A DNA stretch of 64,000 bases from Knoellia sp. S7-12 (GTDB lineage Bacteria; Actinomycetota; Actinomycetes; Actinomycetales; Dermatophilaceae). The stretch's first letter is position 1. Each line of letters begins with the position of its first letter. The notes under the pieces are model-generated. The model saw nothing but the letters and a program-made list of their open reading frames with translations, did no database searches and was not told the DNA's origin. The DNA lies in NCBI RefSeq assembly GCF_040518285.1, contig NZ_CP155449.1, forward strand, positions 1,736,001-1,800,000. The letters run 5' to 3'. This document shows, piece by piece, positions 1 through 64,000 of the stretch. The position numbers were made by a program, and so were the translations under genes.

Positions 1-616
1 CTTCCTCGGTCAGGTGATGACGTCGCGTCCGTGCGTGAACTGCCAGGCAACCGGCCAGGTCATCGAGGCGCCCTGCTACGAGTGCTCCGGCGACGGTCGA
101 GTGCGCACGCGTCGCACCATGACGATCCGGGTTCCCGCGGGCGTCGACACCGGCACCCGCATCCAGTTGGCGGGCGAGGGCGAGGTGGGTCCCGGCGACG
201 GTCCTCCCGGAGACCTCTACGTCGAGGTCGCTGTGCGCCGCGACAAGCGGTTCCAGCGACAGGGCGACGACCTGCACGCGACGCTCGAGCTCCCGATGAC
301 CGCGGCTGCGCTGGGCGCCAGCGTGCCCTTCGAGACCTTCGATGGTGTGAGTGACCTCGAGGTGCGGACCGGCATCCAGTCCGGCGAGCAGATCCGCCTG
401 CGCGGTCTCGGTGTGACGCACCTGCGTGGTTCTGGCCGCGGCGACATCATCATCCACGCGATGGTGCAGACGCCGACCAAGCTCAGCCATGAGCAGGAAG
501 GCCTGCTCCGCCAGCTCGCTCAGCTGCGTGAAGAGGAGAAGCCGACCGGCCACATCGCCAACCCTGCTGACGGCTCACTCTTCGGCAAGCTCCGCGACGC
601 CTTCAAGGCCCGCTGA
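1..616 (+). CDS. dnaJ: Chaperone DnaJ, C-terminal part (5' end outside window)
   Basis: The reading frame is open from base 2, so the gene enters the window already in progress; the J-domain and G/F region lie upstream. The visible part begins in the cysteine-rich zinc domain, with two CxxCxGxG repeats (CVNCQATG and CYECSGDG), probably repeats 3 and 4. It continues through the two beta-sandwich substrate-binding domains (IRVPAGVDTGTRIQLAGEGE, then LELPMTAAALGASVPFETFD) and a short basic tail ending in KLRDAFKAR. DnaJ presents unfolded clients to DnaK. Position next to rsmE suggests the hrcA-dnaJ-rsmE order common in actinobacteria. A long stem-loop follows the stop. Confidence 0.95.
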   Translation, partial: FLGQVMTSRPCVNCQATGQVIEAPCYECSGDGRVRTRRTMTIRVPAGVDTGTRIQLAGEGEVGPGDGPPGDLYVEVAVRRDKRFQRQGDDLHATLELPMTAAALGASVPFETFDGVSDLEVRTGIQSGEQIRLRGLGVTHLRGSGRGDIIIHAMVQTPTKLSHEQEGLLRQLAQLREEEKPTGHIANPADGSLFGKLRDAFKAR

Positions 617-634
617 CCCGATGCCCAGAATCCC

Positions 635-715
635 GATCGATGGCAAAAGAGTGCGGCGCACGCTCAGTTGCTCCTTCGTCGCAAACGCGCACCCCGCACT
701 CTTTTGCCATCGATC
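635..715. terminator. Long stem-loop behind dnaJ
   Basis: A 22-nt arm at 635-656 (GATCGATGGCAAAAGAGTGC...) is repeated perfectly as its reverse complement ending at 715, with a loop of about 37 nt. It starts 18 bases after the dnaJ stop and ends 21 bases before the rsmE start. There is no U-tract, so if it terminates transcription it is of the tail-less type seen in actinobacteria. The arms are longer than a terminator needs; see findings. Confidence 0.6.
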
Positions 716-736
716 AGCAGCGGGGTTGGGAACGCC

Positions 737-1480
737 ATGACGCTCGCGCTCTATCTCGTGACTCCGGGCGCTCTCGATGCGACCCGGGCTGGTGACGTCG
801 TCGTCCTCGACGGACCCGAGGGTCGGCACGCGGCGACGGTCAAGCGGACCCAGCGGGGCGAGCACTTGCGCCTGTCCGACGGTGCCGGTCGGGTCGTCAC
901 CGGAGAGGTCGAGTCGGTCGAGCGTGACCGGCTCACCCTGCGTGCAGAGTCGGTCGATCACGTGCCAGAGCCGAGCCCACGGTTCGTCCTCGTCCAGGCG
1001 CTCGCCAAGGGCGACCGGGACGATCAGGCCATCGAGGCCGCGACCGAGCTCGGTGTCGACGAGGTCGTCCCGTGGCAGGCCAGCCGGAGCATCGTCCAGT
1101 GGCGCGGTGACCGCGGGGCCAAGGCGTGGGCCAAGTGGGATGCCGTGCTGGTGGCCGCGACCAAGCAGTCGCGTCGTCCGCGTCGTCCCGTCCTCGCACC
1201 CGCCGCGACCACGGCGGCGCTCGCGGACCGCATTGCAAAGGGAGCAACGGCATACGTCCTCCATGAGGATGCCGACGACCCCCTGGCCGCACTCACCCTG
1301 CCGAGCGAGGGCGACGTCCTCGTCGTGGTCGGTCCCGAGGGTGGCATTGCGCCCGAGGAGTTGGACGCCCTGCGCACCGCTGGTGCATCGATCGTCCGGC
1401 TCGGCAACACGGTGCTCCGCTCGTCCAGCGCCGGACCCGCGGCCCTCGCGGTCCTCAGCGCCGCAACCCGCTGGCGCTGA
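737..1480 (+). CDS. rsmE: 16S rRNA (uracil1498-N3)-methyltransferase RsmE
   Basis: A 247-residue SPOUT-family methyltransferase that methylates U1498 in helix 44 of 16S rRNA using S-adenosylmethionine. An N-terminal PUA-like domain (GPEGRHAATVKRTQRGEHLRL) is followed by the knot domain with VLVQALAKGDR, the SAM-binding VVVGPEGG and the C-terminal LRSSSAGPAALAVL loop. I take the ATG at 737; an upstream in-frame ATG at 668 would lie inside the dnaJ hairpin and add residues foreign to the family. No strong Shine-Dalgarno sequence is visible. The gene ends flush against the stop of the convergent GerMN gene. Confidence 0.93.
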   Translation: MTLALYLVTPGALDATRAGDVVVLDGPEGRHAATVKRTQRGEHLRLSDGAGRVVTGEVESVERDRLTLRAESVDHVPEPSPRFVLVQALAKGDRDDQAIEAATELGVDEVVPWQASRSIVQWRGDRGAKAWAKWDAVLVAATKQSRRPRRPVLAPAATTAALADRIAKGATAYVLHEDADDPLAALTLPSEGDVLVVVGPEGGIAPEELDALRTAGASIVRLGNTVLRSSSAGPAALAVLSAATRWR

Positions 1481-2614
1481 TCAGCTGACCGTGAAGGTCA
1501 CGAGCCGCTCGGCGATGACCTTTGCCCCATCCTCGGCTGAGGACGTGAACGCCCTGAACGTGTAGGTCCCCGGTTCGAGCCGGCCGAGGTCGACGGCGAA
1601 CGTGCCGCGCGAAGGTGCGCCGATAGATGCCGTGACGAAGCCGTCACGCAGCGTCGTCGACCCACTGCGGAGCTCCCACTCAACGTTTGCCTCGAAGGCA
1701 ACGGCCTGACCACGCACCAGCACTGGTTCCGCTGCACGGACCGTCACGCCGGGGGATGGGGTGTCGACCCAGAGGTCGCACAACGTCTCGGGCGGAGTGC
1801 TGGCCCGCGTGAAGGGCGTCGCCGGGTCAAGCTGGCCCAGGATCTGGCCACCGCCCGGGGTGCTCAGGGTCACCGGCAGGTCGCCCCGCCCGACGGCCCC
1901 CTGTGCAGTCCACACCAGGGCCGCGACCGCGAGACGGGCACTGTCGGCATCGGACGCCGAGTCCCCAGGACCGGAGAGCCGCAGCGTGATCCGCTCGCGA
2001 GCGACATCGGCTGAAGTGACCGTCACTCCACGCCAGAGGTCCGACCGGCGCAGGGACTCCCCGACAGCTGCTGTGGCCCGAGCGGACTCGGACGCACCCA
2101 CCGCTGCTGACCTGAATTCACGGACGAGTCCGGGGCGGTCCGTCGTGCCACCGTTGGTTCCGACCCGATAGATCGCCTGAGCCACGATCGTCGTCGGAGC
2201 GGCCGGTTGCCCGGTCGGCGAGGGCGGCGTGGACGGCGTGGACGGCGAGGACGTGGGGCGAGACGTCGAGCTCGGCAAGGTCGACGATGAGGAGGACAAC
2301 GACGGTGCGGGGGGAGTGGGCGACGGCTCGAGCGAGGGTTCGACAGGGGTCGTCGCACTTGGTGTCCCGGCCGGTCGGGTCGGCCCTGCATCCGGCGCCG
2401 GGCGTGCGGTCCACACGGCACCCGCAATCGCGGCCGCAGCGGCGGCAACCCCCATCCCCGTGAGCCAACGTCTGCGGGCAGACGTGGGGAGCGGCTCCGA
2501 GGCCTCGCGCAGGATCGCGTCGAGACGATCGCGCGGACGGATCTCGCGTGCATGCGCGGCAAGGGCCTCCCTGAGCTCGCGTTCGGTGTCGGACGGATCC
2601 AGCTGGGTCGTCAT
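1481..2614 (-). CDS. GerMN/Gmad2-domain membrane protein, partner of SigE-type sigma factor
   Basis: A 377-residue protein with a charged cytoplasmic N-terminus (about 1-48), one membrane helix (about 50-69, LTGMGVAAAAAAIAGAVW), a Ser/Thr/Pro-rich linker (about 75-140), a GerMN-like middle domain and a C-terminal Gmad2 Ig-like domain (VDTPSPGVTVRAAEPVLVRG to the end). Its ATG overlaps the stop of the sigma-factor gene (ATGA), so the two are translationally coupled. I infer a membrane-anchored regulator or sensor of that sigma factor. GerMN/Gmad2 domains are known from spore germination proteins but also occur in non-sporulating actinobacterial lipoproteins. No zinc anti-sigma motif (HxxxCxxC) is present. 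Confidence 0.75.
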   Translation of the reverse strand: MTTQLDPSDTERELREALAAHAREIRPRDRLDAILREASEPLPTSARRRWLTGMGVAAAAAAIAGAVWTARPAPDAGPTRPAGTPSATTPVEPSLEPSPTPPAPSLSSSSSTLPSSTSRPTSSPSTPSTPPSPTGQPAAPTTIVAQAIYRVGTNGGTTDRPGLVREFRSAAVGASESARATAAVGESLRRSDLWRGVTVTSADVARERITLRLSGPGDSASDADSARLAVAALVWTAQGAVGRGDLPVTLSTPGGGQILGQLDPATPFTRASTPPETLCDLWVDTPSPGVTVRAAEPVLVRGQAVAFEANVEWELRSGSTTLRDGFVTASIGAPSRGTFAVDLGRLEPGTYTFRAFTSSAEDGAKVIAERLVTFTVS

Positions 2615-3153
2615 CGCTCCTCCATCTGGGTGCGCAGGGAGGCGAGGCCCCGGTGGGCGTGCGCCTTGACCGATCCGGGTGCGATGCCCAACGCGTCGGC
2701 GATCTGGGCCTCGCTGAGGTCGAGGTAGTAGCGCAGCACGAGCACTTCCCTCTGCCGTGTTGGCAGGCGCTGCAACCGAGCGAAAAGTTCCGCTGAACTT
2801 GTTGCCGACAGAGCCTCGTCTTCGGCGCTCACCGCGCGCAGGCGGTTGTTGGCGCGGGTCGAGTCGAGGTAGCGCTGCTCCACCTTGTGGTGCCGGAGCG
2901 CTGAGCGGGCACCGTTGACGACGCACTGCCGCAGGTATGCCGCGCCGCGCCCTTCGCGGACGTCGTGCCACTTGCGATGGAGCGAGACGAAGGCGTCCTG
3001 CGCGATCTCCTCGGCGAGGAGGTCGTCGTGGACGAAGAGCCAGGCGAGGCGGACCATGGGACGCCAGTGCACGGCATACAGGCTCGACACGCCGTCATCG
3101 GCGGCCGCGCGCGCTGCTGCGTCACGTCGAGTGCCCACGAGTGTCATTGTCAC
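2611..3153 (-). CDS. SigE-family (ECF-like) RNA polymerase sigma factor
   Basis: 180 residues with the two sigma modules. Region 2 is near residues 27-95 (YAVHWRPMVRLAWLFVHDDL, EEIAQDAFVSLHRKW). Region 4 is near 128-175 (LPTRQREVLVLRYYLDLSEA, ADALGIAPGSVKAHAHRGLA). It would direct RNA polymerase to a dedicated promoter set. The downstream overlapping membrane protein is the likely partner or regulator. The start is the ATG at 3153; three in-frame candidates lie close together (MTMTL), so the exact residue is uncertain. The intergenic space to the divergent HIT gene is only 44 bp. Confidence 0.9.
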   Translation of the reverse strand: MTMTLVGTRRDAAARAAADDGVSSLYAVHWRPMVRLAWLFVHDDLLAEEIAQDAFVSLHRKWHDVREGRGAAYLRQCVVNGARSALRHHKVEQRYLDSTRANNRLRAVSAEDEALSATSSAELFARLQRLPTRQREVLVLRYYLDLSEAQIADALGIAPGSVKAHAHRGLASLRTQMEER

Positions 3154-3197
3154 GCTGGTGAGACGCGTTGCGGGCCTGATCGGTTTACTGTCGCTAC

Positions 3198-3545
3198 ATG
3201 TCTTCAGCTGACTGTCTCTTCTGCAAGTTCGTCTCCGGCGTCGTCGAACCAGACGTCGTGGGCGAGACGGAGCACAGCCTCGCCTTCCGCGACATCAACC
3301 CGCAGGCACCCACCCACGTCCTCGTCGTCCCCAAGCGGCACGTGGCCAATGCTGGCGAACTGGCCGAGGTCTCACCGGACAACCTGCAGGACGTGGTGTT
3401 GCTGGCCCGGGCCGTGGCGGACGACGAGGGCCTGGGCGGGGACTACCGCCTCGTCTTCAACACGGGGGCCGGTGCAGGTCAGAGCGTGTTCCACGCGCAC
3501 CTCCACCTGCTGGGCGGCCGGTCAATGCAATGGCCGCCTGGCTGA
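3198..3545 (+). CDS. HIT-family nucleotide-binding protein
   Basis: 115 residues of histidine triad fold. The triad HAHLHLL is at residues 99-105, preceded by NTGAGAGQSVFH, and the N-terminal CLFCKFVSG pair of cysteines is typical of the HinT/PKCI branch, which hydrolyses purine nucleoside phosphoramidates. It lies just upstream of phoH as in many actinobacteria. A -10-like TTTACT ends 8 bases before the ATG with no Shine-Dalgarno sequence, consistent with a leaderless mRNA. Confidence 0.92.
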   Translation: MSSADCLFCKFVSGVVEPDVVGETEHSLAFRDINPQAPTHVLVVPKRHVANAGELAEVSPDNLQDVVLLARAVADDEGLGGDYRLVFNTGAGAGQSVFHAHLHLLGGRSMQWPPG

Positions 3546-3570
3546 AGCGAACCGTAGACTCATGGGTGAC

Positions 3571-4641
3571 ATGACAGACGCACCCCACCCGTCCACGCCC
3601 ACCGAGACGTCGACGCACCTTCCCGTCCACACGGTCACGATCCCCGCTGACGTGCCGATGGTGTCCCTCCTCGGCCCCAGGGACGAGGTGCTCCGCACCA
3701 TCGAGCGGCAGTTCCCGATGACCTCGATCCACGTGCGCGGCAACGAGTTCCACATCTCCGGCACCAGCCCCGAGGTGGCCCTCGTCGAGCGCGTCATCGA
3801 CGAGCTGCTGGCGGTGATCGACGGCGGACAGTCGCTCAACCGTGACTCCGTCGAGCGTTCCATCGCCATGATGCGGGCGCAGACCACCGAGCGCCCGGCT
3901 GACGTCCTCACGATGAACATCGTGTCGTCGCGGGGTCGCACGATCCGCCCCAAGACCCTTGGGCAGAAGCGCTACGTCGAGGCGATCGACGAGCACACCA
4001 TCACCTTCGGCGTCGGCCCAGCGGGCACGGGCAAGACCTATCTGGCGATGGCCAAGGCCGTGGCAGCGCTCCAGGCCAAGCAGGTCAACCGGATCATCCT
4101 CACCCGACCGGCCGTCGAAGCGGGGGAGCGGTTGGGCTTCCTCCCGGGCACGCTCAACGACAAGATCGACCCCTACCTGCGTCCGCTCTACGACGCGCTC
4201 CACGACATGGTCGACCCCGACTCCATCCCGCGGCTCATGGCAGCCGGGACGATCGAGGTGGCCCCGCTCGCGTTCATGCGCGGACGTTCCATCAACGACT
4301 CGTTCGTCATCCTCGACGAGGCGCAGAACACCACGCCCGAGCAAATGAAGATGTTCCTCACCCGCCTGGGCTTCGGTTCCAAGATGGTGGTCACGGGAGA
4401 TGTGACGCAGGTCGACCTGCCCGGTGGAACGACGAGCGGGCTGCGCATCGTGCGCGACATCCTCACTGACCTCGAGGACATCCACTTCGCCGAGCTCACG
4501 GCCCAGGACGTCGTGCGTCACCGCCTCGTCGGCGAGATCGTCGAGGCCTACGGCCGCTTTGACGCCGACCAGGAAGGCGGCTCCACCCCCTCACGTTCGC
4601 GCCGTGTGAACCGACCCGCGGACCGGGAGGGTGACGCATGA
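3571..4641 (+). CDS. phoH: PhoH-family ATPase
   Basis: About 356 residues. An N-terminal KH-like or RNA-binding region (about 25-85) precedes a P-loop ATPase domain: Walker A GPAGTGKT (about 149-156), [15 protein letters not shown], Walker [20 protein letters not shown] and the [12 protein letters not shown] sensor. PhoH-like proteins are ATP-dependent RNA-associated enzymes; coupling to ybeY through an ATGA overlap fits a role in RNA processing or ribosome quality control. ATG at 3571 is preferred over 3562 because a -10-like TAGACT (3555-3560) would place the transcript start between them. Longer in-frame extensions read back through the HIT gene and are not credible. Confidence 0.92.
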
Positions 4642-5105
4642 GCATCGACGTCCTCAACGAAACCGAGTTCGCTCTCGACGAGCTCGAACTCGTCGCCTGC
4701 GCCCGCTATGTCATGGGCGAGATGAAGGTCCACCCCCAGGCCGACCTCTGCCTGCGGCTCGTGGACGAGGCGGCCATGGAGACCCTTCACGTGCAGTGGA
4801 TGGACCTTCCGGGACCGACCGACGTCATGAGCTTCCCGATGGACGAGCTGCGTCCCGGCAGCGACGACGACGACCCCGAAGAGGGCGTTCTCGGCGACAT
4901 CGTCCTGTGCCCGAGCGTGGCGCAGAAGCAGGCGTCAGACGCTGGCCACGCCACCGAGGAGGAGCTCCTCCTCCTCACGACGCACGGCATCCTCCACCTG
5001 CTCGGCTACGACCACGCCGAGCCCGAGGAAGAGCGCGAGATGTTCGAGCTGCAGCGCCAGCTGCTCCTCACCTTCCTCGCGACGAGGGGCCGACACGGTG
5101 CCTGA
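4638..5105 (+). CDS. ybeY: Endoribonuclease YbeY
   Basis: 155 residues. The diagnostic zinc motif [11 protein letters not shown] lies at residues 116-126 with the three histidines present (116, 120, 126). It acts in 16S rRNA 3'-end maturation and late ribosome quality control. The ATG overlaps the phoH stop (ATGA). An acidic insert DDDDPEEG near residue 77 replaces the usual short turn and is common in actinobacterial homologues. A compact hairpin sits between its stop and the next gene. Confidence 0.95.
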
Positions 5106-5114
5106 CCCAGCCAG

Positions 5115-5139
5115 TCCCGACACCATCGTGGTGTCGGGA
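5115..5139 (+). terminator. Perfect short hairpin between ybeY and the CBS-domain gene
   Basis: TCCCGACACCA, a 3-nt loop TCG, then its exact reverse complement TGGTGTCGGGA: an 11-bp stem with no mismatch, 10 bases after the ybeY stop and 17 before the next ATG. It could terminate or attenuate read-through in an otherwise tightly packed operon, or stabilise the upstream mRNA. There is no U-tract. Confidence 0.55.
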
Positions 5140-5156
5140 GCCCGGACGGTGGCCTC

Positions 5157-6458
5157 ATGACCAGGCTCATCGTCATCAGCATTCTCGGCCTTGTTCTCGC
5201 CTTCGCCCTGTCGGCCGCGGAGGCCGCCCTCTCCCGGGTGTCGCGCGTGCGCGCCCAGGAGCTCCATGACGACGGGCGGGCTGGCTCCACGGCTCTGGCC
5301 ACGGTCGTGGCCGACAGTGCGGCATACCTCTCGGTCTTGTCGTTCGTGCGCGTCATCGCGGAGATGACCACAGCAGTCCTCGTGACGGTCGCCGTCCACC
5401 GGGTCGTCGATGGCACGTGGAAGCCTCTGCTCACGGCGATCGCGATCATGGCGGTCGTCTCGTTCGCCCTCGTCGGGGTCTCACCGCGCACCTTGGGTGG
5501 TCAGCACGCCACGTCGGTCTCGTTGTTCGCGGCGCCGGTCGCGATCTGGCTGCGCCGAGTCCTCGGGCCGCTCTCGCGGCTGCTGGTGCTCTTTGCCAAC
5601 GCCGTCACGCCGGGTCGTGGCTACCGTGACGGACCGTTCGACAGCGAGTCCGAGCTGCGTGACTTGGTCGACATGGCGGGGGAGTCCTCGCTCATCGAGG
5701 CCGGCGAGCGCCAGATGATCCACTCCGTCTTTGAGCTCGGCGACACGCTCGCCCGTGAGGTCATGGTCCCGCGCACCGACATGGTGACGATCGGCTCCGA
5801 CCGCGAGGCCCGCAAGGCGATGAATCTCTTTCTCCGCAGCGGTTATTCGCGCATCCCCGTGACCGGCGAGGACTCCGATGATGTGCTCGGACTGCTCTAC
5901 TTCAAGGACGTCGTGCGTCGGATCACGGCTGACCCGGCAAGCGCCAAGGCGCCCGTCGTCGACCTCATGCGACCCATGCCCTTCATCCCTGAGTCCAAGC
6001 CCGTCGACGCTCTGCTCCGCGAGATGCAGCGCGACCAGACCCACTTCGCACTCGTCATCGACGAGTGGGGAGGCACTGCTGGTCTCGTGACGATCGAGGA
6101 CATCATCGAGGAGATCGTGGGTGAGATCGCTGATGAGTACGACCGCGAGACCCCAGACCTCGAAGAGCTCGGGGACGGCCGATGGCGCGTCGACGCGACG
6201 ATGGACATCGACGACCTCGCTGACGAGCTCGGGGTGACGATCGACGAGGACGAGGTCGACACCGTCGGCGGACTCATCGGCAAGACCATCGGGCGGGTGC
6301 CGATCCTGGGCTCGACGTGTCAGGTGGCCGGGCTGCGGCTCACGGCCGAACGCATGGCCGGACGCCGGCACCGCATCGCCACCGTCATCGTCGAGCGCGT
6401 CGCAGCAGGCGACCGCGAGATGATGCACACAGCCGACACCGGGAGTTCCCATGACTGA
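5157..6458 (+). CDS. CNNM/CorC-family membrane protein (DUF21, CBS pair, CorC_HlyC)
   Basis: 433 residues. Three to four N-terminal membrane segments of the DUF21 type (about 1-160) are followed by two CBS domains (about 190-310, including EVMVPRTDMVTIG and FALVIDEWGGTAGLVTIEDI) and a C-terminal CorC_HlyC domain (DIDDLADELGVTIDEDEVDT). Family members are annotated as hemolysins but act in Mg2+/Co2+ transport or metal homeostasis at the membrane. The last bases overlap the era start by 8 nt. A second member of the family is at 41349-42704, so the two are paralogues with separate contexts. Confidence 0.88.
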   Translation: MTRLIVISILGLVLAFALSAAEAALSRVSRVRAQELHDDGRAGSTALATVVADSAAYLSVLSFVRVIAEMTTAVLVTVAVHRVVDGTWKPLLTAIAIMAVVSFALVGVSPRTLGGQHATSVSLFAAPVAIWLRRVLGPLSRLLVLFANAVTPGRGYRDGPFDSESELRDLVDMAGESSLIEAGERQMIHSVFELGDTLAREVMVPRTDMVTIGSDREARKAMNLFLRSGYSRIPVTGEDSDDVLGLLYFKDVVRRITADPASAKAPVVDLMRPMPFIPESKPVDALLREMQRDQTHFALVIDEWGGTAGLVTIEDIIEEIVGEIADEYDRETPDLEELGDGRWRVDATMDIDDLADELGVTIDEDEVDTVGGLIGKTIGRVPILGSTCQVAGLRLTAERMAGRRHRIATVIVERVAAGDREMMHTADTGSSHD

Positions 6459-7404
6459 CGACGTCACCGCCGAATCCGGCAACAGCCAGAAGCCTGCGTA
6501 TGCCGCCGGCTTCGCCTGCCTGATCGGCCGCCCCAACGCCGGGAAGTCGACGCTGACGAACGCTCTCGTCGGCGAGAAGGTCGCCATCACGTCGAGCAAG
6601 CCACAGACGACGCGGCACACGATCCGCGGCATCGTCAGCCTGCCCAACAGCCAGCTGATCCTCGTGGACACGCCTGGGCTGCACAAGCCTCGAACGTTGC
6701 TGGGGGAGCGGCTCAACGACCTCGTGCGAGCCACCTTGCTCGACGTCGACGTCGTGGGTTTCTGCCTCCCCTCGGACCAGAGGATCGGGCCGGGTGACCA
6801 ATACATCGCGCGCGAGCTGGCCGAGCTGCGCTGGGCCAAACGCACGCCGATGGTCGCGTTGGCCACGAAGTCCGACAAGGTCGACCGCCAGCGTCTCGCT
6901 GAGCACCTCATCGCCATCGACCAGCTCGGTGAATGGGACGAGATCGTGCCGTGCTCCGCGACCAGGGGCGACCAGATCGACACCGTGGGAGCGGTGCTTG
7001 CGAAGTACCTCCCGCGCTCGCCCGGGCCGCTCTATCCCGACGACGTGCTCACCGACGAGCCGCACGTGATCATGATCGCCGAGCTCGTCCGTGAGGCTGC
7101 GCTCGAGGGTGTGCGCGACGAGCTCCCCCACTCGCTGGCAGTCGTCGTCGAAGAGATGTTGCCGCGTGAGGACCGACCCGAGGGCAAGCCCATGATGGAT
7201 GTGCGGGTCAACGTCTTCGTGGAGCGCTCGTCACAGAAGGCGATCATCATCGGACGCGGTGGCTCGAGGCTGCGCGAAGTGGGGACCACGGCGCGTGAGG
7301 GCATCGAGAAGCTGCTCGGTCAGCGCGTCCACCTCGACCTCCACGTCAAGGTCGCAAAGGACTGGCAGCGAGACCCAAAACAGCTGCAACGCCTGGGTTT
7401 CTGA
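6451..7404 (+). CDS. era: GTPase Era
   Basis: 317 residues. The G1 motif GRPNAGKST is at about 26-34, followed by the G2 segment KPQTTRHTIRG, G3 DTPGLHKPR, a G4-like TKSDK and a C-terminal KH RNA-binding domain containing VFVERSSQKAIIIGRGGSRL. Era binds the 3' end of 16S rRNA and is needed for 30S assembly. Overlap with the preceding gene and the ybeY neighbourhood place all of these in one ribosome-maturation operon. The first 18 residues are a variable tail. Confidence 0.96.
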   Translation: MTDDVTAESGNSQKPAYAAGFACLIGRPNAGKSTLTNALVGEKVAITSSKPQTTRHTIRGIVSLPNSQLILVDTPGLHKPRTLLGERLNDLVRATLLDVDVVGFCLPSDQRIGPGDQYIARELAELRWAKRTPMVALATKSDKVDRQRLAEHLIAIDQLGEWDEIVPCSATRGDQIDTVGAVLAKYLPRSPGPLYPDDVLTDEPHVIMIAELVREAALEGVRDELPHSLAVVVEEMLPREDRPEGKPMMDVRVNVFVERSSQKAIIIGRGGSRLREVGTTAREGIEKLLGQRVHLDLHVKVAKDWQRDPKQLQRLGF

Positions 7405-7450
7405 CCCTCAAAGATGCGCGGGCGGCATACCTCGCTGTCGTCCAGTAGGA

Positions 7451-7481
7451 GCGCCAAAAAGCGACTCGACGTCGCAGGCGC
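7451..7481 (+). terminator. Possible terminator behind era
   Basis: A two-part stem: outer GCGCC/GGCGC and inner GCGAC-TCGAC-GTCGC, interrupted on one side by AAAAA. It lies 47 bases after the era stop in the 212-bp gap before the BCCT gene. The rest of the gap shows a GGCATAC word (7424-7430) and no convincing promoter hexamers. Confidence 0.35.
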
Positions 7482-7616
7482 CCGAAGTCTCAAGTTGTGA
7501 TCGACAGCAGGGTTCGGCATGGTGGACAGGTTGCACGAACCCGAACCGAGCGGCACACGAGCCGCGGACGACACTGACGAGAACAGCAAAGGAGCGGCGT
7601 TCGCGCCGAATCACCT

Positions 7617-9488
7617 GTGAACCAAAAACTTATGAACACCGGCCCAACAGCCCCGGGGGGCGCCGCAGGGGAGCGCGACATCCTCGACGGATCACTCTTG
7701 GAGGACAGTCCTCACCCCGCCCTTGACCACGCGGTCGAGGAGCACCAGGCAGACGCCCCGCAGAAGCTCGACACGATCGTCTTCGGTGTCACCGCCGCCC
7801 TCGCGATCGGCTTCGTGCTCTGGGGCTTTGTCAGCACCGAGACCCTCGGATCCGCATCGGACAGCGGCCTGTCATGGGTGGTCCACAACATGGGCTGGCT
7901 CTTCTCGCTCGTGGCCTCGGGGTTCGTCGTCTTCGTCATCTGGCTGGCGGCCGGGAAGTTCGGGCGCATCCCGCTCGGACGCGACGACGAGCAGCCCGAG
8001 TTCAAGACGGTCTCGTGGATCGCGATGATGTTCTCTGCGGGCATGGGCATCGGCCTGATGTTCTATGGCGTCTCCGAGCCCGTGGCGCACTTCGTCACCC
8101 CGCCGCCCGGCACCGGTGTGGAGGGCAATCCCGAAGCCGTCCAGAATGCCATGGCGACGACCCTCTTCCACTGGACGTTGCACCCCTGGGCGATCTATGC
8201 GGTCGTCGGACTCGCGGTGGCCTATGGCGTCTTCCGCCGCGGTCGTTCGCTGCTCATCAGCTCGGCCTTCGCGCCGCTCATCGGCGAGCGTCGGGCCAGC
8301 GGCCCGATCGGTCGCGTCATCGACATCCTCGCGATCTTTGCGACTCTCTTCGGGTCGGCAGCCTCGCTCGGCCTCGGCGCCCTGCAGATCGGGTCCGGCC
8401 TCGAGATCGTCGGGGGCATCGGCCGCGCAGGCAACGGCGTCCTCGTCGCGATCATCGTCGTGCTGACCCTCTGCTTCATCCTGTCGGCGGTCTCCGGCGT
8501 CTCCAAGGGCATCCAGTGGCTGTCCAACACCAACATGGTGCTGGCCCTCGTGCTCGCGGTCTTCGTCTTCGTCGTCGGGCCGACGGTCTTCATCCTCAAC
8601 CTCGTCCCGACCGCTGTGGGCAGCTACTTCCAGGACCTCGCGATGATGTCCGCGCGCACCGATGCCGCTGGCGGCGACGCCATGCAGACGTGGCTTTCGG
8701 GCTGGACGATCTTCTACTGGGCCTGGTGGGTCTCCTGGACCCCGTTCGTCGGAATGTTCATCGCGCGCATCTCACGAGGTCGCACCATCCGTCAGTTCGT
8801 CACCGGTGTCCTCCTCGTGCCGAGCCTCGTGTCGCTCGTCTGGTTCGCCGTCTTCGGTGGGGCCGGGATCTTCACGCAGCGCGCTGGCACCGACCTCGCC
8901 GGGGCCGAGACGCCCGAGGCGACGCTCTTCACCATGTTGGAGACGATGCCGCTCTCGACGGTCACCTCGATTGTCGTGATGCTGCTCGTGGCCATCTTCT
9001 TCATCTCCGGAGCCGATGCGGCCTCGATCGTCATGGGCACGCTCTCTGAGCGTGGCACCCTCGCACCGAGCCGCCCCACGGTGATCTTCTGGGGTGCAGC
9101 CACTGGCGCCGTCGCCGCCGTGATGCTGGTGGTTGGAGGCGCGGATGCGTTGTCCGGGTTGCAGAACATCACGATCATCGCAGCCCTGCCGTTCCTCTTC
9201 GTGATGATCGGCCTGGCGGTAGCGCTCGTGAAGGATCTGTCGAGCGACCCCATGGTCGTCCGCCGGGCCTACGCCGTGGCCGCAGTCGAGCAGGCCATCG
9301 TGGCCGGAGTCACCAAGCACGGCGATGACTTCACCCTCACCTATGAGGAGTCCAAGCCCGGCGAAGGCGTCGGCGAACGAGTCACCATGCCCGGCGCGCC
9401 TTCGACGGTCGATGCCACGGATGACGTCGAGGCCGCTGACACCGAGGCTCGGGACGGCGACAGGGTGCTCACCACGCCCAGGTCCTGA
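7617..9488 (+). CDS. BCCT-family betaine/choline/carnitine transporter
   Basis: 623 residues, 12 predicted membrane helices. Signature segments are SWIAMMFSAGMGIGLMFYG with EPVAHF (helix 3), HWTLHPWAIYAVVGLAVAY, and the Trp-rich helix 8 FYWAWWVSWTPFVGMFIARI that forms the substrate box. Family members import glycine betaine, choline or ectoine with Na+ or H+ as osmoprotectants. The long C-terminal tail (about 60 residues, acidic) may act in osmosensing. The start is either GTG 7617 or ATG 7632 (MNTGPTAPGG); neither has a well-placed Shine-Dalgarno sequence. The exact substrate cannot be read from the sequence. Confidence 0.92.
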   Translation: MNQKLMNTGPTAPGGAAGERDILDGSLLEDSPHPALDHAVEEHQADAPQKLDTIVFGVTAALAIGFVLWGFVSTETLGSASDSGLSWVVHNMGWLFSLVASGFVVFVIWLAAGKFGRIPLGRDDEQPEFKTVSWIAMMFSAGMGIGLMFYGVSEPVAHFVTPPPGTGVEGNPEAVQNAMATTLFHWTLHPWAIYAVVGLAVAYGVFRRGRSLLISSAFAPLIGERRASGPIGRVIDILAIFATLFGSAASLGLGALQIGSGLEIVGGIGRAGNGVLVAIIVVLTLCFILSAVSGVSKGIQWLSNTNMVLALVLAVFVFVVGPTVFILNLVPTAVGSYFQDLAMMSARTDAAGGDAMQTWLSGWTIFYWAWWVSWTPFVGMFIARISRGRTIRQFVTGVLLVPSLVSLVWFAVFGGAGIFTQRAGTDLAGAETPEATLFTMLETMPLSTVTSIVVMLLVAIFFISGADAASIVMGTLSERGTLAPSRPTVIFWGAATGAVAAVMLVVGGADALSGLQNITIIAALPFLFVMIGLAVALVKDLSSDPMVVRRAYAVAAVEQAIVAGVTKHGDDFTLTYEESKPGEGVGERVTMPGAPSTVDATDDVEAADTEARDGDRVLTTPRS

Positions 9489-9505
9489 ACGCCTGAAGCA
9501 CTCCG

Positions 9506-10566
<1,061 letters not shown>

Positions 10567-10647
10567 GTCGCGGTTGATCATGGCGGGCCTCCACGGGTCC
10601 GTCATCTCGTGCTGCCGCTCGTCCGTGAGCGCGCGCTCTGCGGTGCG

Positions 10648-11256
10648 TCAGGCAGGTGCAGTGTGCGGTTGCGCGAGGCCGGCGACGTGTGATGCAACCT
10701 CATCGAGCACGGCCTCGGCGTCGGGGTCGTCCCCGAGGATGAGCCAGTTCAGGGTGAGGCCGTCGATGATCGTGAAGAGGTAGCGCGCCAGCACAGATGT
10801 CGGCCGTTGATAGGTGACGTCCAGACGGTCGGCGGTGGCGTCGAGGTGGGTGACCAGCGTCCCGACGTAGGTTTCGTACTGCTTGCGCGCCACACCTTCG
10901 AGTCCGGGCTGGCGCAGGGCGTACTGCGTCAGCTCGTAGGTCAGCATGTGCATCGCCGGATTGGCGACCACGTGGTCCCAGTAGGCCTGCAGGCTAGAGC
11001 GAAGCGCGGCTTCGACGGTGGTCTGGGTCCCTGCCAGACCTTGGACTCGTTCGATCGAGCCGCGGTGGATGGTCTCAATGACCTGCTCGAGCAACTCCTC
11101 CTTGGAGCGGAAGCAGTAGTGGAACACGCCCAGCGGCATCTCCGCCTCGCCGACGATGGCTCGGGTCGTGGCCTTGGCGACCCCGTCGCGTGCCATCACC
11201 ACGATTGCGGCTTCGATCAGCTGGACGCGGCGGGCATCCGCCGACATTCTGGCCAT
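10648..11256 (-). CDS. TetR-family regulator of the adjacent oxidoreductase cluster
   Basis: 202 residues. The N-terminal helix-turn-helix is at about 10-55 (AAIVVMARDGVAKATTRAIV, MPLGVFHYCFRSKEELL); the rest is a helical ligand-binding and dimer domain. A perfect 24-bp palindrome (11294-11317) lies 38 bp upstream of its start, and the same CCAAGTC-N4-GACTTGG core recurs in the divergent promoter region at 12621-12638. I infer autoregulation plus control of the PLP enzyme and the oxidase-MFS-aldehyde dehydrogenase operon. The ligand is unknown, presumably a pathway substrate. Confidence 0.9.
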   Translation of the reverse strand: MARMSADARRVQLIEAAIVVMARDGVAKATTRAIVGEAEMPLGVFHYCFRSKEELLEQVIETIHRGSIERVQGLAGTQTTVEAALRSSLQAYWDHVVANPAMHMLTYELTQYALRQPGLEGVARKQYETYVGTLVTHLDATADRLDVTYQRPTSVLARYLFTIIDGLTLNWLILGDDPDAEAVLDEVASHVAGLAQPHTAPA

Positions 11257-11293
11257 GTTTTCCTCCAGTGATGGGCAAGGGGCCAGCGTATCT

Positions 11294-11317
11294 CGTCCAA
11301 GTCGGACGACTTGGACG
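11294..11317. promoter_or_regulatory. TetR operator O1
   Basis: CGTCCAAGTCG-GA-CGACTTGGACG is a perfect 24-bp inverted repeat between the stop of the PLP-enzyme gene and the start of tetR, in the expected promoter position for tetR. Its core CCAAGTC-N4-GACTTGG is identical in sequence and spacing to the site at 12621-12638, which is strong evidence that one dimeric repressor reads both. Confidence 0.8.
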
Positions 11318-11332
11318 CGACGGCCGCCCTCG

Positions 11333-12580
11333 TCAGAGGAAGGCGTGTCCCTCGCCGCGATAGGTGGGTACCGTGTCGACGATCTCGTTGCCCTCGACCA
11401 GCTGCAGTGCGTCGACGCGCTCGCACAGCTCGCCAGCCTTGGCGTGCCGGAACCAGACCTTGTCGCCCACGTGAAGGCGGTCGGCCGCAGCGCCTCGCAG
11501 GGGAGTCTGAGCCTCTCCCGCGCCCTCGGCCGGGATCAGCTGCAGGCCGGACGGCCACACCGGCGTGGGCACGCGATCGCGTCCGACGGGGCCCGAGGCG
11601 ATCCATCCACCACCCAGGACGGTCACGATGCCAGGCGCCGGACGCCGGACCACTGAGGTGGCGAAGTAGGCCGCGGGGTGAGGCGAGAACGCACGGTAGT
11701 GGTCAAAGAGCGTCGGACCGTAGAGGCCTGATCCGGCGGCGACCTCGGTCACGGCGTCCTCGGCAACGGTCTGCTCGATGCTGCCCGTGCCTCCACCGTT
11801 GACGAACTCCAGTGCTGCGATGTGACGGACTGCCGAGACGGCCTCGGCTCGCCGCTCCGCGAGCTCGTTGGTGGACAGGTGCTGGATGCCACGCACGGCG
11901 AGGCGGCGCAGCGCCGAACCGGGTTGGTTGTCGCCCATCCCCGCGATCTGTCCCTCGTACGCCATCATGCCGACGAGCTGGAAACGCGGTCGAGCCAGAA
12001 TCTGCTCGGCGAGCACGCGGGCCTGCGTTGGCGTGTGCACCGGTGAGCGGCGTGGTCCCAGGTGGATGCGTCCGCCAGCAAGCCGCAGTGAGGCGTCGAG
12101 CTCCAGGCACACTCGCAGCCGTGGTCCGCTCGCGCCGATGACCGACTCGATGAAGTCCAGCGCTTCGACGGAGTCCACCATCAGCGTCACCCGCGCTGCC
12201 AACAACTCGTCTGTTGCCAGGCGTCGCAGGCTCGCGCGGTCGGCACTGGGGTATCCGACCACGACGTCGTCGACCTCATCGGCCAGCCACAGGGCCTCGG
12301 CGAGGGTGAGCGAGAGAACTCCGTGGTAGGCCGGCATGGCCAGCACTTCCGTGATGATGCTCCGACAGCGCACGGACTTGCTGGCCAAGCGGATGGGCTT
12401 GCCAGCAGCGCGTCGGGCCATGGCGTCGGCGTTGAGTCGCAGGGCCGCGAAGTCCACCACACCGAACGGCGGGTCCAGCTCTGACGTGGCCTCGTCGAGA
12501 TCGGTGAACGTCGACGGAAGCCCGGTCACCCGGGTGCGGCTCCCTGGTGACGTGACATGAGACGTCTGAGTGATGGTCAT
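11333..12580 (-). CDS. PLP fold-III enzyme (D-threonine aldolase / amino-acid deaminase-like)
   Basis: About 415 residues. An alanine racemase-type TIM barrel has the PLP lysine in RLASKSVRC (Lys68) and the phosphate-binding FVNGGGTGS; a C-terminal beta domain follows (VVRRPAPGIVTVLGGGWIAS, a DKVWFRHAKAGE metal-site segment), as in D-serine dehydratase and D-threonine aldolase. The reaction is not assignable from sequence; candidates are deamination or retro-aldol cleavage of a D-amino acid. It diverges from the oxidase gene across operator O2 and shares its regulation. ATG 12580 is chosen; an alternative ATG lies 12 bases upstream. Confidence 0.85.
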   Translation of the reverse strand: MTITQTSHVTSPGSRTRVTGLPSTFTDLDEATSELDPPFGVVDFAALRLNADAMARRAAGKPIRLASKSVRCRSIITEVLAMPAYHGVLSLTLAEALWLADEVDDVVVGYPSADRASLRRLATDELLAARVTLMVDSVEALDFIESVIGASGPRLRVCLELDASLRLAGGRIHLGPRRSPVHTPTQARVLAEQILARPRFQLVGMMAYEGQIAGMGDNQPGSALRRLAVRGIQHLSTNELAERRAEAVSAVRHIAALEFVNGGGTGSIEQTVAEDAVTEVAAGSGLYGPTLFDHYRAFSPHPAAYFATSVVRRPAPGIVTVLGGGWIASGPVGRDRVPTPVWPSGLQLIPAEGAGEAQTPLRGAAADRLHVGDKVWFRHAKAGELCERVDALQLVEGNEIVDTVPTYRGEGHAFL

Positions 12581-12620
12581 GACCCCCACCATGCACCCAG
12601 ACTCATAATTGGTCAATCGT

Positions 12621-12638
12621 CCAAGTCTATTGACTTGG
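12621..12638. promoter_or_regulatory. TetR operator O2 in the divergent promoter region
   Basis: CCAAGTC-TATT-GACTTGG matches the O1 core exactly, including the 4-bp spacer. TTGACT (12630-12635) inside it can serve as the -35 of the rightward oxidase promoter, so repressor binding would block polymerase. AT-rich AATTGGTCAAT beside it would supply the leftward promoter of the PLP-enzyme gene. One site therefore controls both directions. Confidence 0.75.
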
Positions 12639-12689
12639 CCGCGAATTGGCCTCATGCTGCTGAGCAACCTCGACAGTGATGGAGCTGGG

Positions 12690-14015
12690 ATGACGACGAC
12701 CGAGTGGTGCAACTGGGCCGGCACGGAGCGTGTGACACCGCGCCGCGTGGAGACGCCGGCCAGCTCGGAAGAGGTCTCTGCGGCGGTGAAACGCGCCACG
12801 AGCGAAGGACTTCCCGTCAAGGCGATCGGCTCGGGTCACTCCTTCACCGGCGTTGCGGTTGCCCCCGGCCTCCAGCTTCGACTGGACCACCTGACGGGAA
12901 TCGTCGACGTCGATGGCGTGAGCGGTCTGGTGACCGTTGAGGCGGGCACACCATTGCACTCTCTCAACCCCGCGCTCGCCGCACACGGTTTGGGCATGGA
13001 GGTCCTCGGCGACATCGACCGGCAGACCGTTGCCGGTGCGGTCTCGACAGGAACACATGGGAGCGGCGGCGCCTTCGGCAGCATCTCCACGCAGGTTCGC
13101 GGCCTCGAGCTGGTGCTCGCCGATGGCAGCGTCGTCACCTGCTCGGCGACGGAGCGACCAGATCTGTATGCCGCGGCATGCGTCAGCATCGGTGCCCTCG
13201 GCGTCATCACGAAGGTGACGCTGCAGTGCGTCCCGCTCTATGCGTTGCGCGCCGTCGATGCGGCGGCACCTCTGGAGCAGACACTGGACTCGATCGACGA
13301 GCTGGTTGCCGAGAACGACCACTTCGAGTTTTTCTGGTTCCCGCACACCGACACGGCCCTGACGCGCCGGTTCCAGCGGTTGCCGGCCACCACCCCCCTG
13401 AACCCGATGAGCAAGTGGTCGCGCGTCGTTGACGATCGCATCGTCACCAACATCGCGTTCGAGGCCCTCAACAGAGTCGGCACGCGCATTCCTGCCCTGG
13501 TGCCCGGGATCAACCGCTTGGTCACCAAAGCGGTCTCGGACCGTGAGTTCACCGACGTCGCGCACCGCGTCTTCGCCTCCGAGCGCAACGTGAAGTTCCG
13601 CGAAGGCGAGTACTTCATCCCACGCGACGCTCTGGTGCCGGCGCTGAAGGACCTCAAGTCGTGGCTGGACACCAGCGGCGAGAAGGTGTCCTTCCCGTTC
13701 GAGGTGCGCTTCGTGCGCCGGGACGACATCTGGTTGTCACCGGCATACGAGCGAGACTGCGCCGTGGTGTCCTTCCACCAGTACCACCGCATGCCCCACG
13801 AGCGGTGGTTCCGTGCGTGTGAGGACGTGCTCGGCGCGGTGGGTGGGCGTCCTCACTGGGGAAAAATGCACCGCCTCGATGCCGTGGTCTTGAGGGAGCG
13901 GTACCCGCGCTTCGATGACTTCCTTTCCGTCCGCCGGGACGTGGACCCCCATGGCGCCTTTGCCAATCCCTATCTCGATCGTGTCCTTGGACCAGTGACT
14001 GGAGCGCGACGATGA
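12690..14015 (+). CDS. FAD-dependent sugar-lactone oxidase (D-arabinono-1,4-lactone oxidase family)
   Basis: 441 residues. An N-terminal FAD-binding PCMH domain has KAIGSGHSFTGVAV, where His50 is in the position of the covalently flavinylated histidine of the VAO family; VSTGTHGSG follows. The C-terminal ALO domain ends in HWGKMHRL and HGAFANPYLDRVLG, typical of the family. It oxidises an aldonolactone or related alcohol with O2. Start ATG 12690 has GGAG 8 bases upstream; longer in-frame starts run back into the operator. Its stop overlaps the MFS start. The true substrate is unknown; the neighbours suggest catabolism and not ascorbate-type synthesis. Confidence 0.88.
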   Translation: MTTTEWCNWAGTERVTPRRVETPASSEEVSAAVKRATSEGLPVKAIGSGHSFTGVAVAPGLQLRLDHLTGIVDVDGVSGLVTVEAGTPLHSLNPALAAHGLGMEVLGDIDRQTVAGAVSTGTHGSGGAFGSISTQVRGLELVLADGSVVTCSATERPDLYAAACVSIGALGVITKVTLQCVPLYALRAVDAAAPLEQTLDSIDELVAENDHFEFFWFPHTDTALTRRFQRLPATTPLNPMSKWSRVVDDRIVTNIAFEALNRVGTRIPALVPGINRLVTKAVSDREFTDVAHRVFASERNVKFREGEYFIPRDALVPALKDLKSWLDTSGEKVSFPFEVRFVRRDDIWLSPAYERDCAVVSFHQYHRMPHERWFRACEDVLGAVGGRPHWGKMHRLDAVVLRERYPRFDDFLSVRRDVDPHGAFANPYLDRVLGPVTGARR

Positions 14016-15244
14016 CGACAACACCTGGTCTTGAGAGCTTTGCGCCCATCGCGTCCGACCACCGGGCTCGCCGGTCGGTCCTGGTCGCCTTCGCCATCCA
14101 AGGGCTGACGTTCGCCTCGATCGTCACGCGCCTGCCGACGTTCAAGGACAAGTTTGACCTCAGCGACCTTCAGATCCTGGTCTTGCTCGCAGCTGTGGCG
14201 GTCGCGTCGGGGCTCGGCAGCCTGGCCGCCGGTTACGCCGCTCAGCGGTGGGGCAGCGCGGTCACGGTGCGCAACGCCCTGCTGGGGGTGTCCGTCTGCG
14301 CGGGGTTGATCGGTTTCTCCGGTTCGCTGTGGGTGCTCGTGCTCGTCACCTCCTTGTATGGCCTGTGCGTGGGTGCGGCAGACGCAGCGCTCAACATCCA
14401 GGGCGTCGCCGTCCAGGATCGCTACGGGCGCAGCATCATGACTGGATTCCACGCGATGTGGAGTGGTGCGGCGGTCGTCGGCGCGATCTATGCGTCCGTT
14501 GCCATCGAGGTTGGCCTCGGACTGATTCCCTCGATGCTCATCGTCGCGGTCGTGGGCCTTGCCCTCAACCGGTGGTCGAGTCCGGGCCTGCTTCGTCATG
14601 TTGTGCTCGACGCCGGTGACGCAACCGGACCGACCGACCACCACGTCCCGTGGCTGCCGATCGTGCTCATCGCGATCCCAACCACCGTCATGTGGCTGTC
14701 CGACTCCGCAGCCTCGGTGTGGAGCGGGATCTATCTCGAGGACGGTCTGGGAGCGGCGGCGAGCGTGGCGCCGATTGCGTATGCCGCCTACCAGTTCGTG
14801 CTCCTGGTCGTTCGGTTGGTCGGCGATCGGTTCGTCCGACGCTATGGAGCTCGGGACGTCGTGCGAGTCAGTGGAATCACCGCCACGGTCGGTCTCCTCC
14901 TCATTGTCGTCGCGCCCGGGCTGCCCCTGGTCCTGGCCGGCTTCGCCCTGTTGGGTGGAGGTCTGGCCCTGATCCCGCCGCTGTCCTACGTCGCTGCAGC
15001 CCACCTTGACGTCGTCCGCGGGAGCCAGGCGATCGCACGGGTCAACCTCGCCAACTACCTCGGCTACATCCTGGCCGCCTTCGGGATCGCCATCGTCGCG
15101 GAGACCGCCGGCAACCGGTGGATGTTCGTCGTGCCGCTCATCCTCATTCCCTTGGTCCCTCTCATGGCACGCCAGTTCGCACCGCACACCACACCCGTTG
15201 TCCTTGCCGCTGACGCGGCCCCCAAGAATCGGAGTCAGGCATGA
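14012..15244 (+). CDS. MFS transporter
   Basis: 410 residues with about 12 hydrophobic segments in two halves. The loop between helices 2 and 3 (LAAGYAAQRWGSAVTVRN) is the position of the MFS signature. The subgroup resembles fucose permease or YbjJ-like carriers (LPTFKDKFDLSDLQ early, GVAVQDRYGRSIMTGFHAMWS in the first half). Start overlaps the oxidase stop (ATGA) and its stop overlaps the aldehyde dehydrogenase start, so the three form one transcription unit. It probably imports the pathway substrate or exports a product. Confidence 0.88.
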   Translation: MTTTPGLESFAPIASDHRARRSVLVAFAIQGLTFASIVTRLPTFKDKFDLSDLQILVLLAAVAVASGLGSLAAGYAAQRWGSAVTVRNALLGVSVCAGLIGFSGSLWVLVLVTSLYGLCVGAADAALNIQGVAVQDRYGRSIMTGFHAMWSGAAVVGAIYASVAIEVGLGLIPSMLIVAVVGLALNRWSSPGLLRHVVLDAGDATGPTDHHVPWLPIVLIAIPTTVMWLSDSAASVWSGIYLEDGLGAAASVAPIAYAAYQFVLLVVRLVGDRFVRRYGARDVVRVSGITATVGLLLIVVAPGLPLVLAGFALLGGGLALIPPLSYVAAAHLDVVRGSQAIARVNLANYLGYILAAFGIAIVAETAGNRWMFVVPLILIPLVPLMARQFAPHTTPVVLAADAAPKNRSQA

Positions 15245-16788
15245 CCACCACCGCCCCCGCGCCAAAGACGTCGGCCGAGCTGTCCCACGACCCCGGGTTC
15301 ATCCAGGTTGAGAACCCCTCCACTGGCGCCGTGGCCGGGACCGTGCCCAACCTGGACGAGGCGGCCGTCGACGCCCTCGTCGCGGCGGCGCGCGCGGCCC
15401 AGCCGGCTTGGGCCGAACTGGGCTTCAGCGGTCGCGCCCGCTACCTCCGCAGCATGCAGAAGTGGTTCATCGACAACGCCGACCTCGTCGCCGAGACGAT
15501 TCACCGTGAGAACGGCAAGTCCTACGACGAGGCGCACATCGAGGTTGCCTATGGCGTGATGGCCAGCGCCTTCTGGGCTCGCAAGGCAGGCAGCTATCTC
15601 GCCGACGAGCGCGTCCGCACCCGCTCGCCGTTCGTGCTCGGCCGCAAGCTCGTCATCCGCTACGCCCCCGCAGGTGTCGTCGGCGTCATCGGGCCGTGGA
15701 ACAACCCGCTGCTCAACAACTTCGGTGATGTCATCCCCGCCTTGGCGGCAGGCAATGCCGTGATCCTCAAGCCTTCGGAGATCACGCCGTTGACGTCGGT
15801 GCTGATGGCGCGCATGACATCCGAAATCGGGTTGCCAGCTGACGTGTTCGCCGTGGCAACGGGCGACGGCGAAACCGGCTCGGCGCTCGTTGAGAGGGTC
15901 GACGCGTTGATGTTCACCGGCTCGACCCGCACCGGCAAGAAGGTCGCCGCACGTTGCGGAGAACGACTCATCCCCGTGAGCCTGGAGCTCGGCGGCAAGG
16001 ACCCCGCCATCGTGTTGGCCGATGCAGACCTGGACCGCGCAGCGCACATGACGCTCTTCGGGGCCATGCACAACTCGGGCCAGACCTGCACGTCGGTGGA
16101 GCGGGTGCTCGTCGAGGCGCCGGTCTATGACGAGTTCGTCGCCAAGATGCAGGTCGCCTTCGAGAGCCTGCGGATGGGCGAGTCGACCGGGCTGGGGACC
16201 TCGGACTCCGGATCACTGACCTTCCTGCCACAGCTGAGGACGGTCACCTCGCACGTCCAGGACGCCGTCCGCGCGGGCGCCAGGGCACTGACCGGCGGTG
16301 CAGTTCGTGAGGGGGCCGGTCGCTTCTTCGAGCCCACTCTCCTCGTCGACGTCGACGAGGACATGGACTGCATGACGCAAGAGACCTTCGGCCCGACCCT
16401 GCCCATCCTCAAGGTCGCTGACGAAGAGGAGGCCATCCGGATCGCCAACAGCACCTCCTTCGGTCTGCAAGCCTCGGTCTACACCAAGGACAAGAAGCGG
16501 GGTCAACGCGTCGCCCGCCGCCTGCACGCGGGGACGGTCACGATCAACGACGTCCTGGCCAACTACTTCGCACTGGAGCTGCCGATGGGGGGATGGAAGG
16601 ACTCCGGCCTGGGCGCTCGTCATGGCGCCGAAGGCATCCGCAAGTTCACCAAGCGCCAGTCCATCCTGGTCACCAACTTCCCGATGAAGAACGAGCTGCA
16701 CACCATGCCGTTCAACGCAGGGAGCCAGGCCCTGATGCAGAAGATCGTCAAGGTCGTCTACGGTCGCCCGCGGCGCACTGCCCGCTGA
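15241..16788 (+). CDS. NAD(P)-dependent aldehyde dehydrogenase
   Basis: 515 residues of the ALDH superfamily. Visible landmarks are APAGVVGVIGPWNNPLLNN (cofactor and substrate entry), ILKPSEITPLT, FTGSTRTGKKVAARCG, the catalytic glutamate in SLELGGKDP (Glu249), the catalytic cysteine in NSGQTCTSVER (Cys283) and QETFGPTLPI. The C-terminus is extended by about 30 residues beyond the usual end. It would oxidise the aldehyde produced by the oxidase or by the PLP aldolase. Last gene of the TetR-controlled operon. Confidence 0.92.
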   Translation: MTTTAPAPKTSAELSHDPGFIQVENPSTGAVAGTVPNLDEAAVDALVAAARAAQPAWAELGFSGRARYLRSMQKWFIDNADLVAETIHRENGKSYDEAHIEVAYGVMASAFWARKAGSYLADERVRTRSPFVLGRKLVIRYAPAGVVGVIGPWNNPLLNNFGDVIPALAAGNAVILKPSEITPLTSVLMARMTSEIGLPADVFAVATGDGETGSALVERVDALMFTGSTRTGKKVAARCGERLIPVSLELGGKDPAIVLADADLDRAAHMTLFGAMHNSGQTCTSVERVLVEAPVYDEFVAKMQVAFESLRMGESTGLGTSDSGSLTFLPQLRTVTSHVQDAVRAGARALTGGAVREGAGRFFEPTLLVDVDEDMDCMTQETFGPTLPILKVADEEEAIRIANSTSFGLQASVYTKDKKRGQRVARRLHAGTVTINDVLANYFALELPMGGWKDSGLGARHGAEGIRKFTKRQSILVTNFPMKNELHTMPFNAGSQALMQKIVKVVYGRPRRTAR

Positions 16789-16873
16789 TTGTGGACGGCT
16801 TCCGCACAGGGCTCGCGCGCGCCGAGCCGCCGATCCCATCTCGCCCTCGGAGCGTAGGCATAGGGTCGGCTCT

Positions 16874-17641
16874 GTGACTCGTCGAACTGCCCTCATCCGT
16901 CGCCCCGGTCCGCGCCTCGCCGACGGGCTCGTCACCCACCTCGAGAAGTCGTCCATCGACCTCGACCTTGCGGTCGAGCAATGGGATGCGTATGCCGCAT
17001 GCTTGCGGTCGGCGGGTTGGGAGACTCTCGAGGTCCCGCCCGCCGACGACTGCCCCGACGCCGTGTTCATCGAGGACGCAGTCGTGGTCAGTGGTGATGT
17101 GGCAGTGCTGACGAATCCCGGTGCAGCACAGCGCAAACCAGAGGTGGCCGCAGTCGAGGGCGTGGTGCGAGACCTCGGCTACCGCGTGCTGAGGATCGAG
17201 GACCCGGGCACGCTGGACGGGGGAGACGTCCTCAAGATCGGCGACACTGCATACGTCGGGTTGGGTGGTCGCACCAACGGTGCGGGGATCCACCAGCTCT
17301 CGGCGCATCTGGCGACGGTCGGCATGCGCACCCAGGCCGTGACGGTCGAGCGGGTGCTGCACCTCAAGTCGGCCGTCACCGCGCTGCCCGACGGCACCGT
17401 CATCGGCTGGGACCCGGTGGTGGACTGGCCCGGTGCGTTCCCGACCTATGAGGGGATGCCCGAGGAGGGTGGAGCGCACGTGGTGCTGCTTGACGACAAC
17501 GTGCTGCTCCTGGCGGCCAGCGCTCCGAAGACGGCCGAGCTGTTGCGTGGTCGCGGCCACGAGGTGGTCACTGTCGACATCAGTGAGTTCGAGAAGCTCG
17601 AGGGTTGCGTCACCTGTCTGTCCGTCCGCTGTCGCGGCTGA
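16874..17641 (+). CDS. ddaH: Dimethylargininase / amidinotransferase-family hydrolase
   Basis: 255 residues of the guanidino-modifying beta/alpha propeller. Seen are an N-terminal RRPGPRLADG arginine motif, DAVFIEDAVVV, LDGGDVLKIGDTAYVGLGGR and the C-terminal catalytic GCVTCLSVR (Cys248). Family members hydrolyse N-omega-methylated arginine to citrulline plus a methylamine. The start is GTG at 16874. It stands alone between the aldehyde dehydrogenase operon and the convergent ASCH gene; a dimethylargininase and a distant arginine deiminase-like role cannot be separated here. Confidence 0.85.
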   Translation: MTRRTALIRRPGPRLADGLVTHLEKSSIDLDLAVEQWDAYAACLRSAGWETLEVPPADDCPDAVFIEDAVVVSGDVAVLTNPGAAQRKPEVAAVEGVVRDLGYRVLRIEDPGTLDGGDVLKIGDTAYVGLGGRTNGAGIHQLSAHLATVGMRTQAVTVERVLHLKSAVTALPDGTVIGWDPVVDWPGAFPTYEGMPEEGGAHVVLLDDNVLLLAASAPKTAELLRGRGHEVVTVDISEFEKLEGCVTCLSVRCRG

Positions 17642-17654
17642 GGCCCCTTGGTGG

Positions 17655-18449
17655 TCAGTCGGACCAGGTCCAACCTCGATCGGCCAAGGCTTGTCGGAGA
17701 AGGCGAACCGCCACGGGTCCGACGCCGTGCAGGGCCGTGAGCTGGGCTTCGCCCATGTCACGGACCTGCTCGAGCGTCCAGATCCCCTGGGCGCGAAGGG
17801 CGCGCGTGGCGGGAGCGCCGATGCGTGGGAGGGGCGTGCCGGTGGGTGCTGCGTCGCGGTCGAGCCGAGGCGTCGTGGCCTCGGCGTCGACGACCGCGGC
17901 ACCGCGGGGCGAGAGGCGGTAGCCGATGTCGAGGGACTCGGTGAGCCCCAGCTCCTTGAGCTTGCGCACGTCCCGCTTGAAGCTCGGGGTGTCCCGCCCC
18001 AGTTCCGCGGCCAGGTCGGGGGCTCGCACGGTGGGGGACCGGTCGATGATCGCCAACGTGGCGCGCGTCCACGGGCCGAACGACGAGGCGGCGTCCAGCC
18101 GGTCGAGGCGGGCCCGGATGGTGATCACCTCATCGGCGTCGGGGGCGTTCGCGCGCAGGGCTTCGCGTGGGTCCGCGCCTGCATACGTCAGGCCAACCCG
18201 CCACACCGGGCGGTCCGCCTTGCCCTCCAACATCCGACGCAGCTCGACGAGAGATCCCGCGCCGGCTCGCTTCGCCTCTGCGGCCGTGACCCGACTGGCT
18301 GCGACCTGCTCGACGCCGGTGACCTCGATCAACCCGACGCCGGTGCGCAGGCGGGTACCGACCAGGACTCGAGGGCGGTCCCACCGTCTGAACGCAAGGT
18401 CGACCTCGCCCGCCTTGATGGCGGCCAAGGTGTCCGGGCGGATCATCAT
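17655..18449 (-). CDS. ASCH-like and helix-hairpin-helix domain protein
   Basis: 264 residues of unknown function. The N-terminus (about 1-100) looks like an ASCH/PUA fold (LAAIKAGEVDLAFRRWDRPR, followed by LRTGVGLIEVTGVEQV), which binds RNA or nucleotides. A winged-helix-like middle (about 130-185: DLAAELGRDTPSFKRDVRKL) precedes a C-terminal helix-hairpin-helix (LTALHGVGPVAVRLLRQALA). The combination suggests a nucleic-acid-binding protein. The start is one of two adjacent ATGs at 18449. It diverges from leuA across an intergenic region that contains an inverted repeat and the leuA leader. Confidence 0.65.
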   Translation of the reverse strand: MMIRPDTLAAIKAGEVDLAFRRWDRPRVLVGTRLRTGVGLIEVTGVEQVAASRVTAAEAKRAGAGSLVELRRMLEGKADRPVWRVGLTYAGADPREALRANAPDADEVITIRARLDRLDAASSFGPWTRATLAIIDRSPTVRAPDLAAELGRDTPSFKRDVRKLKELGLTESLDIGYRLSPRGAAVVDAEATTPRLDRDAAPTGTPLPRIGAPATRALRAQGIWTLEQVRDMGEAQLTALHGVGPVAVRLLRQALADRGWTWSD

Positions 18450-18474
18450 GCTGCGCAACCTACCGCTGGACCTT

Positions 18475-18518
18475 GCGTCTGCGGATGCGTCCGTTCTGGC
18501 AACCGCATTCGCAGACGC
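18475..18518. repeat. Inverted repeat in the ASCH-leuA intergenic region
   Basis: GCGTCTGCGGATGCG and, 14 bases on, CGCATTCGCAGACGC: 15-bp arms with one mismatch. It lies 26 bp upstream of the ASCH gene start and about 80 bp upstream of the leuA leader peptide, so it could be an operator for either promoter or a hairpin in a longer transcript. Confidence 0.5.
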
Positions 18519-18598
18519 ACGCGTTGGTCGTGTCCGGATGCTGACCGAAAACAGAGGTAACGTCGACGGATCCGGGGGCAGACGGCATACTCGACGTT

Positions 18599-18640
18599 GT
18601 GCAGCACCGTCTCCTCCTTCTCTGCCGCGGCGAGGCCTGA
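18599..18640 (+). CDS. leuL: leuA leader peptide (attenuation)
   Basis: A 13-codon frame starting GTG reads V-Q-H-R-L-L-L-L-C-R-G-E-A-stop, with four consecutive leucine codons. Such Leu-rich leaders precede leuA in actinobacteria and work by ribosome stalling when charged tRNA-Leu is scarce. A -10-like CATACT (18586-18591) ends 7 bases before the GTG, so the leader itself is probably leaderless. A stem-loop starting in its last codons (18625-18660) is the candidate terminator or anti-terminator partner. Confidence 0.8.
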   Translation: MQHRLLLLCRGEA

Positions 18641-18660
18641 TTCGGCCCTCCTCGTCGCGG
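18625..18660 (+). promoter_or_regulatory. Attenuator stem-loop of leuA
   Basis: CCGCGGCGAG (18625-18634) pairs with CTCGTCGCGG (18651-18660), one mismatch, with a further GGCC/GGCC pairing inside the loop. It overlaps the end of the Leu-rich leader frame, so a ribosome stalled on the leucine codons would change whether it forms. Mechanism inferred from position; alternative pairings downstream (18661-18720) were not modelled. Confidence 0.55.
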
Positions 18661-18711
18661 AGTTCGCTGTGCCCGGCTGAGCAGCCCATGAGCACACCGA
18701 GAAGTGAGTAG

Positions 18712-20463
<1,752 letters not shown>

Positions 20464-20469
20464 CCCGAA

Positions 20470-20519
20470 CGCCTTGTGTGGCTGAGCGCGACCTCTGGTT
20501 CGCGCTCCCCCACAAGGCG
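20470..20519. terminator. Bidirectional stem-loop between leuA and the secreted glycosidase gene
   Basis: CGCCTTGTG...GAGCGCGA pairs with TCGCGCTC...CACAAGGCG in a two-part stem separated by a small internal loop. It lies between two convergent stop codons (20463 and 20524), so it would terminate both transcripts. It belongs to the group of long gene-end hairpins discussed in the findings. Confidence 0.7.
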
Positions 20520-20523
20520 GGCT

Positions 20524-23500
20524 TCAGCTGACGGTCACCGGCGCAGTCCGGGTCACACCGTTGACAGTGACGGTGAGCGTCCCGCTTCCTGTCCGCAGTC
20601 CGGTCAACTTCCCGGTCACGGGGTCGTATGCCGCGACCGCACTTCCGGGTGCGTTTCCAGTGCCGACGTGGACACCTTCACCGCTCCACGACGCACTCAC
20701 CGGATAGGCGAGCGGGAACGTGCGCGTGCCCTGGCTGATCGTCGTCGACACCTGGGTGGTTGCGCCGACAGTGACTCCCGGCGCGCTCACTGTGAGCTCA
20801 TCGACGTGGGGACGGATCTGGACTCGCGCCCAGGGGTGGGGGCCGGGGTCGGCCGGGTCGACCCGATAGAGCTTGGGTGCCGGAACCCGTGGTGCCTCGG
20901 GATCGATGCGCACGGTCGTCCAACCGGAGAACCCGCCCTCGTCGGGTGAGGTCGACGGAGCCTTGCCCGAGTTGCCGTTGACGACGTAGGGCACGGCGTT
21001 GACGCGCCCTGCAGAGAAGGCACCGACGTGGCCGCCGACGAACAGTGCACCCTTGCCGCTGCGCATCCGGAAGTCGGACAGCCACGTCTCCACCGTCTGG
21101 GCCTCCACGCGGTCGGTCATCTGTGAGCCCTTGACCGGGCTCGGGTCACGCGGGGGGTGGTGCCAGCCGACGACCACGCCGTTCACGGCGTCGTTCTTCT
21201 CTGCGTCATCGAGCGCCGACCGCAGCATCTGCCACTGGTCGAACCCGCCACCGCGCAACGTGCCGGTCGAGGAGTCGAGCAGCACGAATCGGGTGCCCTT
21301 GTGCACGAAGCTGTGATGCGTCTCGCCGAAGACGGCACTGAAGTTGCTCGTCGAGCCGGGACCATAGATCTCGTGGTTGCCCGGCAAGTAGTACCACTTC
21401 ACCTCCTTGGCCGTGAGTTCCTCGTCGATGACCTTCTTGGCCAGCGCGAAGTCGGCGGGGTAGCCGGTGTCGACCAGGTCACCGGTGATGACAACGAAGT
21501 CCGGTGTGCTGGAGACGATTTCGCGCATCGTGCGACGCACGGCCGGGACGAGTGACTGGTTGTCAGCGGTGAACTGACCGTCCGACATCACGGCATAGGT
21601 GAACTGTTCACCCGACGTGCTCAGAGCGGAGTGCTGCTGGACCACCGGATCGGTGACGACCGGGGTCTCCGGGGCGCTCACCGGCGGGGCCGTCTTCACG
21701 ACGAGGTCGTCGAAGACGACGGCTCCCGTGTAGGAGCGAGCAGCGCCGGTCTCGATCGCCGCCACGAAGTTGAGGGTGATCGGCCCTGGGAGCGTCTGGG
21801 GGACGGGCACCTCCATGTATTTCCAGCCGGTCCACGTGATGTAGGGCCCGTAGAGCGAGGCGGCCTTGCCCTCGCCGTCGCTGATGCCAAAGGACGTCCA
21901 TGCGCCCATGCCATCCCCGTGGACCCACACGCCCAGCGCCAGTGGCTGACCCTGGGTGATGACGATCGGAGTGGCCGGTCGCGCATAGCCGACTCGCGTG
22001 GCCGTCGACTTCGTGAAGTCATAGGTCATCTTCAGTCCGGTGCCACCCTCGCGTCCGGGCGCCGGCTCGACCTTGCCAGCAGCTCGCGCTTGGGTGAACC
22101 GCCAGGTCGCGGCGTCGTCGAAATTGCTCAGTGTCGTGCTGACGGAACCGATAGCCACCGGGACATGCGTGACGACTCCCTCGGCCGTGGCCTTGATCAC
22201 GACGGCTCCGGTCGTGACGCCCGGCCTGGCCTTCACAGTGAAGTCCACACCGCTGCTGGTGACGTCGACGAGGGCCGGGTCGTAGTCGAGCGCGACGTCC
22301 CCAGTCTCGAGAGGGGTCTCGAAACCGTTGGCGTCAGCGCCGATGATCCGGAACGTCGAAGGCTCGGCGGGGACAAGGATCGAGACCTTGTCGACACTGG
22401 GGCGCAGTCGCTGCAGCGGCCCCAGCACGGTCAACTCGAGAGTCTCCTTGAGGCCCTCGATCTGCGCAGTGGCGACGACGTCGCCTGGCGTGCCGGCGCG
22501 CAGCAGTCCCGTGCTCGAGACGGTCGCCTTGCCCTGCGCCTTGTATGCCGGTGAGGTCTGGACGGGTGCGTACGTCTCGTCGTGTCCGAGGGCAGTGAGC
22601 TGGCGGGTGAACCCGGGGAAGACGCGACGCAGGTCGACGTTCTCCTCGTCGGAGGTGGTGATGAGTCGCATCCCACGGACCTGCCCGGAGCCAGCCTCAG
22701 CGAACAGCCCGACGCCGTCGGGCACTGCGCGAAGGCCGCCGTCGGATGGCTGGTTCTCCACGTCGAGGTCAGTTTCGCCGGCCTCGCGGGCGAGCATCGT
22801 CGAGGAGCCGCCGCCGTCGAGGTTGATGCCGGTGGTGGCGCCGACCTCCTTGAGGAACGTGCCGGTCTCGGCATAGGTCATGCCGCGTGAGGCGGCCATG
22901 CGACCGTCGACGGTGAGGACGAACATCGTGGACCCATCGGCGTCGAAGCCGATGGCCGTGCGGGGGTGGATCGCCTTGTCGGTCTGGGGCAGGACGACAT
23001 TGTCCTTGAGCAGCATCGTGTTGCCCGAGATCGCCATCTTGAGGTTGGCGCCCTCGTTGCGCAGGGCGTAGTCCACGCCCACCTTGTCGCCGACCTTGAG
23101 GGCCGCCAGCTTGTCGGCGCCAGCGCCGCGCCCGACGACGGCGAGCTGGTCGCTGGCGAGCTGACCCGCTCCGGCCGATGTGGCAACCGACTCGACGAGG
23201 CCACCGCGGGTCACGACCTCACGTACCTTCGTCGCACCTCCGGTGACGCGGGTTCGCGTGTAGTCGCCCCAGAGGGGGCTGAAGACGGTGACACCATCAG
23301 CGGGTATGGCGGACTGATTGAGGCCGTCCAACGGGATGGAACCGCTCGGGAGGGAAATCGTTCCCTGCAGGAACATCGACGTGATCTGGCCGAGGTTGCT
23401 CTCGCCCACGCCGACGGCATAGTTGTGGCCCGGGTTCGGGCCCTTGACGACGGTGCCGTCGAGCTGCTTCGCGCCGCCCTGAGGGGCGCTGGAGTTGTTG

Positions 23501-23979
23501 ATGTCGAAGTAGTCGCCGTTGACGGCGGCCACGGCGCGGCGGGGGTCGGCCTGCTCGGTGAGCGGGCTCGCCGACGCGACCTTGCCAGCGTTGATGTAGT
23601 CCGGCTTCACCGACCCTGCGGCCAGGTCCACTTTGAGGAGGTCGCCGCGCATGAAGCCACCGGCGTCGAGCCACTCGAACGAGCGCAGCGACACGGCTGG
23701 GGCGACGGGGCGGGTGACATCGCTGAGCCAGAGGCGGTCATCGGTCTGGTTCGCCTGCGGCGCAACGATTCTCGGCTCGGTGATGTCCGAGCTGCCCGCG
23801 GCCGTGCGCCCAACTGCGGGGTCGACGCCGGTGATGACGGGGGCGCTGCCGTCGTGGTCAGGGCCTGTGGGTGAGGCCTGTGCGCCGGAGGGCGCGAGCA
23901 GGGCGAGGAGGAGGGCGATCGTGGCGGCGACCAGGCCCTTCCAGGTGCGAGATCGGGTCGAGCGCGAGGGTGGGGGCAT
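20524..23979 (-). CDS. Secreted phosphodiester glycosidase (NAGPA-like) fused to metallophosphoesterase
   Basis: About 1151 residues. A signal peptide (WKGLVAATIALLLALLAPSG, cleavage near AQA) precedes a large NAGPA/DUF2233 domain (about 120-420: VAAVNGDYFDINN, AIHPRTAIGFDADGSTMFVL, GATTGINLDGGGSSTML). Bacterial Ig-like and carbohydrate-binding segments follow (about 430-760), then a calcineurin-like phosphoesterase (about 800-1050) with MSDGQF, VITGDLVD, PGNHEIYG, VGWHHPP and GGHVGAF metal motifs, and a C-terminal Ig-like repeat. NAGPA-type enzymes cleave sugar-1-phosphodiesters. I infer extracellular processing of a teichoic-acid-like or phosphorylated glycan, with phosphate release by the second domain. 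The first metal motif has Gln in place of the usual His. Confidence 0.85.
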   Translation of the reverse strand: MPPPSRSTRSRTWKGLVAATIALLLALLAPSGAQASPTGPDHDGSAPVITGVDPAVGRTAAGSSDITEPRIVAPQANQTDDRLWLSDVTRPVAPAVSLRSFEWLDAGGFMRGDLLKVDLAAGSVKPDYINAGKVASASPLTEQADPRRAVAAVNGDYFDINNSSAPQGGAKQLDGTVVKGPNPGHNYAVGVGESNLGQITSMFLQGTISLPSGSIPLDGLNQSAIPADGVTVFSPLWGDYTRTRVTGGATKVREVVTRGGLVESVATSAGAGQLASDQLAVVGRGAGADKLAALKVGDKVGVDYALRNEGANLKMAISGNTMLLKDNVVLPQTDKAIHPRTAIGFDADGSTMFVLTVDGRMAASRGMTYAETGTFLKEVGATTGINLDGGGSSTMLAREAGETDLDVENQPSDGGLRAVPDGVGLFAEAGSGQVRGMRLITTSDEENVDLRRVFPGFTRQLTALGHDETYAPVQTSPAYKAQGKATVSSTGLLRAGTPGDVVATAQIEGLKETLELTVLGPLQRLRPSVDKVSILVPAEPSTFRIIGADANGFETPLETGDVALDYDPALVDVTSSGVDFTVKARPGVTTGAVVIKATAEGVVTHVPVAIGSVSTTLSNFDDAATWRFTQARAAGKVEPAPGREGGTGLKMTYDFTKSTATRVGYARPATPIVITQGQPLALGVWVHGDGMGAWTSFGISDGEGKAASLYGPYITWTGWKYMEVPVPQTLPGPITLNFVAAIETGAARSYTGAVVFDDLVVKTAPPVSAPETPVVTDPVVQQHSALSTSGEQFTYAVMSDGQFTADNQSLVPAVRRTMREIVSSTPDFVVITGDLVDTGYPADFALAKKVIDEELTAKEVKWYYLPGNHEIYGPGSTSNFSAVFGETHHSFVHKGTRFVLLDSSTGTLRGGGFDQWQMLRSALDDAEKNDAVNGVVVGWHHPPRDPSPVKGSQMTDRVEAQTVETWLSDFRMRSGKGALFVGGHVGAFSAGRVNAVPYVVNGNSGKAPSTSPDEGGFSGWTTVRIDPEAPRVPAPKLYRVDPADPGPHPWARVQIRPHVDELTVSAPGVTVGATTQVSTTISQGTRTFPLAYPVSASWSGEGVHVGTGNAPGSAVAAYDPVTGKLTGLRTGSGTLTVTVNGVTRTAPVTVS

Positions 23980-24121
23980 GTCGAGAATTCCACCCCGGCG
24001 GAGTGAGGTGGAAACAATTTCCCGATGAATGGCCGGCAAACGTAACTTGTTCACATGGGGAGTCTGGCACCGATCTGCGCCAGCCGCGCGGCGAGACCGG
24101 TTCGGAGACTGGGTGCTGAGC

Positions 24122-24766
24122 TCAGCCCAGACCCGCGTCGCGCGCTCGCAGCGCTGCTGCCGTCCGGTCGGGTGCCTGCAGCTTGGTGAGGACCTGCGAG
24201 ACGTGGTTGCGCACGGTTTTCTCCGACATGGACAGTCGTCGCGCGATCTCGTGGTTGCGGCATCCGACGGCGACGAGCTCGAGTACCTCACGTTCACGAG
24301 GCGTGAGCAGGGGGAAGGCGCGCGCGGTGGGTGACACCTCCCCCTCGCCCGCGTAGAAGGTGACGATGCGCCGCGCGACGCTACCGCCGTACACGGCGCC
24401 GCCCAAGGCGACAGTCCGGACCGCACCCAGGATCTCGGAGCCGTCCGCACCCTTGACGAGGTAGCCGCGAGCGCCGGCGCGCAGGGCGGCGAAGACGTGC
24501 TCGTCGTCCTCGTGCATGGTCAACACCAGCACCGGTAGGCCGGGGTCCGCGGCGAGCAACTGCTGTGTCGCGGTGACTCCATCGAGGCCGGGCATGGTCA
24601 GGTCGGTGATCACCACGTCCGGCGCATACTCCGCGACGGCCCGGAGGAGCTCGGACCCGTCGCCCACGCTGGCGACCACGTCTATGTCCTCCGACTGGGT
24701 GAGCACCGCGGCGAGGCCGAAGCGGTACATCGGGTGGTCGTCCGCGAGGACCACACGCAACGTCAT
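24122..24766 (-). CDS. LuxR/NarL-type response regulator
   Basis: 214 residues. Receiver domain has acidic pair Asp9-Asp10 (VVLADDHPMYRFGL), phospho-acceptor Asp55 in VVITDLTMPG, Thr in LVLTMHEDDE and Lys in YLVKGADG. The C-terminal LuxR helix-turn-helix is LTPREREVLELVAVGCRNHE followed by SEKTVRNHVSQVLTKL. Its ATG overlaps the stop of the histidine kinase gene (ATGA), making a cognate pair. Targets unknown; the divergent small envelope genes at 26916-27900 are candidates by position. Confidence 0.93.
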   Translation of the reverse strand: MTLRVVLADDHPMYRFGLAAVLTQSEDIDVVASVGDGSELLRAVAEYAPDVVITDLTMPGLDGVTATQQLLAADPGLPVLVLTMHEDDEHVFAALRAGARGYLVKGADGSEILGAVRTVALGGAVYGGSVARRIVTFYAGEGEVSPTARAFPLLTPREREVLELVAVGCRNHEIARRLSMSEKTVRNHVSQVLTKLQAPDRTAAALRARDAGLG

Positions 24767-26763
24767 GACGGACCCACCGGGAGCACTGCGGTGATCACGG
24801 TTCCGCCCTGCTGCTTGCCGGTGACCTCGAGATGGCCGTTGAGATCTGTGGCACGCCGCAGCATGGAGGCGAGTCCATGGCCGGACCCGTTGGACGCTGC
24901 AAGTCCGCAGCCGTCGTCGGAGACGACCAGCCGCAGATCCCCGTGGGAGCGACGGATCGTCACGTCGCACCGAGTGGCTTCCGCATGACGCACCACGTTG
25001 GTCAGTGCCTCGGCCAGGATGCGGAAGGCGCCCTCCTCGACTGCGGGCGGCAGAGTGGCGGGGAGGTCGGCCTGGAGGTTGAAGGCCACCCCGCCTTGCC
25101 GGCCCAGACCGAGCATTGACGCGGTGTCCTCGACCGCGCTTGGGAGACCTCTCAGGTCCAGGGCGGCCGGTCGCAAACCGTCGACGACGCGGCGGATCTC
25201 CCGGACCGCCGAGTCTGCCTCCTCTCGCGTCCGCGCCAGCAGAAGGGGGACCGAGGTCGGGTCGGTGTCCTGCGCCATGGTGGCTGCTTCCAGGCTGAGC
25301 GCGATACCGGAGAGGGAGGGGCCGAGCCCATCGTGAAGGTCTCGCCGCACCCGGTCGCGCTCGGCCAGTGTGGCCGCCGTGACGCGGGCGCGCTCCCGCT
25401 TGAGATCCTGCGTGAGCCGGCGGGCGTGGACCACCACGGCGAGGTGCGGTGCCAGCGTTGCGGCGAGACGTCGTCCCGGGTCCGTGGTGCCTTTGGGCTG
25501 GACGCTCATGGCCAGCTCCAGCGTTCCCAGGTCGTCGCCACCGTGCCGAAGCGGCACCACGAAGGTCTGCGCAGTCGGGTCGGTGTTCCCTCCCACCTCG
25601 GCGACGAGTCGTCCCGAGGTGTCGCGCACGGCCGCGCTGGGGGACGACGCTGCGGACGCCACCGCCTGGAGCATCGCCGCGACGGGGTCGTCGTGCGCGA
25701 CCTCGAGATCGGCGGCGACCCGGTCCACGAGCGTCAGGGGGTCGGCCCGCTCCCCGAGGACCAGCCGGTCGACCAGGACACTGAGGCGTCGAGCCACTGG
25801 CAGCACGAGGGCCACCACGACGGCGGATGCGGCCAACAGGGGGAGCGGGCCCTCGGGGACGAGACGGGCCAGTGCCGTCGTCAGCCCGCCCACGACGAGT
25901 GCGACGAGCAGGGTCATCGGCACGTAGAGCAGCGTCTGTCGCAGGGCCACCTCGATGCCGAGAAGGCGGTAGCGCAGCACACCGATGACCACGGCCACGG
26001 GCACGAGGCCGTAGGACAGGCCGAACAGGACGGAGTACTCGGTGAAGACGGTCCCCACCATGAGGGTCACGACGCTCAGCAACCACAGGAGCTGCTGTCG
26101 TTCGGGAGTGCGGGCGCGCACAGCCCGAACCAGCGTCCCGACGATCGTGCTGACTGCAGACGCGGCGAGGAGAACCGCGGCGGGGACCCCGAACGCCCAG
26201 AGCGCCCACTCCGGGAGGGTCCACGGGAGCTCAACGCCCTCGACGGTGTCGTCGACGCCGCCGGGGCCGAAGGCCATCAGCAGGGCGCTCGTGGTGATGC
26301 CGACCATGCTGAGTCGGACGTGCCATGCCCAGTACGTCGAAGGCGCGCGGCCCGTTGGGTAGAGAGCTGGCAGCACGAGGACCAAGAGCAGCAGCGACGG
26401 CATCCACGTCCAGGAGGCCAGCCACGCACATGCCAGGCCGAGCGGGAGTGAGCCGTCCGGATCGGTGAGGGCGCGTGTCGCGTACGCGTCGGCCGAGATG
26501 TTGATGACCTGGAGCAAACCCGACAGCAGCAGCAGCCAGCCGATCACGTTCTTCGGGCGGAGGTGGGTCAGGGCGGCCCCGGACAGGGCAAGGGCCGCGA
26601 CGATTGCTCCGATCCACAGACCCGACTCCGACCCTACGACCAGGGGGCGGTTCAGCACCCCGCCGGACAGTGACACCGGGACGGTGGCGAAGAGGGCGAG
26701 GATGAGGGCAGCCACGAGCCAGCCCGCGGTCCTGCGTGCCCAGTCGTCGGCGCCCGCTCCCAT
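24763..26763 (-). CDS. Membrane sensor histidine kinase (NarX/DesK type)
   Basis: 666 residues. About eight to nine membrane segments fill residues 12-345. A GAF-like cytosolic region (about 370-450) and a HisKA_3 dimerisation helix with ERDRVRRDLHDGLGPSLSGI (phospho-acceptor His) follow. The HATPase domain has AEALTNVVRHAEATRCDVTI, VSDDGCGL and GHGLASMLRRA. The large multi-pass sensor region with few loops suggests sensing of membrane state or a lipophilic cue. Start ATG 26763 (MGAGADDWARR) lies just before the first membrane helix; a longer in-frame start is not supported. Confidence 0.9.
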   Translation of the reverse strand: MGAGADDWARRTAGWLVAALILALFATVPVSLSGGVLNRPLVVGSESGLWIGAIVAALALSGAALTHLRPKNVIGWLLLLSGLLQVINISADAYATRALTDPDGSLPLGLACAWLASWTWMPSLLLLVLVLPALYPTGRAPSTYWAWHVRLSMVGITTSALLMAFGPGGVDDTVEGVELPWTLPEWALWAFGVPAAVLLAASAVSTIVGTLVRAVRARTPERQQLLWLLSVVTLMVGTVFTEYSVLFGLSYGLVPVAVVIGVLRYRLLGIEVALRQTLLYVPMTLLVALVVGGLTTALARLVPEGPLPLLAASAVVVALVLPVARRLSVLVDRLVLGERADPLTLVDRVAADLEVAHDDPVAAMLQAVASAASSPSAAVRDTSGRLVAEVGGNTDPTAQTFVVPLRHGGDDLGTLELAMSVQPKGTTDPGRRLAATLAPHLAVVVHARRLTQDLKRERARVTAATLAERDRVRRDLHDGLGPSLSGIALSLEAATMAQDTDPTSVPLLLARTREEADSAVREIRRVVDGLRPAALDLRGLPSAVEDTASMLGLGRQGGVAFNLQADLPATLPPAVEEGAFRILAEALTNVVRHAEATRCDVTIRRSHGDLRLVVSDDGCGLAASNGSGHGLASMLRRATDLNGHLEVTGKQQGGTVITAVLPVGPS

Positions 26764-26915
26764 GCCTGAAGTGTGCTCCCGGAAGCGGCGCCCTGTCCCG
26801 GGACTGTTGTCCTGATGTGTGCGGGAGAACCTCCTGGCTGAACTGCGTCCTGAGACAGGTCCTGCCCGGTGGCCCCGCGTGGTGTCCTCAAGGCCCAACA
26901 CACTGAGGAGTAGCG

Positions 26916-27377
26916 ATGAGCACCATCACATCGAGTTCCGTTCCACGGGCAGAGTCACTCCGCCCAGCGTTGGCGGCAGCTGTGGGGGCCGCAACCTTCG
27001 CAGCCAGCATGGTGTCCGGCGTCGTCTTCGGCCTCAACGCCGACCAAGGAGGAAGCCCTCCGACTCCGGCCAGTGAGATAGCCGTGTATGCCTTGCTGAT
27101 GGTCGTCGCGGCCGTTCCGGCGGTCTGGCTCGCGCTTCGCGTGCTGGGCGGGCCTCCGCGTCGGGTGGCCGGGACCGCGTTGGGGCTTTCCTTGGCCTCC
27201 GCAGTCACCGTCGTCGGCTTCTGGTCAGGTTGGCCGCACGTCTTCGCGGCTGTCGCCGCCTACCTCGCCGTCGAGCATCGCCGCCGCGTGGGCTCCTTCT
27301 CGGCAACTGCCCTGGTCGCCCTGGCCTTGGCCGCCGTCGCCTTCCTTGCGGCCACCTACCTGTGTTTGTTCGGTTGA
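26916..27377 (+). CDS. Small membrane protein of unknown function
   Basis: 153 residues with four hydrophobic segments (about 20-40, 55-75, 85-103 and 122-150). I do not recognise the family. A Shine-Dalgarno GAGGAG lies 8 bases before ATG 26916. It is transcribed divergently from the histidine kinase across 152 bp and is followed at 22 bp by a secreted protein gene, so the two form a probable operon that the two-component system may control. Confidence 0.75.
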   Translation: MSTITSSSVPRAESLRPALAAAVGAATFAASMVSGVVFGLNADQGGSPPTPASEIAVYALLMVVAAVPAVWLALRVLGGPPRRVAGTALGLSLASAVTVVGFWSGWPHVFAAVAAYLAVEHRRRVGSFSATALVALALAAVAFLAATYLCLFG

Positions 27378-27399
27378 GAAAGCAACCCAAGGAGAGATC

Positions 27400-27900
27400 A
27401 TGAAATGCACTGTTGCAAGCGTCCTGGCTGGCTTTGTCCTCATGGTGGGGACGGCATCATCCGCCGGCGCGGGAGCCATCCACGAGTTCTATCCCGAGGA
27501 CTATGACGCACACGAGCACTTCGCCACGGGCGAGGGTTTCTGCGTCCCATGGGCCGGCACGTTCCATGAGGTCCGGACCGGCGGATACAAGCTTGTCCTG
27601 CCGCCCGGTGGGCGCGACCCGGGAGAGCTGCACATCAATGGGGTCATCAACGGCCTCGTCGAGCTGGTCCCTGACAACGCCTCACTGCCGACCTACTCGG
27701 GGACCTACCGCGAGAAGGTCAACGGGGTCGTGACCGAGTCCACCAACGAGGGCGATGTCGAGCGGGTTGGTCAGTACCGGCTGCGGAGCACGTTGACCGG
27801 AACAGATGGGTCGACTCTCGCCCTCCACTTGGCGGGCAAGGTGACGATCAACGCCAACGGAGTCGCCACGGTCAGCCGCGACGTCTTCACCTGCTCCTGA
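27400..27900 (+). CDS. Secreted protein of unknown function
   Basis: 166 residues with a signal peptide (MKCTVASVLAGFVLMVGTAS, cleavage near AGA). The mature part is beta-rich and has two cysteines, one near the N-terminus (GFCVPW) and one at the end (FTCS), which could form a single disulfide. No family recognised. AAGGAGAG precedes ATG 27400 at good spacing. It follows the membrane protein gene in the same operon. About 120 bp between its stop and the convergent alkB-like gene show no clear terminator. Confidence 0.75.
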   Translation: MKCTVASVLAGFVLMVGTASSAGAGAIHEFYPEDYDAHEHFATGEGFCVPWAGTFHEVRTGGYKLVLPPGGRDPGELHINGVINGLVELVPDNASLPTYSGTYREKVNGVVTESTNEGDVERVGQYRLRSTLTGTDGSTLALHLAGKVTINANGVATVSRDVFTCS

Positions 27901-28024
27901 CGAGATGGTCGGGCGGCCCCCACAGGAAGTGGCGGTCGTCCGATCCGCGGACCACCGGTCACGCAAGCCTCACCCAGCTCACGGCCTGTATCCCAGTCAA
28001 ACCGAACGAACGAGAACCAGAGCT

Positions 28025-28648
28025 TCAGCGCACTCCGCGGGGTCGGAACTGGATGGAGATCCGGGGGCCGACAGGCTTGTTGGTTTTGGGGATGGCGTGG
28101 TCCCACGTGCGTTGGCAGGAGCCGCCCATGACGACGAGGTCGCCGTGGCCCAGCGAGAAGCCGATCGAGGTCCCGCCACCACGCGGTCGCAGCATCAGTG
28201 AACGTGCCGACCCGACGGAGAGGATCGCCACCATCGTGTCCTGGTCCTTGGATCGGCCGACCCGGTCGCCGTGCCACGCCACGGAGTCGCGTCCGTCTCT
28301 GTAGAGGCACATTCCGGCGGACACGAAAGGCTCGCCCAACTCTCCGGCATACCTGTCGGACAAGGTCTTTCGCGTTTCGGTGAGGACGGGGTGGGGGAGG
28401 GCCTCGTCCTGTTCGTAGAACTTCAGCAGCCGCGGCACGTCGACGACCCGTTCATACATCTCTCGGCGTTCGGCCTTCCAGGGCACGGCCTCGTGGAGCG
28501 CGTCGAAGAGGAGGTCGGCGCCCGTGAGCCAGCTCGGTTGGTAGTCCACCCACGCGCCCCGTGAAAGGTGCGTGCGGGTCGGGGCCAGCGACCCGAGGTC
28601 GATGGCGTCACCGGTGTCGAAGAGCGAATGCTGCAGCGCTGCGGCCAT
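28025..28648 (-). CDS. AlkB-like 2-oxoglutarate/Fe(II)-dependent dioxygenase
   Basis: 208 residues. Iron ligands are visible in WHGDRVG (His-x-Asp) and TWDHAIPK (distal His), and the 2-oxoglutarate-binding arginines in PRISIQFRPR, which is the AlkB C-terminal signature. Such enzymes remove alkyl groups from DNA or RNA bases by oxidative demethylation. ATG 28648 is preferred over an upstream ATG at 28678, which adds ten residues not typical of the family. It stands alone, without an Ada-type regulator nearby. Confidence 0.88.
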   Translation of the reverse strand: MAAALQHSLFDTGDAIDLGSLAPTRTHLSRGAWVDYQPSWLTGADLLFDALHEAVPWKAERREMYERVVDVPRLLKFYEQDEALPHPVLTETRKTLSDRYAGELGEPFVSAGMCLYRDGRDSVAWHGDRVGRSKDQDTMVAILSVGSARSLMLRPRGGGTSIGFSLGHGDLVVMGGSCQRTWDHAIPKTNKPVGPRISIQFRPRGVR

Positions 28649-28713
28649 GTCGCCGAGCCTAATCGAAATCGAACGCATGTTCTAGTGCGACACGACGGCG
28701 TATGCCGTGTGCA

Positions 28714-28748
28714 CCACGACCGCCCCCGGGTTGCAGGAGCGGTCGTGG
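28714..28748 (-). terminator. Stem-loop behind the M15 peptidase gene
   Basis: CCACGACCGC and GCGGTCGTGG form a perfect 10-bp stem with a 15-nt loop, 13 bases beyond the stop codon of the reverse-strand M15 gene and upstream of the alkB-like gene. No U-tract. A smaller ACGGC-GTAT-GCCGT hairpin built from the over-represented GTATGCC word lies next to it (28694-28707). Confidence 0.65.
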
Positions 28749-28761
28749 GCATTCAAGGTGG

Positions 28762-29769
28762 TCAGATCGTGAGCTTGGCCCAGGTCGCCGAGCCGACGAT
28801 GCCATCGGCGAGGAGACCGCGGCTGGCCTGGAAAGCCTTTGCCTTGGAGGCCGTCGTCGCGCCGAAGATGCCATCGGCGGTGAGGGTGTAGCCGCGCGCC
28901 GTGAGGGCCTTCTGGGCGGCCACGACAGCCTGGCCCGACGAGCCGGACTTCACCGTGATGATGAGTGCGGCCCACGTCTTTGGTCCGACGACGCCGTCGG
29001 CGAGAAGGCCGCGTGAGGTCTGGAACGCCTTGACCTTGCTGACGGTGACTGCACCAAAGACGCCGTCGACGGTCAGTGACTGGCCTCGGGCCCGGAGCAG
29101 GTGCTGGATGGCGGTGACCCGGAAGCCAGTGGCTCCCGACTTCACCGTGGACCAGGTGGTGGTCGGAGGCGGCGTCGATCCACCGATCTTGGCGACGAGG
29201 GGCGCAATGCGGGAGTCGCCGGGACGGACGTTGATCTCGAAGTGCATCTCGTCCTTGCGGCCCGAGTAGTCGCCGCCCCACCGCACGACACCGTTGCAAT
29301 AGCTGAGGATCGAGCGGATCCGACTCACCTGAGCCGACGAGAACGTGCCGGATGCACCGAGCGGGTGACGGGGCGCGTTGCAGTCGATCGCGGTCCCTGA
29401 CGCGTGGTTCGAGAAGCTCGTGCTGCCCGAGATGACGCGGTAGTTGTAGCCCCAGCAGCCGGGGTTGGCGAGCGCCTCGACCTCGCTGTGGAAGCGACGC
29501 GCGACGTAGCCGAGGACCGTGTGGACCTGGCCGCCGCGCACGCCGGCGGGGAAAGTGTGTCCCGAGACGGTGAGCCCGGTGATCCCGATGGCGCTCGGAC
29601 TGCTACTCGCGGGCCAGCCGTTCTGCGAGGTGGCCGCGTGGGCGGCGCTTGCGCCAGCGACGACGAGCCCTCCGCCGAGGACGATCCCTCCGGCGCCGCG
29701 CAGGAGACTCCGGCGTCCCACGTCCGGCGTCTGCGTCATCAATGACTCGTGGTCGTGAAGTTCACACAT
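28762..29769 (-). CDS. Tat-exported M15-type peptidase with two peptidoglycan-binding domains
   Basis: About 335 residues. A twin-arginine signal (GRRSLLRGAGGIVLGGGLVV, cleavage near AHA) leads to a D-Ala-D-Ala carboxypeptidase-like domain with zinc-site motifs NHASGTAIDCNAP (HxxxxxxD) and KDEMHFEIN. A Pro/Thr linker and two PG_binding_1 repeats follow (about 185-250 and 265-335, each with GxxxVTAIQ/VVAAQ and DGxFGxxT). It should trim cell-wall peptides outside the membrane. ATG 29769 has GAGGGG upstream; a start at 29739 lacks a ribosome site. A terminator hairpin follows. Confidence 0.88.
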   Translation of the reverse strand: MCELHDHESLMTQTPDVGRRSLLRGAGGIVLGGGLVVAGASAAHAATSQNGWPASSSPSAIGITGLTVSGHTFPAGVRGGQVHTVLGYVARRFHSEVEALANPGCWGYNYRVISGSTSFSNHASGTAIDCNAPRHPLGASGTFSSAQVSRIRSILSYCNGVVRWGGDYSGRKDEMHFEINVRPGDSRIAPLVAKIGGSTPPPTTTWSTVKSGATGFRVTAIQHLLRARGQSLTVDGVFGAVTVSKVKAFQTSRGLLADGVVGPKTWAALIITVKSGSSGQAVVAAQKALTARGYTLTADGIFGATTASKAKAFQASRGLLADGIVGSATWAKLTI

Positions 29770-29860
29770 GGTCCTACCCCTCATTCGCTGCATGGATTGT
29801 TCTCTGCCGCAACGAACCTAGGAGCCCCCGCACGGGCGCGTACATGGGGAGGGCTCCCCG

Positions 29861-30547
29861 TCACCTCGCGCTGTCGTCGTCGTCACCATCAAGGGAATGA
29901 CCCAAACTCGATGTGTATGCCGTGTGCCCGCCGGGTGCGTAGGCGAACCAGCCGTAGCTGCCGTCCTCGACGTCGGGCAGCGGCCAGAGTTCCTTCGCTC
30001 GAGCGCTGGCGTCGCGCACGACGTCGAGGTCGAGCGGCACAAACGTCTCTGGCACGTCGAGCGCCGTCCACGCGACGACCATCTCGGCAGCTCCGTCCGG
30101 CACGGGTGAAACCCACCAGGTTTGAGTGACACGCAGTTCCCCGGCGCCGCCACCTGCGTTGACAAAGAGCGGGGCGCTGGCCGTGCCCGGCTCGCCCGGG
30201 CCGACGTCAGGCGAGTGGCCGGGACCCCCGGCCCCCACCTTGGTCCCGTCGCCGAGGAGCATGCCCACCTGCGGCTCCTCCGGCATCCCGTGCCGGTCCT
30301 GGGCGCGCATTGCTGACTCCGGGTGCACCCACGTCTCCACTCGAAGGAGCACGCCCCGGCCATAGGCCTGAGCGTCCATGACCCGGATGACCACGTCGTC
30401 CGTCACGACGACGTCGACGCCGATCGGCACCACCACGGGGACGACATTGATGGGAGGCGACCAGGGCACGTTGGCGAACTGGCGATCCCTCTCCGGCTCC
30501 TCTGGCGGCGGCAGTGGTGGCTCGAAGAACGGTTCGCGAGAACTCAT
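29861..30547 (-). CDS. Hypothetical protein
   Basis: 228 residues, no recognised domain. The N-terminus is proline-rich (FFEPPLPPPEEPERDR), and the rest looks like an all-beta soluble domain ending in a stretch of four aspartates. No signal peptide or membrane segment is evident. Start ATG 30547 is chosen because longer in-frame starts run antisense through recO. It diverges from recO over 69 bp that contain GTATGC and GGCATAC in opposite orientation. Codon use matches its neighbours, so it is likely a real but lineage-specific gene. Confidence 0.7.
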   Translation of the reverse strand: MSSREPFFEPPLPPPEEPERDRQFANVPWSPPINVVPVVVPIGVDVVVTDDVVIRVMDAQAYGRGVLLRVETWVHPESAMRAQDRHGMPEEPQVGMLLGDGTKVGAGGPGHSPDVGPGEPGTASAPLFVNAGGGAGELRVTQTWWVSPVPDGAAEMVVAWTALDVPETFVPLDLDVVRDASARAKELWPLPDVEDGSYGWFAYAPGGHTAYTSSLGHSLDGDDDDSAR

Positions 30548-30616
30548 GGCGACACGGTATGCGCGACGGGCGGCACGGCATACCCGCATTGTCAGGGTGC
30601 CGGGAGACAATGAGAC

Positions 30617-31342
30617 GTGCCGCTCTACCGAGACCAGGGGATCGTGCTGCGCACTCACAAGCTGGGTGAGGCAGACCGCATCATCACGGTGCTCACGCGC
30701 AGTCTGGGCAAGGTCCGCACCGTCGGCAAGGGTGTGCGCCGCACCAAATCCCGATTCGGAGCCCGGCTCGAGCCGGGGATGCTCGTCGACCTGCAGTGCT
30801 ACGAAGGGCGCAACCTCGACACGGTGACGCAGGCCGAGACGCTCGAGTCGTGGGGTGACATCGTCTCGCGCGACTACAACGCGTGGACGGCTGCCAGTGC
30901 CGTGCTCGAGACGTGTGACCGGCTCACCGAGGAGCGCGAGCCGGCGCTGCAGCAGTACCTCCTCGTCACAGGTGCCCTGCGCTCCCTCGCAGGCAAGGAA
31001 CACGACCCCAACCTCGTCCTCGACGCCTACCTCCTGCGTGCGCTCGCGATCGCGGGCTGGGCGCCGAGCTTCCACGACTGCGCGAAGTGCGGCGCCGAGG
31101 GTCCTCACCGCGCGTTCCACATCGTCTCCGGTGGCGCGGTCTGTTCCTCGTGCCGTCCTCCCGGCTCCGCAGCACCCGCGCCAGAGACGCTGCGAATGTT
31201 GGCAGCGCTGCTTGCCGGCGATTGGTTCATCGCCGACGCCTCCGAGCTGCGTCACCGACGGGAGGGGAGCGGACTGACCACAGCGTTCCTGCAGTGGCAC
31301 CTCGAACACGGAGTGCGCTCGCTACGTATGGTTGAGCGGTGA
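30617..31342 (+). CDS. recO: DNA repair protein RecO
   Basis: 241 residues. An N-terminal OB-fold ([36 protein letters not shown]), a helical middle and a four-cysteine zinc site (CAKCG and CSSC) are all present. RecO loads RecA onto SSB-coated DNA with RecR. The start is GTG at 30617, a few bases after GACAAT, a -10-like element, so the mRNA may be leaderless. Its stop overlaps the uppS start, the usual recO-uppS pair of actinobacteria. Confidence 0.94.
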
Positions 31343-32130
31343 CCAGCCGCCCCTTCGCTCACCCCAGCGGCGCGCAGCCGCCAGCCCTGGCGACCGAGCA
31401 GGTGCCGGGCCACGTCGCCATCGTCATGGACGGCAACGGGCGCTGGGCCAACCAGCGTGGGTTGCCCCGCACCAAGGGCCACGAGGCGGGTGAGGGCGCA
31501 CTTCTCGACGTTGTCGCCGGTGCCATCGAGGCAGGCGTCACGCACCTGTCGACCTATGCCTTCTCGACCGAGAACTGGAAGCGTTCGCCCGACGAGGTCC
31601 GCTTCCTCATGGGCTTCAACCGCGACGTCATCCGTCGCCGCCGCGACCAGCTCCACGAGTGGGGCGTGCGGATGCGGTGGGTCGGCCGCCGGCCGCGTCT
31701 GTGGTCCTCGGTCATCAAGGAGCTCGAGATCGCGCAGGAGCTCACCCAGCACAACACCGGGCTCACCCTGTATTTCTGTGTCAACTACGGCGGACGGGCC
31801 GAGCTCGGTGATGCTGCCCGGGACTTGGCTGAGGACGTCGCGCGCGGTCGCATCAAGGCCAAGAACGTCGATGAACGCACCCTGGCCCGTTATCTCCCCG
31901 AGCCGGACATGCCTGACGTCGACCTGTTCGTGCGCTCCTCGGGCGAGCAGCGCACGAGCAACTTCCTGCTGTGGCAGAGCGCCTACGCCGAGATGGTCTT
32001 CCTCGACACCCTCTGGCCCGACTTCGACCGGCGCGACCTGTGGCGGGCCATCGAGATCTATGCCGACCGTGACCGCCGCTACGGTGGAGCCGTGGACCTG
32101 ACGACGACCGATGGAGGGCCGCGCCCGTGA
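31339..32130 (+). CDS. uppS: Isoprenyl transferase (undecaprenyl diphosphate synthase family)
   Basis: 263 residues of the cis-prenyltransferase fold. [12 protein letters not shown] carries the Mg2+-binding aspartate; [26 protein letters not shown] and the C-terminal [20 protein letters not shown] complete the conserved regions. It makes the long-chain polyprenyl diphosphate used as carrier lipid for peptidoglycan and other glycans. GTG start overlaps the recO stop; its stop overlaps the permease start. Confidence 0.94.
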
Positions 32131-33197
32131 GCCACGAGCACCACGATGTCGAGGCACCCTCGACGTCGACCACGGACGAGGGCGAGGGGAGCACGCGCCG
32201 CTCGGCGCGGCATACCCATCATGTCGACGGCGGCGATGCTGCTCCTGAGACCGGCGGCTACGCGGTCTGGATCCTGGCCGGCTCCATGCTCGTCCTCGCG
32301 CTCGCGCGACCGCGGCTCACCGGCCTGCTCGAGGACCACGAGGCCGTGCAGGCCTGGCTCACCGTCTTTGTGTCCATCGCGCTGCAGGCGCTGCCGTTCC
32401 TCGTCCTGGGTGTCACGCTCTCGGCTGCGGTCGCTGTCTTCGTGTCGCCCGAGGCGCTGAGTCGTTGGCTGCCCAAGTCTCCCGCCGCGGCCGTGCCCGT
32501 CGCGGGACTGTCGGGGATGGCCCTGCCGGGCTGTGAGTGCGCGAGTGTGCCGATCGCAGGAGCCTTGGTATCACGGGGGATTCAGCCCGCTGTCGCCCTG
32601 ACCTTCCTGCTCGCTGCGCCCGCGATCAACCCCATCGTGCTGGTCTCGACAGCGGTGGCCTTCGCGGGGGACTGGCGCGTCGTCCTCGCACGGTTTCTCG
32701 CTTCGCTCGTCACCGCGATCGTCGTCGGCTGGATCTGGCTCCGGCTGGGCAAGGACTCCGTGATCCGTATGCCGCGTCGCGCCCGGTCCGACGGCTCTCG
32801 CCTTGCGCGTTTTGTCGACGAGGTGAGTCACGACGTGTTGCACGCCGGGGGATATCTCGTCGTCGGTGCCGCCGTGGCCGCGACCGTCAACGTCGTCGTG
32901 CCGCGTTCGTGGATCGACACCCTGGCCGGCAACCTGCTCGTCTCGATCATCGTCCTCGCTCTCTTTGCCGTCATCGTCGCGATCTGCTCTGAGGCCGACG
33001 CCTTCGTCGCGGCGAGTCTGTCGGCGTTCCCGATGACGGCGCGCCTCGTGTTCATGGTCGTCGGGCCGGTGCTCGACGTGAAGCTCTTTGCCTTGCAGAT
33101 CGCGACGTTCGGGCGGAAGTTCGCCATGGTCTTTGCCCCGCTGACGTTCGTCGTCGCGGTGCTCGTGGCCACTGTCACCGGGATGGTCCTGCTGTGA
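32127..33197 (+). CDS. Permease of the YraQ/DUF318 (ArsP_1-like) family
   Basis: 356 residues with about eight membrane helices. Conserved polar sites are [16 protein letters not shown] and [13 protein letters not shown], each with a cysteine in the membrane. The N-terminus is His-rich ([16 protein letters not shown]), a metal-binding signature. The next gene encodes a TIGR03943 protein; permease plus TIGR03943 pairs are known to be Zur-regulated in actinobacteria, and zur and znuABC lie just downstream here. I infer a role in zinc handling, possibly export or metallochaperone traffic. No Zur box was seen in front of it. Confidence 0.8.
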
Positions 33198-33249
33198 TGA
33201 TGGAGCCGCATGCGATGACTGCCCCCACCACCCTCACGGAGGCCCAGGC

Positions 33250-34017
33250 GTGAACAAGTCGATGCAGAGCACTGCCCTCTCGGTCATCGGGGTCATCTCG
33301 GTCGTGGCCGCGATAGGCGGCCTCTATCTCAACTTCGTCAAGCCGGTGATGCGCTGGCCGATCATCGTTGCGGCCCTCGTGCTCATCGCTGTCGCGGTCA
33401 TCGGTCTGATCGGGCACGAGCGGGTCCGTGGCCGCCGCGAGGCCGACCCGGTGGCGCCCTACGAGAGCATGGATTCGGTTCACGACAACGATGGAGAGGT
33501 CCAGGCCCACGACCACGGCCGTGGACCGCGCATCGGCTGGCTCCTGATCGTCCCCTTCCTCCTGCTCGGTGTCGTCACGCCGGGACCGCTCGGGGCGTTC
33601 TCGGCCGAGCGTGACTCGGGTCGGATCGCGACCAATGGTGAGGCGCCCCTGTTCGACCCCATCGATGGTGGCGAGGACGGGGTGGAACTGGCCGTCGGCG
33701 AATACTCCATGCGGGCGCTCTATGACGACCCCAAGAACCTCGAGGGCAAGACGTTCTCGCTCACCGGCTTCGCCTCCACCCTGACCGACGGTGAGGGCTG
33801 GGCGCTGACCCGCATGTCGCTCAACTGCTGCGCCGGAGACGCGCAGGCCATCAAGGTGCGCGTGGTCGGCTCACCGGCTCCGGCCAACAATGAGTGGGTG
33901 ACGCTCACCGGGAAGTGGAAGCAGTCCTCGACGCCGGCTGACGACCCTGCGACCCTGCCCGTGATCGAGGTGGACGACCTCCAGCAGATCGCGGCGCCAG
34001 CCAACCCCTACGAGTAG
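33250..34017 (+). CDS. TIGR03943-family membrane protein
   Basis: 255 residues. Two N-terminal membrane helices and a third near residue 100 are separated by an acidic and His-containing loop (MDSVHDNDGEVQAHDHG); the C-terminal extracytoplasmic OB-like domain has the family hallmark RMSLNCCAGDAQ with adjacent cysteines. It partners the upstream permease. GTG 33250 follows the permease by 52 bp. Its stop is followed within 4 bp by the first of the two duplicated hairpins. Confidence 0.85.
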   Translation: MNKSMQSTALSVIGVISVVAAIGGLYLNFVKPVMRWPIIVAALVLIAVAVIGLIGHERVRGRREADPVAPYESMDSVHDNDGEVQAHDHGRGPRIGWLLIVPFLLLGVVTPGPLGAFSAERDSGRIATNGEAPLFDPIDGGEDGVELAVGEYSMRALYDDPKNLEGKTFSLTGFASTLTDGEGWALTRMSLNCCAGDAQAIKVRVVGSPAPANNEWVTLTGKWKQSSTPADDPATLPVIEVDDLQQIAAPANPYE

Positions 34018-34020
34018 CCA

Positions 34021-34087
34021 GGTTGAAGTCGAGGTAGCGCGACATGCCGCAGTCACTCGAGGTTTGTGGCAAGTCGTGCTACCTCGA
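34021..34087. repeat. Left copy of duplicated hairpin flanking the DUF559-like gene
   Basis: GTCGAGGTAGCGCGACATGCC (34029-34049) faces GGCAAGTCGTGCTACCTCGAC (34067-34087): 21-bp arms with two mismatches. The first 32 bases (34021-34052) match the right copy at 35136-35167 in the same orientation with one difference. It lies between the TIGR03943 stop and the DUF559-like gene stop. Confidence 0.85.
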
Positions 34088-34094
34088 CCCCCGG

Positions 34095-35063
34095 TCAGTG
34101 CGTCAGATCAAGGTCGGACTCGGGCACACCGAGCGCCCGCGCAAGTCGACGCAGCATCGCGATGCGCTTCGGTCGGGTGTAAACGTCCCCCGCAAAGATC
34201 TCCACGAAGGTCCAGTCCTCGTCCTCGGCGAGATGTCGGCGCGCAACATCGACAGCTCGCTGCCCGATGACGCGGTGGTGCTTGCCCTGGTACTCGCCGA
34301 TGACCCGTTGGTCGCGCCACACGAAGTCGCCCTCCAGCATCCAGCCCGCGCTGCTGCCGTCAGCAAGCTCGAACTCCACGGCCACGTTCAGTTCGGGTGT
34401 CGGCAAGCCGCCGCGGTGGAACATCAGCCGAGCGCGCGTCTCCATCGGTGACTTCGCCCGTGGCGAGACCAAGGCGAGCGCTTGATCCAGCATGACCTTG
34501 CCTCTCGGTCTGACACGCGCGTCGAGAGTTGTCCGGATCAACTGGACGCCGTCCCCGGCTCCCTTGGCCTTATCCAGGAGTCGAGCCGTGACATCACCGG
34601 CAACGACGAGGTCGTCAAGCCCGAGGCCCCGGTCGAGGACTTCGCCCAAGTCGACGCCCAAGTCGACCCAGGTGTCAGCGAGACTCGTCACCGCGACGCT
34701 CGAGGGATGCTGGACCACGCGCCGACGCTCCAGCCCTCGGTGCCCGATGCACCCGTCTCGCCTGACGGGACCCGAGCGGCGACCGCACATCACGTTGAGG
34801 TCCGACTGCCGCTCCAGGGCTGCCGGGAGCGGGATGCCCCACACCATGGCCGCGCTGATGTGGGACAAGGCCACCGGGGCGCGCAACGCCACCAGGTAGG
34901 CCAGGGCCCTTTCGGTGAGGCTGGTCGGCTCGCTCTTCACCCGCGAGCCGCGGGTCAGGACGTGGAGCTCCTTGTTGCGGAGGTCTCGCGCAGAAACGCC
35001 GAGCGTGCGGGCCTCCGTCGTGGAGAAGGGGCGCGCCGCGAGGTCGTCCGGGAGTCGCTGCAT
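34095..35063 (-). CDS. DUF559-like putative endonuclease with AbiEi-type N-terminal HTH
   Basis: 322 residues. The N-terminus (about 12-45: FSTTEARTLGVSARDLRNKE) resembles the winged helix of AbiEi-type antitoxin-domain proteins. The C-terminus (about 215-310) looks like the DUF559/Vsr-like PD-(D/E)xK fold: acidic residue in EGDFVWRDQ, then GEYQGKHHR as the E-x-Q/K core, then DEDWTFVEIF. Start ATG 35063 is chosen because longer frames read through the hairpin. The gene is bracketed by two copies of the same long hairpin and interrupts a zinc-homeostasis locus. Function unknown; I infer a nuclease associated with its own palindromes. Confidence 0.7.
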   Translation of the reverse strand: MQRLPDDLAARPFSTTEARTLGVSARDLRNKELHVLTRGSRVKSEPTSLTERALAYLVALRAPVALSHISAAMVWGIPLPAALERQSDLNVMCGRRSGPVRRDGCIGHRGLERRRVVQHPSSVAVTSLADTWVDLGVDLGEVLDRGLGLDDLVVAGDVTARLLDKAKGAGDGVQLIRTTLDARVRPRGKVMLDQALALVSPRAKSPMETRARLMFHRGGLPTPELNVAVEFELADGSSAGWMLEGDFVWRDQRVIGEYQGKHHRVIGQRAVDVARRHLAEDEDWTFVEIFAGDVYTRPKRIAMLRRLARALGVPESDLDLTH

Positions 35064-35135
35064 GGATCGGAAGCATCCCCGAACAGCTACAACCGAGCGC
35101 AGAGTTATCCACAGTTGCAAGACCCAGGTGCCGCA

Positions 35136-35209
35136 GGTTGACGTCGAGGTAGCGCGACATGCCGCAGGCAGTTCCCTGCGCACGGCATGTCGTGCTACCT
35201 CGACGTCAA
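35136..35209. repeat. Right copy of duplicated hairpin flanking the DUF559-like gene
   Basis: TTGACGTCGAGGTAGCGCGA... (27-nt arm from 35138) faces its reverse complement ending at 35209 with a single mismatch, loop 18 nt. The direct match with the left copy (34021-34052) covers 32 bases. The arms are nearly perfect here and more degraded in the left copy. It ends 14 bases before the zur stop codon, so it may also act as the zur terminator. Confidence 0.85.
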
Positions 35210-35223
35210 ACGCCGCCGAACCC

Positions 35224-35673
35224 TCAGTGCGACGTGCAGGTCCCGAAGAGTTCGATGGTGTGGGTGACGTCGGTGAAGCCGTTGCGGCTCGCAACCTCGG
35301 TGGCCCACTTCTCGACCGCCGGGCCCTCGACCTCGACCGTGCGACCGCACTCTCGACACACCAGGTGGTGGTGGTGGGCGTCGGTCGCGCAGGAGCGATA
35401 GACGCACTCGCCGTCATCGGTCCTGACCACGTCGACGTCACCGTCGGCCGCCATGGCCTGGAGGTTGCGATAGACCGTGGCCAGACCGACCGAGTCCCCG
35501 CGCGACTGCAACTTGGAGTGCAGTTCCTGCGCTGAGACGAACTCCGGCGTCGCCGCCATGAGCTCGGCGAGGGCAGCGCGCTGGCGGGTGGGCCGGCGAG
35601 AGGTGCCGGCGGTGCTGGCGGTGCTGGCGGTGCCGACGCCCGCTGTGCCGGGCTCGGTGGAAGAAGTGGTCAT
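35224..35673 (-). CDS. zur: Fur-family regulator, probably Zur
   Basis: 149 residues. Winged helix (TRQRAALAELMAATPEFVSA, then GLATVYRNLQAM) followed by the metal-binding dimer domain with the histidine cluster DAHHHHLVCRECG and a C-terminal CxxH end (GTCTSH). Only one CxxC is present, with the second structural cysteine near the end. Its ATG overlaps the znuB stop region, placing it last in znuA-znuC-znuB-zur, and the perfect palindrome at the znuA promoter supports Zur over Fur. The N-terminal Ser/Thr/Gly-rich tail (about 25 residues) is an extension. Confidence 0.88.
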   Translation of the reverse strand: MTTSSTEPGTAGVGTASTASTAGTSRRPTRQRAALAELMAATPEFVSAQELHSKLQSRGDSVGLATVYRNLQAMAADGDVDVVRTDDGECVYRSCATDAHHHHLVCRECGRTVEVEGPAVEKWATEVASRNGFTDVTHTIELFGTCTSH

Positions 35674-36686
35674 CGAGAGACCTCCTCGGTGTCTTGATGG
35701 GGTGCGTGGTCGCCGGGTCCGTGGCCGTCGTGCTCGTCGTAGTGGTCAGCGTGCGGCGCGTGCCGGTGCCCGTCGTGGAGGTAGTCGACGTGGTCCTCAT
35801 GGGGGATGGCGGGGTGGCCACACACCGGACCGTGTTCGTGCTCGTGGCGCTCGGCGCGATCGTGGGCGGCACGGCGGGCATGCGTCACGACCCCGCTGAC
35901 GACACTCACCACGAGGAAGGTCGTGATGGCGAGCAGCACGATCGTCCCGCCCGACGGCGTCTCGGCATAGAACGAGACGATGACGCCGCTGACGCTGGAC
36001 GCCACGCCGACGAGGGAGGCCCAGGCCAGACTGCTCCGGAAGCTGCGCGAGACAAGTTGGGCGGTGGCGTTGGGGATGATCATCAGCGCCGTGATGAGGA
36101 GCAGGCCGACGACCCGCATCGAGACCACGACCGTGACGGCAGTGAGGACGGACAGGGCGATGTTGTAGCGCATGACGGGCAGACCGACTGCGCGGGCGTA
36201 CTCCTCGTCGTTGGCGACGGCGAAGAAGCGGTGCCGCAGCAGCCACGTCACAGCGACGACGACGACCGCCAGGACGGCGAACACGATGATGTCGGAGCGG
36301 CTCGTCGTCAGGATCGCGCCGAAGAGGTAGCCGGTGAGGTTGCCGGGTGACGTCGCCGTCGACTTCGAGATGAGGACGACGCCGAGCGCGATGCCGCCAT
36401 AGAACATGACGGCGAGGGCGATGTCGCCGCTCGTGCGACCGGTGGCTCGGATGAGTTCGACGCCCACTGCCGCAGCCACGGCCGCGATGAGGGCGGTGAG
36501 GACAGGCATCGAGCCGGTCAGGATCCCGACGGCGACACCGGCGAGAGCGACGTGCCCGATGCCGTCACCGATGAGGGACATGCGGCGCTGGACGAGGAAG
36601 GCGCCGACGAGAGGGGCGGCCAGTCCGACGAGGACGGCCGCGACGAGTGCCTGACGCATGAAGTCGAGAGACAAGAGATCGCTCAT
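35670..36686 (-). CDS. znuB: Zinc ABC transporter permease ZnuB
   Basis: 338 residues. Eight to nine membrane helices of the ABC-3 family (FLVQRRMSLIGDGIGHVALA early, LLLITALMIIPNATAQLVSR late). After the last helix (about residue 265) comes a roughly 60-residue tail with about 18 histidines, exceptionally His- and Asp-rich, likely a cytosolic zinc-binding tail. Overlaps znuC at the start and zur at the end (ATGA). Imports Zn2+ with ZnuA and ZnuC. Confidence 0.93.
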   Translation of the reverse strand: MSDLLSLDFMRQALVAAVLVGLAAPLVGAFLVQRRMSLIGDGIGHVALAGVAVGILTGSMPVLTALIAAVAAAVGVELIRATGRTSGDIALAVMFYGGIALGVVLISKSTATSPGNLTGYLFGAILTTSRSDIIVFAVLAVVVVAVTWLLRHRFFAVANDEEYARAVGLPVMRYNIALSVLTAVTVVVSMRVVGLLLITALMIIPNATAQLVSRSFRSSLAWASLVGVASSVSGVIVSFYAETPSGGTIVLLAITTFLVVSVVSGVVTHARRAAHDRAERHEHEHGPVCGHPAIPHEDHVDYLHDGHRHAPHADHYDEHDGHGPGDHAPHQDTEEVSR

Positions 36687-37495
36687 GAACGCACCTCCCG
36701 TGGCGGCAGCGGGTCTGTGACGATCGCCGCGAGTGGGGCGGGCCGTTCGCCATCGGTGGGGGAGCCGTGGTGGTGTCCGTCGCCGAGCTCGTGGCCGCGG
36801 TGGCCTGCGGCGTATGCCGCCGGCGCGCCGTCGAAGTCGACGTGGCCATTGTTCATGCAGACGATCCGCGTCACGACGTCACGCAGGGGGGCGAGCTCGT
36901 GGGTGACGATGAGCATCGACGTTCCGCGCGCGGCGAGGGTCGACAGGACGTCGGCGAGGATGCGTTGGTTGGCGCTGTCGACGCCAGCCGTCGGCTCGTC
37001 CATGACGAGGACGTCGGGCTGGGATGCGAGGGCGCGGGCGATGAGCACCCGCCGCTGCTGACCACCGCTCAGGGACGCGACGTTCTCGCGTTCGCGGTCG
37101 CGCAGACCCACGGCGTCCAGGGCCTCGTCGACGACAATGGAGTCCTCGGCGTTGCTCGGACGCCACCACGGGCGGAGGGGGAGGCGGCCGGTCTCGACGA
37201 TCTCGCGGACTGTGGCGCGGACGGAGGCCGAGAGCGAATGCCGTTGTGGCACATAGCCGATGCGTGGTTTGTCGTGGAACTTCGCCAAGGGTGTGCCGAA
37301 GAGGGAGACGTCCCCGCCGAGGTGATCGGAGAGCCCCAGCAGGCCCTTGACGAGAGTCGTCTTGCCCGAGCCGTTTGGGCCGAGGAGGGCGATGACCTCA
37401 CCCGGTCCCTGCGACAGGGTGACCCCATCCACGACCTTGCGGTCGGCATACCCGAAGGACGCCGACCGCAGGGAGATGAGGGGTGTGCCGGTCAC
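36683..37495 (-). CDS. znuC: Zinc ABC transporter ATP-binding protein ZnuC
   Basis: 270 residues. Walker A GPNGSGKTT, Q-loop IGYVPQRHSL, signature LSGGQQRR, Walker B VLVMDEPTAGVD and switch histidine in LIVTHEL. Like ZnuB it has a short His-rich C-terminal segment (GHRGHELGDGHHHG). Overlaps both znuA (upstream) and znuB (downstream) by 4 bp. Confidence 0.94.
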   Translation of the reverse strand: MTGTPLISLRSASFGYADRKVVDGVTLSQGPGEVIALLGPNGSGKTTLVKGLLGLSDHLGGDVSLFGTPLAKFHDKPRIGYVPQRHSLSASVRATVREIVETGRLPLRPWWRPSNAEDSIVVDEALDAVGLRDRERENVASLSGGQQRRVLIARALASQPDVLVMDEPTAGVDSANQRILADVLSTLAARGTSMLIVTHELAPLRDVVTRIVCMNNGHVDFDGAPAAYAAGHRGHELGDGHHHGSPTDGERPAPLAAIVTDPLPPREVRS

Positions 37496-38448
37496 TGACA
37501 GTCCTGCCCCTTCTTGAGGGTCGCGAGGTTGGAGCGCATGACCTCAACATAGTTCGTCCCGGCCGAGGCGTCGGTGAGTCCTTCGATCGGGTCCAGGACG
37601 GCCACGGACGCACCGGTCTCCTTGGCGATCGTCTCGGTGAGGTCCTTGCTCACGAGGGTCTCGGCATAGACCGTGCTCACCTTGTGCTCGCGGACGTGCT
37701 CGACGATCTCCTTCATCGCGGCTGCATTGGGCTCGGCATCGGGGGAGAGCCCGGCAATGCCCTCCTGGTGCAGGTCGTAGCGGTCAGCCAGATAGGCGAA
37801 CGCCGCGTGCCCGGTCACGAGGTCGCGGTTCGCGCAGGTCTTGAGCCCGGCCGTGAAGTCGGCGTCCAGCGTGGTCAGCTCGGCGACGAACGCATCGGCA
37901 TTCTTGGCGTATGCCGCCGCGTTGGCCTTGTCGACCTCCGCAAGTTTCGTGGCGATCGCCTTGACGGCGCTCGCATAGCGGGTGGGGTCGAGCCAGAAGT
38001 GCGGGTCGATGCCGTCGGCCTGGCCCTCTTCGGCGTGGCCGTCCCCTTCGCTGCCCGCAGCGTGGTCATGGCCGTCATCGGTGGCCTTGATCGTCAGGTC
38101 GACGGCCGTGGCGACATCCAGGGTCTTGGCCGCGTCGACCTGCTTCACGGCTTCGTCGACGGCAGGCTGGAAGCCCTTCTCATAGACCGTGAGCGACGAC
38201 TTGCCGACCTCGATGATGTCTCGGGGGGTGAGCTCGACATCGTGGGGCTCGGCCCCTGGTTTGGCCAGGCTCGTCACGGTGACGTGGTCGCCTCCGACGC
38301 GCTCCACGGCATACGCCAAGGGATAGAAGGCGGCAGACACGGCGACGGTGTCTCCGCCTCCGGATGCGTCGGGCGTGTCGGTCGACGAACCACAGGCGCT
38401 GAGTGCGAGGACGCCGACGACCGGCAGGACGAGGAGGGAACGCTTCAT
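37492..38448 (-). CDS. znuA: Zinc-binding lipoprotein ZnuA
   Basis: 318 residues. Lipobox ALSAC with Cys19. Cluster A-I metal-binding fold with a conserved His in [13 protein letters not shown], a His/acid-rich loop ([18 protein letters not shown]) before PHFWLDP, and a His in [14 protein letters not shown]. It captures Zn2+ outside the membrane for ZnuBC. The ATG at 38448 touches the Zur palindrome, implying a nearly leaderless transcript; the possible in-frame upstream start lies inside the operator and is rejected. Confidence 0.93.
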
Positions 38449-38485
38449 GACAACCATTCTCAACTCAATTGAGAATGGTTGTCAA
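38448..38485 (-). promoter_or_regulatory. Zur operator overlapping the znuA promoter
   Basis: TGACAACCATTCTCAA-CTCAA-TTGAGAATGGTTGTCA is a perfect inverted repeat with 16-bp arms (38448-38484), each arm holding a TGAnAATnnTTnTCA-like half. On the reverse strand TTGACA (38480-38485) is a consensus -35, and GAGAAT (38456-38461), 18 bp away, is the -10; znuA starts 7 bases later. Zur binding would cover the whole promoter. This is the most AT-rich stretch in the locus. Confidence 0.88.
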
Positions 38486-38493
38486 ATGTCCGG

Positions 38494-38775
38494 TCAGTTG
38501 GGGATCGCCTGGGTGATGGTGACGGCGGCGGCGATCGCCACGACGGCCACCCGCATGAGGCGCTCCTGTGCCGACAGGCGGGGCCAGCCGAGCAGGAGCA
38601 GCCAGATGAGGAACAGGGTCACGACGGCGACAAGGATCCAGCCCCAGCCCTCGATGATGACGCCCGCGACCATCAGCGCGAGGACGAGGAGGAACGGAAC
38701 GACGCGGGGGAGCCCGGCCAACGTCTGGAGGATGGGCGCACTGGCGCGCTCGAAGGATTCGCGTAGTGGTGACAC
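38494..38775 (-). CDS. Small membrane protein of unknown function
   Basis: About 93 residues from GTG 38775 ([19 protein letters not shown]), with two or three hydrophobic segments and a conserved-looking [10 protein letters not shown] loop. An ATG at 38817 would extend it by 14 residues. Such short PF-domain proteins are common in actinobacteria next to glyS, but I cannot name the family securely. Divergent from glyS; its 3' end lies 9 bp from the Zur operator. Confidence 0.65.
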
Positions 38776-38896
38776 GAGCGAGGAGCCTAACGTGCCAACG
38801 GGGGTGACGGACGGCATACCCCGCTGGTCGACCGGAGTTGCGCGGCGCGAGAAACCGATGCGAGAGGGGCGTTGCGCGGCCAGTAACCTAGCGCGC

Positions 38897-40315
38897 ATGG
38901 CCAAGGAAACCTCCACCGTCGATACCGTCGTCAATCTCTGCAAGCGTCGGGGCTTCGTGTTCCCCAGCGGAGAGATCTACGGCGGCACGCGTTCGGCATG
39001 GGACTACGGCCCCCTCGGTGTGGAGCTCAAGGAGAACATCCGTCGCCAGTGGTGGAAGTCGATGGTCATCGGCCGCGACGACGTCGTCGGTCTCGACTCC
39101 TCGATCATCCTGCCGCGCGAGACCTGGGTCGCCTCCGGCCACGTGGGCACCTTCACGGACCCACTGACCGAGTGCCTCAGCTGTCACAAGCGCTTCCGCG
39201 TCGACCACATGCAGGAAGCCCTCGCGGACAAGGCCAACAAGAAGGCGGGTGAGGGCGCGACAGAGGTTGACCCGGATTCGATCCAGCTCGCCGACATCGC
39301 CTGCCCGAACTGTGGCACCCGTGGTCAGTGGACGCAGGCCCGCGAGTTCAACATGATGCTCAAGACCCACCTCGGTGTCATCGAGGACGAGGGTGGCCTG
39401 CACTACCTGCGCCCCGAGACGGCGCAGGGCATCTTCGTCAACTTCCTCAACGTCCTGCAGACCTCGCGCAAGAAGCCGCCGTTCGGCATCGCCCAGACCG
39501 GCAAGAGCTTCCGCAACGAGATCACGCCGGGCAACTTCATCTTCCGCACGCGTGAGTTCGAGCAGATGGAGATGGAGTTCTTCGTCAAGCCCGGCGACGA
39601 CACCGAGTGGCACAACTACTGGATCGAGGAGCGCACCCGCTGGTACGTCGACCTCGGCATCAACCCCGACAACCTGCGTCACTTCGAGCACCCGGCCGAC
39701 AAGCTGTCGCACTACTCGACGCGCACCGTCGACATCGAGTACCGCTTCAACTTCGCCGGTAGCGAGTGGGGCGAGCTCGAGGGCATCGCCAACCGCACAG
39801 ACTTCGACCTGTCGACGCACAGCAAGCACTCGGGCACCGACCTCCTCTTCTTCGACCAGACGACGGGTGAGAAGTACACGCCCTACGTCATCGAGCCCGC
39901 GGCCGGCCTCTCGCGAAGCCTCATGACCTTCCTTGTCGACGCCTATGTCGAGGACGAGGCGCCCAACACCAAGGGTGGCGTCGACAAGCGCGTCGTCCTC
40001 AAGCTCGACCGTCGCCTCGCGCCGGTCAAGGCCGCAGTGCTTCCCCTGTCGCGCAACGCCGACCTCTCGCCCAAGGCCCGCGACCTTGCCGCGTCCCTGC
40101 GCAAGCACTGGAACGTCGACTTCGACGATGCCGGAGCCATCGGCAAGCGCTACCGCCGTCAGGACGAGATCGGCACACCGTTCTGCATCACCGTCGACTT
40201 CGACACCCTCGAGGACCAGGCGGTGACGATTCGCGAGCGCGACACCATGGCGCAGGAGCGAGTCGCGCTCGACCAGGTGGAGGGCTATCTCGCCCAGCGC
40301 CTCATCGGCTGCTGA
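38897..40315 (+). CDS. glyS: Glycyl-tRNA synthetase
   Basis: 472 residues, the single-chain class II type. Motif 1 region and [17 protein letters not shown] at the N-terminus, a cysteine pair site (CLSCHKRF and CPNCGTRG) that binds zinc, class II motif 2 [20 protein letters not shown], motif 3 near [14 protein letters not shown], and a C-terminal anticodon-binding domain. It charges tRNA-Gly. TAACCT (38884-38889) ends 7 bases before the ATG, suggesting a leaderless mRNA. A long stem-loop follows the stop. Confidence 0.96.
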
Positions 40316-40322
40316 GATGCCT

Positions 40323-40386
40323 CGACCTATTGCGCATTCCGTCGCGAGGAGTTCGGCGACGAGCGACGGAATGCGCAATAAGTCGG
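40323..40386. terminator. Long stem-loop behind glyS
   Basis: Arms of about 24 nt (CGACCTATTGCGCATTCCGT... from 40323; reverse complement ending at 40386) with two mismatches and a loop of about 16 nt. It begins 8 bases after the glyS stop and ends 14 bases before the next start. A member of the gene-end hairpin group. Confidence 0.65.
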
Positions 40387-40399
40387 TAGTGGGCTTGAA

Positions 40400-41251
40400 G
40401 TGAGTGACGTCGTTGCTGAGGCTGCCGCCAGCCTGTATGCCGTCCCGCTGGCCGAGTTCGTTGCGTCCCGGAAGGCATTGGCGGCGTCCGCGAAAGCTGA
40501 CGGCGATGCGTCAGCGGCCAAGGAGATCCTCGCGCTGCGCAAGCCGACGGTCACGGCCTGGGCCATGAACCTCACCTCCCGCGACGATGCGGGCGTCGTT
40601 GCCAACCTGCTCGGTCTCGGCGCCCGGATGCGGGCAGCCCAGGCCCGCCTCGACGCCCGTGTGCTCACCTCGGTGAGGGGCGAGCGCGACGCGAGTGTGG
40701 CGGCATACGTCGACCGCGTTGCGGAGGTGACCACGGCAGCAGGTGCCGCTCTCAGCGCGAGCGGTCGCGACGAGGTGCGGGCCTCGGCGATCGCTGCGCT
40801 GGCCGATGAGAGCGCGGCCCAGGCGCTGGCGTCTGGTCAGTTGACGCGCTCGCTGAGCTACAGCGGGTTCGGCGAGGTCGACCTGTCAGGCGCGGTGGGG
40901 GTCACGAGTTCGGGTTCGATCATGTCGGTCCTCAAGGGAGGCAAGCCCGACTCTGCACCCGAGGCTGAGTCGCAGGCGCAGCACCCGTCCGAGTCCGACG
41001 ACGATGACGACGAAGAGCTCACGGCCGAGGAGCTGGCCCAGGCCGTGGCTGACGCAAAGGCCGCCAAGACTGCGGCCAGGGCGCGCCGTCAGGCCGAGGC
41101 CGAGGTGAGTGCGGCCGAATCGGAGATGAAGCAGGTCCAGGCCGACCTCGAGTCGGCCGAGGACGCCGCGCGTGCCGCACGCAAGGCCGTTGTTGCCGCC
41201 CAGAGGCGACTGGACGCTGCCCGAAAGCGATTGGCGCATCCGTCGGGCTGA
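40400..41251 (+). CDS. Coiled-coil protein of unknown function
   Basis: 283 residues. An Ala-rich helical N-terminal half (about 1-160) with a repeated LYAVPLAEFVASRKALAASA-type start is followed by an acidic linker (ESDDDDDEE near 195) and a strongly predicted coiled coil to the end (about 205-280, runs of A, E, K, R). Start GTG 40400. No membrane segment or signal. The family is found next to glyS in related genomes as a hypothetical, from memory and unverified. Confidence 0.7.
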   Translation: MSDVVAEAAASLYAVPLAEFVASRKALAASAKADGDASAAKEILALRKPTVTAWAMNLTSRDDAGVVANLLGLGARMRAAQARLDARVLTSVRGERDASVAAYVDRVAEVTTAAGAALSASGRDEVRASAIAALADESAAQALASGQLTRSLSYSGFGEVDLSGAVGVTSSGSIMSVLKGGKPDSAPEAESQAQHPSESDDDDDEELTAEELAQAVADAKAAKTAARARRQAEAEVSAAESEMKQVQADLESAEDAARAARKAVVAAQRRLDAARKRLAHPSG

Positions 41252-41348
41252 CGCCCAGACCGTGTCGTGGTTGTCCGTAGGATGACGCGATGGATCGCCC
41301 TCGAAGTCCCATCCGGAACCTGCCCGCTCAAGCCGTGCGGAGGTTCCG

Positions 41349-42704
41349 GTGAATCAGGACACGGCTTTGGCCTTTGGTCTCGTGCTGCTCTTCGTTCTCA
41401 TCGGTGGAGTGTTCGCCGCAACCGAGATGGCCCTGGTGTCATTGCGCGAGACGCAGCTCGGCGCGATGGAGAAGAGCGGCTCGCGTGGCGCCAAGGTCGC
41501 GAGGCTCGCGCGCGATCCCAACACATTCCTCGCGGCGGTCCAGATCGGTGTGACAGTTGCCGGCTTTCTTTCGGCGGCCTACGGTGCGACGACCCTCGCG
41601 CCCGATTTCGCTCCGTTGCTGACCCGACTCGGCCTCTCGGATGCAGCGGCTGAGCCGACGGCGCTCGTCCTCATGACACTGGTCATCGCCTACCTGTCCC
41701 TCGTCTTCGGTGAGCTCGTGCCCAAACGGCTCGCTCTGCAGAGGCCAGCCGCGATCGCCCTCACTGTGGCCCCACCTCTTGCGCACTTCTCAACCCTCAT
41801 GCGCCCAGTCATCTGGTTCCTGTCGAGGTCGACCAATGCTGTCGTGAGGCTGCTCGGTGGCGATCCGGACGCGGCGGGGGATGAGATGAGTGAGGACGAG
41901 CTGCGCCACCTCGTGGGTCACCACAAGGATCTCGAGGCCGATGAGCGCAAGATCCTCCAGGACGTCTTCGCTGCGACGGACCGCAGCCTGAAGGAAGTCA
42001 TGCGCCCCCGCGGCGAGGTCGACTTCCTCGATGTCACCGTGACGCTGGAGCACACCCGTGAGGTCATCCGGAGCACTCCGCACTCGCGATTCCCCGTCAC
42101 CCGCAACCATTCGGTTGACGATGTCATCGGCTTCGTCCATGTGCGCGACCTGCTGTCGGCGGAGCCCGTCGAGGACGGTGAGGCCCGCACCATCGAGGCC
42201 CTGGTCCGAGAGATCCCCGTGATGCCCAGCAGTGGCCGAGTGCTGTCAGCCCTTACGCAAATGCGCCAGGGCGTGCACATGGCGCTCGTCGTCGACGAAT
42301 ATGGCGGCACCGACGGCATCATCACTCTCGAGGACATCGTCGAGGAGCTCGTCGGCGAGATCCGCGACGAGTATGACCCGGCCGAGGTGCTCACGTCGTC
42401 GCGGCGCTCGGGCGCAGACGAGGCGATGGGTGGCTCGGACGTCGACGGGGGCTTGCACCTCGATGACTTCTCGCATCTCATCGGCACGGACTTCGTCAAC
42501 GAGCGCTACTTGACGGTGGCTGGTCTGGTCCTCGAGCGGCTGCAGCGCATTCCCTCGGTCGGCGACAGCGTCATGGTTGACGACCGCAAACTCACCGTCA
42601 TCGAGCTGGACGGGCGCAGGATCGCTCGCGTCCGGGTCAGCCCTTACTCGACGTCACCTGCGGCGGACGGGCGGTCCTCGGCATCTGACGACCAAGACGA
42701 CTAG
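41349..42704 (+). CDS. CNNM/CBS-domain membrane protein (hemolysin-type)
   Basis: 451 residues. A DUF21 membrane domain with a conserved ATEMALVSLRETQLGAME start, GVTVAGFLSAAYG and FGELVPKRLALQRP; then two CBS domains (EVMRPRGEVDFLDVTVTLEH, MALVVDEYGGTDGIITLEDI) and a C-terminal CorC_HlyC domain. Start GTG 41349. A second such gene lies in the era operon (5157-6458); this one has no metal-related neighbours. A stem-loop follows the stop. Confidence 0.88.
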   Translation: MNQDTALAFGLVLLFVLIGGVFAATEMALVSLRETQLGAMEKSGSRGAKVARLARDPNTFLAAVQIGVTVAGFLSAAYGATTLAPDFAPLLTRLGLSDAAAEPTALVLMTLVIAYLSLVFGELVPKRLALQRPAAIALTVAPPLAHFSTLMRPVIWFLSRSTNAVVRLLGGDPDAAGDEMSEDELRHLVGHHKDLEADERKILQDVFAATDRSLKEVMRPRGEVDFLDVTVTLEHTREVIRSTPHSRFPVTRNHSVDDVIGFVHVRDLLSAEPVEDGEARTIEALVREIPVMPSSGRVLSALTQMRQGVHMALVVDEYGGTDGIITLEDIVEELVGEIRDEYDPAEVLTSSRRSGADEAMGGSDVDGGLHLDDFSHLIGTDFVNERYLTVAGLVLERLQRIPSVGDSVMVDDRKLTVIELDGRRIARVRVSPYSTSPAADGRSSASDDQDD

Positions 42705-42705
42705 A

Positions 42706-42759
42706 GCGGCAGACTCCATCCCTCGAGCGGTGCGGCGCCCAGGGAATGGAGTCTGCGCC
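42706..42759. terminator. Long stem-loop behind the CNNM gene
   Basis: GCGGCAGACTCCATCCCT faces AGGGAATGGAGTCTGCGCC, with a stem of about 15 bp and one bulge, starting 2 bases after the stop codon. No U-tract; a member of the gene-end hairpin group. Confidence 0.6.
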
Positions 42760-42810
42760 AGCCGTGTTCTGATAGGTGAATGTTCAACTACCTAGCAAGG
42801 AGTGACTGAG

Positions 42811-43911
42811 ATGGAGTTCGGCATCTTCACCGTCGGGGACGTCACGACGAACCCCACCACTGGCCAGACGCCCTCGGAGAACGAGCGCATCAAGTCCTCC
42901 GTCGCCATCGCCAAGAAGGCCGAGGAAGTCGGGCTCGACGTCTTCGCGACGGGTGAGCACCACAACCCGCCGTTCAGCGCTCCGGCCAACCCGACCGTCC
43001 TCCTCGCCCACATTGCTGCCCAGACCGAGCGCCTCGTGCTCTCGACATCGACGACGCTCATCACGACCAACGACCCCGTGCGGATCGCCGAGGACTACGC
43101 CTACCTGCAGCACCTGTCGGACGGCCGCATGGACCTCATGATGGGCCGCGGCAACACCGGCCCGGTCTATCCCTGGTTCGGCAAGGACATCCGCGACGGG
43201 CTCGACCTCGCGATCGAGAACTACGCGCTGCTGCGTCGCCTCTGGACCGAGGAGAACGTCACTTGGCAGGGCAAGTTCCGCACGCCGCTGCAGGGGTTCA
43301 CGTCCACGCCGCGCCCGCTCGACGGCCTGGCGCCGTTCGTGTGGCACGGCTCGATCCGCAGCCCCGAGATCGCGGAGCAAGCTGCTTTCTATGGCGACGG
43401 CTTCTTTCACAACAACATCTTCTGGCCGCTGTCGCACACCAAGCAGATGGTGAACCTCTATCGCCGCCGCTACCAGCACCATGGCCACGGAAAGCACGAC
43501 CAGGCCATCGTCGGGCTCGGCGGGCAGGTCTTCATGCGCGCCAACAGCCAGGACGCGGTGCGCGAGTTCCGCCCCTACTTCGACAACGCACCGGTGTATG
43601 GCCACGGACCCTCGCTCGAGGACTTCTCCCGCGAGACCCCGCTGACGGTCGGTTCGCCGCAGGAAGTCATCGAGCGTTATGCCACGATGGCCGACCACGT
43701 CGGTGACTACCAGCGCCAGCTGTTCCTCATCGACCACGCGGGCCTGCCGCTCAAGACCGTCCTCGAGCAACTCGACATCCTCGGTGGTGAGGTTGTGACC
43801 GAGCTCCGCAGGATCGCGGACGCTCGCCGCCCGGCCCACGTTCCGGTCACCGCCCCTCGCCACGCCGACCGGCTGGCCGCTCTCAACGCACCCGTGGAGG
43901 TGACGCCATGA
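42811..43911 (+). CDS. LLM-class flavin-dependent oxidoreductase
   Basis: About 366 residues from ATG 42811 (AGGAG 8 bases upstream; GTG 42802 is a less likely start). Luciferase-like TIM barrel: FATGEHHNPPFSAPANPTVL, RLVLSTSTTLITTNDPVRIA, GRMDLMMGRGN and VWHGSIRSPEIAEQAAFYGD. It uses reduced FMN supplied by a partner; the next gene is an FMN reductase overlapping by 4 bp, so the two form a two-component monooxygenase. The substrate is unknown. Confidence 0.9.
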   Translation: MEFGIFTVGDVTTNPTTGQTPSENERIKSSVAIAKKAEEVGLDVFATGEHHNPPFSAPANPTVLLAHIAAQTERLVLSTSTTLITTNDPVRIAEDYAYLQHLSDGRMDLMMGRGNTGPVYPWFGKDIRDGLDLAIENYALLRRLWTEENVTWQGKFRTPLQGFTSTPRPLDGLAPFVWHGSIRSPEIAEQAAFYGDGFFHNNIFWPLSHTKQMVNLYRRRYQHHGHGKHDQAIVGLGGQVFMRANSQDAVREFRPYFDNAPVYGHGPSLEDFSRETPLTVGSPQEVIERYATMADHVGDYQRQLFLIDHAGLPLKTVLEQLDILGGEVVTELRRIADARRPAHVPVTAPRHADRLAALNAPVEVTP

Positions 43912-44567
43912 CCCGTCGCATCGTCGCCGTGAGCGCCGGCCTGTCCGAGCCCAGCTCGACGCGCTTGCTTACCGATCAACTCGTCGAGGCCGTCCGCCGT
44001 CACGTCACCGCCCACGGAGAGGACGTGGACGTGGAGGTCGTCGAGCTCCGTCCGCTCGCACGGCTCATCGCTGACCAGATGCTCACCCGCTTCCCGAGCG
44101 GTGAGCTGACGTCGGCGATCGAGAAGGTCATCGGTGCTGACGCGCTCATCGCCGTGACCCCAGTCTTCTCCGGGTCCTACAGCGGGCTGTTCAAGGGGTT
44201 CTTCGACAACCTCGACGTCAACGCCCTGGACGGCACGCCGGTCCTCGTCGGCGCCACCGGCGGCTCCGCGCGCCACTCGCTCATGCTCGACCACGCGATG
44301 CGACCGCTCTTCAGCTATCTGCACGCGTCGGTGGTGCCGACCGGAGTCATGGCGGCGACCGAGGACTTCGGCACGCCGGGCCTCGACCGTCGCGTCGACC
44401 GTGCTGCGGCGGAGCTGGTCACGGCGCTCCTCGGGGCCACAGCCGGAGCAGGTTCGGCCCACTCGGGCTTCCTGCCTGCCGACGACGAGCAGCGCGAGGC
44501 GGGCTTCACGGATCGTTTCGACGAGGTCACCGACTTCAACGACCTGCTCCGGCGCGTCACCGACTGA
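43908..44567 (+). CDS. NADPH-dependent FMN reductase
   Basis: 219 residues, flavodoxin-like fold: VSAGLSEPSSTRLLTDQL binds the FMN phosphate, with VTPVFSGSYSGLFKGFFDNL and VGATGGSARHSLMLDHAMRP in the flavin and dinucleotide sites. It reduces FMN for the LLM monooxygenase encoded immediately upstream (ATGA overlap). Resembles the CE1759-type reductase paired with a CE1758-type monooxygenase. A perfect 19-bp hairpin follows the stop. Confidence 0.88.
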   Translation: MTRRIVAVSAGLSEPSSTRLLTDQLVEAVRRHVTAHGEDVDVEVVELRPLARLIADQMLTRFPSGELTSAIEKVIGADALIAVTPVFSGSYSGLFKGFFDNLDVNALDGTPVLVGATGGSARHSLMLDHAMRPLFSYLHASVVPTGVMAATEDFGTPGLDRRVDRAAAELVTALLGATAGAGSAHSGFLPADDEQREAGFTDRFDEVTDFNDLLRRVTD

Positions 44568-44572
44568 AAGAC

Positions 44573-44639
44573 ACGACTTCGTGCCCTTCTGAGATGCGCC
44601 TTGCTGCGCTCGTCATGTCCCAGAAGGGCACGAAGTCGT
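44573..44639. terminator. Perfect 19-bp stem-loop behind the FMN reductase gene
   Basis: ACGACTTCGTGCCCTTCTG (44573-44591) and its exact reverse complement (44621-44639) flank a 29-nt loop. It starts 5 bases after the reductase stop and ends 23 bases before the sigma-fusion ATG. The arms are perfect, which suggests either recent origin or selection. Confidence 0.7.
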
Positions 44640-44662
44640 CAGCTGTGGCGGAGACTGGCGAG

Positions 44663-46342
44663 ATGACTCCGTCGCGAAGCGAGGTCGACGACGACTTCGC
44701 TGAGTTCGTGCGCGCGCGCCAGCACCAGGTGCTGCGCGCGGCGCACCTGCTCTGCGGGGACCCTCAGGAGGCCGAGGACCTGGCGCGCGGTGCGTTTGTC
44801 GAACTGGCGCTGCATTGGAGCCAAGTGCGAGAAGACGTCCCGGACAGATTTGTCCGCTCAACTCTGTATCGCGACGCGATGGCGCTGCGGCACACCGAAT
44901 CTCACGCGGTGCCGGTGCTAGATCGCCTCTCACCCAAGGATCGGGCGGTCACCGTCCTGCTCCACTTCGAGCACCGCAGTGAGCGCGACGCCGCCGAGGT
45001 CCTTGGCATCTCCATGGGCGGCGTGCGCAGCCGGGCTCATGCTGGTGATGGGCTCGACGGGTTGCTCGCCGATGCGGCCGAACCGATCATCGAGCAGGAC
45101 TTCGTCGATGCCGCACGATCGGGCGCCCGGGCGAGGAAGCTGCGGCAACGCCGCATCGGGATCGGCTCAGCCGTCGCGGTGGCCCTCGTTGCGGTGGCGA
45201 TCGTCGTCGTTCCGCGGGGTTCCACAACCGATCGCGCAAATCCGGTCCCGACCCCGTCGAGTCCCCGACCCACGTCCCTCGCACCATCGGCACAAAGGGA
45301 CCCCGACACGTTCAGCCTGTCCACCGTGACGACTCAGGTGGGGCCAGACCTCAGCCAGGTCAACGCCCTGCCCAGGATCGACGACCTCACGAGGAGCCAG
45401 GTGGCCCTCCCCGAGACGTTGACCTTTGGCCCAGAGACTGTGATTCCCACCCTCGGCGAGGTCGGCAACAACAGCGCACCGGTGCGGGCGGTGCTCCTGA
45501 GGCGTTCGCCCGACGGGATGCGCCCGGTGCTCGTGAGGCCGACTCTGAGCAACCCCTTCGTCCTCGTGGAGGCTCTCACGCTCGAGCCCAATGTGGATGA
45601 AGGAGGGAACACCTCGGAGCCCCTAGAGGTCACGGCGATCGCCAACGACCGGCGGCACGTGATGTTCCTCCAGCCCGACAAGGTCCTGGTTCTCGACGCC
45701 TTCTCCGGCAAGGTGAGCACCTTCGCGGTGGCCGATGCCCACCTCGAGGGAGGCGGATGGACGCCCGACGGTCGGTCGGTCATCGCATGGTCCACGACTC
45801 GCGAGTGGCGCGTCACGCCGGCGACCGGGGCGGCGGACCGGTTGGGGCAGGTGGGGGCCGGCCTCGGTCGGCACAAGGTCGTAGTGGACGGCGATGGCAC
45901 CATGCGGGTACTGGAGTTCGACGACCAGGGAAACAACACCAAGACCATCGGTGGTCCGCGAGTGCTCAGTGACGTCTGGGGCTCCACCTTCACCAACGTC
46001 GACAGCAGGGTCGCCACGGGCGGCTTCCTGAGCCAGGCGACTGCACTGGAGGCGAACATCCACCGCCCGCTACGGCTGTTCCAAGGCGTCTTCACCATTG
46101 ACAGTTCCACCATGGCGCAGGCCCGACTCCTCCTCGCTCCCGGGAGCGAGGGCGTCGCGACGGGTTGCTGCGAGGTTCTGGGCTGGGCCTTCAACGACCA
46201 GGTCCTCATCCGCTGGAAAGGCCGCGATCTCCTCGCGTGGAACGTGCGCACGGGCGCGCTGACTCGTGTGTCCACCCTTCCAGTCAGCGGCGAGGGTTCA
46301 CCGCTCGGCAGGGCCGGACTGGCCGTGGCTCTGGCTCCCTGA
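44663..46342 (+). CDS. Sigma-factor-like domain fused to membrane helix and extracytoplasmic propeller
   Basis: 559 residues. Residues 12-75 resemble sigma region 2 of SigE-family factors (FAEFVRARQHQVLRAAHLLC, then EAEDLARGAFVELALHW) and 85-135 resemble region 4 (LDRLSPKDRAVTVLLHFEHR, AAEVLGISMGGVRSRAHAG). A basic stretch RKLRQRR precedes one membrane helix (about 165-183), a Ser/Pro linker and a beta-propeller-like extracytoplasmic part with WTPDGRSVIAWST and similar repeats. A sigma-like module tethered to its own sensor is unusual; at 1481-3153 sigma and membrane partner are separate genes. Region 2 is degenerate, so DNA binding is uncertain. ATG 44663 is chosen because earlier in-frame starts fall in the hairpin. 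The end overlaps the convergent sulfurtransferase gene by 45 bp. Confidence 0.8.
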   Translation: MTPSRSEVDDDFAEFVRARQHQVLRAAHLLCGDPQEAEDLARGAFVELALHWSQVREDVPDRFVRSTLYRDAMALRHTESHAVPVLDRLSPKDRAVTVLLHFEHRSERDAAEVLGISMGGVRSRAHAGDGLDGLLADAAEPIIEQDFVDAARSGARARKLRQRRIGIGSAVAVALVAVAIVVVPRGSTTDRANPVPTPSSPRPTSLAPSAQRDPDTFSLSTVTTQVGPDLSQVNALPRIDDLTRSQVALPETLTFGPETVIPTLGEVGNNSAPVRAVLLRRSPDGMRPVLVRPTLSNPFVLVEALTLEPNVDEGGNTSEPLEVTAIANDRRHVMFLQPDKVLVLDAFSGKVSTFAVADAHLEGGGWTPDGRSVIAWSTTREWRVTPATGAADRLGQVGAGLGRHKVVVDGDGTMRVLEFDDQGNNTKTIGGPRVLSDVWGSTFTNVDSRVATGGFLSQATALEANIHRPLRLFQGVFTIDSSTMAQARLLLAPGSEGVATGCCEVLGWAFNDQVLIRWKGRDLLAWNVRTGALTRVSTLPVSGEGSPLGRAGLAVALAP

Positions 46343-47158
46343 GCCCGTCTCGATCGGGCGCTGGGGGTCAGTGATCCAGTGGCTCCATGAGCCGATGTAG
46401 GGCGTGGCCTCGAACCCGGCGAGGTGCAGGGCGAGAGCCGTGTGCGCAGCAGTGACGCCCGACCCGCACGACGTGCCGATCTCGCTGCCCTCGTCAACGC
46501 CACATCCCGTGAAGTAGTCCCGCAACTCTCCTGCCGGGAGGAACCGGCCGTCGCTGCCCAACTGGTCCGCCATGGGTGCGTTGCACGCACCGGGAATGTG
46601 GCCGGCCACCGCGTCGATCGGCTCGGTTTCCCCGCGGAAACGTTCTCCCGCACGCGAATCGAGGAGTATGCCGTCCTGTGCCACTCGCGCCGCACCTGCG
46701 GCGTCGAGGACAGGCACCGATCCGGCATTCACGGTCGCGTCACCCGGCTCAGGAGAGGGGACCGCGGTTGTCACGTCGAGCCCGGCCGCCTGCCACGCAG
46801 CGAGTCCGCCGTCGAGCACCCGCACGTCTGCCAGGCCGGCCCAGCGCAGGACCCACCACGCCCGGGCCGATGCGAGCGACGTCTGCTGGTCGTAGACGGC
46901 GAGCGACTCGCCCTGGCGCACACCCGCCGCCCGCAGTCCCGCCTGCAGCACGTCGGGGTCGGGCAGAGGGTGTCGGCCGCTCGAACCGGGAGGCCCGGCC
47001 AGGACCGCATCGAGGTCGAGGTGGGGTGCGCCGGGAAGGTGCGCCGAGGCATACAGGGCAGGGCCGTCGCCGCCGAGGGAGTACTGGACGTCAAGGACGC
47101 GCATGGTTCCCGCGTCGAGGGCAGAAGCGAGTTCGACGGGCGTGATGAGCGTGGGCAT
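46298..47158 (-). CDS. Sulfurtransferase (thiosulfate/3-mercaptopyruvate type)
   Basis: 286 residues, two rhodanese domains: the inactive N-terminal one (about 1-130; VLDVQYSLGG, HLPGAPHLDLD, CF-less) and the catalytic C-terminal one (about 145-275) with GHIPGACNAPMADQL and the active-site loop TSCGSGVTA. The loop sequence CGSGVTA is that of mercaptopyruvate/thiosulfate sulfurtransferases. It transfers sulfur to cyanide or thiols. Its 3' end overlaps the convergent sigma-fusion gene. Confidence 0.9.
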   Translation of the reverse strand: MPTLITPVELASALDAGTMRVLDVQYSLGGDGPALYASAHLPGAPHLDLDAVLAGPPGSSGRHPLPDPDVLQAGLRAAGVRQGESLAVYDQQTSLASARAWWVLRWAGLADVRVLDGGLAAWQAAGLDVTTAVPSPEPGDATVNAGSVPVLDAAGAARVAQDGILLDSRAGERFRGETEPIDAVAGHIPGACNAPMADQLGSDGRFLPAGELRDYFTGCGVDEGSEIGTSCGSGVTAAHTALALHLAGFEATPYIGSWSHWITDPQRPIETGSGSQSHGQSGPAER

Positions 47159-47192
47159 GCGTCCCAGTCAACCAGTGAGAGACTGACGCGTC

Positions 47193-48416
47193 ATGAGTGC
47201 TGAACCGATCGGCCCAGCCGTCACCGCCAAACCCGTTCTGCCACCGCTGCAGATCGGGCGCCACACCATTGAATCGCCCGTCGTCCTCGCACCGATGGCC
47301 GGCATCACCAACCGGGCGTTCCGTCGGCTGTGTCGTGAATACGGTTCTGCCGGGTCTGAAGCGGGTGGGGCGACCGGCGCGACGAGCCTCTATGTCAACG
47401 AGATGGTGACGTCGCGGGCGCTCGTCGAGCGCACCCCTGAGACGATGCGCCTCATCAGCCACGGCCACGAGGAGAACCCTCGGTCGGTCCAGCTCTATTC
47501 CGTCGACCCGGTGACCGCTGGCCTCGCCGCCCGCATGCTCGTGACCGAGGACCGCGCCGACCACATCGACCTCAACTTCGGCTGCCCCGTCCCCAAGGTG
47601 ACCCGCAAGGGTGGGGGAGCGGCGCTGCCCTGGAAGACCGAGCTCTTCCGGGGCATTGTCAGCGCTGTCGTGCGCGAGGCCAACCCCTACAACGTGCCCG
47701 TCACCGTGAAGATGCGCATCGGGATCGACGACGACCACATCACCTACCTCAATGCCGGACGGATCGCCGAGGGCGAGGGCGTGGCAGCCGTCGCGCTGCA
47801 CGCAAGGACTGCGGCACAGGCCTATTCGGGTCAGGCTGACTGGTCAGCCATTGCACGACTCAAGGAAGCCGTGACGTCTGTGCCGGTCCTGGGCAACGGC
47901 GACATCTGGTCCGCCGAGGACGCGCTCGAGATGGTCCGTCAGACGGGCTGCGACGGCGTCGTCGTCGGGCGCGGATGCCTCGGTCGACCCTGGCTCTTCA
48001 CCGATCTCGCGGCCGCCTTCTCGGGCACGCCTTCTCGCGTCCAGCCCGGACTGCGCGAGGTGACGGACACACTCCGGCGCCACACGGCATACCTCGTCGA
48101 TTTCTATGATGGCGACGAGCTCCGAGCCTGCCGCGACATCCGCAAGCACATCGCCTGGTACCTCAAGGGCTTCCCGGCGGGCTCAACTGTGCGCAACCAG
48201 CTCGCCCTCGTCGACAGCCTCCAGGCGCTCGACGACCTCATCGGCACGATGGACCTGGACTCTCCGTGGCCCGGCGATCCGGCGGAGGGCCAGCGCGGAC
48301 GGGCCGGCTCACCCCGCGTCGTCGCCCTGCCCGAGAACTGGCTCAGGTCCCGGGAGCTCAACGAGGCTCAGCGCGCGCAGGTCGCGCAGGCCGAGCTCTC
48401 TGTCTCAGGTGGCTGA
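47193..48416 (+). CDS. dusB: tRNA-dihydrouridine synthase
   Basis: 407 residues. FMN barrel with VVLAPMAGITNRAFRRLCRE, DHIDLNFGCPVPKVTRKGGG (catalytic cysteine), ALHARTAAQAYSGQADW and VVVGRGCLGRPWLF, plus a C-terminal helical domain (DIRKHIAWYLKGFPAGSTVR). It reduces uridine to dihydrouridine in tRNA D-loops. In many actinobacteria it lies near dgt and dnaG, as here. Confidence 0.94.
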   Translation: MSAEPIGPAVTAKPVLPPLQIGRHTIESPVVLAPMAGITNRAFRRLCREYGSAGSEAGGATGATSLYVNEMVTSRALVERTPETMRLISHGHEENPRSVQLYSVDPVTAGLAARMLVTEDRADHIDLNFGCPVPKVTRKGGGAALPWKTELFRGIVSAVVREANPYNVPVTVKMRIGIDDDHITYLNAGRIAEGEGVAAVALHARTAAQAYSGQADWSAIARLKEAVTSVPVLGNGDIWSAEDALEMVRQTGCDGVVVGRGCLGRPWLFTDLAAAFSGTPSRVQPGLREVTDTLRRHTAYLVDFYDGDELRACRDIRKHIAWYLKGFPAGSTVRNQLALVDSLQALDDLIGTMDLDSPWPGDPAEGQRGRAGSPRVVALPENWLRSRELNEAQRAQVAQAELSVSGG

Positions 48417-48428
48417 CAGACTGCCTGC

Positions 48429-49088
48429 ATGACCCAGATCGGTATGCCGGGTGGTTCGGTCGAGCGTCCAGCCATCTTCTTCCGCGACGCGGCACAGTTC
48501 AGGGCGTGGCTCGTGGCCCACCACGAGAGCGCGACCGAGCTGTGGATGGGGCTGCACAAGAAGCACGTCACTGACCGCGGGCTCACGTGGGAGGACGCCG
48601 TGCCCGAGGCGCTCTGCTTCGGCTGGATCGACAGCGTGTCGCAGCGCATCGACGATGACAGTCGGCGCCAGCGTTGGACGCCGCGCAAGTCCTCCAGCAT
48701 CTGGAGCGCCGTCAACATCGCGCACGTCGAACGGCTCACGCGCGAGGGCAGGATGCTCCCGGCCGGAATCGCCGCCTTCGAGAAGCGCAAGCCGGAGCGC
48801 AGCGGCATCTACGCCTACGAGGCGGGCCAGGAACTCACCGAGGTCCAGCGGGCTCAACTGCTCGCCGACCCTGCGGCGGCGGCCTTCTGGGAGATCGCCT
48901 CACCGTCCTACCGCAAGGTCGCGGAGAACTGGGTTGTGACGGCCAAGCGTGAGGAGACTCGCGAGAAGCGGCTCCTCCAGCTCATCGACGACTGTGCCCA
49001 CGGTCGCCTCATCCCGAGCCAGCGCTATGGCAACCAGCCCAAGTGGGTCGAACGAGCTGGCGCCGCAGCGGCGGACGCGACGACGTGA
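48429..49088 (+). CDS. YdeI/OmdA-family protein
   Basis: 219 residues. The YdeI-type signature FRDAAQFRAWLVAHHESATE, then ALCFGWIDSVSQRIDDDSRR and FTPRKSSSIWSAVN-like TPRKSSSIWSAVNIAHVERL, is clear. Family members are annotated as involved in bacteriocin or stress resistance; biochemical role unknown. It lies 12 bp after dusB and 28 bp before dgt, probably one transcription unit. Confidence 0.85.
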   Translation: MTQIGMPGGSVERPAIFFRDAAQFRAWLVAHHESATELWMGLHKKHVTDRGLTWEDAVPEALCFGWIDSVSQRIDDDSRRQRWTPRKSSSIWSAVNIAHVERLTREGRMLPAGIAAFEKRKPERSGIYAYEAGQELTEVQRAQLLADPAAAAFWEIASPSYRKVAENWVVTAKREETREKRLLQLIDDCAHGRLIPSQRYGNQPKWVERAGAAAADATT

Positions 49089-49115
49089 CGGGTCCCACCG
49101 TTTAGGGTCAGTCGC

Positions 49116-50342
49116 GTGACCTACACAGCCGGCGATCGCGAACGCTGGGTCGCCGAGGACCCGGCCCACAAGCGCGCCGACCGCGACGACTTCGCCCGCG
49201 ACCGTGCCCGCCTCGTCCACTCGGCATCTCTGCGGCGGCTCTCGGCCAAGACTCAGGTGCTCCAACCGGGTAGCGATGACTTCATCCGCAACCGGCTCAC
49301 CCACAGCCTCGAGGTGGCCCAGATCGGCCGCGAATTCGGTGCCGCCCTCGGCTGCGACGCCGACGTCGTCGACACCGCATGTCTCGCCCACGACCTCGGA
49401 CACCCGCCGTTCGGTCACAACGGTGAGACAGCGCTCAACGCGATCGCTGCCGACATCGGTGGCTTCGAGGGCAATGCCCAGACCCTGCGGATCCTCACCC
49501 GGCTGGAGCCGAAGCGCTTCCATGCCAACGGTGGTCCCGCCGGACTCAACCTCACCCGGGCCTCGCTCGATGCGACGACGAAGTACCCATGGGCCCGGGG
49601 TGAGTCGCCTTCTCCCACAGGCAAATTCGGCGTGTATGCCGATGACCTTCCTGTTTTTGAGTGGTTCCGTGTTGGCGCCCCGACGGGGCAGCGGGCCTTC
49701 GAGGCCGAGGTCATGGACTGGTCCGACGACGTGGCCTACTCGGTGCACGACGTCGAGGACGCCATCGCGTCGGGGCGCCTCGACCCGCGGTTGCTCCGCA
49801 GCGGCGTCGACGTCGACGCGGTGCTTGACGTGGCCACGGCGACGTATGCGACGGACCTTTCTCGCGACACTCTTGGTGAGGCGCTGGAACGCATCCTCGC
49901 CACGGAGGCCGTGCCCACGGCATACGCCAACACCCGGGTGGATCTCGCCCACCTCAAGGACATGACCTCACGCCTGATCGGCCGTTTCGTCCAGGTCGTC
50001 GAGACGGCGACACGCGAGCGACACGGTTGGGGTGACCTCGTCCGGCACGAGGCGGATCTCGTCGTGCCCGACGAGACGCGCGCCGAGTGCGCCGTCCTCA
50101 AGGCGACGGCCGCACACTTCGTCATGAACGCCGTCGAACGGGTCGAACTCCAAGCGGGGGAGCGCGACATCATCAGCGACCTCGTTGAGGCCTATCGGCA
50201 CGATCCCACCCGGCTTGATCCCGAGCTGCGGGCGGACCACGACGATGCCCAGGACGACGGTGAGGCGTTGCGCGTCGTCGTTGACCAGGTCGCGTCCCTG
50301 ACCGATGTGCGAGCGCTCCATCTGCACCGCCAGTGGACCTGA
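49116..50342 (+). CDS. dgt: Deoxyguanosinetriphosphate triphosphohydrolase-like protein
   Basis: 408 residues of the HD superfamily: RNRLTHSLEVAQIGREFG and the HD pair in CLAHDLGHPPFGHNGE, with MDWSDDVAYSVHDVEDAI completing the metal site. Hydrolyses dNTPs to deoxynucleoside and triphosphate. Adjacent to dnaG, the standard dgt-dnaG arrangement of actinobacteria. Start GTG 49116, with a -10-like TTTAGG close in front and no Shine-Dalgarno sequence. Confidence 0.93.
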   Translation: MTYTAGDRERWVAEDPAHKRADRDDFARDRARLVHSASLRRLSAKTQVLQPGSDDFIRNRLTHSLEVAQIGREFGAALGCDADVVDTACLAHDLGHPPFGHNGETALNAIAADIGGFEGNAQTLRILTRLEPKRFHANGGPAGLNLTRASLDATTKYPWARGESPSPTGKFGVYADDLPVFEWFRVGAPTGQRAFEAEVMDWSDDVAYSVHDVEDAIASGRLDPRLLRSGVDVDAVLDVATATYATDLSRDTLGEALERILATEAVPTAYANTRVDLAHLKDMTSRLIGRFVQVVETATRERHGWGDLVRHEADLVVPDETRAECAVLKATAAHFVMNAVERVELQAGERDIISDLVEAYRHDPTRLDPELRADHDDAQDDGEALRVVVDQVASLTDVRALHLHRQWT

Positions 50343-50360
50343 CCGAGCAAACGGCTGGAG

Positions 50361-50897
50361 TCAGCGCATCACGTCGAGAACGTTCAGCTGCACCCCGTTG
50401 TCGTATGCCGCGTGCTCGGTGAGGGTGAGCCGCTGCGTGGCCTCGGTGTCGGTCGGGAACAGGCGCTTGCCCGTGCCGAGGACGACCGGGAAGACGAGCA
50501 GGTGGTAGCGATCAACGAGACCAGCCGCAGCCAAGCCCTGGGCGAGAGTGGCGCTGGCGTGGACGAGGATCGTTCCCTCCCCGTCGGACTCCTTGAGGGC
50601 GGCCACCTCGTCGAGACTCCGAAGGACGCTCGTGTTGTTCCACTCCGGGTTCTCCAAGGTCGTCGACACGACGTACTTGGGCATGGCGTTGTAGTCGGCG
50701 AACTCCTCCATGGTGGGCCAGACCGGCGCGAACTCGTCATAGCTCCGGCGGCCCAGGAGCAGGCAGCCGGCATCGGCCTGTTCGCGGCCCTTGATCTCGT
50801 AGGCGGCGTCGTCGTGCTCGACGACCTCGAACGTCCAGGCCGGTGACTCCACGACGCCGTCGAGGGTGATGAATTCGGAGACGATGAGAGTGCGCAT
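50361..50897 (-). CDS. Dihydrofolate reductase-family protein (RibD C-terminal type)
   Basis: 178 residues: LIVSEFITLDGVVESPAWTF at the start, CLLLGRRSYDEFAPVWP, KYVVSTTLENPEWNNTSVL and a C-terminal FPVVLGTGKRLFPTD. This subgroup is widespread in actinobacteria; it has the DHFR/RibD fold but its substrate is not established, and it is not the folate-pathway FolA. It is inserted in opposite orientation between dgt and dnaG. Confidence 0.88.
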   Translation of the reverse strand: MRTLIVSEFITLDGVVESPAWTFEVVEHDDAAYEIKGREQADAGCLLLGRRSYDEFAPVWPTMEEFADYNAMPKYVVSTTLENPEWNNTSVLRSLDEVAALKESDGEGTILVHASATLAQGLAAAGLVDRYHLLVFPVVLGTGKRLFPTDTEATQRLTLTEHAAYDNGVQLNVLDVMR

Positions 50898-51044
50898 GAT
50901 GCTGATCCTGTCAGTTGCAAGGGCCCGGTGAGGGTGGTCATCTCCTCAACGAACGCCGACCTGGGGATACGACACTTCTCCCCAAATTTGTTCGCGGCAT
51001 ACTGAACACCCACACAGAAACAAAGCACACCGGGAGGAGCGCAC

Positions 51045-52994
51045 GTGGCGGGTCGGATCAACGCTGACGACATCCAGTCCGTCAAGGAGCGCTCCTCGAT
51101 CGAGGACGTCGTGCGTGACCACGTGACGCTGCGACCCGGCGGGGTCGGCTCACTCAAGGGTCTCTGCCCGTTCCACGACGAGAAGACGCCGTCGTTCACC
51201 GTGCGCCCGGCGGTCGGGGCCTATCACTGCTTCGGGTGCGGCGAGGGCGGCGACGTCATCTCGTTCGTGCAGAAGGTTGAGCACCTCACCTTCGCCGAGT
51301 CGATCGAGCGCCTCGCGGCCAAGATCGGCATGGAGCTGCGCTACGAGGAGGGCGGCGGCCCGCGCGAGGGTGGGATCGGCAAGCGTTCGCGCCTCATCGA
51401 GGCCCACCGTGTGGCCGAGGAGTTCTATGCGTCGATCCTTGTCGACCGGCCCGATGCTCGACCGGGACGCGACTACATGCGCGACCGAGGGTTCAACCGG
51501 GCCGTGGCCGAGCAATACGGCATGGGCTTCGCCCCGCGTGGTGGCGAGGACCTGACCCGGCACCTGCGCGAGAAGGGCTTCACCGAGGACGAGATGGTCA
51601 CCGCCGGTCTGTCGGGGCGGGGGAGTCGTGGGCTCTATGACCGGTTCCGCGGGCGGCTCGTCTGGCCGATCCGTGACGTCACCGGTGACACGGTGGGCTT
51701 CGGCGCGCGGCGGCTGCTCGACGACGACCGGATTGCCGCGAAATACCTCAACACGTCCGAGACCCCGATCTACAAGAAGTCGCTCGTGCTCTATGGCCTC
51801 GACGCGGCCAAGAAGGCGATCGCCCGGGACCGTCAGGCCGTCATCGTCGAGGGCTACACCGACGTCATGGCCGCGCAGCTCTCCGGTGTCGAGGGTGCAG
51901 TGGCAACGTGTGGCACCGCCTTCGGTATCGACCACATCAAGATCTTGCGCCGCATCATGCGCGACGAGGCCGATGGTGCGCCCGCCAAGGTGATCTTCAC
52001 GTTTGACGGTGATGCCGCCGGGCAGAAGGCGGCGATGAAGGCGTTCGGTGAAGACCAGCGTTGGGCTTCACAGTCGTTCGTCGCCGTCGCCCCCGACGGT
52101 ATGGACCCGTGCGACCTCCGGCTCGCCAAGGGCGGCGAGGCGGTCAAGGCCCTCGTCGACGACGCCGTGCCGATGTTCGAGTTCGCAGTGCGCACGACGA
52201 TGAAGCGCTTCGACCTCGAGACCCCTGAGGGGCGCGTCCAGGCGATGCAGGCCGTCGCCCCGATCATCAACTCGATCCGCGACTCGTCGTTGCGGCCCGA
52301 ATACATGCGCAGCGTCGCCGGGATGCTCGGTGTCGAGGTCGAGCAGGTCCGGGGCGAGGTCCAGCGCGCCGGTCGCATCAAGGCCCGCGAGGGTTCGACC
52401 GACGGCGCGTCGTCGCGCCCGGCTGACCGCACGCCCGCGTCGACCGACGACGTGCCCGAACCGAACGCCCAGGAGGGCGCCGCAGCCCTGCCACCGCCGA
52501 ACCTGCGCGACCCGGTGGTCAACAACGAGCGACAGCTCCTGCAGGCGCTCCTGCAGTACCCCACGCGGTTCACCACCGAGACGATCGACGCGATCCCGCC
52601 GGTGGCCTTCACGGCCCCCGCGCACGCGGCGATCTTCGACGGCGTGCGCACCGTCGCCGGTCGTGCCGCCGACCTGTCCACTGCGGGATGGGTTGCTGCC
52701 GTGACCGAGGCCGCGCCGCTGGCCGTGCGTGGGCTGTTGGCGGAGCTGTCGGTGGCGCCCCTGCCGACAAAGGTCGACACGACCACGGGCCTGCCGCCCC
52801 AGCGCTATCTCGAGTCGCTCGTCATCGGCGTCCACGACTCCGGCCTCAGCCGGCAGATCGCCGACGAGACCGCCGCGATCCGACGCCTGCAGAACTCACC
52901 CGAACCCGACCAGGAGGCCCTGCGTGCCCGCTCCCGCCGACTCATCGAGCTCGAGATGAACCGTGCCAGACTGCGTGATCGGCTGACGTCATGA
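51045..52994 (+). CDS. dnaG: DNA primase
   Basis: 649 residues. Zinc-binding CHC2 domain (CPFHDEKTPSF and YHCFGCGEGGD), catalytic core with TOPRIM motifs VIVEGYTDVMAAQ and FTFDGDAAGQKAA, and a C-terminal DnaB-interacting domain (about 480-649). Start GTG with GGGAGGAG upstream. Synthesises RNA primers at the fork. A GGCATAC-T word 50 bp upstream could contribute to the promoter -10 (CATACT at 50998). The stop overlaps the next gene by 4 bp. Confidence 0.95.
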   Translation: MAGRINADDIQSVKERSSIEDVVRDHVTLRPGGVGSLKGLCPFHDEKTPSFTVRPAVGAYHCFGCGEGGDVISFVQKVEHLTFAESIERLAAKIGMELRYEEGGGPREGGIGKRSRLIEAHRVAEEFYASILVDRPDARPGRDYMRDRGFNRAVAEQYGMGFAPRGGEDLTRHLREKGFTEDEMVTAGLSGRGSRGLYDRFRGRLVWPIRDVTGDTVGFGARRLLDDDRIAAKYLNTSETPIYKKSLVLYGLDAAKKAIARDRQAVIVEGYTDVMAAQLSGVEGAVATCGTAFGIDHIKILRRIMRDEADGAPAKVIFTFDGDAAGQKAAMKAFGEDQRWASQSFVAVAPDGMDPCDLRLAKGGEAVKALVDDAVPMFEFAVRTTMKRFDLETPEGRVQAMQAVAPIINSIRDSSLRPEYMRSVAGMLGVEVEQVRGEVQRAGRIKAREGSTDGASSRPADRTPASTDDVPEPNAQEGAAALPPPNLRDPVVNNERQLLQALLQYPTRFTTETIDAIPPVAFTAPAHAAIFDGVRTVAGRAADLSTAGWVAAVTEAAPLAVRGLLAELSVAPLPTKVDTTTGLPPQRYLESLVIGVHDSGLSRQIADETAAIRRLQNSPEPDQEALRARSRRLIELEMNRARLRDRLTS

Positions 52995-53509
52995 AGCTCG
53001 GGCGTCTCGGGCGACGTGGACCCGAGCTTCCCGACGAGGTCACCTCGACCTTGGGGGAGCGAGCCACGGACGTCCTCTCGCTGGTGCGCGACGCGCGCTC
53101 CAGGGCATACATCGTTGCGACCACAACGCATGTGTATGCCGTCCGCGACAGTTCCGTGGTTCTCGACCGGCAGTGGCACATGGTCGACACCGGCTCGTGG
53201 GACGACGAGACGGCTCGCCTCACGGTGAACTGGGTCGACAAGGCGCCAGCGACGGTGTGGGAGCTCGCCGAGCCGGGCACCTTCCCGCAGGTGTTCCGTG
53301 AGCGTGTCCAGGCCACAGTCGTGCTCTCGGACGAGGTCGACCTCGGCGTGAAGCGCAAGGCCAAAGTCGTCGTTCGCAAGGACCTTGCCAACGGTGCGCT
53401 CATGGGCCAGACGATCCTTGGCCGCGGTGTGCGGTCCACCGATCCGGGTGTGCGTGAAGAGACCCGAGCAGCCCTTGACCGGCTCCGTGAGCAGGTCGGA
53501 CTCGACTGA
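52991..53509 (+). CDS. Hypothetical protein downstream of dnaG
   Basis: 172 residues, ATGA-coupled to dnaG. Mixed alpha/beta, no signal or membrane segment; conserved-looking GRLGRRGPELP start and LANGALMGQTILGRGVR end. Similar small proteins follow dnaG in many actinobacteria, but no function is established and I do not assign one. A tRNA gene follows at 135 bp. Confidence 0.75.
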   Translation: MKLGRLGRRGPELPDEVTSTLGERATDVLSLVRDARSRAYIVATTTHVYAVRDSSVVLDRQWHMVDTGSWDDETARLTVNWVDKAPATVWELAEPGTFPQVFRERVQATVVLSDEVDLGVKRKAKVVVRKDLANGALMGQTILGRGVRSTDPGVREETRAALDRLREQVGLD

Positions 53510-53643
53510 GTCGCTCCGCAGGAGCTGGGTGGCTCGGGGCGTTTTCGTGACAGGCCCCACCCTTTGCTATCGTTGCGCAGCGCGCCGCCTGCGGCACGCT
53601 CGTGCAGCAGAACGGCACTGACTCAGTGTCGCTTCGAATGCAT

Positions 53644-53716
53644 TCCCCTGTAGCTCAATTGGCAGAGCAGCCGACTGTTAATCGGCAGGTTGTTGGTTCG
53701 AGTCCAACCGGGGGAG
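53644..53716 (+). tRNA. tRNA-Asn (GTT)
   Basis: 73 nt with all arms: acceptor TCCCCTG/CGGGGGA, D-arm with AGCTCAATTGGCAGAGC, anticodon loop CTGTTAA giving anticodon GTT, and T-arm GGTTCGAGTCC. CCA is not encoded. A weak promoter candidate GTGACA-N15-TATCGT lies at 53547-53573. A strong terminator follows. Confidence 0.97.
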
Positions 53717-53725
53717 CAGTACGAC

Positions 53726-53758
53726 GAAGGGCCCGGATCATCGCGATCCGGGCCCTTC
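53726..53758 (+). terminator. Terminator of tRNA-Asn
   Basis: GAAGGGCCCGGATC, loop ATCGC, and the exact reverse complement GATCCGGGCCCTTC: a perfect 14-bp stem. It also lies 20 bp beyond the stop of the reverse-strand gluD gene, so it can end both transcripts. Confidence 0.85.
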
Positions 53759-53778
53759 AACGTTATGGTTTGGCGCGG

Positions 53779-54708
53779 TCAACCCTTGGGGTCAAGGTTC
53801 TGGACGTTCGTGCCGCCGAGGCCCGTGCTCGGCATGACCCCAGTGCCCAGGGGGACGCCTGGCATGGCGTTGGTCATCGTGCCCCCGGCGGTCTTGCCGC
53901 GCTTGTTGATCCGGCGCTCGATTCGCCCGGCGATGACTGTCAGTCCGTAGTTCAGCGCGATGAAGATCAGCGCGCAGAGGATGTAGGCGGGGATGACGTT
54001 GCCGTAGGCCGTCCCGACGTTCTTGGCCTGTTCGAGCAGCTCGGGATAGGTGATGGCCGTGCCCAGGGCGCTGTCCTTGAGGATGACCACGAGCTGACTC
54101 ACCAGTGCCGGGAGCATCGCGGTGAGCGCTTGGGGGAGCTCGATCGAGCGCAGGGACTGCGACCGCGTGAGGCCCACAGCGAGCCCAGCCTCACGCTGGC
54201 CCGTGGGGAGACCGAAGACGCCCGACCGGACGAGTTCGGCAATGACCGCGCCGTTGTACAGCGTCAACCCGGTGACGACCGCGGCGAAACTGTTGTTCTC
54301 GACGCCGAAGAGATCCTTGCTGGCGTAGTAGTAGAAGGTGAAGTACATCATCAGCAGGACTGGCACGGCCCTGAAGAACTCGACTACCACTCCGCAGAAC
54401 CACCGGATGGCGCGGTTCTGGGAGAGCCTGCCCATACCGAAGACGATGCCGAAGGTCATGGCGAGCACGATCGAGACGACCGCGGCCTTCAGGGTGGAGA
54501 TCACTCCTGGGATGACGTATTCGGTCCAGATATCGGCGGTGGCCAAGGGCCTCCACAGGGCTCCTGCCAGCTGTTCGGCCTGATTGAACTTCCAGACGAC
54601 GGCGCCAAAGATGGCAGCGATGAACAGGCCGCCGACGACAGTGAGGATGAGGTGGCGCAGGCGGGCCTTGGGGCCGGGGGCGTCGAAGAGGACGTTCTGG
54701 GCGCTCAT
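53779..54708 (-). CDS. gluD: Glutamate ABC transporter permease GluD
   Basis: 309 residues. About five to six membrane helices; the binding-protein-dependent permease loop is near residue 185 (EAGLAVGLTRSQSLRSIELP). FRAVPVLLMMYFTFYYY is the polar amino acid permease signature. The C-terminal tail (about 40 residues, Gly/Thr/Met-rich, ends DPKG) is cytosolic and poorly conserved. The ATG overlaps the gluC stop. Last gene of gluABCD, read right to left. Confidence 0.9.
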   Translation of the reverse strand: MSAQNVLFDAPGPKARLRHLILTVVGGLFIAAIFGAVVWKFNQAEQLAGALWRPLATADIWTEYVIPGVISTLKAAVVSIVLAMTFGIVFGMGRLSQNRAIRWFCGVVVEFFRAVPVLLMMYFTFYYYASKDLFGVENNSFAAVVTGLTLYNGAVIAELVRSGVFGLPTGQREAGLAVGLTRSQSLRSIELPQALTAMLPALVSQLVVILKDSALGTAITYPELLEQAKNVGTAYGNVIPAYILCALIFIALNYGLTVIAGRIERRINKRGKTAGGTMTNAMPGVPLGTGVMPSTGLGGTNVQNLDPKG

Positions 54709-55382
54709 CGCTTCACCGCCAGGCGCTGCGACATCCACGTGAAGAGCATCCCGGTCGGGAGCGTGAGAATGACGAAGCCGGCAGCGAAGATCAGGAAGAC
54801 ACCGATGGAGGCCGTCTCGTTCTCCATGACTTCCTTCATCAGACCTGAGGCTTCGGACACGGAGATGACCGAGGCGACCGTGGTGTTCTTCGTCAGCGCG
54901 ATGAGAACCGAGCCGAGCGGGGCAATCGCACCGCGGAACGCCTGCGGCATGATCACCTGCGTCAGCGACTGGATGAAGGTCAGGCCGATGGCGCGCGCGG
55001 CCTCCGCCTGGCCCAGTGGGACGGTGTTCACACCCGAGCGCAGCGCTTCGCAGACAAAGGCCGCGTGGTAGACCGCGAGGCCAATGATCGCGTAGCGAAT
55101 CGCGGTGTCGGTGATGTAGGTCTGCGACTCGGCCGAGGTGACGTCGATGGCCAGGATGGTCCAGACCCCGAGTGAGAGGAAGACGAGGATGAGCGTCAAC
55201 GGGGTGTTGCGCACCGTGTTGACATAGAACGCGCCGACGTTGCGCAGAACCGCGATGGGGGACACGCGCATGATCGCGAGGACGGTGCCCAGGACCAATG
55301 CGCCAATGGCGGAGAAGAACGTCAGGTAGATCGTCATCCAGAAGGCACCGAGGACGTCGTAGTTCCTCAGGATCTCACCCAT
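54705..55382 (-). CDS. gluC: Glutamate ABC transporter permease GluC
   Basis: 225 residues, five membrane helices; NTVRNTPLTLILVFLSLGVW is the His/polar amino acid permease signature and EAARAIGLTFIQSLTQVIMP the EAA loop that contacts GluA. Coupled to gluD by ATGA. The 96-bp gap to gluB holds a hairpin that may lower permease expression relative to the binding protein. Confidence 0.92.
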   Translation of the reverse strand: MGEILRNYDVLGAFWMTIYLTFFSAIGALVLGTVLAIMRVSPIAVLRNVGAFYVNTVRNTPLTLILVFLSLGVWTILAIDVTSAESQTYITDTAIRYAIIGLAVYHAAFVCEALRSGVNTVPLGQAEAARAIGLTFIQSLTQVIMPQAFRGAIAPLGSVLIALTKNTTVASVISVSEASGLMKEVMENETASIGVFLIFAAGFVILTLPTGMLFTWMSQRLAVKR

Positions 55383-55413
55383 GGGTCACCCTTCAGGTGG
55401 GTTGGGAGCGGGC

Positions 55414-55457
55414 GCGTATGCCGCCCGCCCACCGAGAGGTGAGCGGACGGCATACGC
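55414..55457 (-). promoter_or_regulatory. Intercistronic hairpin between gluB and gluC
   Basis: GCGTATGCCG...CCCGC faces GCGG...CGGCATACGC: two copies of the over-represented GTATGCC word in opposite orientation make the outer stem. In the mRNA it lies between the abundant binding-protein cistron and the permeases, the classical place for a stem-loop that stabilises the upstream message or partly terminates. Confidence 0.6.
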
Positions 55458-55478
55458 CGTGGTGCGGTTCGCGCAGCG

Positions 55479-56321
55479 TCAGGCGCAGGCGGCCGGGGTG
55501 GGCGGGTTGCCGGGGCCGGGCTTGTAGTTCGCCGGGCCCAGGTTGTCGTCAATCGCCTTCTGCCAAGCGCCATCGGTGAACGCCTTCTTGAGGGCCTCGG
55601 TGACCTTGTTGCAGAGCTCGACGTCGCCCTTCTTGAGTCCGACGCCGTAGTTCTCCTCGGAGAAGGGCTTGCCGACGAGCTTGAACTTGTCCTTGAACTC
55701 GGCCTGCGCGGCGTAGCCCGCGAGGATCGTGTCGTCGGTGGTGAGAGCATCGACCTTCTTGCTCGTGAGCGCCGGGAGGCACTCGGAGTAGGTCGAGTAC
55801 TCGAGGAGCTGGACGCCGGGGTACTTGTCCTTGACCTTCTGAGCGGGGGTCGAGCCCTTGACCGAGCAGAGCTTCTTGCCGGTGAGGGTGTCGGCGCCGG
55901 TGATGCTCGTGTCGTCACTGCGGACGAGGAGGTCCTGTCCTGCGACGAAGTAGGGGCCGGCGAACGTGACGTCGGCCTTGCGCTTGTCGGTGATCGAGTA
56001 CGTCGCGAAGATCATGTCGACCTGCCCGGTCTTGATGAGCGTCTCGCGCTGAGGAGAGGGCGCCTGGACCCACTCGATGTCGCCCTCGGCGGTGCCGAGC
56101 TCCTTGGCGACGTACTTCGCCATGTCGATGTCGAAGCCGGTGACCTCGGTGCCCTTCTTGAGGCCGAGGCCGGGCTGGTCGAACTTGATGCCGATCTTGA
56201 GCTTCTTGCCGGCTGTGTCGCCCCCCGTGGCGGCGTCGCCGCCGTCATCGCCCCCGCAGGCTGCGAGACCGAAGGCCAGGGCGGCCGCTGCGCCGATGGC
56301 GCCGATCCGTCGTGCGTTCAT
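55479..56321 (-). CDS. gluB: Glutamate-binding lipoprotein GluB
   Basis: 280 residues. Signal peptide with lipobox LAAC (Cys22), then a type-3 periplasmic-binding fold: GFDIDMAKYVAKELG, IKTGQVDMIFATYSITDKRK, FAGPYFVAGQDLLV, SVKGSTPAQKV and VGLKKGDVELCNKV. It delivers glutamate (or aspartate) to GluCD. A Gly/Asp linker follows the lipidated cysteine. Confidence 0.92.
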   Translation of the reverse strand: MNARRIGAIGAAAALAFGLAACGGDDGGDAATGGDTAGKKLKIGIKFDQPGLGLKKGTEVTGFDIDMAKYVAKELGTAEGDIEWVQAPSPQRETLIKTGQVDMIFATYSITDKRKADVTFAGPYFVAGQDLLVRSDDTSITGADTLTGKKLCSVKGSTPAQKVKDKYPGVQLLEYSTYSECLPALTSKKVDALTTDDTILAGYAAQAEFKDKFKLVGKPFSEENYGVGLKKGDVELCNKVTEALKKAFTDGAWQKAIDDNLGPANYKPGPGNPPTPAACA

Positions 56322-56394
56322 CTGGTTTCCTCCTGTGATGTCGGCACGGTGCGTGCCTGGATGTGGAGTCGTGAAGTTGGGGTCCTCAGATGCC

Positions 56395-57135
56395 TCAGTG
56401 GGTGAGGATCTTGGCGAGGAAGTCCTTGGCCCGGTCGCTCTTGGGGTTGGTGAAGAACTCCTCGGGGGTGTTCTCCTCGACGATCTGGCCGCCGTCCATG
56501 AAGACGACGCGGTTGGCCGCCTTGCGGGCGAAGCCCATCTCGTGGGTGACGACGATCATCGTCATGCCGTCCTTGGCGAGTCCGACCATCACGTCGAGGA
56601 CCTCGTTGATCATCTCGGGGTCGAGTGCGGAGGTCGGCTCGTCGAAGAGCATGACCTTGGGTTCCATCGCGAGGGACCGGGCGATGGCGACGCGCTGCTG
56701 CTGACCGCCGGAGAGTTGCGCGGGGAACTTCTGGGCCTGCTGCGCAACGCCGACCCGCTCGAGCAGCTCCATGCCGCGCTTCTCGGCGGCGTCCTTCTTG
56801 TGCTTGCGGACCTTGATCGGGCCGAGCGTGACGTTGTCGAGGATCGACTTGTGGGCGAACAGGTTGAACGACTGGAAGACCATGCCTACGTCTGCTCGGA
56901 GCTGGGCGAGGGCCTTGCCCTCCTCGGGGAGCTTCTTGCCGTCGATCGTGATCGTGCCCGACTCGATGGTCTCGAGCCGGTTGATTGCGCGGCACAGTGT
57001 CGACTTGCCGGAGCCGGACGGGCCGATGACGACGACCACCTCTCCCTTGCCGATCTCCATCTGGATGTCCTTGAGGACATGGAGGTCGCCGAAGTGCTTG
57101 TTGACGTCCTTGAGGACGACCAGGGGCTCAGTCAT
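56395..57135 (-). CDS. gluA: Glutamate ABC transporter ATP-binding protein GluA
   Basis: 246 residues from ATG 57135 (an in-frame ATG 9 bases upstream is possible). Walker [11 protein letters not shown]-loop [11 protein letters not shown], signature [10 protein letters not shown], Walker [13 protein letters not shown] and switch His in [10 protein letters not shown]. Polar amino acid type. First gene of the importer operon; 73 bp separate it from gluB. Confidence 0.94.
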
Positions 57136-57259
57136 GGCGTGCAACCTACCGGTACGTGTCGCCCGTCAGGCGTCACTGGGCCGATGCGACACCGTTTCGC
57201 AACGAAGAGATGGGTATGCCGGGTGGTCTCGCCGCGCAGGTAGGCTCGGTTCCGCTTCA

Positions 57260-57333
57260 GGGGCGGTAGCTCAGTTGGTCAGAGCAGCGGACTCATAATC
57301 CGTCGGTCCTGGGTTCAAGCCCCAGCCGCCCCA
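57260..57333 (+). tRNA. tRNA with CAT anticodon (probably elongator tRNA-Met)
   Basis: 74 nt: acceptor GGGGCGG/CCGCCCC, D-arm TAGCTCAGTTGGTCAGAGC, anticodon loop CTCATAA (CAT), T-loop GGTTCAAGCCC. Overall sequence looks like actinobacterial elongator tRNA-Met; tRNA-Ile2 (CAT, lysidine-modified) cannot be excluded without scoring. Its 3' end continues into a 17-bp sequence that recurs beyond the IS element. Confidence 0.93.
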
Positions 57334-57342
57334 CCCTCGGGA
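57326..57342. repeat. Left direct repeat at tRNA 3' end
   Basis: CCGCCCCACCCTCGGGA spans the last 8 bases of the tRNA and 9 bases beyond. It recurs with one extra C at 58685-58702. The pair brackets the IS481-family element. It could be a long target duplication or a crossover (att-like) site at a tRNA end. Confidence 0.75.
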
Positions 57343-58684
57343 TGTATGACTCCGCCTGATGCTTGACGTTTGGGCTTCACCTGATGCCTGACAGTGTTCC
57401 GGTTGATGGTTGACAGCTACTTCGGCTGATCCTTGACACTCCCTCAATGAGGGAGATGAGTGTGGCTGAGCAGCGATACAAGGCGGTTCTGGCAGTCATC
57501 AGTGACGGCCGGACCATCACGGAAGTCGCGTCCGCGTGGTCGGTGTCGCGACAAACCCTGCACGAGTGGCTGGCCCGGTACGAGCAGGGCGGCTTGGAGG
57601 CGTTGGCGGATCGATCGCACCGTCCGGACGCGTGTCCGCACCAGATGCGCCCCGACGTTGAGGTCGCGGTCCTGGAGATGCGTCGGGTCCACCCCGGTTG
57701 GGGCCCACGCCGGATCGTGTTCGAACTGGCCAAGAAGAGCACCACCACGTCAGAGTCCGGGGTGTACCGGGCGTTGCGACGCGCGAACCTGATCGACCCC
57801 ACCGCTCGGCGGCGTCGCCGCGAAAACTGGAAACGGTGGGAACGCGGCCGACCGATGGAGTTGTGGCAGATGGACGTCGTCGGTGGGATCGGCCTGCGTG
57901 ACGGGACCACCCTGAAATGCCTGACCGGTGTCGATGACCACTCCCGGTTCTGCGTGTGCGCAGTACTGCTGGTCAAGGAACGCACCCAGCTGGTCTGTGA
58001 CGGCCTCACCGCCGCGTTGCGCACCCACGGCGTGCCCGAACAGATCCTCACCGACAACGGCAAGGTGTTCACCGGCCGGTTCAACCACCCGCCCACCGAG
58101 GTCCTGTTCGACCGGATCTGCCGGGAAAACGGCATCGAGCACCTCCTGACCAAACCCCGCTCACCCACCACCACCGGCAAGATCGAACGGTTCCACCGCA
58201 CCCTGCGCGCCGAGCTCCTCACCGGAACCCTGTTCGCCTCACAGCAGGCTGCGCAGCAAGCCCTCGACGAATGGGTCACCACCTACAACCAGGACCGGCC
58301 CCACCAATCCCTGGACATGGCCACCCCAGCAGAGAAATTCGCCGTGGCCACACCCCGAACCTTGCGCGAGCAACCTGACCGCGACGGACCCGAATGGGTC
58401 GCCCGCAAGGTCTCCACCGTCGGTGTCGTGTGCGTGTCCTGGCAGCAGGTATCCGTCGGACGTCACCGCGCCGGAGAACGCTGCGACGTCCACGTCGGCC
58501 CAGAAACCCTCCAGTTCTGGATCGGCAATGAGCTGCTGCGCACCGTCCGCCGTGAAAGCACCGGCCCCGTCCGCAACAAACGACCCCTGGGAGGTGCACT
58601 CACCAAGCACCGCACGACAAACTGAACGTTAGGAGTGTCAAGGATCAACCGGCGTAACACCGTCAACCATCAACCGAAGGCCCA
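57343..58684 (+). mobile_element. IS481-family insertion sequence
   Basis: About 1.34 kb between the two direct repeats, holding one DDE transposase gene. Near the ends are inverted repeats of about 45 bp: CGGTTGATGGTTGAC at 57400 and its complement ending at 58676, both continuing into GATCCTTGACACTCC. The left end has two further tandem copies of the motif YTGATGCYTGAC (near 57353 and 57378), so it is longer than the right. The insertion separates the tRNA from the stem-loop at 58704-58748. Confidence 0.85.
57447..58625 (+). CDS. IS481-family transposase
   Basis: 392 residues. N-terminal helix-turn-helix (ITEVASAWSVSRQTLHEWLA), rve-type integrase core with catalytic Asp in LWQMDVVGG, Asp in ILTDNGKVFTG and Glu in TGKIERFHRTL; a C-terminal domain of about 100 residues ends the protein. 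The full DDE triad is intact and no frameshift is seen, so the copy may be active. GAGGGAGATG at the start gives a Shine-Dalgarno sequence overlapping the first ATGs; ATG 57447 or 57456 could be used. Confidence 0.93.
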   Translation: MREMSVAEQRYKAVLAVISDGRTITEVASAWSVSRQTLHEWLARYEQGGLEALADRSHRPDACPHQMRPDVEVAVLEMRRVHPGWGPRRIVFELAKKSTTTSESGVYRALRRANLIDPTARRRRRENWKRWERGRPMELWQMDVVGGIGLRDGTTLKCLTGVDDHSRFCVCAVLLVKERTQLVCDGLTAALRTHGVPEQILTDNGKVFTGRFNHPPTEVLFDRICRENGIEHLLTKPRSPTTTGKIERFHRTLRAELLTGTLFASQQAAQQALDEWVTTYNQDRPHQSLDMATPAEKFAVATPRTLREQPDRDGPEWVARKVSTVGVVCVSWQQVSVGRHRAGERCDVHVGPETLQFWIGNELLRTVRRESTGPVRNKRPLGGALTKHRTTN

Positions 58685-58702
58685 CCGCCCCCACCCTCGG
58701 GA
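58685..58702. repeat. Right direct repeat beyond the IS element
   Basis: CCGCCCCCACCCTCGGGA repeats the tRNA 3' end plus flank (57326-57342) with one additional C. The sequence after it runs straight into a strong terminator hairpin, which was probably the original neighbour of the tRNA. Confidence 0.75.
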
Positions 58703-58703
58703 C

Positions 58704-58748
58704 GAGTGAGGGCGGGCCGACCCGCAGTGGGTCGACCCGCCCTTGCTC
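58704..58748. terminator. Bidirectional terminator
   Basis: GAGTGAGGGCGGGCCGACCC and GGGTCGACCCGCCCTTGCTC pair over 20 bp with three mismatches, loop of 5 nt. It lies beyond the IS element and 10 bp from the stop of the reverse-strand propeller gene; before the insertion it would have terminated the CAT tRNA. Confidence 0.8.
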
Positions 58749-58758
58749 ATGCATCGGG

Positions 58759-59937
58759 TCAGCAGGTCTTGCCGGACTTCCCCTTGCAGGGGGTGGTGCC
58801 CGGGGTGGTGCCCGTCCCTGTGGCTGTCGTCGCGTTCAGCCCGTCGAGCTTGACGATCGTGCCGTTGAGGCGCTGTCCGACATAGACCGTCCCCTGGTGC
58901 ACGCCGATGGCCCAGGCAAGGTCGGGAGCCTTGGCCAGCGCGGTCCAGGTCATGCCGTCCGCGCTGCGATAGATGGCTCCGGGAGAGAGCGCATAGATGA
59001 AGCCGTCACCGGGAATGTCGAAGTCGAGCACGTTCCAGCCGGTCGTCGGCAGCACAGTGGTGGCTCGGGTGCCGTCAAAGGCGACGACCCCCTTCGTGTA
59101 GTTGGTGCAGAGGATCTTGCCCTTGAAGACCTCGACCGCGCGCGTCTCGAGGGTGTAGCACGGGTTCACGTCGGGCATCGTCGTCCACGTGGTGCCGTCG
59201 AACACGCGCAGGGGAGCGCCCTCCTGCACAGCCTCGGCCTGCATGTACATCTTTCCGTTGAGCGCCGCGGCCCAGTAGTAGCGCTCGCGACCAACTTCGG
59301 TGATCGACGTGTCCGAGGCGACCATCGACCAGGATGTCCCGCCATCGGTGGACCGATAGGCGGCCGCACCACCCTTGCCGGCCGCAACGTTCTTTGCCGA
59401 CCCCACCATCCACAAGTCCGAGCCGGTGAGAGTGGCCACGTCGAAGACGTGCTCAGCTGGTGCCTTGTATTCGTTGGTCCACGTGCCGCTCTCGTTGGTG
59501 GAGAAACCCTGGTTGGCCGAAGGCATGCCGGTCGGGTCGGTCCACGGGGCATAGAGCTTGCCGTTGATCCTGCGGTAGGTCGTGATCTCCTCGGTCGGGG
59601 CAGTCAGGCCGGACTCGGCGAACTCCCTCGTCACCGGATCGAAGGTGCTGACCTTGGTCGGCCCACCGTTGACGATGAAATCGCCGTAGCCGACGTAGAA
59701 CTTGCCGTTGTCCATTGTCAGGCTGCGAATCGTGCGACCGGACTCGTTCGGTTTTGCCATCGCCTGCGGACTCACGCCAACCACAGATGTGGGATAGGTC
59801 GGTGGCGTCGCGGTGGTGGGTGGGGGAGGAGTCGGTCTTTTGGCCTGGGCCGGGGCGACGGCCAGACAGCTGATGCCAGCGGCGGCGACGGCAACTGCAG
59901 CCAGCAACGGACGGGCGAAGGCTCTGTGGGTTCCCAT
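58759..59937 (-). CDS. Secreted beta-propeller-like protein
   Basis: 392 residues. Signal peptide (FARPLLAAVAVAAAGISCLA, cleavage near AQA), a Pro/Thr linker, then repeated blades of sialidase/YCF48-like character: YRSTDGGTSWSMV, VFDGTTWTTM, YRSADGMTWTAL. Two cysteines in the body (NPCYTLE, ILCTNY) and two at the very end (PCKGKSGKTC). Function unknown; such proteins bind or scaffold at the cell surface. Shine-Dalgarno GAGGAGA precedes the ATG. A good promoter lies at 60008-60036. Confidence 0.8.
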   Translation of the reverse strand: MGTHRAFARPLLAAVAVAAAGISCLAVAPAQAKRPTPPPPTTATPPTYPTSVVGVSPQAMAKPNESGRTIRSLTMDNGKFYVGYGDFIVNGGPTKVSTFDPVTREFAESGLTAPTEEITTYRRINGKLYAPWTDPTGMPSANQGFSTNESGTWTNEYKAPAEHVFDVATLTGSDLWMVGSAKNVAAGKGGAAAYRSTDGGTSWSMVASDTSITEVGRERYYWAAALNGKMYMQAEAVQEGAPLRVFDGTTWTTMPDVNPCYTLETRAVEVFKGKILCTNYTKGVVAFDGTRATTVLPTTGWNVLDFDIPGDGFIYALSPGAIYRSADGMTWTALAKAPDLAWAIGVHQGTVYVGQRLNGTIVKLDGLNATTATGTGTTPGTTPCKGKSGKTC

Positions 59938-60367
59938 CGTGGGTTCTCCTCGTGGTGCTAGCAGGAACGCCCGAAAGACCGGGTCTGCTCATATCGTGGG
60001 GCTCTGGGCTATATGCACGCAACCCGAAATGACCAAAAGAAATAGTTCATTGGGCTTACTGTGCTTACAAGCTCTAGGAAATAGTCACTATGGAAAGGCC
60101 CTACCTAAGAACTAGTTATGCGGGTGAAGATGCGGCGCGGTGGCTGCGCCCCGCGCAGGCGCGTGTCGCGCATGGTGTTCGTGGTGCTGATGCGGCATGA
60201 TGAGCCTCGTGGTTCACGAGTTCGCTCGTGAGGCGCGTGAAGACTGAAGTCAACGGCACCGATGTGTGCCTGCATAGCGAGCTGACCGGCATACAGAATC
60301 TGTTGCCTCCAAGAGACACGTGCGACGGCGTTGGGGAAGACGTCCCTTGCACGTGAAGGAGGCCAGG
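59938..60367. other. 430-bp intergenic region with an AT-rich patch
   Basis: The left part (about 59990-60118) is clearly richer in A+T than the rest of the window and contains the word GAAATAGT at 60039 and 60078 and GAACTAGT at 60109. The right part returns to high GC, with a CACGAGTTCGCTCGTG hairpin at 60216-60231, and ends with the GGAGG ribosome site of the DUF3145 gene. No supported gene is present. The patch is probably the regulatory region of the propeller gene. Confidence 0.6.
60008..60036 (-). promoter_or_regulatory. Promoter candidate of the secreted propeller gene
   Basis: On the reverse strand TTGGTC (60031-60036), a 17-bp spacer and TATAGC (60008-60013) fit a vegetative promoter; transcription would start near 60001, leaving about 63 nt of leader before the ATG at 59937. 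It lies inside the AT-rich patch whose GAAATAGT repeats are directly upstream. Confidence 0.5.
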
Positions 60368-60883
60368 ATGTCTGTCGCTACGCGACGTGTGTCGACCCGG
60401 GGAGTGGTGTTCATCCACTCGGCCCCGGCAGCGCTGTGCCCTCACATCATTTGGGCGCTCGAGTCCGCTACGGGCTCGCGCGTCACCATCAACTGGACTC
60501 CGCAGCCCGCTGCGCCCGGCTTCAACCGCGGTGAGTGGTCCTGGATCGGTGAGCAGGGGATGGGTGCGCGCATGGCCTCCACGCTGCGCGGATGGCAGGG
60601 CCTGCGCTACGAGGTGACCGAGGATCCGAGCGCGGGTTGCGACGGCTCACGGTGGTCACACACCCCGAGCCTGGGCATCCATCACTCGACGACCTCTGCC
60701 AGCGGTGACGCCGTGATCAACGAGGAGCGCCTCAAGGAGATCCTCATGCTCGCCCAGGGTTCGCCCGAGGCAATCCAGGAGATGGTCGAAGAGGTCCTCG
60801 GCACGGATTGGGACAACGAGCTCGAGCCGTTCCGCTATGCCGGCGAGGGCGCGCCGGTCCGCTGGCTGCACAAGGTCGGCTGA
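60368..60883 (+). CDS. DUF3145 family protein
   Basis: 171 residues. The actinobacterial DUF3145 signature is clear: TRGVVFIHSAPAALCPHIIW, WALESATG, GEWSWIGEQGMGARMASTLR, RYEVTEDPSAGCDGSRW, and a C-terminal acidic ALKEILMLAQG-type region with DNELEPFRYAGEGAPVRWLH. Function unknown; it is conserved next to the fatty acid synthesis cluster in actinobacteria. Start ATG 60368 has GGAGG 7 bases upstream. A perfect terminator follows. Confidence 0.92.
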   Translation: MSVATRRVSTRGVVFIHSAPAALCPHIIWALESATGSRVTINWTPQPAAPGFNRGEWSWIGEQGMGARMASTLRGWQGLRYEVTEDPSAGCDGSRWSHTPSLGIHHSTTSASGDAVINEERLKEILMLAQGSPEAIQEMVEEVLGTDWDNELEPFRYAGEGAPVRWLHKVG

Positions 60884-60917
60884 CGCGCCGACCGCATCAC
60901 GGCACCTTTAGGCACAT

Positions 60918-60956
60918 CACGAGGCCCGCTCCCGTACAGGGGGAGCGGGCCTCGTG
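60918..60956 (+). terminator. Terminator of the DUF3145 gene
   Basis: CACGAGGCCCGCTCCC (60918-60933) and its exact reverse complement (60941-60956): a perfect 16-bp stem with a 7-nt loop, 35 bases after the stop. Confidence 0.85.
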
Positions 60957-60970
60957 CATGCGTCCTCAGC

Positions 60971-61110
60971 TCACAGGGCGGGGTCCTCCGGGGAAGTCCG
61001 AGCCTGCGAGGAGATCACAGGGCGGGGTCCTCCGGGGAAGTCCGAGCCTGCGAGGAGATCACAGGGCGGGGTCCTCCGGGGAAGTCCGAGCCTGCGAGGA
61101 GATCACAGGG
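60971..61110. repeat. 44-bp tandem repeat, three copies plus a partial fourth
   Basis: Units begin with TCACAGGGCGGGGTCCTCCG at 60971, 61015 and 61059 and appear identical; a fourth begins at 61103 and stops after TCACAGGG. The last TCA is the stop codon of the reverse-strand accD gene, so the array consists of repeated copies of its stop and 3' flank. 44 is not a multiple of 3 and no frame runs through it. Confidence 0.95.
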
Positions 61111-62551
61111 GAATGTTGCCGTGGTCGCCTCGGCGTTGGGGCGCCTCGGCGATCGCGCTGGCCAGGGCGGAACGGGTCACGTTGGGCTCGACGATCTCGT
61201 CGACGACCCCGATCTCGACGGCGCGCGCAAGGCCACCGGAGAGGCGGTCGTGCTCCTCGGCGAGTTGCTGCTCCACCGCGGCACGATCGGCGTCATCGAC
61301 CTCAGCGAGGCGACGACGGTGCAGGATGCGGATCGCCGCGACCGAACCCATGACCGCGACGTGCGCGGTGGGCCAGGCGAAGACCTTGGTGGCGCCGAGC
61401 GAGCGGGCATTCATCGCGATGTAGGCACCGCCGTAGGTCTTGCGGGTCACGAGGGTCACCCGAGGCACGACAGCCTCGGCGAACGCGTGCAGCAACTTGG
61501 CCCCGCGCCGGACGACACCGTCCCACTCCTGGCCGACACCCGGTAGGTAGCCGGGGACGTCGACGAGGACGATGAGCGGCACCCCGAACGCGTCGCACAT
61601 GCGCACGAATCGAGCAGCCTTCTCGGCCGATGGGGAGTCGAGGCAACCACCGAGGCGCATCGGGTTGTTGGCGATGACGCCGACCGTGCGGCCACCGAAG
61701 CGACCGAGCTGCGTGACGATGTTCGGAGCCCAACGCGGGTGCAGCTCAATGGAATCGGCGCCCTTGTCGAGGACGTTGTCGACGACTGGGTGCACGTCGT
61801 AGGCGCGCTTGGCGGATTCGGGGAAGGTCGCCTCGAGGTCGAAGTCCTCGACCTTGGAGACGTCGAGCGTCCCCTGATCGGCGAGCAGCGAGCACAGCTG
61901 GCGACCGCGCTCGTAGGCCTGCTCGGTCGAGTCGGTGACGATGTGGACGACACCGCTGCGGCGACCGTGCGGTTCAGGCCCGCCGAGGCGCAGGGCATCG
62001 ACGTTCTCACCAGTGACCGAGCGGACGACGTCAGGTCCGGTGACGAAGATCCGCCCGTCCGGAGCGAGGATGACGATGTCGGTCAGGGCGGGACCATAGG
62101 CCGCGCCGCCGGCTGCCGCGCCGATGACGACCGAGATCTGGGGGATCTTGCCCGACGCCCGGGTCATGATCGCGAAGACCAAACCCACGGCGTGCAGGCT
62201 CACGACACCCTCGGGAAGGCGTGCGCCTCCGGAGTGCCAAATGCCGACGACGGGTATGCCGTCCTCAAGCGCTCGCTCGTAGGCAGCCACGACGACCTTG
62301 CAACCGGCGATGCCCATGGCGCCGCCCATGATGGTGGCGTCGGAGCAGAAGGCCACCGCACGCACGCCCTGGCAGGTGCCGACGGCGGCGAGCATGCCCG
62401 AGTCGTCCTCGGGGGTGATCAGCTCGACCGAGCCGTCGTCGAAGTACGCCTCGAGCCGCAGCCGCGGGTTGCGCGGGTCGGTGGCCCGGTCGGGCTTGGG
62501 CTTCGTCGCAGCGGACGCGGTTGCTGAGGACTCGTTGGGCTGGCGCGACAT
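61103..62551 (-). CDS. accD: Acyl-CoA carboxylase carboxyltransferase (beta) subunit
   Basis: 482 residues, crotonase-like carboxyltransferase pair. N-terminal half: TIMGGAMGIAGCKVVVAAYE, GGARLPEGVVSLHAVG, GAAAGGAAYGPALTDIVI; C-terminal half: FGGRTVGVIANNPMRLGG, VPGYLPGVGQEWDGVVRRGA, LVTRKTYGGAYIAMNARSLG, AVMGSVAAI. Position after fabF matches the accD6-type subunit that makes malonyl-CoA for fatty acid synthesis with a biotinylated AccA. Its start overlaps the fabF stop by one base. The stop codon lies in the 44-bp repeat. Confidence 0.92.
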   Translation of the reverse strand: MSRQPNESSATASAATKPKPDRATDPRNPRLRLEAYFDDGSVELITPEDDSGMLAAVGTCQGVRAVAFCSDATIMGGAMGIAGCKVVVAAYERALEDGIPVVGIWHSGGARLPEGVVSLHAVGLVFAIMTRASGKIPQISVVIGAAAGGAAYGPALTDIVILAPDGRIFVTGPDVVRSVTGENVDALRLGGPEPHGRRSGVVHIVTDSTEQAYERGRQLCSLLADQGTLDVSKVEDFDLEATFPESAKRAYDVHPVVDNVLDKGADSIELHPRWAPNIVTQLGRFGGRTVGVIANNPMRLGGCLDSPSAEKAARFVRMCDAFGVPLIVLVDVPGYLPGVGQEWDGVVRRGAKLLHAFAEAVVPRVTLVTRKTYGGAYIAMNARSLGATKVFAWPTAHVAVMGSVAAIRILHRRRLAEVDDADRAAVEQQLAEEHDRLSGGLARAVEIGVVDEIVEPNVTRSALASAIAEAPQRRGDHGNIPL

Positions 62552-63795
62552 CAGGCGCTCTTCACGGTGAGGGCCACGTTGTGACCGCCGAAGCCGAACG
62601 AGTTGTTGAGCGCCGCGATGTCGCCGTCGGGAAGCGTGCGGTGCTCGCCTCGAACGACGTCGAGTGGGATCGCCGGGTCGAGGTTCTCGATGTTGATCGT
62701 CGCGGGGGCGATGCGGTGGTGCACGGAGAGGATGGTGAACAGCGCCTCGAGTGCACCGGCGGCACCGAGGAGGTGCCCGGTCATCGACTTCGTGCCGCTG
62801 ACGCACATGCCGTCGGTGGCGTCGCCGAAGGCCCGGCGGATGGCCTTGGCCTCGGCGATGTCACCCACCGGGGTCGACGTCGCGTGCGCGTTGATGTGGA
62901 CGATGTCCTTGGCGGTCAGCCCGGCGCGCGCGACGGCTTCCTTCATGGCGCGAGAGGCCCCGGCACCCTCGGGATCGGGCGCGGTGATGTGGTGGGCGTC
63001 GGACGACATCCCGGCAGCCGAGAGCTCGGCATAGATCCGGGCGCCGCGGGCCTTGGCGTGCTCCTCGGATTCGAGGACGATGACGGCGGCACCCTCGCCC
63101 ATGACGAAGCCGTCACGGTCGGTGTCATAGGGGCGTGAGGCGTGCGTCGGGTCGTCGTTGCGGGTCGACAGTGCCTGCATCTGGGTGAAGCCAGCGAAGG
63201 GCAGCGGGTGGATCGCGGCCTCGGTGCCACCGGCGACGACGATGTCCGCGCGGCCGAGGCGGATCTGGTCCATGGCAAGGGCCATCGACTCAGCGCCGGA
63301 TGCGCAGGCTGAGACGGCCGTGTGGGCGCCGGCGCGGGCGCCGAGCGCGAGTGAGACATTGCCGCTGCTCGTGTTGGGCATGAGCATCGGGACGGCGAGC
63401 GGGAAGACGCGACGCACGCCCTTCTCCCGCAGGTTGTCCCACTGGTCGAGGAGGGTGTGGACGCCACCGATGCCGGTGCCGATCGCGACCATGAAGCGCT
63501 CGGGGTCGACCTCGGGTGAACCGGCGTCGGCCCAGGCCTCTCGCGAGGCCACCATGGCGTACTGGGCGCTCGGGTCCATCCGGCGGCACTCGACCTTGGT
63601 GAGCACCTCCTCGGGGGACGTGTGGATCGAGGCGGCAAAGGTGACGGGCAGTTCGTACTTCTCCACCCACTCCTGGGCCAGGGTGCGGGCACCCGACGTG
63701 CCGGCGAGGATCGCTTCCCACGTCTGGGTGATCGTCCCGCCAAGCGGGGTGGTTGCTCCAAGACCCGTGACGACGACGCGACGTTCGGTGCTCAT
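62551..63795 (-). CDS. fabF: Beta-ketoacyl-ACP synthase II
   Basis: 414 residues of thiolase fold. Catalytic triad Cys in TAVSACASGAES, His in HINAHATSTPVGD and His in NSFGFGGHN; also GTGIGGVHTLLDQWDNLREK and KSMTGHLLGAAGALEA. Elongates acyl-ACP with malonyl-ACP. ATG 63795 has AAGGAG 8 bases upstream. It follows acpP by 79 bp and overlaps accD, the actinobacterial fabD-fabH-acpP-fabF-accD order. Confidence 0.95.
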   Translation of the reverse strand: MSTERRVVVTGLGATTPLGGTITQTWEAILAGTSGARTLAQEWVEKYELPVTFAASIHTSPEEVLTKVECRRMDPSAQYAMVASREAWADAGSPEVDPERFMVAIGTGIGGVHTLLDQWDNLREKGVRRVFPLAVPMLMPNTSSGNVSLALGARAGAHTAVSACASGAESMALAMDQIRLGRADIVVAGGTEAAIHPLPFAGFTQMQALSTRNDDPTHASRPYDTDRDGFVMGEGAAVIVLESEEHAKARGARIYAELSAAGMSSDAHHITAPDPEGAGASRAMKEAVARAGLTAKDIVHINAHATSTPVGDIAEAKAIRRAFGDATDGMCVSGTKSMTGHLLGAAGALEALFTILSVHHRIAPATINIENLDPAIPLDVVRGEHRTLPDGDIAALNNSFGFGGHNVALTVKSA

Positions 63796-63874
63796 GGCGA
63801 TGACTCCTTGACGTGGGGTGGTGTCCCGGCGCCGCCCCCACATCGTGAGGACGGCGCCGACGGAACAGCTGAGA

Positions 63875-64000
63875 TCAGCTCTGGCTGGACTTGATGAACG
63901 TGACGGCGTCGCCGACGGTGCGGAGGTTCTTGACCTCGTCGTCGGGGATGCGCACGCCGAACTTCTCCTCGGCGTTGACGACGATCGTCATCATCGACAG
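63875..64000 (-). CDS. acpP: Acyl carrier protein, C-terminal part (5' end outside window)
   Basis: Reading in from the window edge on the reverse strand gives 41 residues, LSMMTIVVNAEEKFGVRIPD followed by DEVKNLRTVGDAVTFIKSSQ and a final S: helices II and III of ACP. The phosphopantetheine serine of the DSL motif lies directly outside the window (the visible sequence begins at its Leu). First visible gene of the operon continuing into fabF. Confidence 0.93.
   Translation of the reverse strand: MSMMTIVVNAEEKFGVRIPDDEVKNLRTVGDAVTFIKSSQS

Follow-up and report, generated by a model that had tools for sequence, protein, structure and literature searches.

A gene for a predicted AbiEi-Vsr nuclease in Knoellia sp. 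S7-12 lies between two copies of a palindrome of about 60 bp, and the same association of gene and palindrome is found in related genomes. The arrangement is probably that of a selfish or mobile element, in which the nuclease gene stands between two copies of its own site of about 60 bp and solo copies of the site lie elsewhere. The evidence is best read as a selfish system of the REP kind, with a non-HUH nuclease as the driving enzyme and the 60-bp palindrome as the site that it recognizes; recognition, cleavage, and movement are steps that we infer from the sequences. The balance is even on a wider proposal, namely that AbiEi-Vsr nucleases drive a class-wide and undescribed group of selfish palindromes in the Actinomycetes, each nuclease co-evolving with its own ~60-bp palindrome and copying palindrome and cassette into slots at gene 3' ends, a RAYT-like role without a HUH enzyme. 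The window, that is, the whole stretch of 64,000 nucleotides that was analyzed, contains the features listed in Table 1.

Table 1. Features of the nuclease element and its neighbors, in window coordinates.
Feature	Position	Strand	Basis or detail
Gene of AbiEi-Vsr (DUF559/MTES_1575-like) protein, 322 aa	34095..35063	-	ORF list
Palindrome downstream of gene	34028..34088	.	TCGA-to-TCGA core 34029-34087 (59 bp)
Palindrome upstream of gene	35138..35209	.	TCGA-to-TCGA core 35144-35203 (60 bp)
Residues 1-200, predicted AbiEi-like DNA-binding module	34464..35063	-	
Residues 205-313, predicted Vsr/EDxHD-type nuclease domain	34125..34451	-	
Flanking TIGR03943-family gene, 3' end toward element	33250..34017	+	123.5 bits, cut-off 88.8
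Flanking Fur-family (PF01475) regulator gene, 3' end toward element	35224..35673	-	profile match

An earlier note on this DNA had described two long hairpins that share a direct match and bracket a single reverse-strand gene, and all of these elements are present. The arms of the downstream stem-loop are 24 nt each (34028-34051/34065-34088) and those of the upstream stem-loop 34 nt each (35138-35171/35176-35209), both pairs being 88% complementary, and the direct repeat common to the two is 37 nt long with 95% identity (34019-34055 versus 35134-35170). A single ORF is found between the palindromes at the window as well as at loci L012 and L013, and an adjacent AbiEii nucleotidyltransferase toxin gene is absent. 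In the 4.16-Mb genome, the window arm GTCGAGGTAGCGCGACATGCC occurs four times with at most two mismatches, and all four copies are the element's own arms. At three mismatches there are six further matches, one of which (L009) is a variant palindrome and five of which have no palindrome. The unit had also been placed between a TIGR03943 gene and zur. The first assignment stands, and the second gene could be assigned at the level of the Fur family. The TIGR03943 gene was found in one of the nine Knoellia genomes searched, the window genome, so no empty counterpart of this locus could be seen in the other eight. At L094, in another genome and with unrelated arms, the upstream neighbor resembles the Fur-family side upstream of the window element (54% over 132 aa).

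Besides one split copy, the Knoellia genome carries two further intact paralogues of the gene, which are 69% and 48% identical to it. As the earlier note had predicted, both intact paralogues are bracketed by paired palindromes with arms of their own, GTCGAGGTAGTAGGAAACGCCG and GTCGAGAGGAGAGAACCCGCCG, and all three genes lie between convergent genes. A search for palindromes around the split copy found none. The two paralogues occupy unrelated slots, so the zinc context of the window element looks incidental.

The predicted structure of the 322-aa protein (pLDDT 95) combines an AbiEi DNA-binding module with a Vsr/EDxHD-type nuclease domain. Residues 1-200 match an AbiEi antitoxin, and the best structural match of the nuclease domain is the EDxHD homing endonuclease I-Bth0305I. 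The earlier note had read an AbiEi-like winged helix and a Vsr/DUF559-like nuclease from the letters and had proposed a fold prediction of the nuclease part; that prediction bears out both halves, the nuclease being of the Vsr type and resembling I-Bth0305I. With Foldseek alone, the best match is an AbiEi homologue at E 5e-3, with none at E<=0.001. In an alignment of 57 family sequences, E208 is invariant and D246, E257, and D272 are nearly so. The Pfam DUF559 model (PF04480) leaves the window protein unmatched and matches 22 of these 57 sequences at E<=0.01, and PF18741 matches 10. No transposase family model matched among the proteins scanned, and no DDE or HUH transposase stands among the matches listed in the structure comparison, which does not by itself prove their absence.

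The nuclease family was matched in the genomes of 48 of 58 relatives. Of 98 genomes sampled from the class, 88 have it, many with several members. For the relatives, 30 loci, 40 further places, 22 named loci, and the window genome's own gave 97 ORF matches, or 74 distinct ORFs after removal of duplicates. The 67 that scored and covered the profile well enough and had 100 bases or more on each side entered a flank test, in which the similarity of upstream and downstream flanks was compared with the 99th percentile of mismatched flank pairs (22.0). This threshold was exceeded by 53 of the 67 elements and by none of 62 displaced flank pairs. When the elements were grouped into 44 site clusters by shared flanking genes, 38 clusters had a positive member and 37 were positive by the median. 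Applied to other genes, the same test was positive in 3 of 255 cases. Two of these are genes in element-holding loci (L104, L111) that probably score because of the palindrome of the element, and the third, the gene of an IS481-type transposase in the window, is an unplanned positive control of the test. This transposase gene (57447-58625, + strand; rve, LZ_Tnp_IS481) has matching flank repeats. Hairpins scoring at least 12 were found in 15 of 254 displaced stretches, compared with 40 of 67 stretches upstream and 48 of 67 downstream of family genes. Because the window arm is confined to the element's four arms, hairpins are rare in displaced stretches, and both paralogues are arranged alike, the palindrome-gene-palindrome layout at the window is not due to chance. 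More generally, nothing was found in favor of chance or an assembly artefact, and recurrence of the layout across numerous genomes and site clusters in controlled tests rules it out.

Fourteen of the 67 elements fail the flank test. At L100 (G000:C1:3073873-3074717) there is a split relative of the nuclease gene without palindromes. Its relatives at the same site, L140 and L142, fail the test, and palindromes may thus be lacking in one lineage of the family. Of 29 loci in the class set, 27 were testable and 17 positive at the set's own threshold of 18.5; five of the 27 belong to the same order as the window genome (two of them, L229 and L230, duplicate loci of the 67-element set), so 22 were counted as outside the order. 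Among these 22, 13 are positive and nine fail at 18.5, and 11 are positive at 22.0. Their outer boxes differ (e.g., TGATCATG) and their arm sequences are unrelated, but the layout is the same. Direct and inverted scores of the flanking repeats are often close, the repeats being palindromic, and both kinds occur. Some lineages carry, instead of hairpins, single arms repeated in convergent arrays on both sides of the gene, an arrangement that points to the single arm as the unit of recognition. Such tandem arrays converge from the two sides of the gene at L089, L091, and L134 and are confined to one side at L136. Phage sequences gave no match to the family and a plasmid search gave two distant ones, so there is no sign in these sequences that phages or plasmids are vehicles of its spread.

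The geometry of the palindromes is nearly constant. Of 53 TCGA palindromes, 52 span 58-61 bp, with 40-90 bp allowed in the search; a plain terminator hairpin would not need such constancy. The outer box in the window clade is (G)TCGAG, and GTAG occurs only within some arms. Two published sites fit the length of the palindrome. The target on which I-Bth0305I dimerizes measures nearly 60 bp (PMC3943268), and the AbiEi homologue Rv2827c binds inverted repeats of 23 bp in pairs with 13 bp between them (PMC7319586), for a sum of 59 bp.

The two palindromes of one element resemble each other much more in their arms than in their loops. Across 27 elements, a set that includes one near-duplicate pair (L081, L088) and palindromes from two pieces of a split gene (L131), arms agree at 0.909 and loops at 0.576 within an element, compared with 0.50 and 0.34 between different elements. 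Loops are identical in 2 of the 27 elements; since they otherwise differ, recent duplication does not explain most cases. At site C, the arms agree at 0.91 inside an element and at 0.57 between orthologues of different species; the two palindromes of a pair thus change in concert and stay matched. The orthologous arms at sites A and B have barely diverged (0.94 and 0.93). Protein similarity and arm similarity are correlated across 39 elements (rho 0.60, equaled in 0 of 2000 permutations), and common ancestry may contribute to this correlation, as well as to part of the agreement between solo palindromes and resident elements described below. At L102, L110, and L125, a small second palindrome, ATGCCG..CGGCAT, often lies within the loop.

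The stems also covary. In one subfamily of 15 sequences there are 24 two-sided changes, compared with 6.2 in shuffled alignments (0 of 500 as high) and at most 5 in slid controls of the same subfamily. Because the two-sided changes exceed both controls, pairing of the arms is maintained despite changes of letters, a hint of a folded form. Template switching that corrects quasi-palindromes could produce the same pattern. The strong, covarying stems would also suit a function in RNA, with one hairpin at each end of the transcript, where the protein would bind or cut it for stability or control. However, mismatches on the sense strand of the gene show no excess of G.U pairs (G.U 16 versus A.C 22, with 47 other mismatches), some lineages carry the convergent single-arm arrays in place of hairpins, and Rfam matches are all below threshold and mostly to microRNA precursors. 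A function in RNA is therefore very unlikely.

Palindromes of the same span also occur without a family gene. Such solo palindromes occur in the six Knoellia genomes for which places were listed (G000-G003, G007, G008), with at least eight in the window genome, and occur in the glmM slot of G004 and G006 as well. The reversed-pattern control of this search was too lenient, because GTCGAG and CTCGAC are common in coding DNA, and the palindromic matches were chosen by eye, as were the 37 regions taken as solo loci, which include the L009 variant. The family profile found no family gene at any of 39 solo loci within about 2 kb on either side. For 38 of the 39, L192 having failed the strict finder, placement was read from gene orientations given by a simple GC-frame gene caller: the neighboring genes are convergent in 20 cases, tandem in 15, and divergent in 2, and 1 case is unclear. 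Solo arms match the elements of their own genome at a mean of 14.06 of 16 positions, compared with 11.39 for permuted genome labels, and among 840 labelings the only one as good as the true one is the true labeling itself; not in this set are five solo palindromes from G002 and G008, genomes that lack a resident element of the window clade. For only 24 of 34 solo palindromes does the own genome equal or surpass the best match in any other genome, because sister species share subfamilies, and the match to the resident is weak (at most 12 of 16) in four of 12 solo palindromes in K. flava and three of 8 in the window genome. The earlier note had held that hairpins scattered through the genome with no link to these genes would speak against its proposal; instead, the solo subfamilies track the resident nucleases, with these exceptions.

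The placement of solo and flanking palindromes also bears on the possibility of a resident protein that acts as a regulator or as a toxin-like nuclease. The palindromes would then be operators and insulators serving self-repression, matching arms would reflect one specificity, and solo palindromes would be sites of its regulon. Such a role would agree with the predicted AbiEi fold, with the position of the upstream palindrome, mostly ~55-130 bp before the matched gene start, and with published work in which AbiEi and Rv2827c bind inverted repeats of their own promoters (PMC7319586). However, autoregulation needs no downstream copy, the solo palindromes lie mostly at gene 3' ends, and in related species the same slot may be empty or hold other families. 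For these reasons, this alternative is considered unlikely.

Comparison of slots between species shows how differently they are filled. Among nine Knoellia species, the glmM slot holds window-clade palindromes of two subfamilies in four and a second palindrome family in three, and no palindrome is visible in two, as judged by eye. The pntB slot contains a window-type element in three species (G000, G006, G007). In five others (G002, G003, G004, G005, G008; loci L163, L165, L166, L168, and L169) it is occupied by a gene from a second AbiEi-nuclease family, almost unrelated to the first and bounded by inverted end repeats, and in the ninth genome the contig ends there. The end repeats of this second family align over 67-122 bp with scores of 33-86.5. 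Its protein in G003 matches AbiEi_4 at 40.6 bits (cut-off 25) and MTES_1575 weakly. The family profile finds the second-family protein at 53-75 bits, and its BLASTP alignment with the window protein is confined to the winged helix. In G003, G005, and G008, palindromes resembling the second-family ends stand by themselves in the glmM slot.

The acyl-CoA dehydrogenase slot holds an element in four species. In two of them the gene is broken and both palindromes are intact, and in one the gene is intact and only the downstream palindrome is present. In K. sinensis, the slot contains a solo palindrome of the subfamily of that species' own element elsewhere. Genes in pieces between two intact palindromes are seen at L110 and L131. 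Behind the SRPBCC gene at L151 (G001) there is an array of a different palindromic repeat (CGTCCGCAAC type), and this slot holds a nuclease element in other Knoellia species. Since the glmM, pntB, and acyl-CoA dehydrogenase slots are filled differently between species, palindromes and cassettes evidently come and go in the same slots. No insertion boundary or target duplication could be read, because beyond the palindrome the sequences of empty and filled slots are too divergent, and no movement event or cut site was resolved in the slots compared. Several elements are old residents common to different species at one site, so movement would be slow.

These slots are equally relevant to the idea that nuclease genes merely insert or hitchhike at the palindromes, which would themselves be ordinary terminators acting in both directions or REP-like repeats that other machinery has spread. 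Their position at convergent gene ends is what would be expected of terminators, and compensatory change preserves the stem. On the other hand, the palindrome subfamily tends to track the resident nuclease, the span is constant, the glmM slot is empty in two species, and the layout recurs across the class with unrelated arm sequences. As for other machinery, Y1_Tnp (PF01797) was found in none of the nine Knoellia genomes, compared with 5 of 14 control genomes. Taken together, these observations make it distinctly unlikely that the genes are passengers at repeats of other origin.

The REP-like selfish system remains the preferred reading, and a possible mechanism can be outlined for it. Two protomers would bind the two inverted arms of ~22 bp through the AbiEi module, and the bound dimer would set its two nuclease domains over the ~15-bp center. 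A nick or break at the center, made in duplex DNA or in an extruded or single-stranded hairpin, could then start copying, by which the palindrome or the whole cassette would reach new slots, often at the 3' ends of convergent genes. A solo palindrome could remain where the two copies had recombined or excision had taken place. The sites on the two flanks of the gene are intact, and a nuclease that freely cut duplex sites would excise its own gene; action limited to nicked, extruded, or single-stranded palindromes would spare the element's own two sites.

The link between nuclease and palindrome provides a testable substrate for widespread proteins without a known function. In the open-licence literature searched, no function was found for the family genes, and titles and abstract openings contained no link of the family to palindromes. 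The link may also account for how REP-like repeats arose in bacteria in which no RAYT was found, and the co-varying pairs of protein and site are natural material for studying the evolution of DNA specificity.

Among known systems, the REPtron is the obvious comparison; its published description reports a RAYT gene between two REPs, related REPs scattered through the genome, and stems with compensatory change (PMC2817692). The Knoellia element shares with REP/RAYT systems the single nuclease or transposase gene between two palindromes, the dispersal of related palindromes with compensatory stem changes in the same genome, and the presence of several subfamilies per genome, several of them with their own gene. 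The enzymes differ, however, an AbiEi module with a predicted Vsr-type nuclease taking the place of the Y1 HUH transposase. The GTAG/CGTC end tag of REPs is likewise absent, the palindrome being one of ~60 bp with outer TCGA, or with other boxes elsewhere, and the copy number is low (at least eight solo copies) rather than the hundreds of most REPs. I-Bth0305I, which is free-standing and has the Vsr fold, resembles the window protein in its nuclease fold and free-standing gene, and its published dimer target has nearly the length of the palindrome. In contrast, the window protein has an AbiEi-like DNA-binding part, and if the palindrome is its target, two whole sites lie at the ends of the element and none is interrupted. 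With the AbiEi antitoxins of type IV AbiE systems and Rv2827c, the element shares the fold of residues 1-200 and paired inverted repeats upstream, but it differs from them in having no toxin gene alongside, a nuclease fusion, and a second palindrome downstream. The second AbiEi-nuclease family at pntB, with its long inverted end repeats in five species, resembles TIRtrons and IS elements with terminal inverted repeats; in this case, however, no transposase family was matched, and the end repeats themselves contain palindromes. Overall, the element is neither a RAYT system, since it has another enzyme and no tag, nor a classical homing gene, since its sites are uninterrupted, nor a toxin-antitoxin pair, since there is no partner gene; it is an arrangement in which a nuclease gene is framed by its own palindromes.
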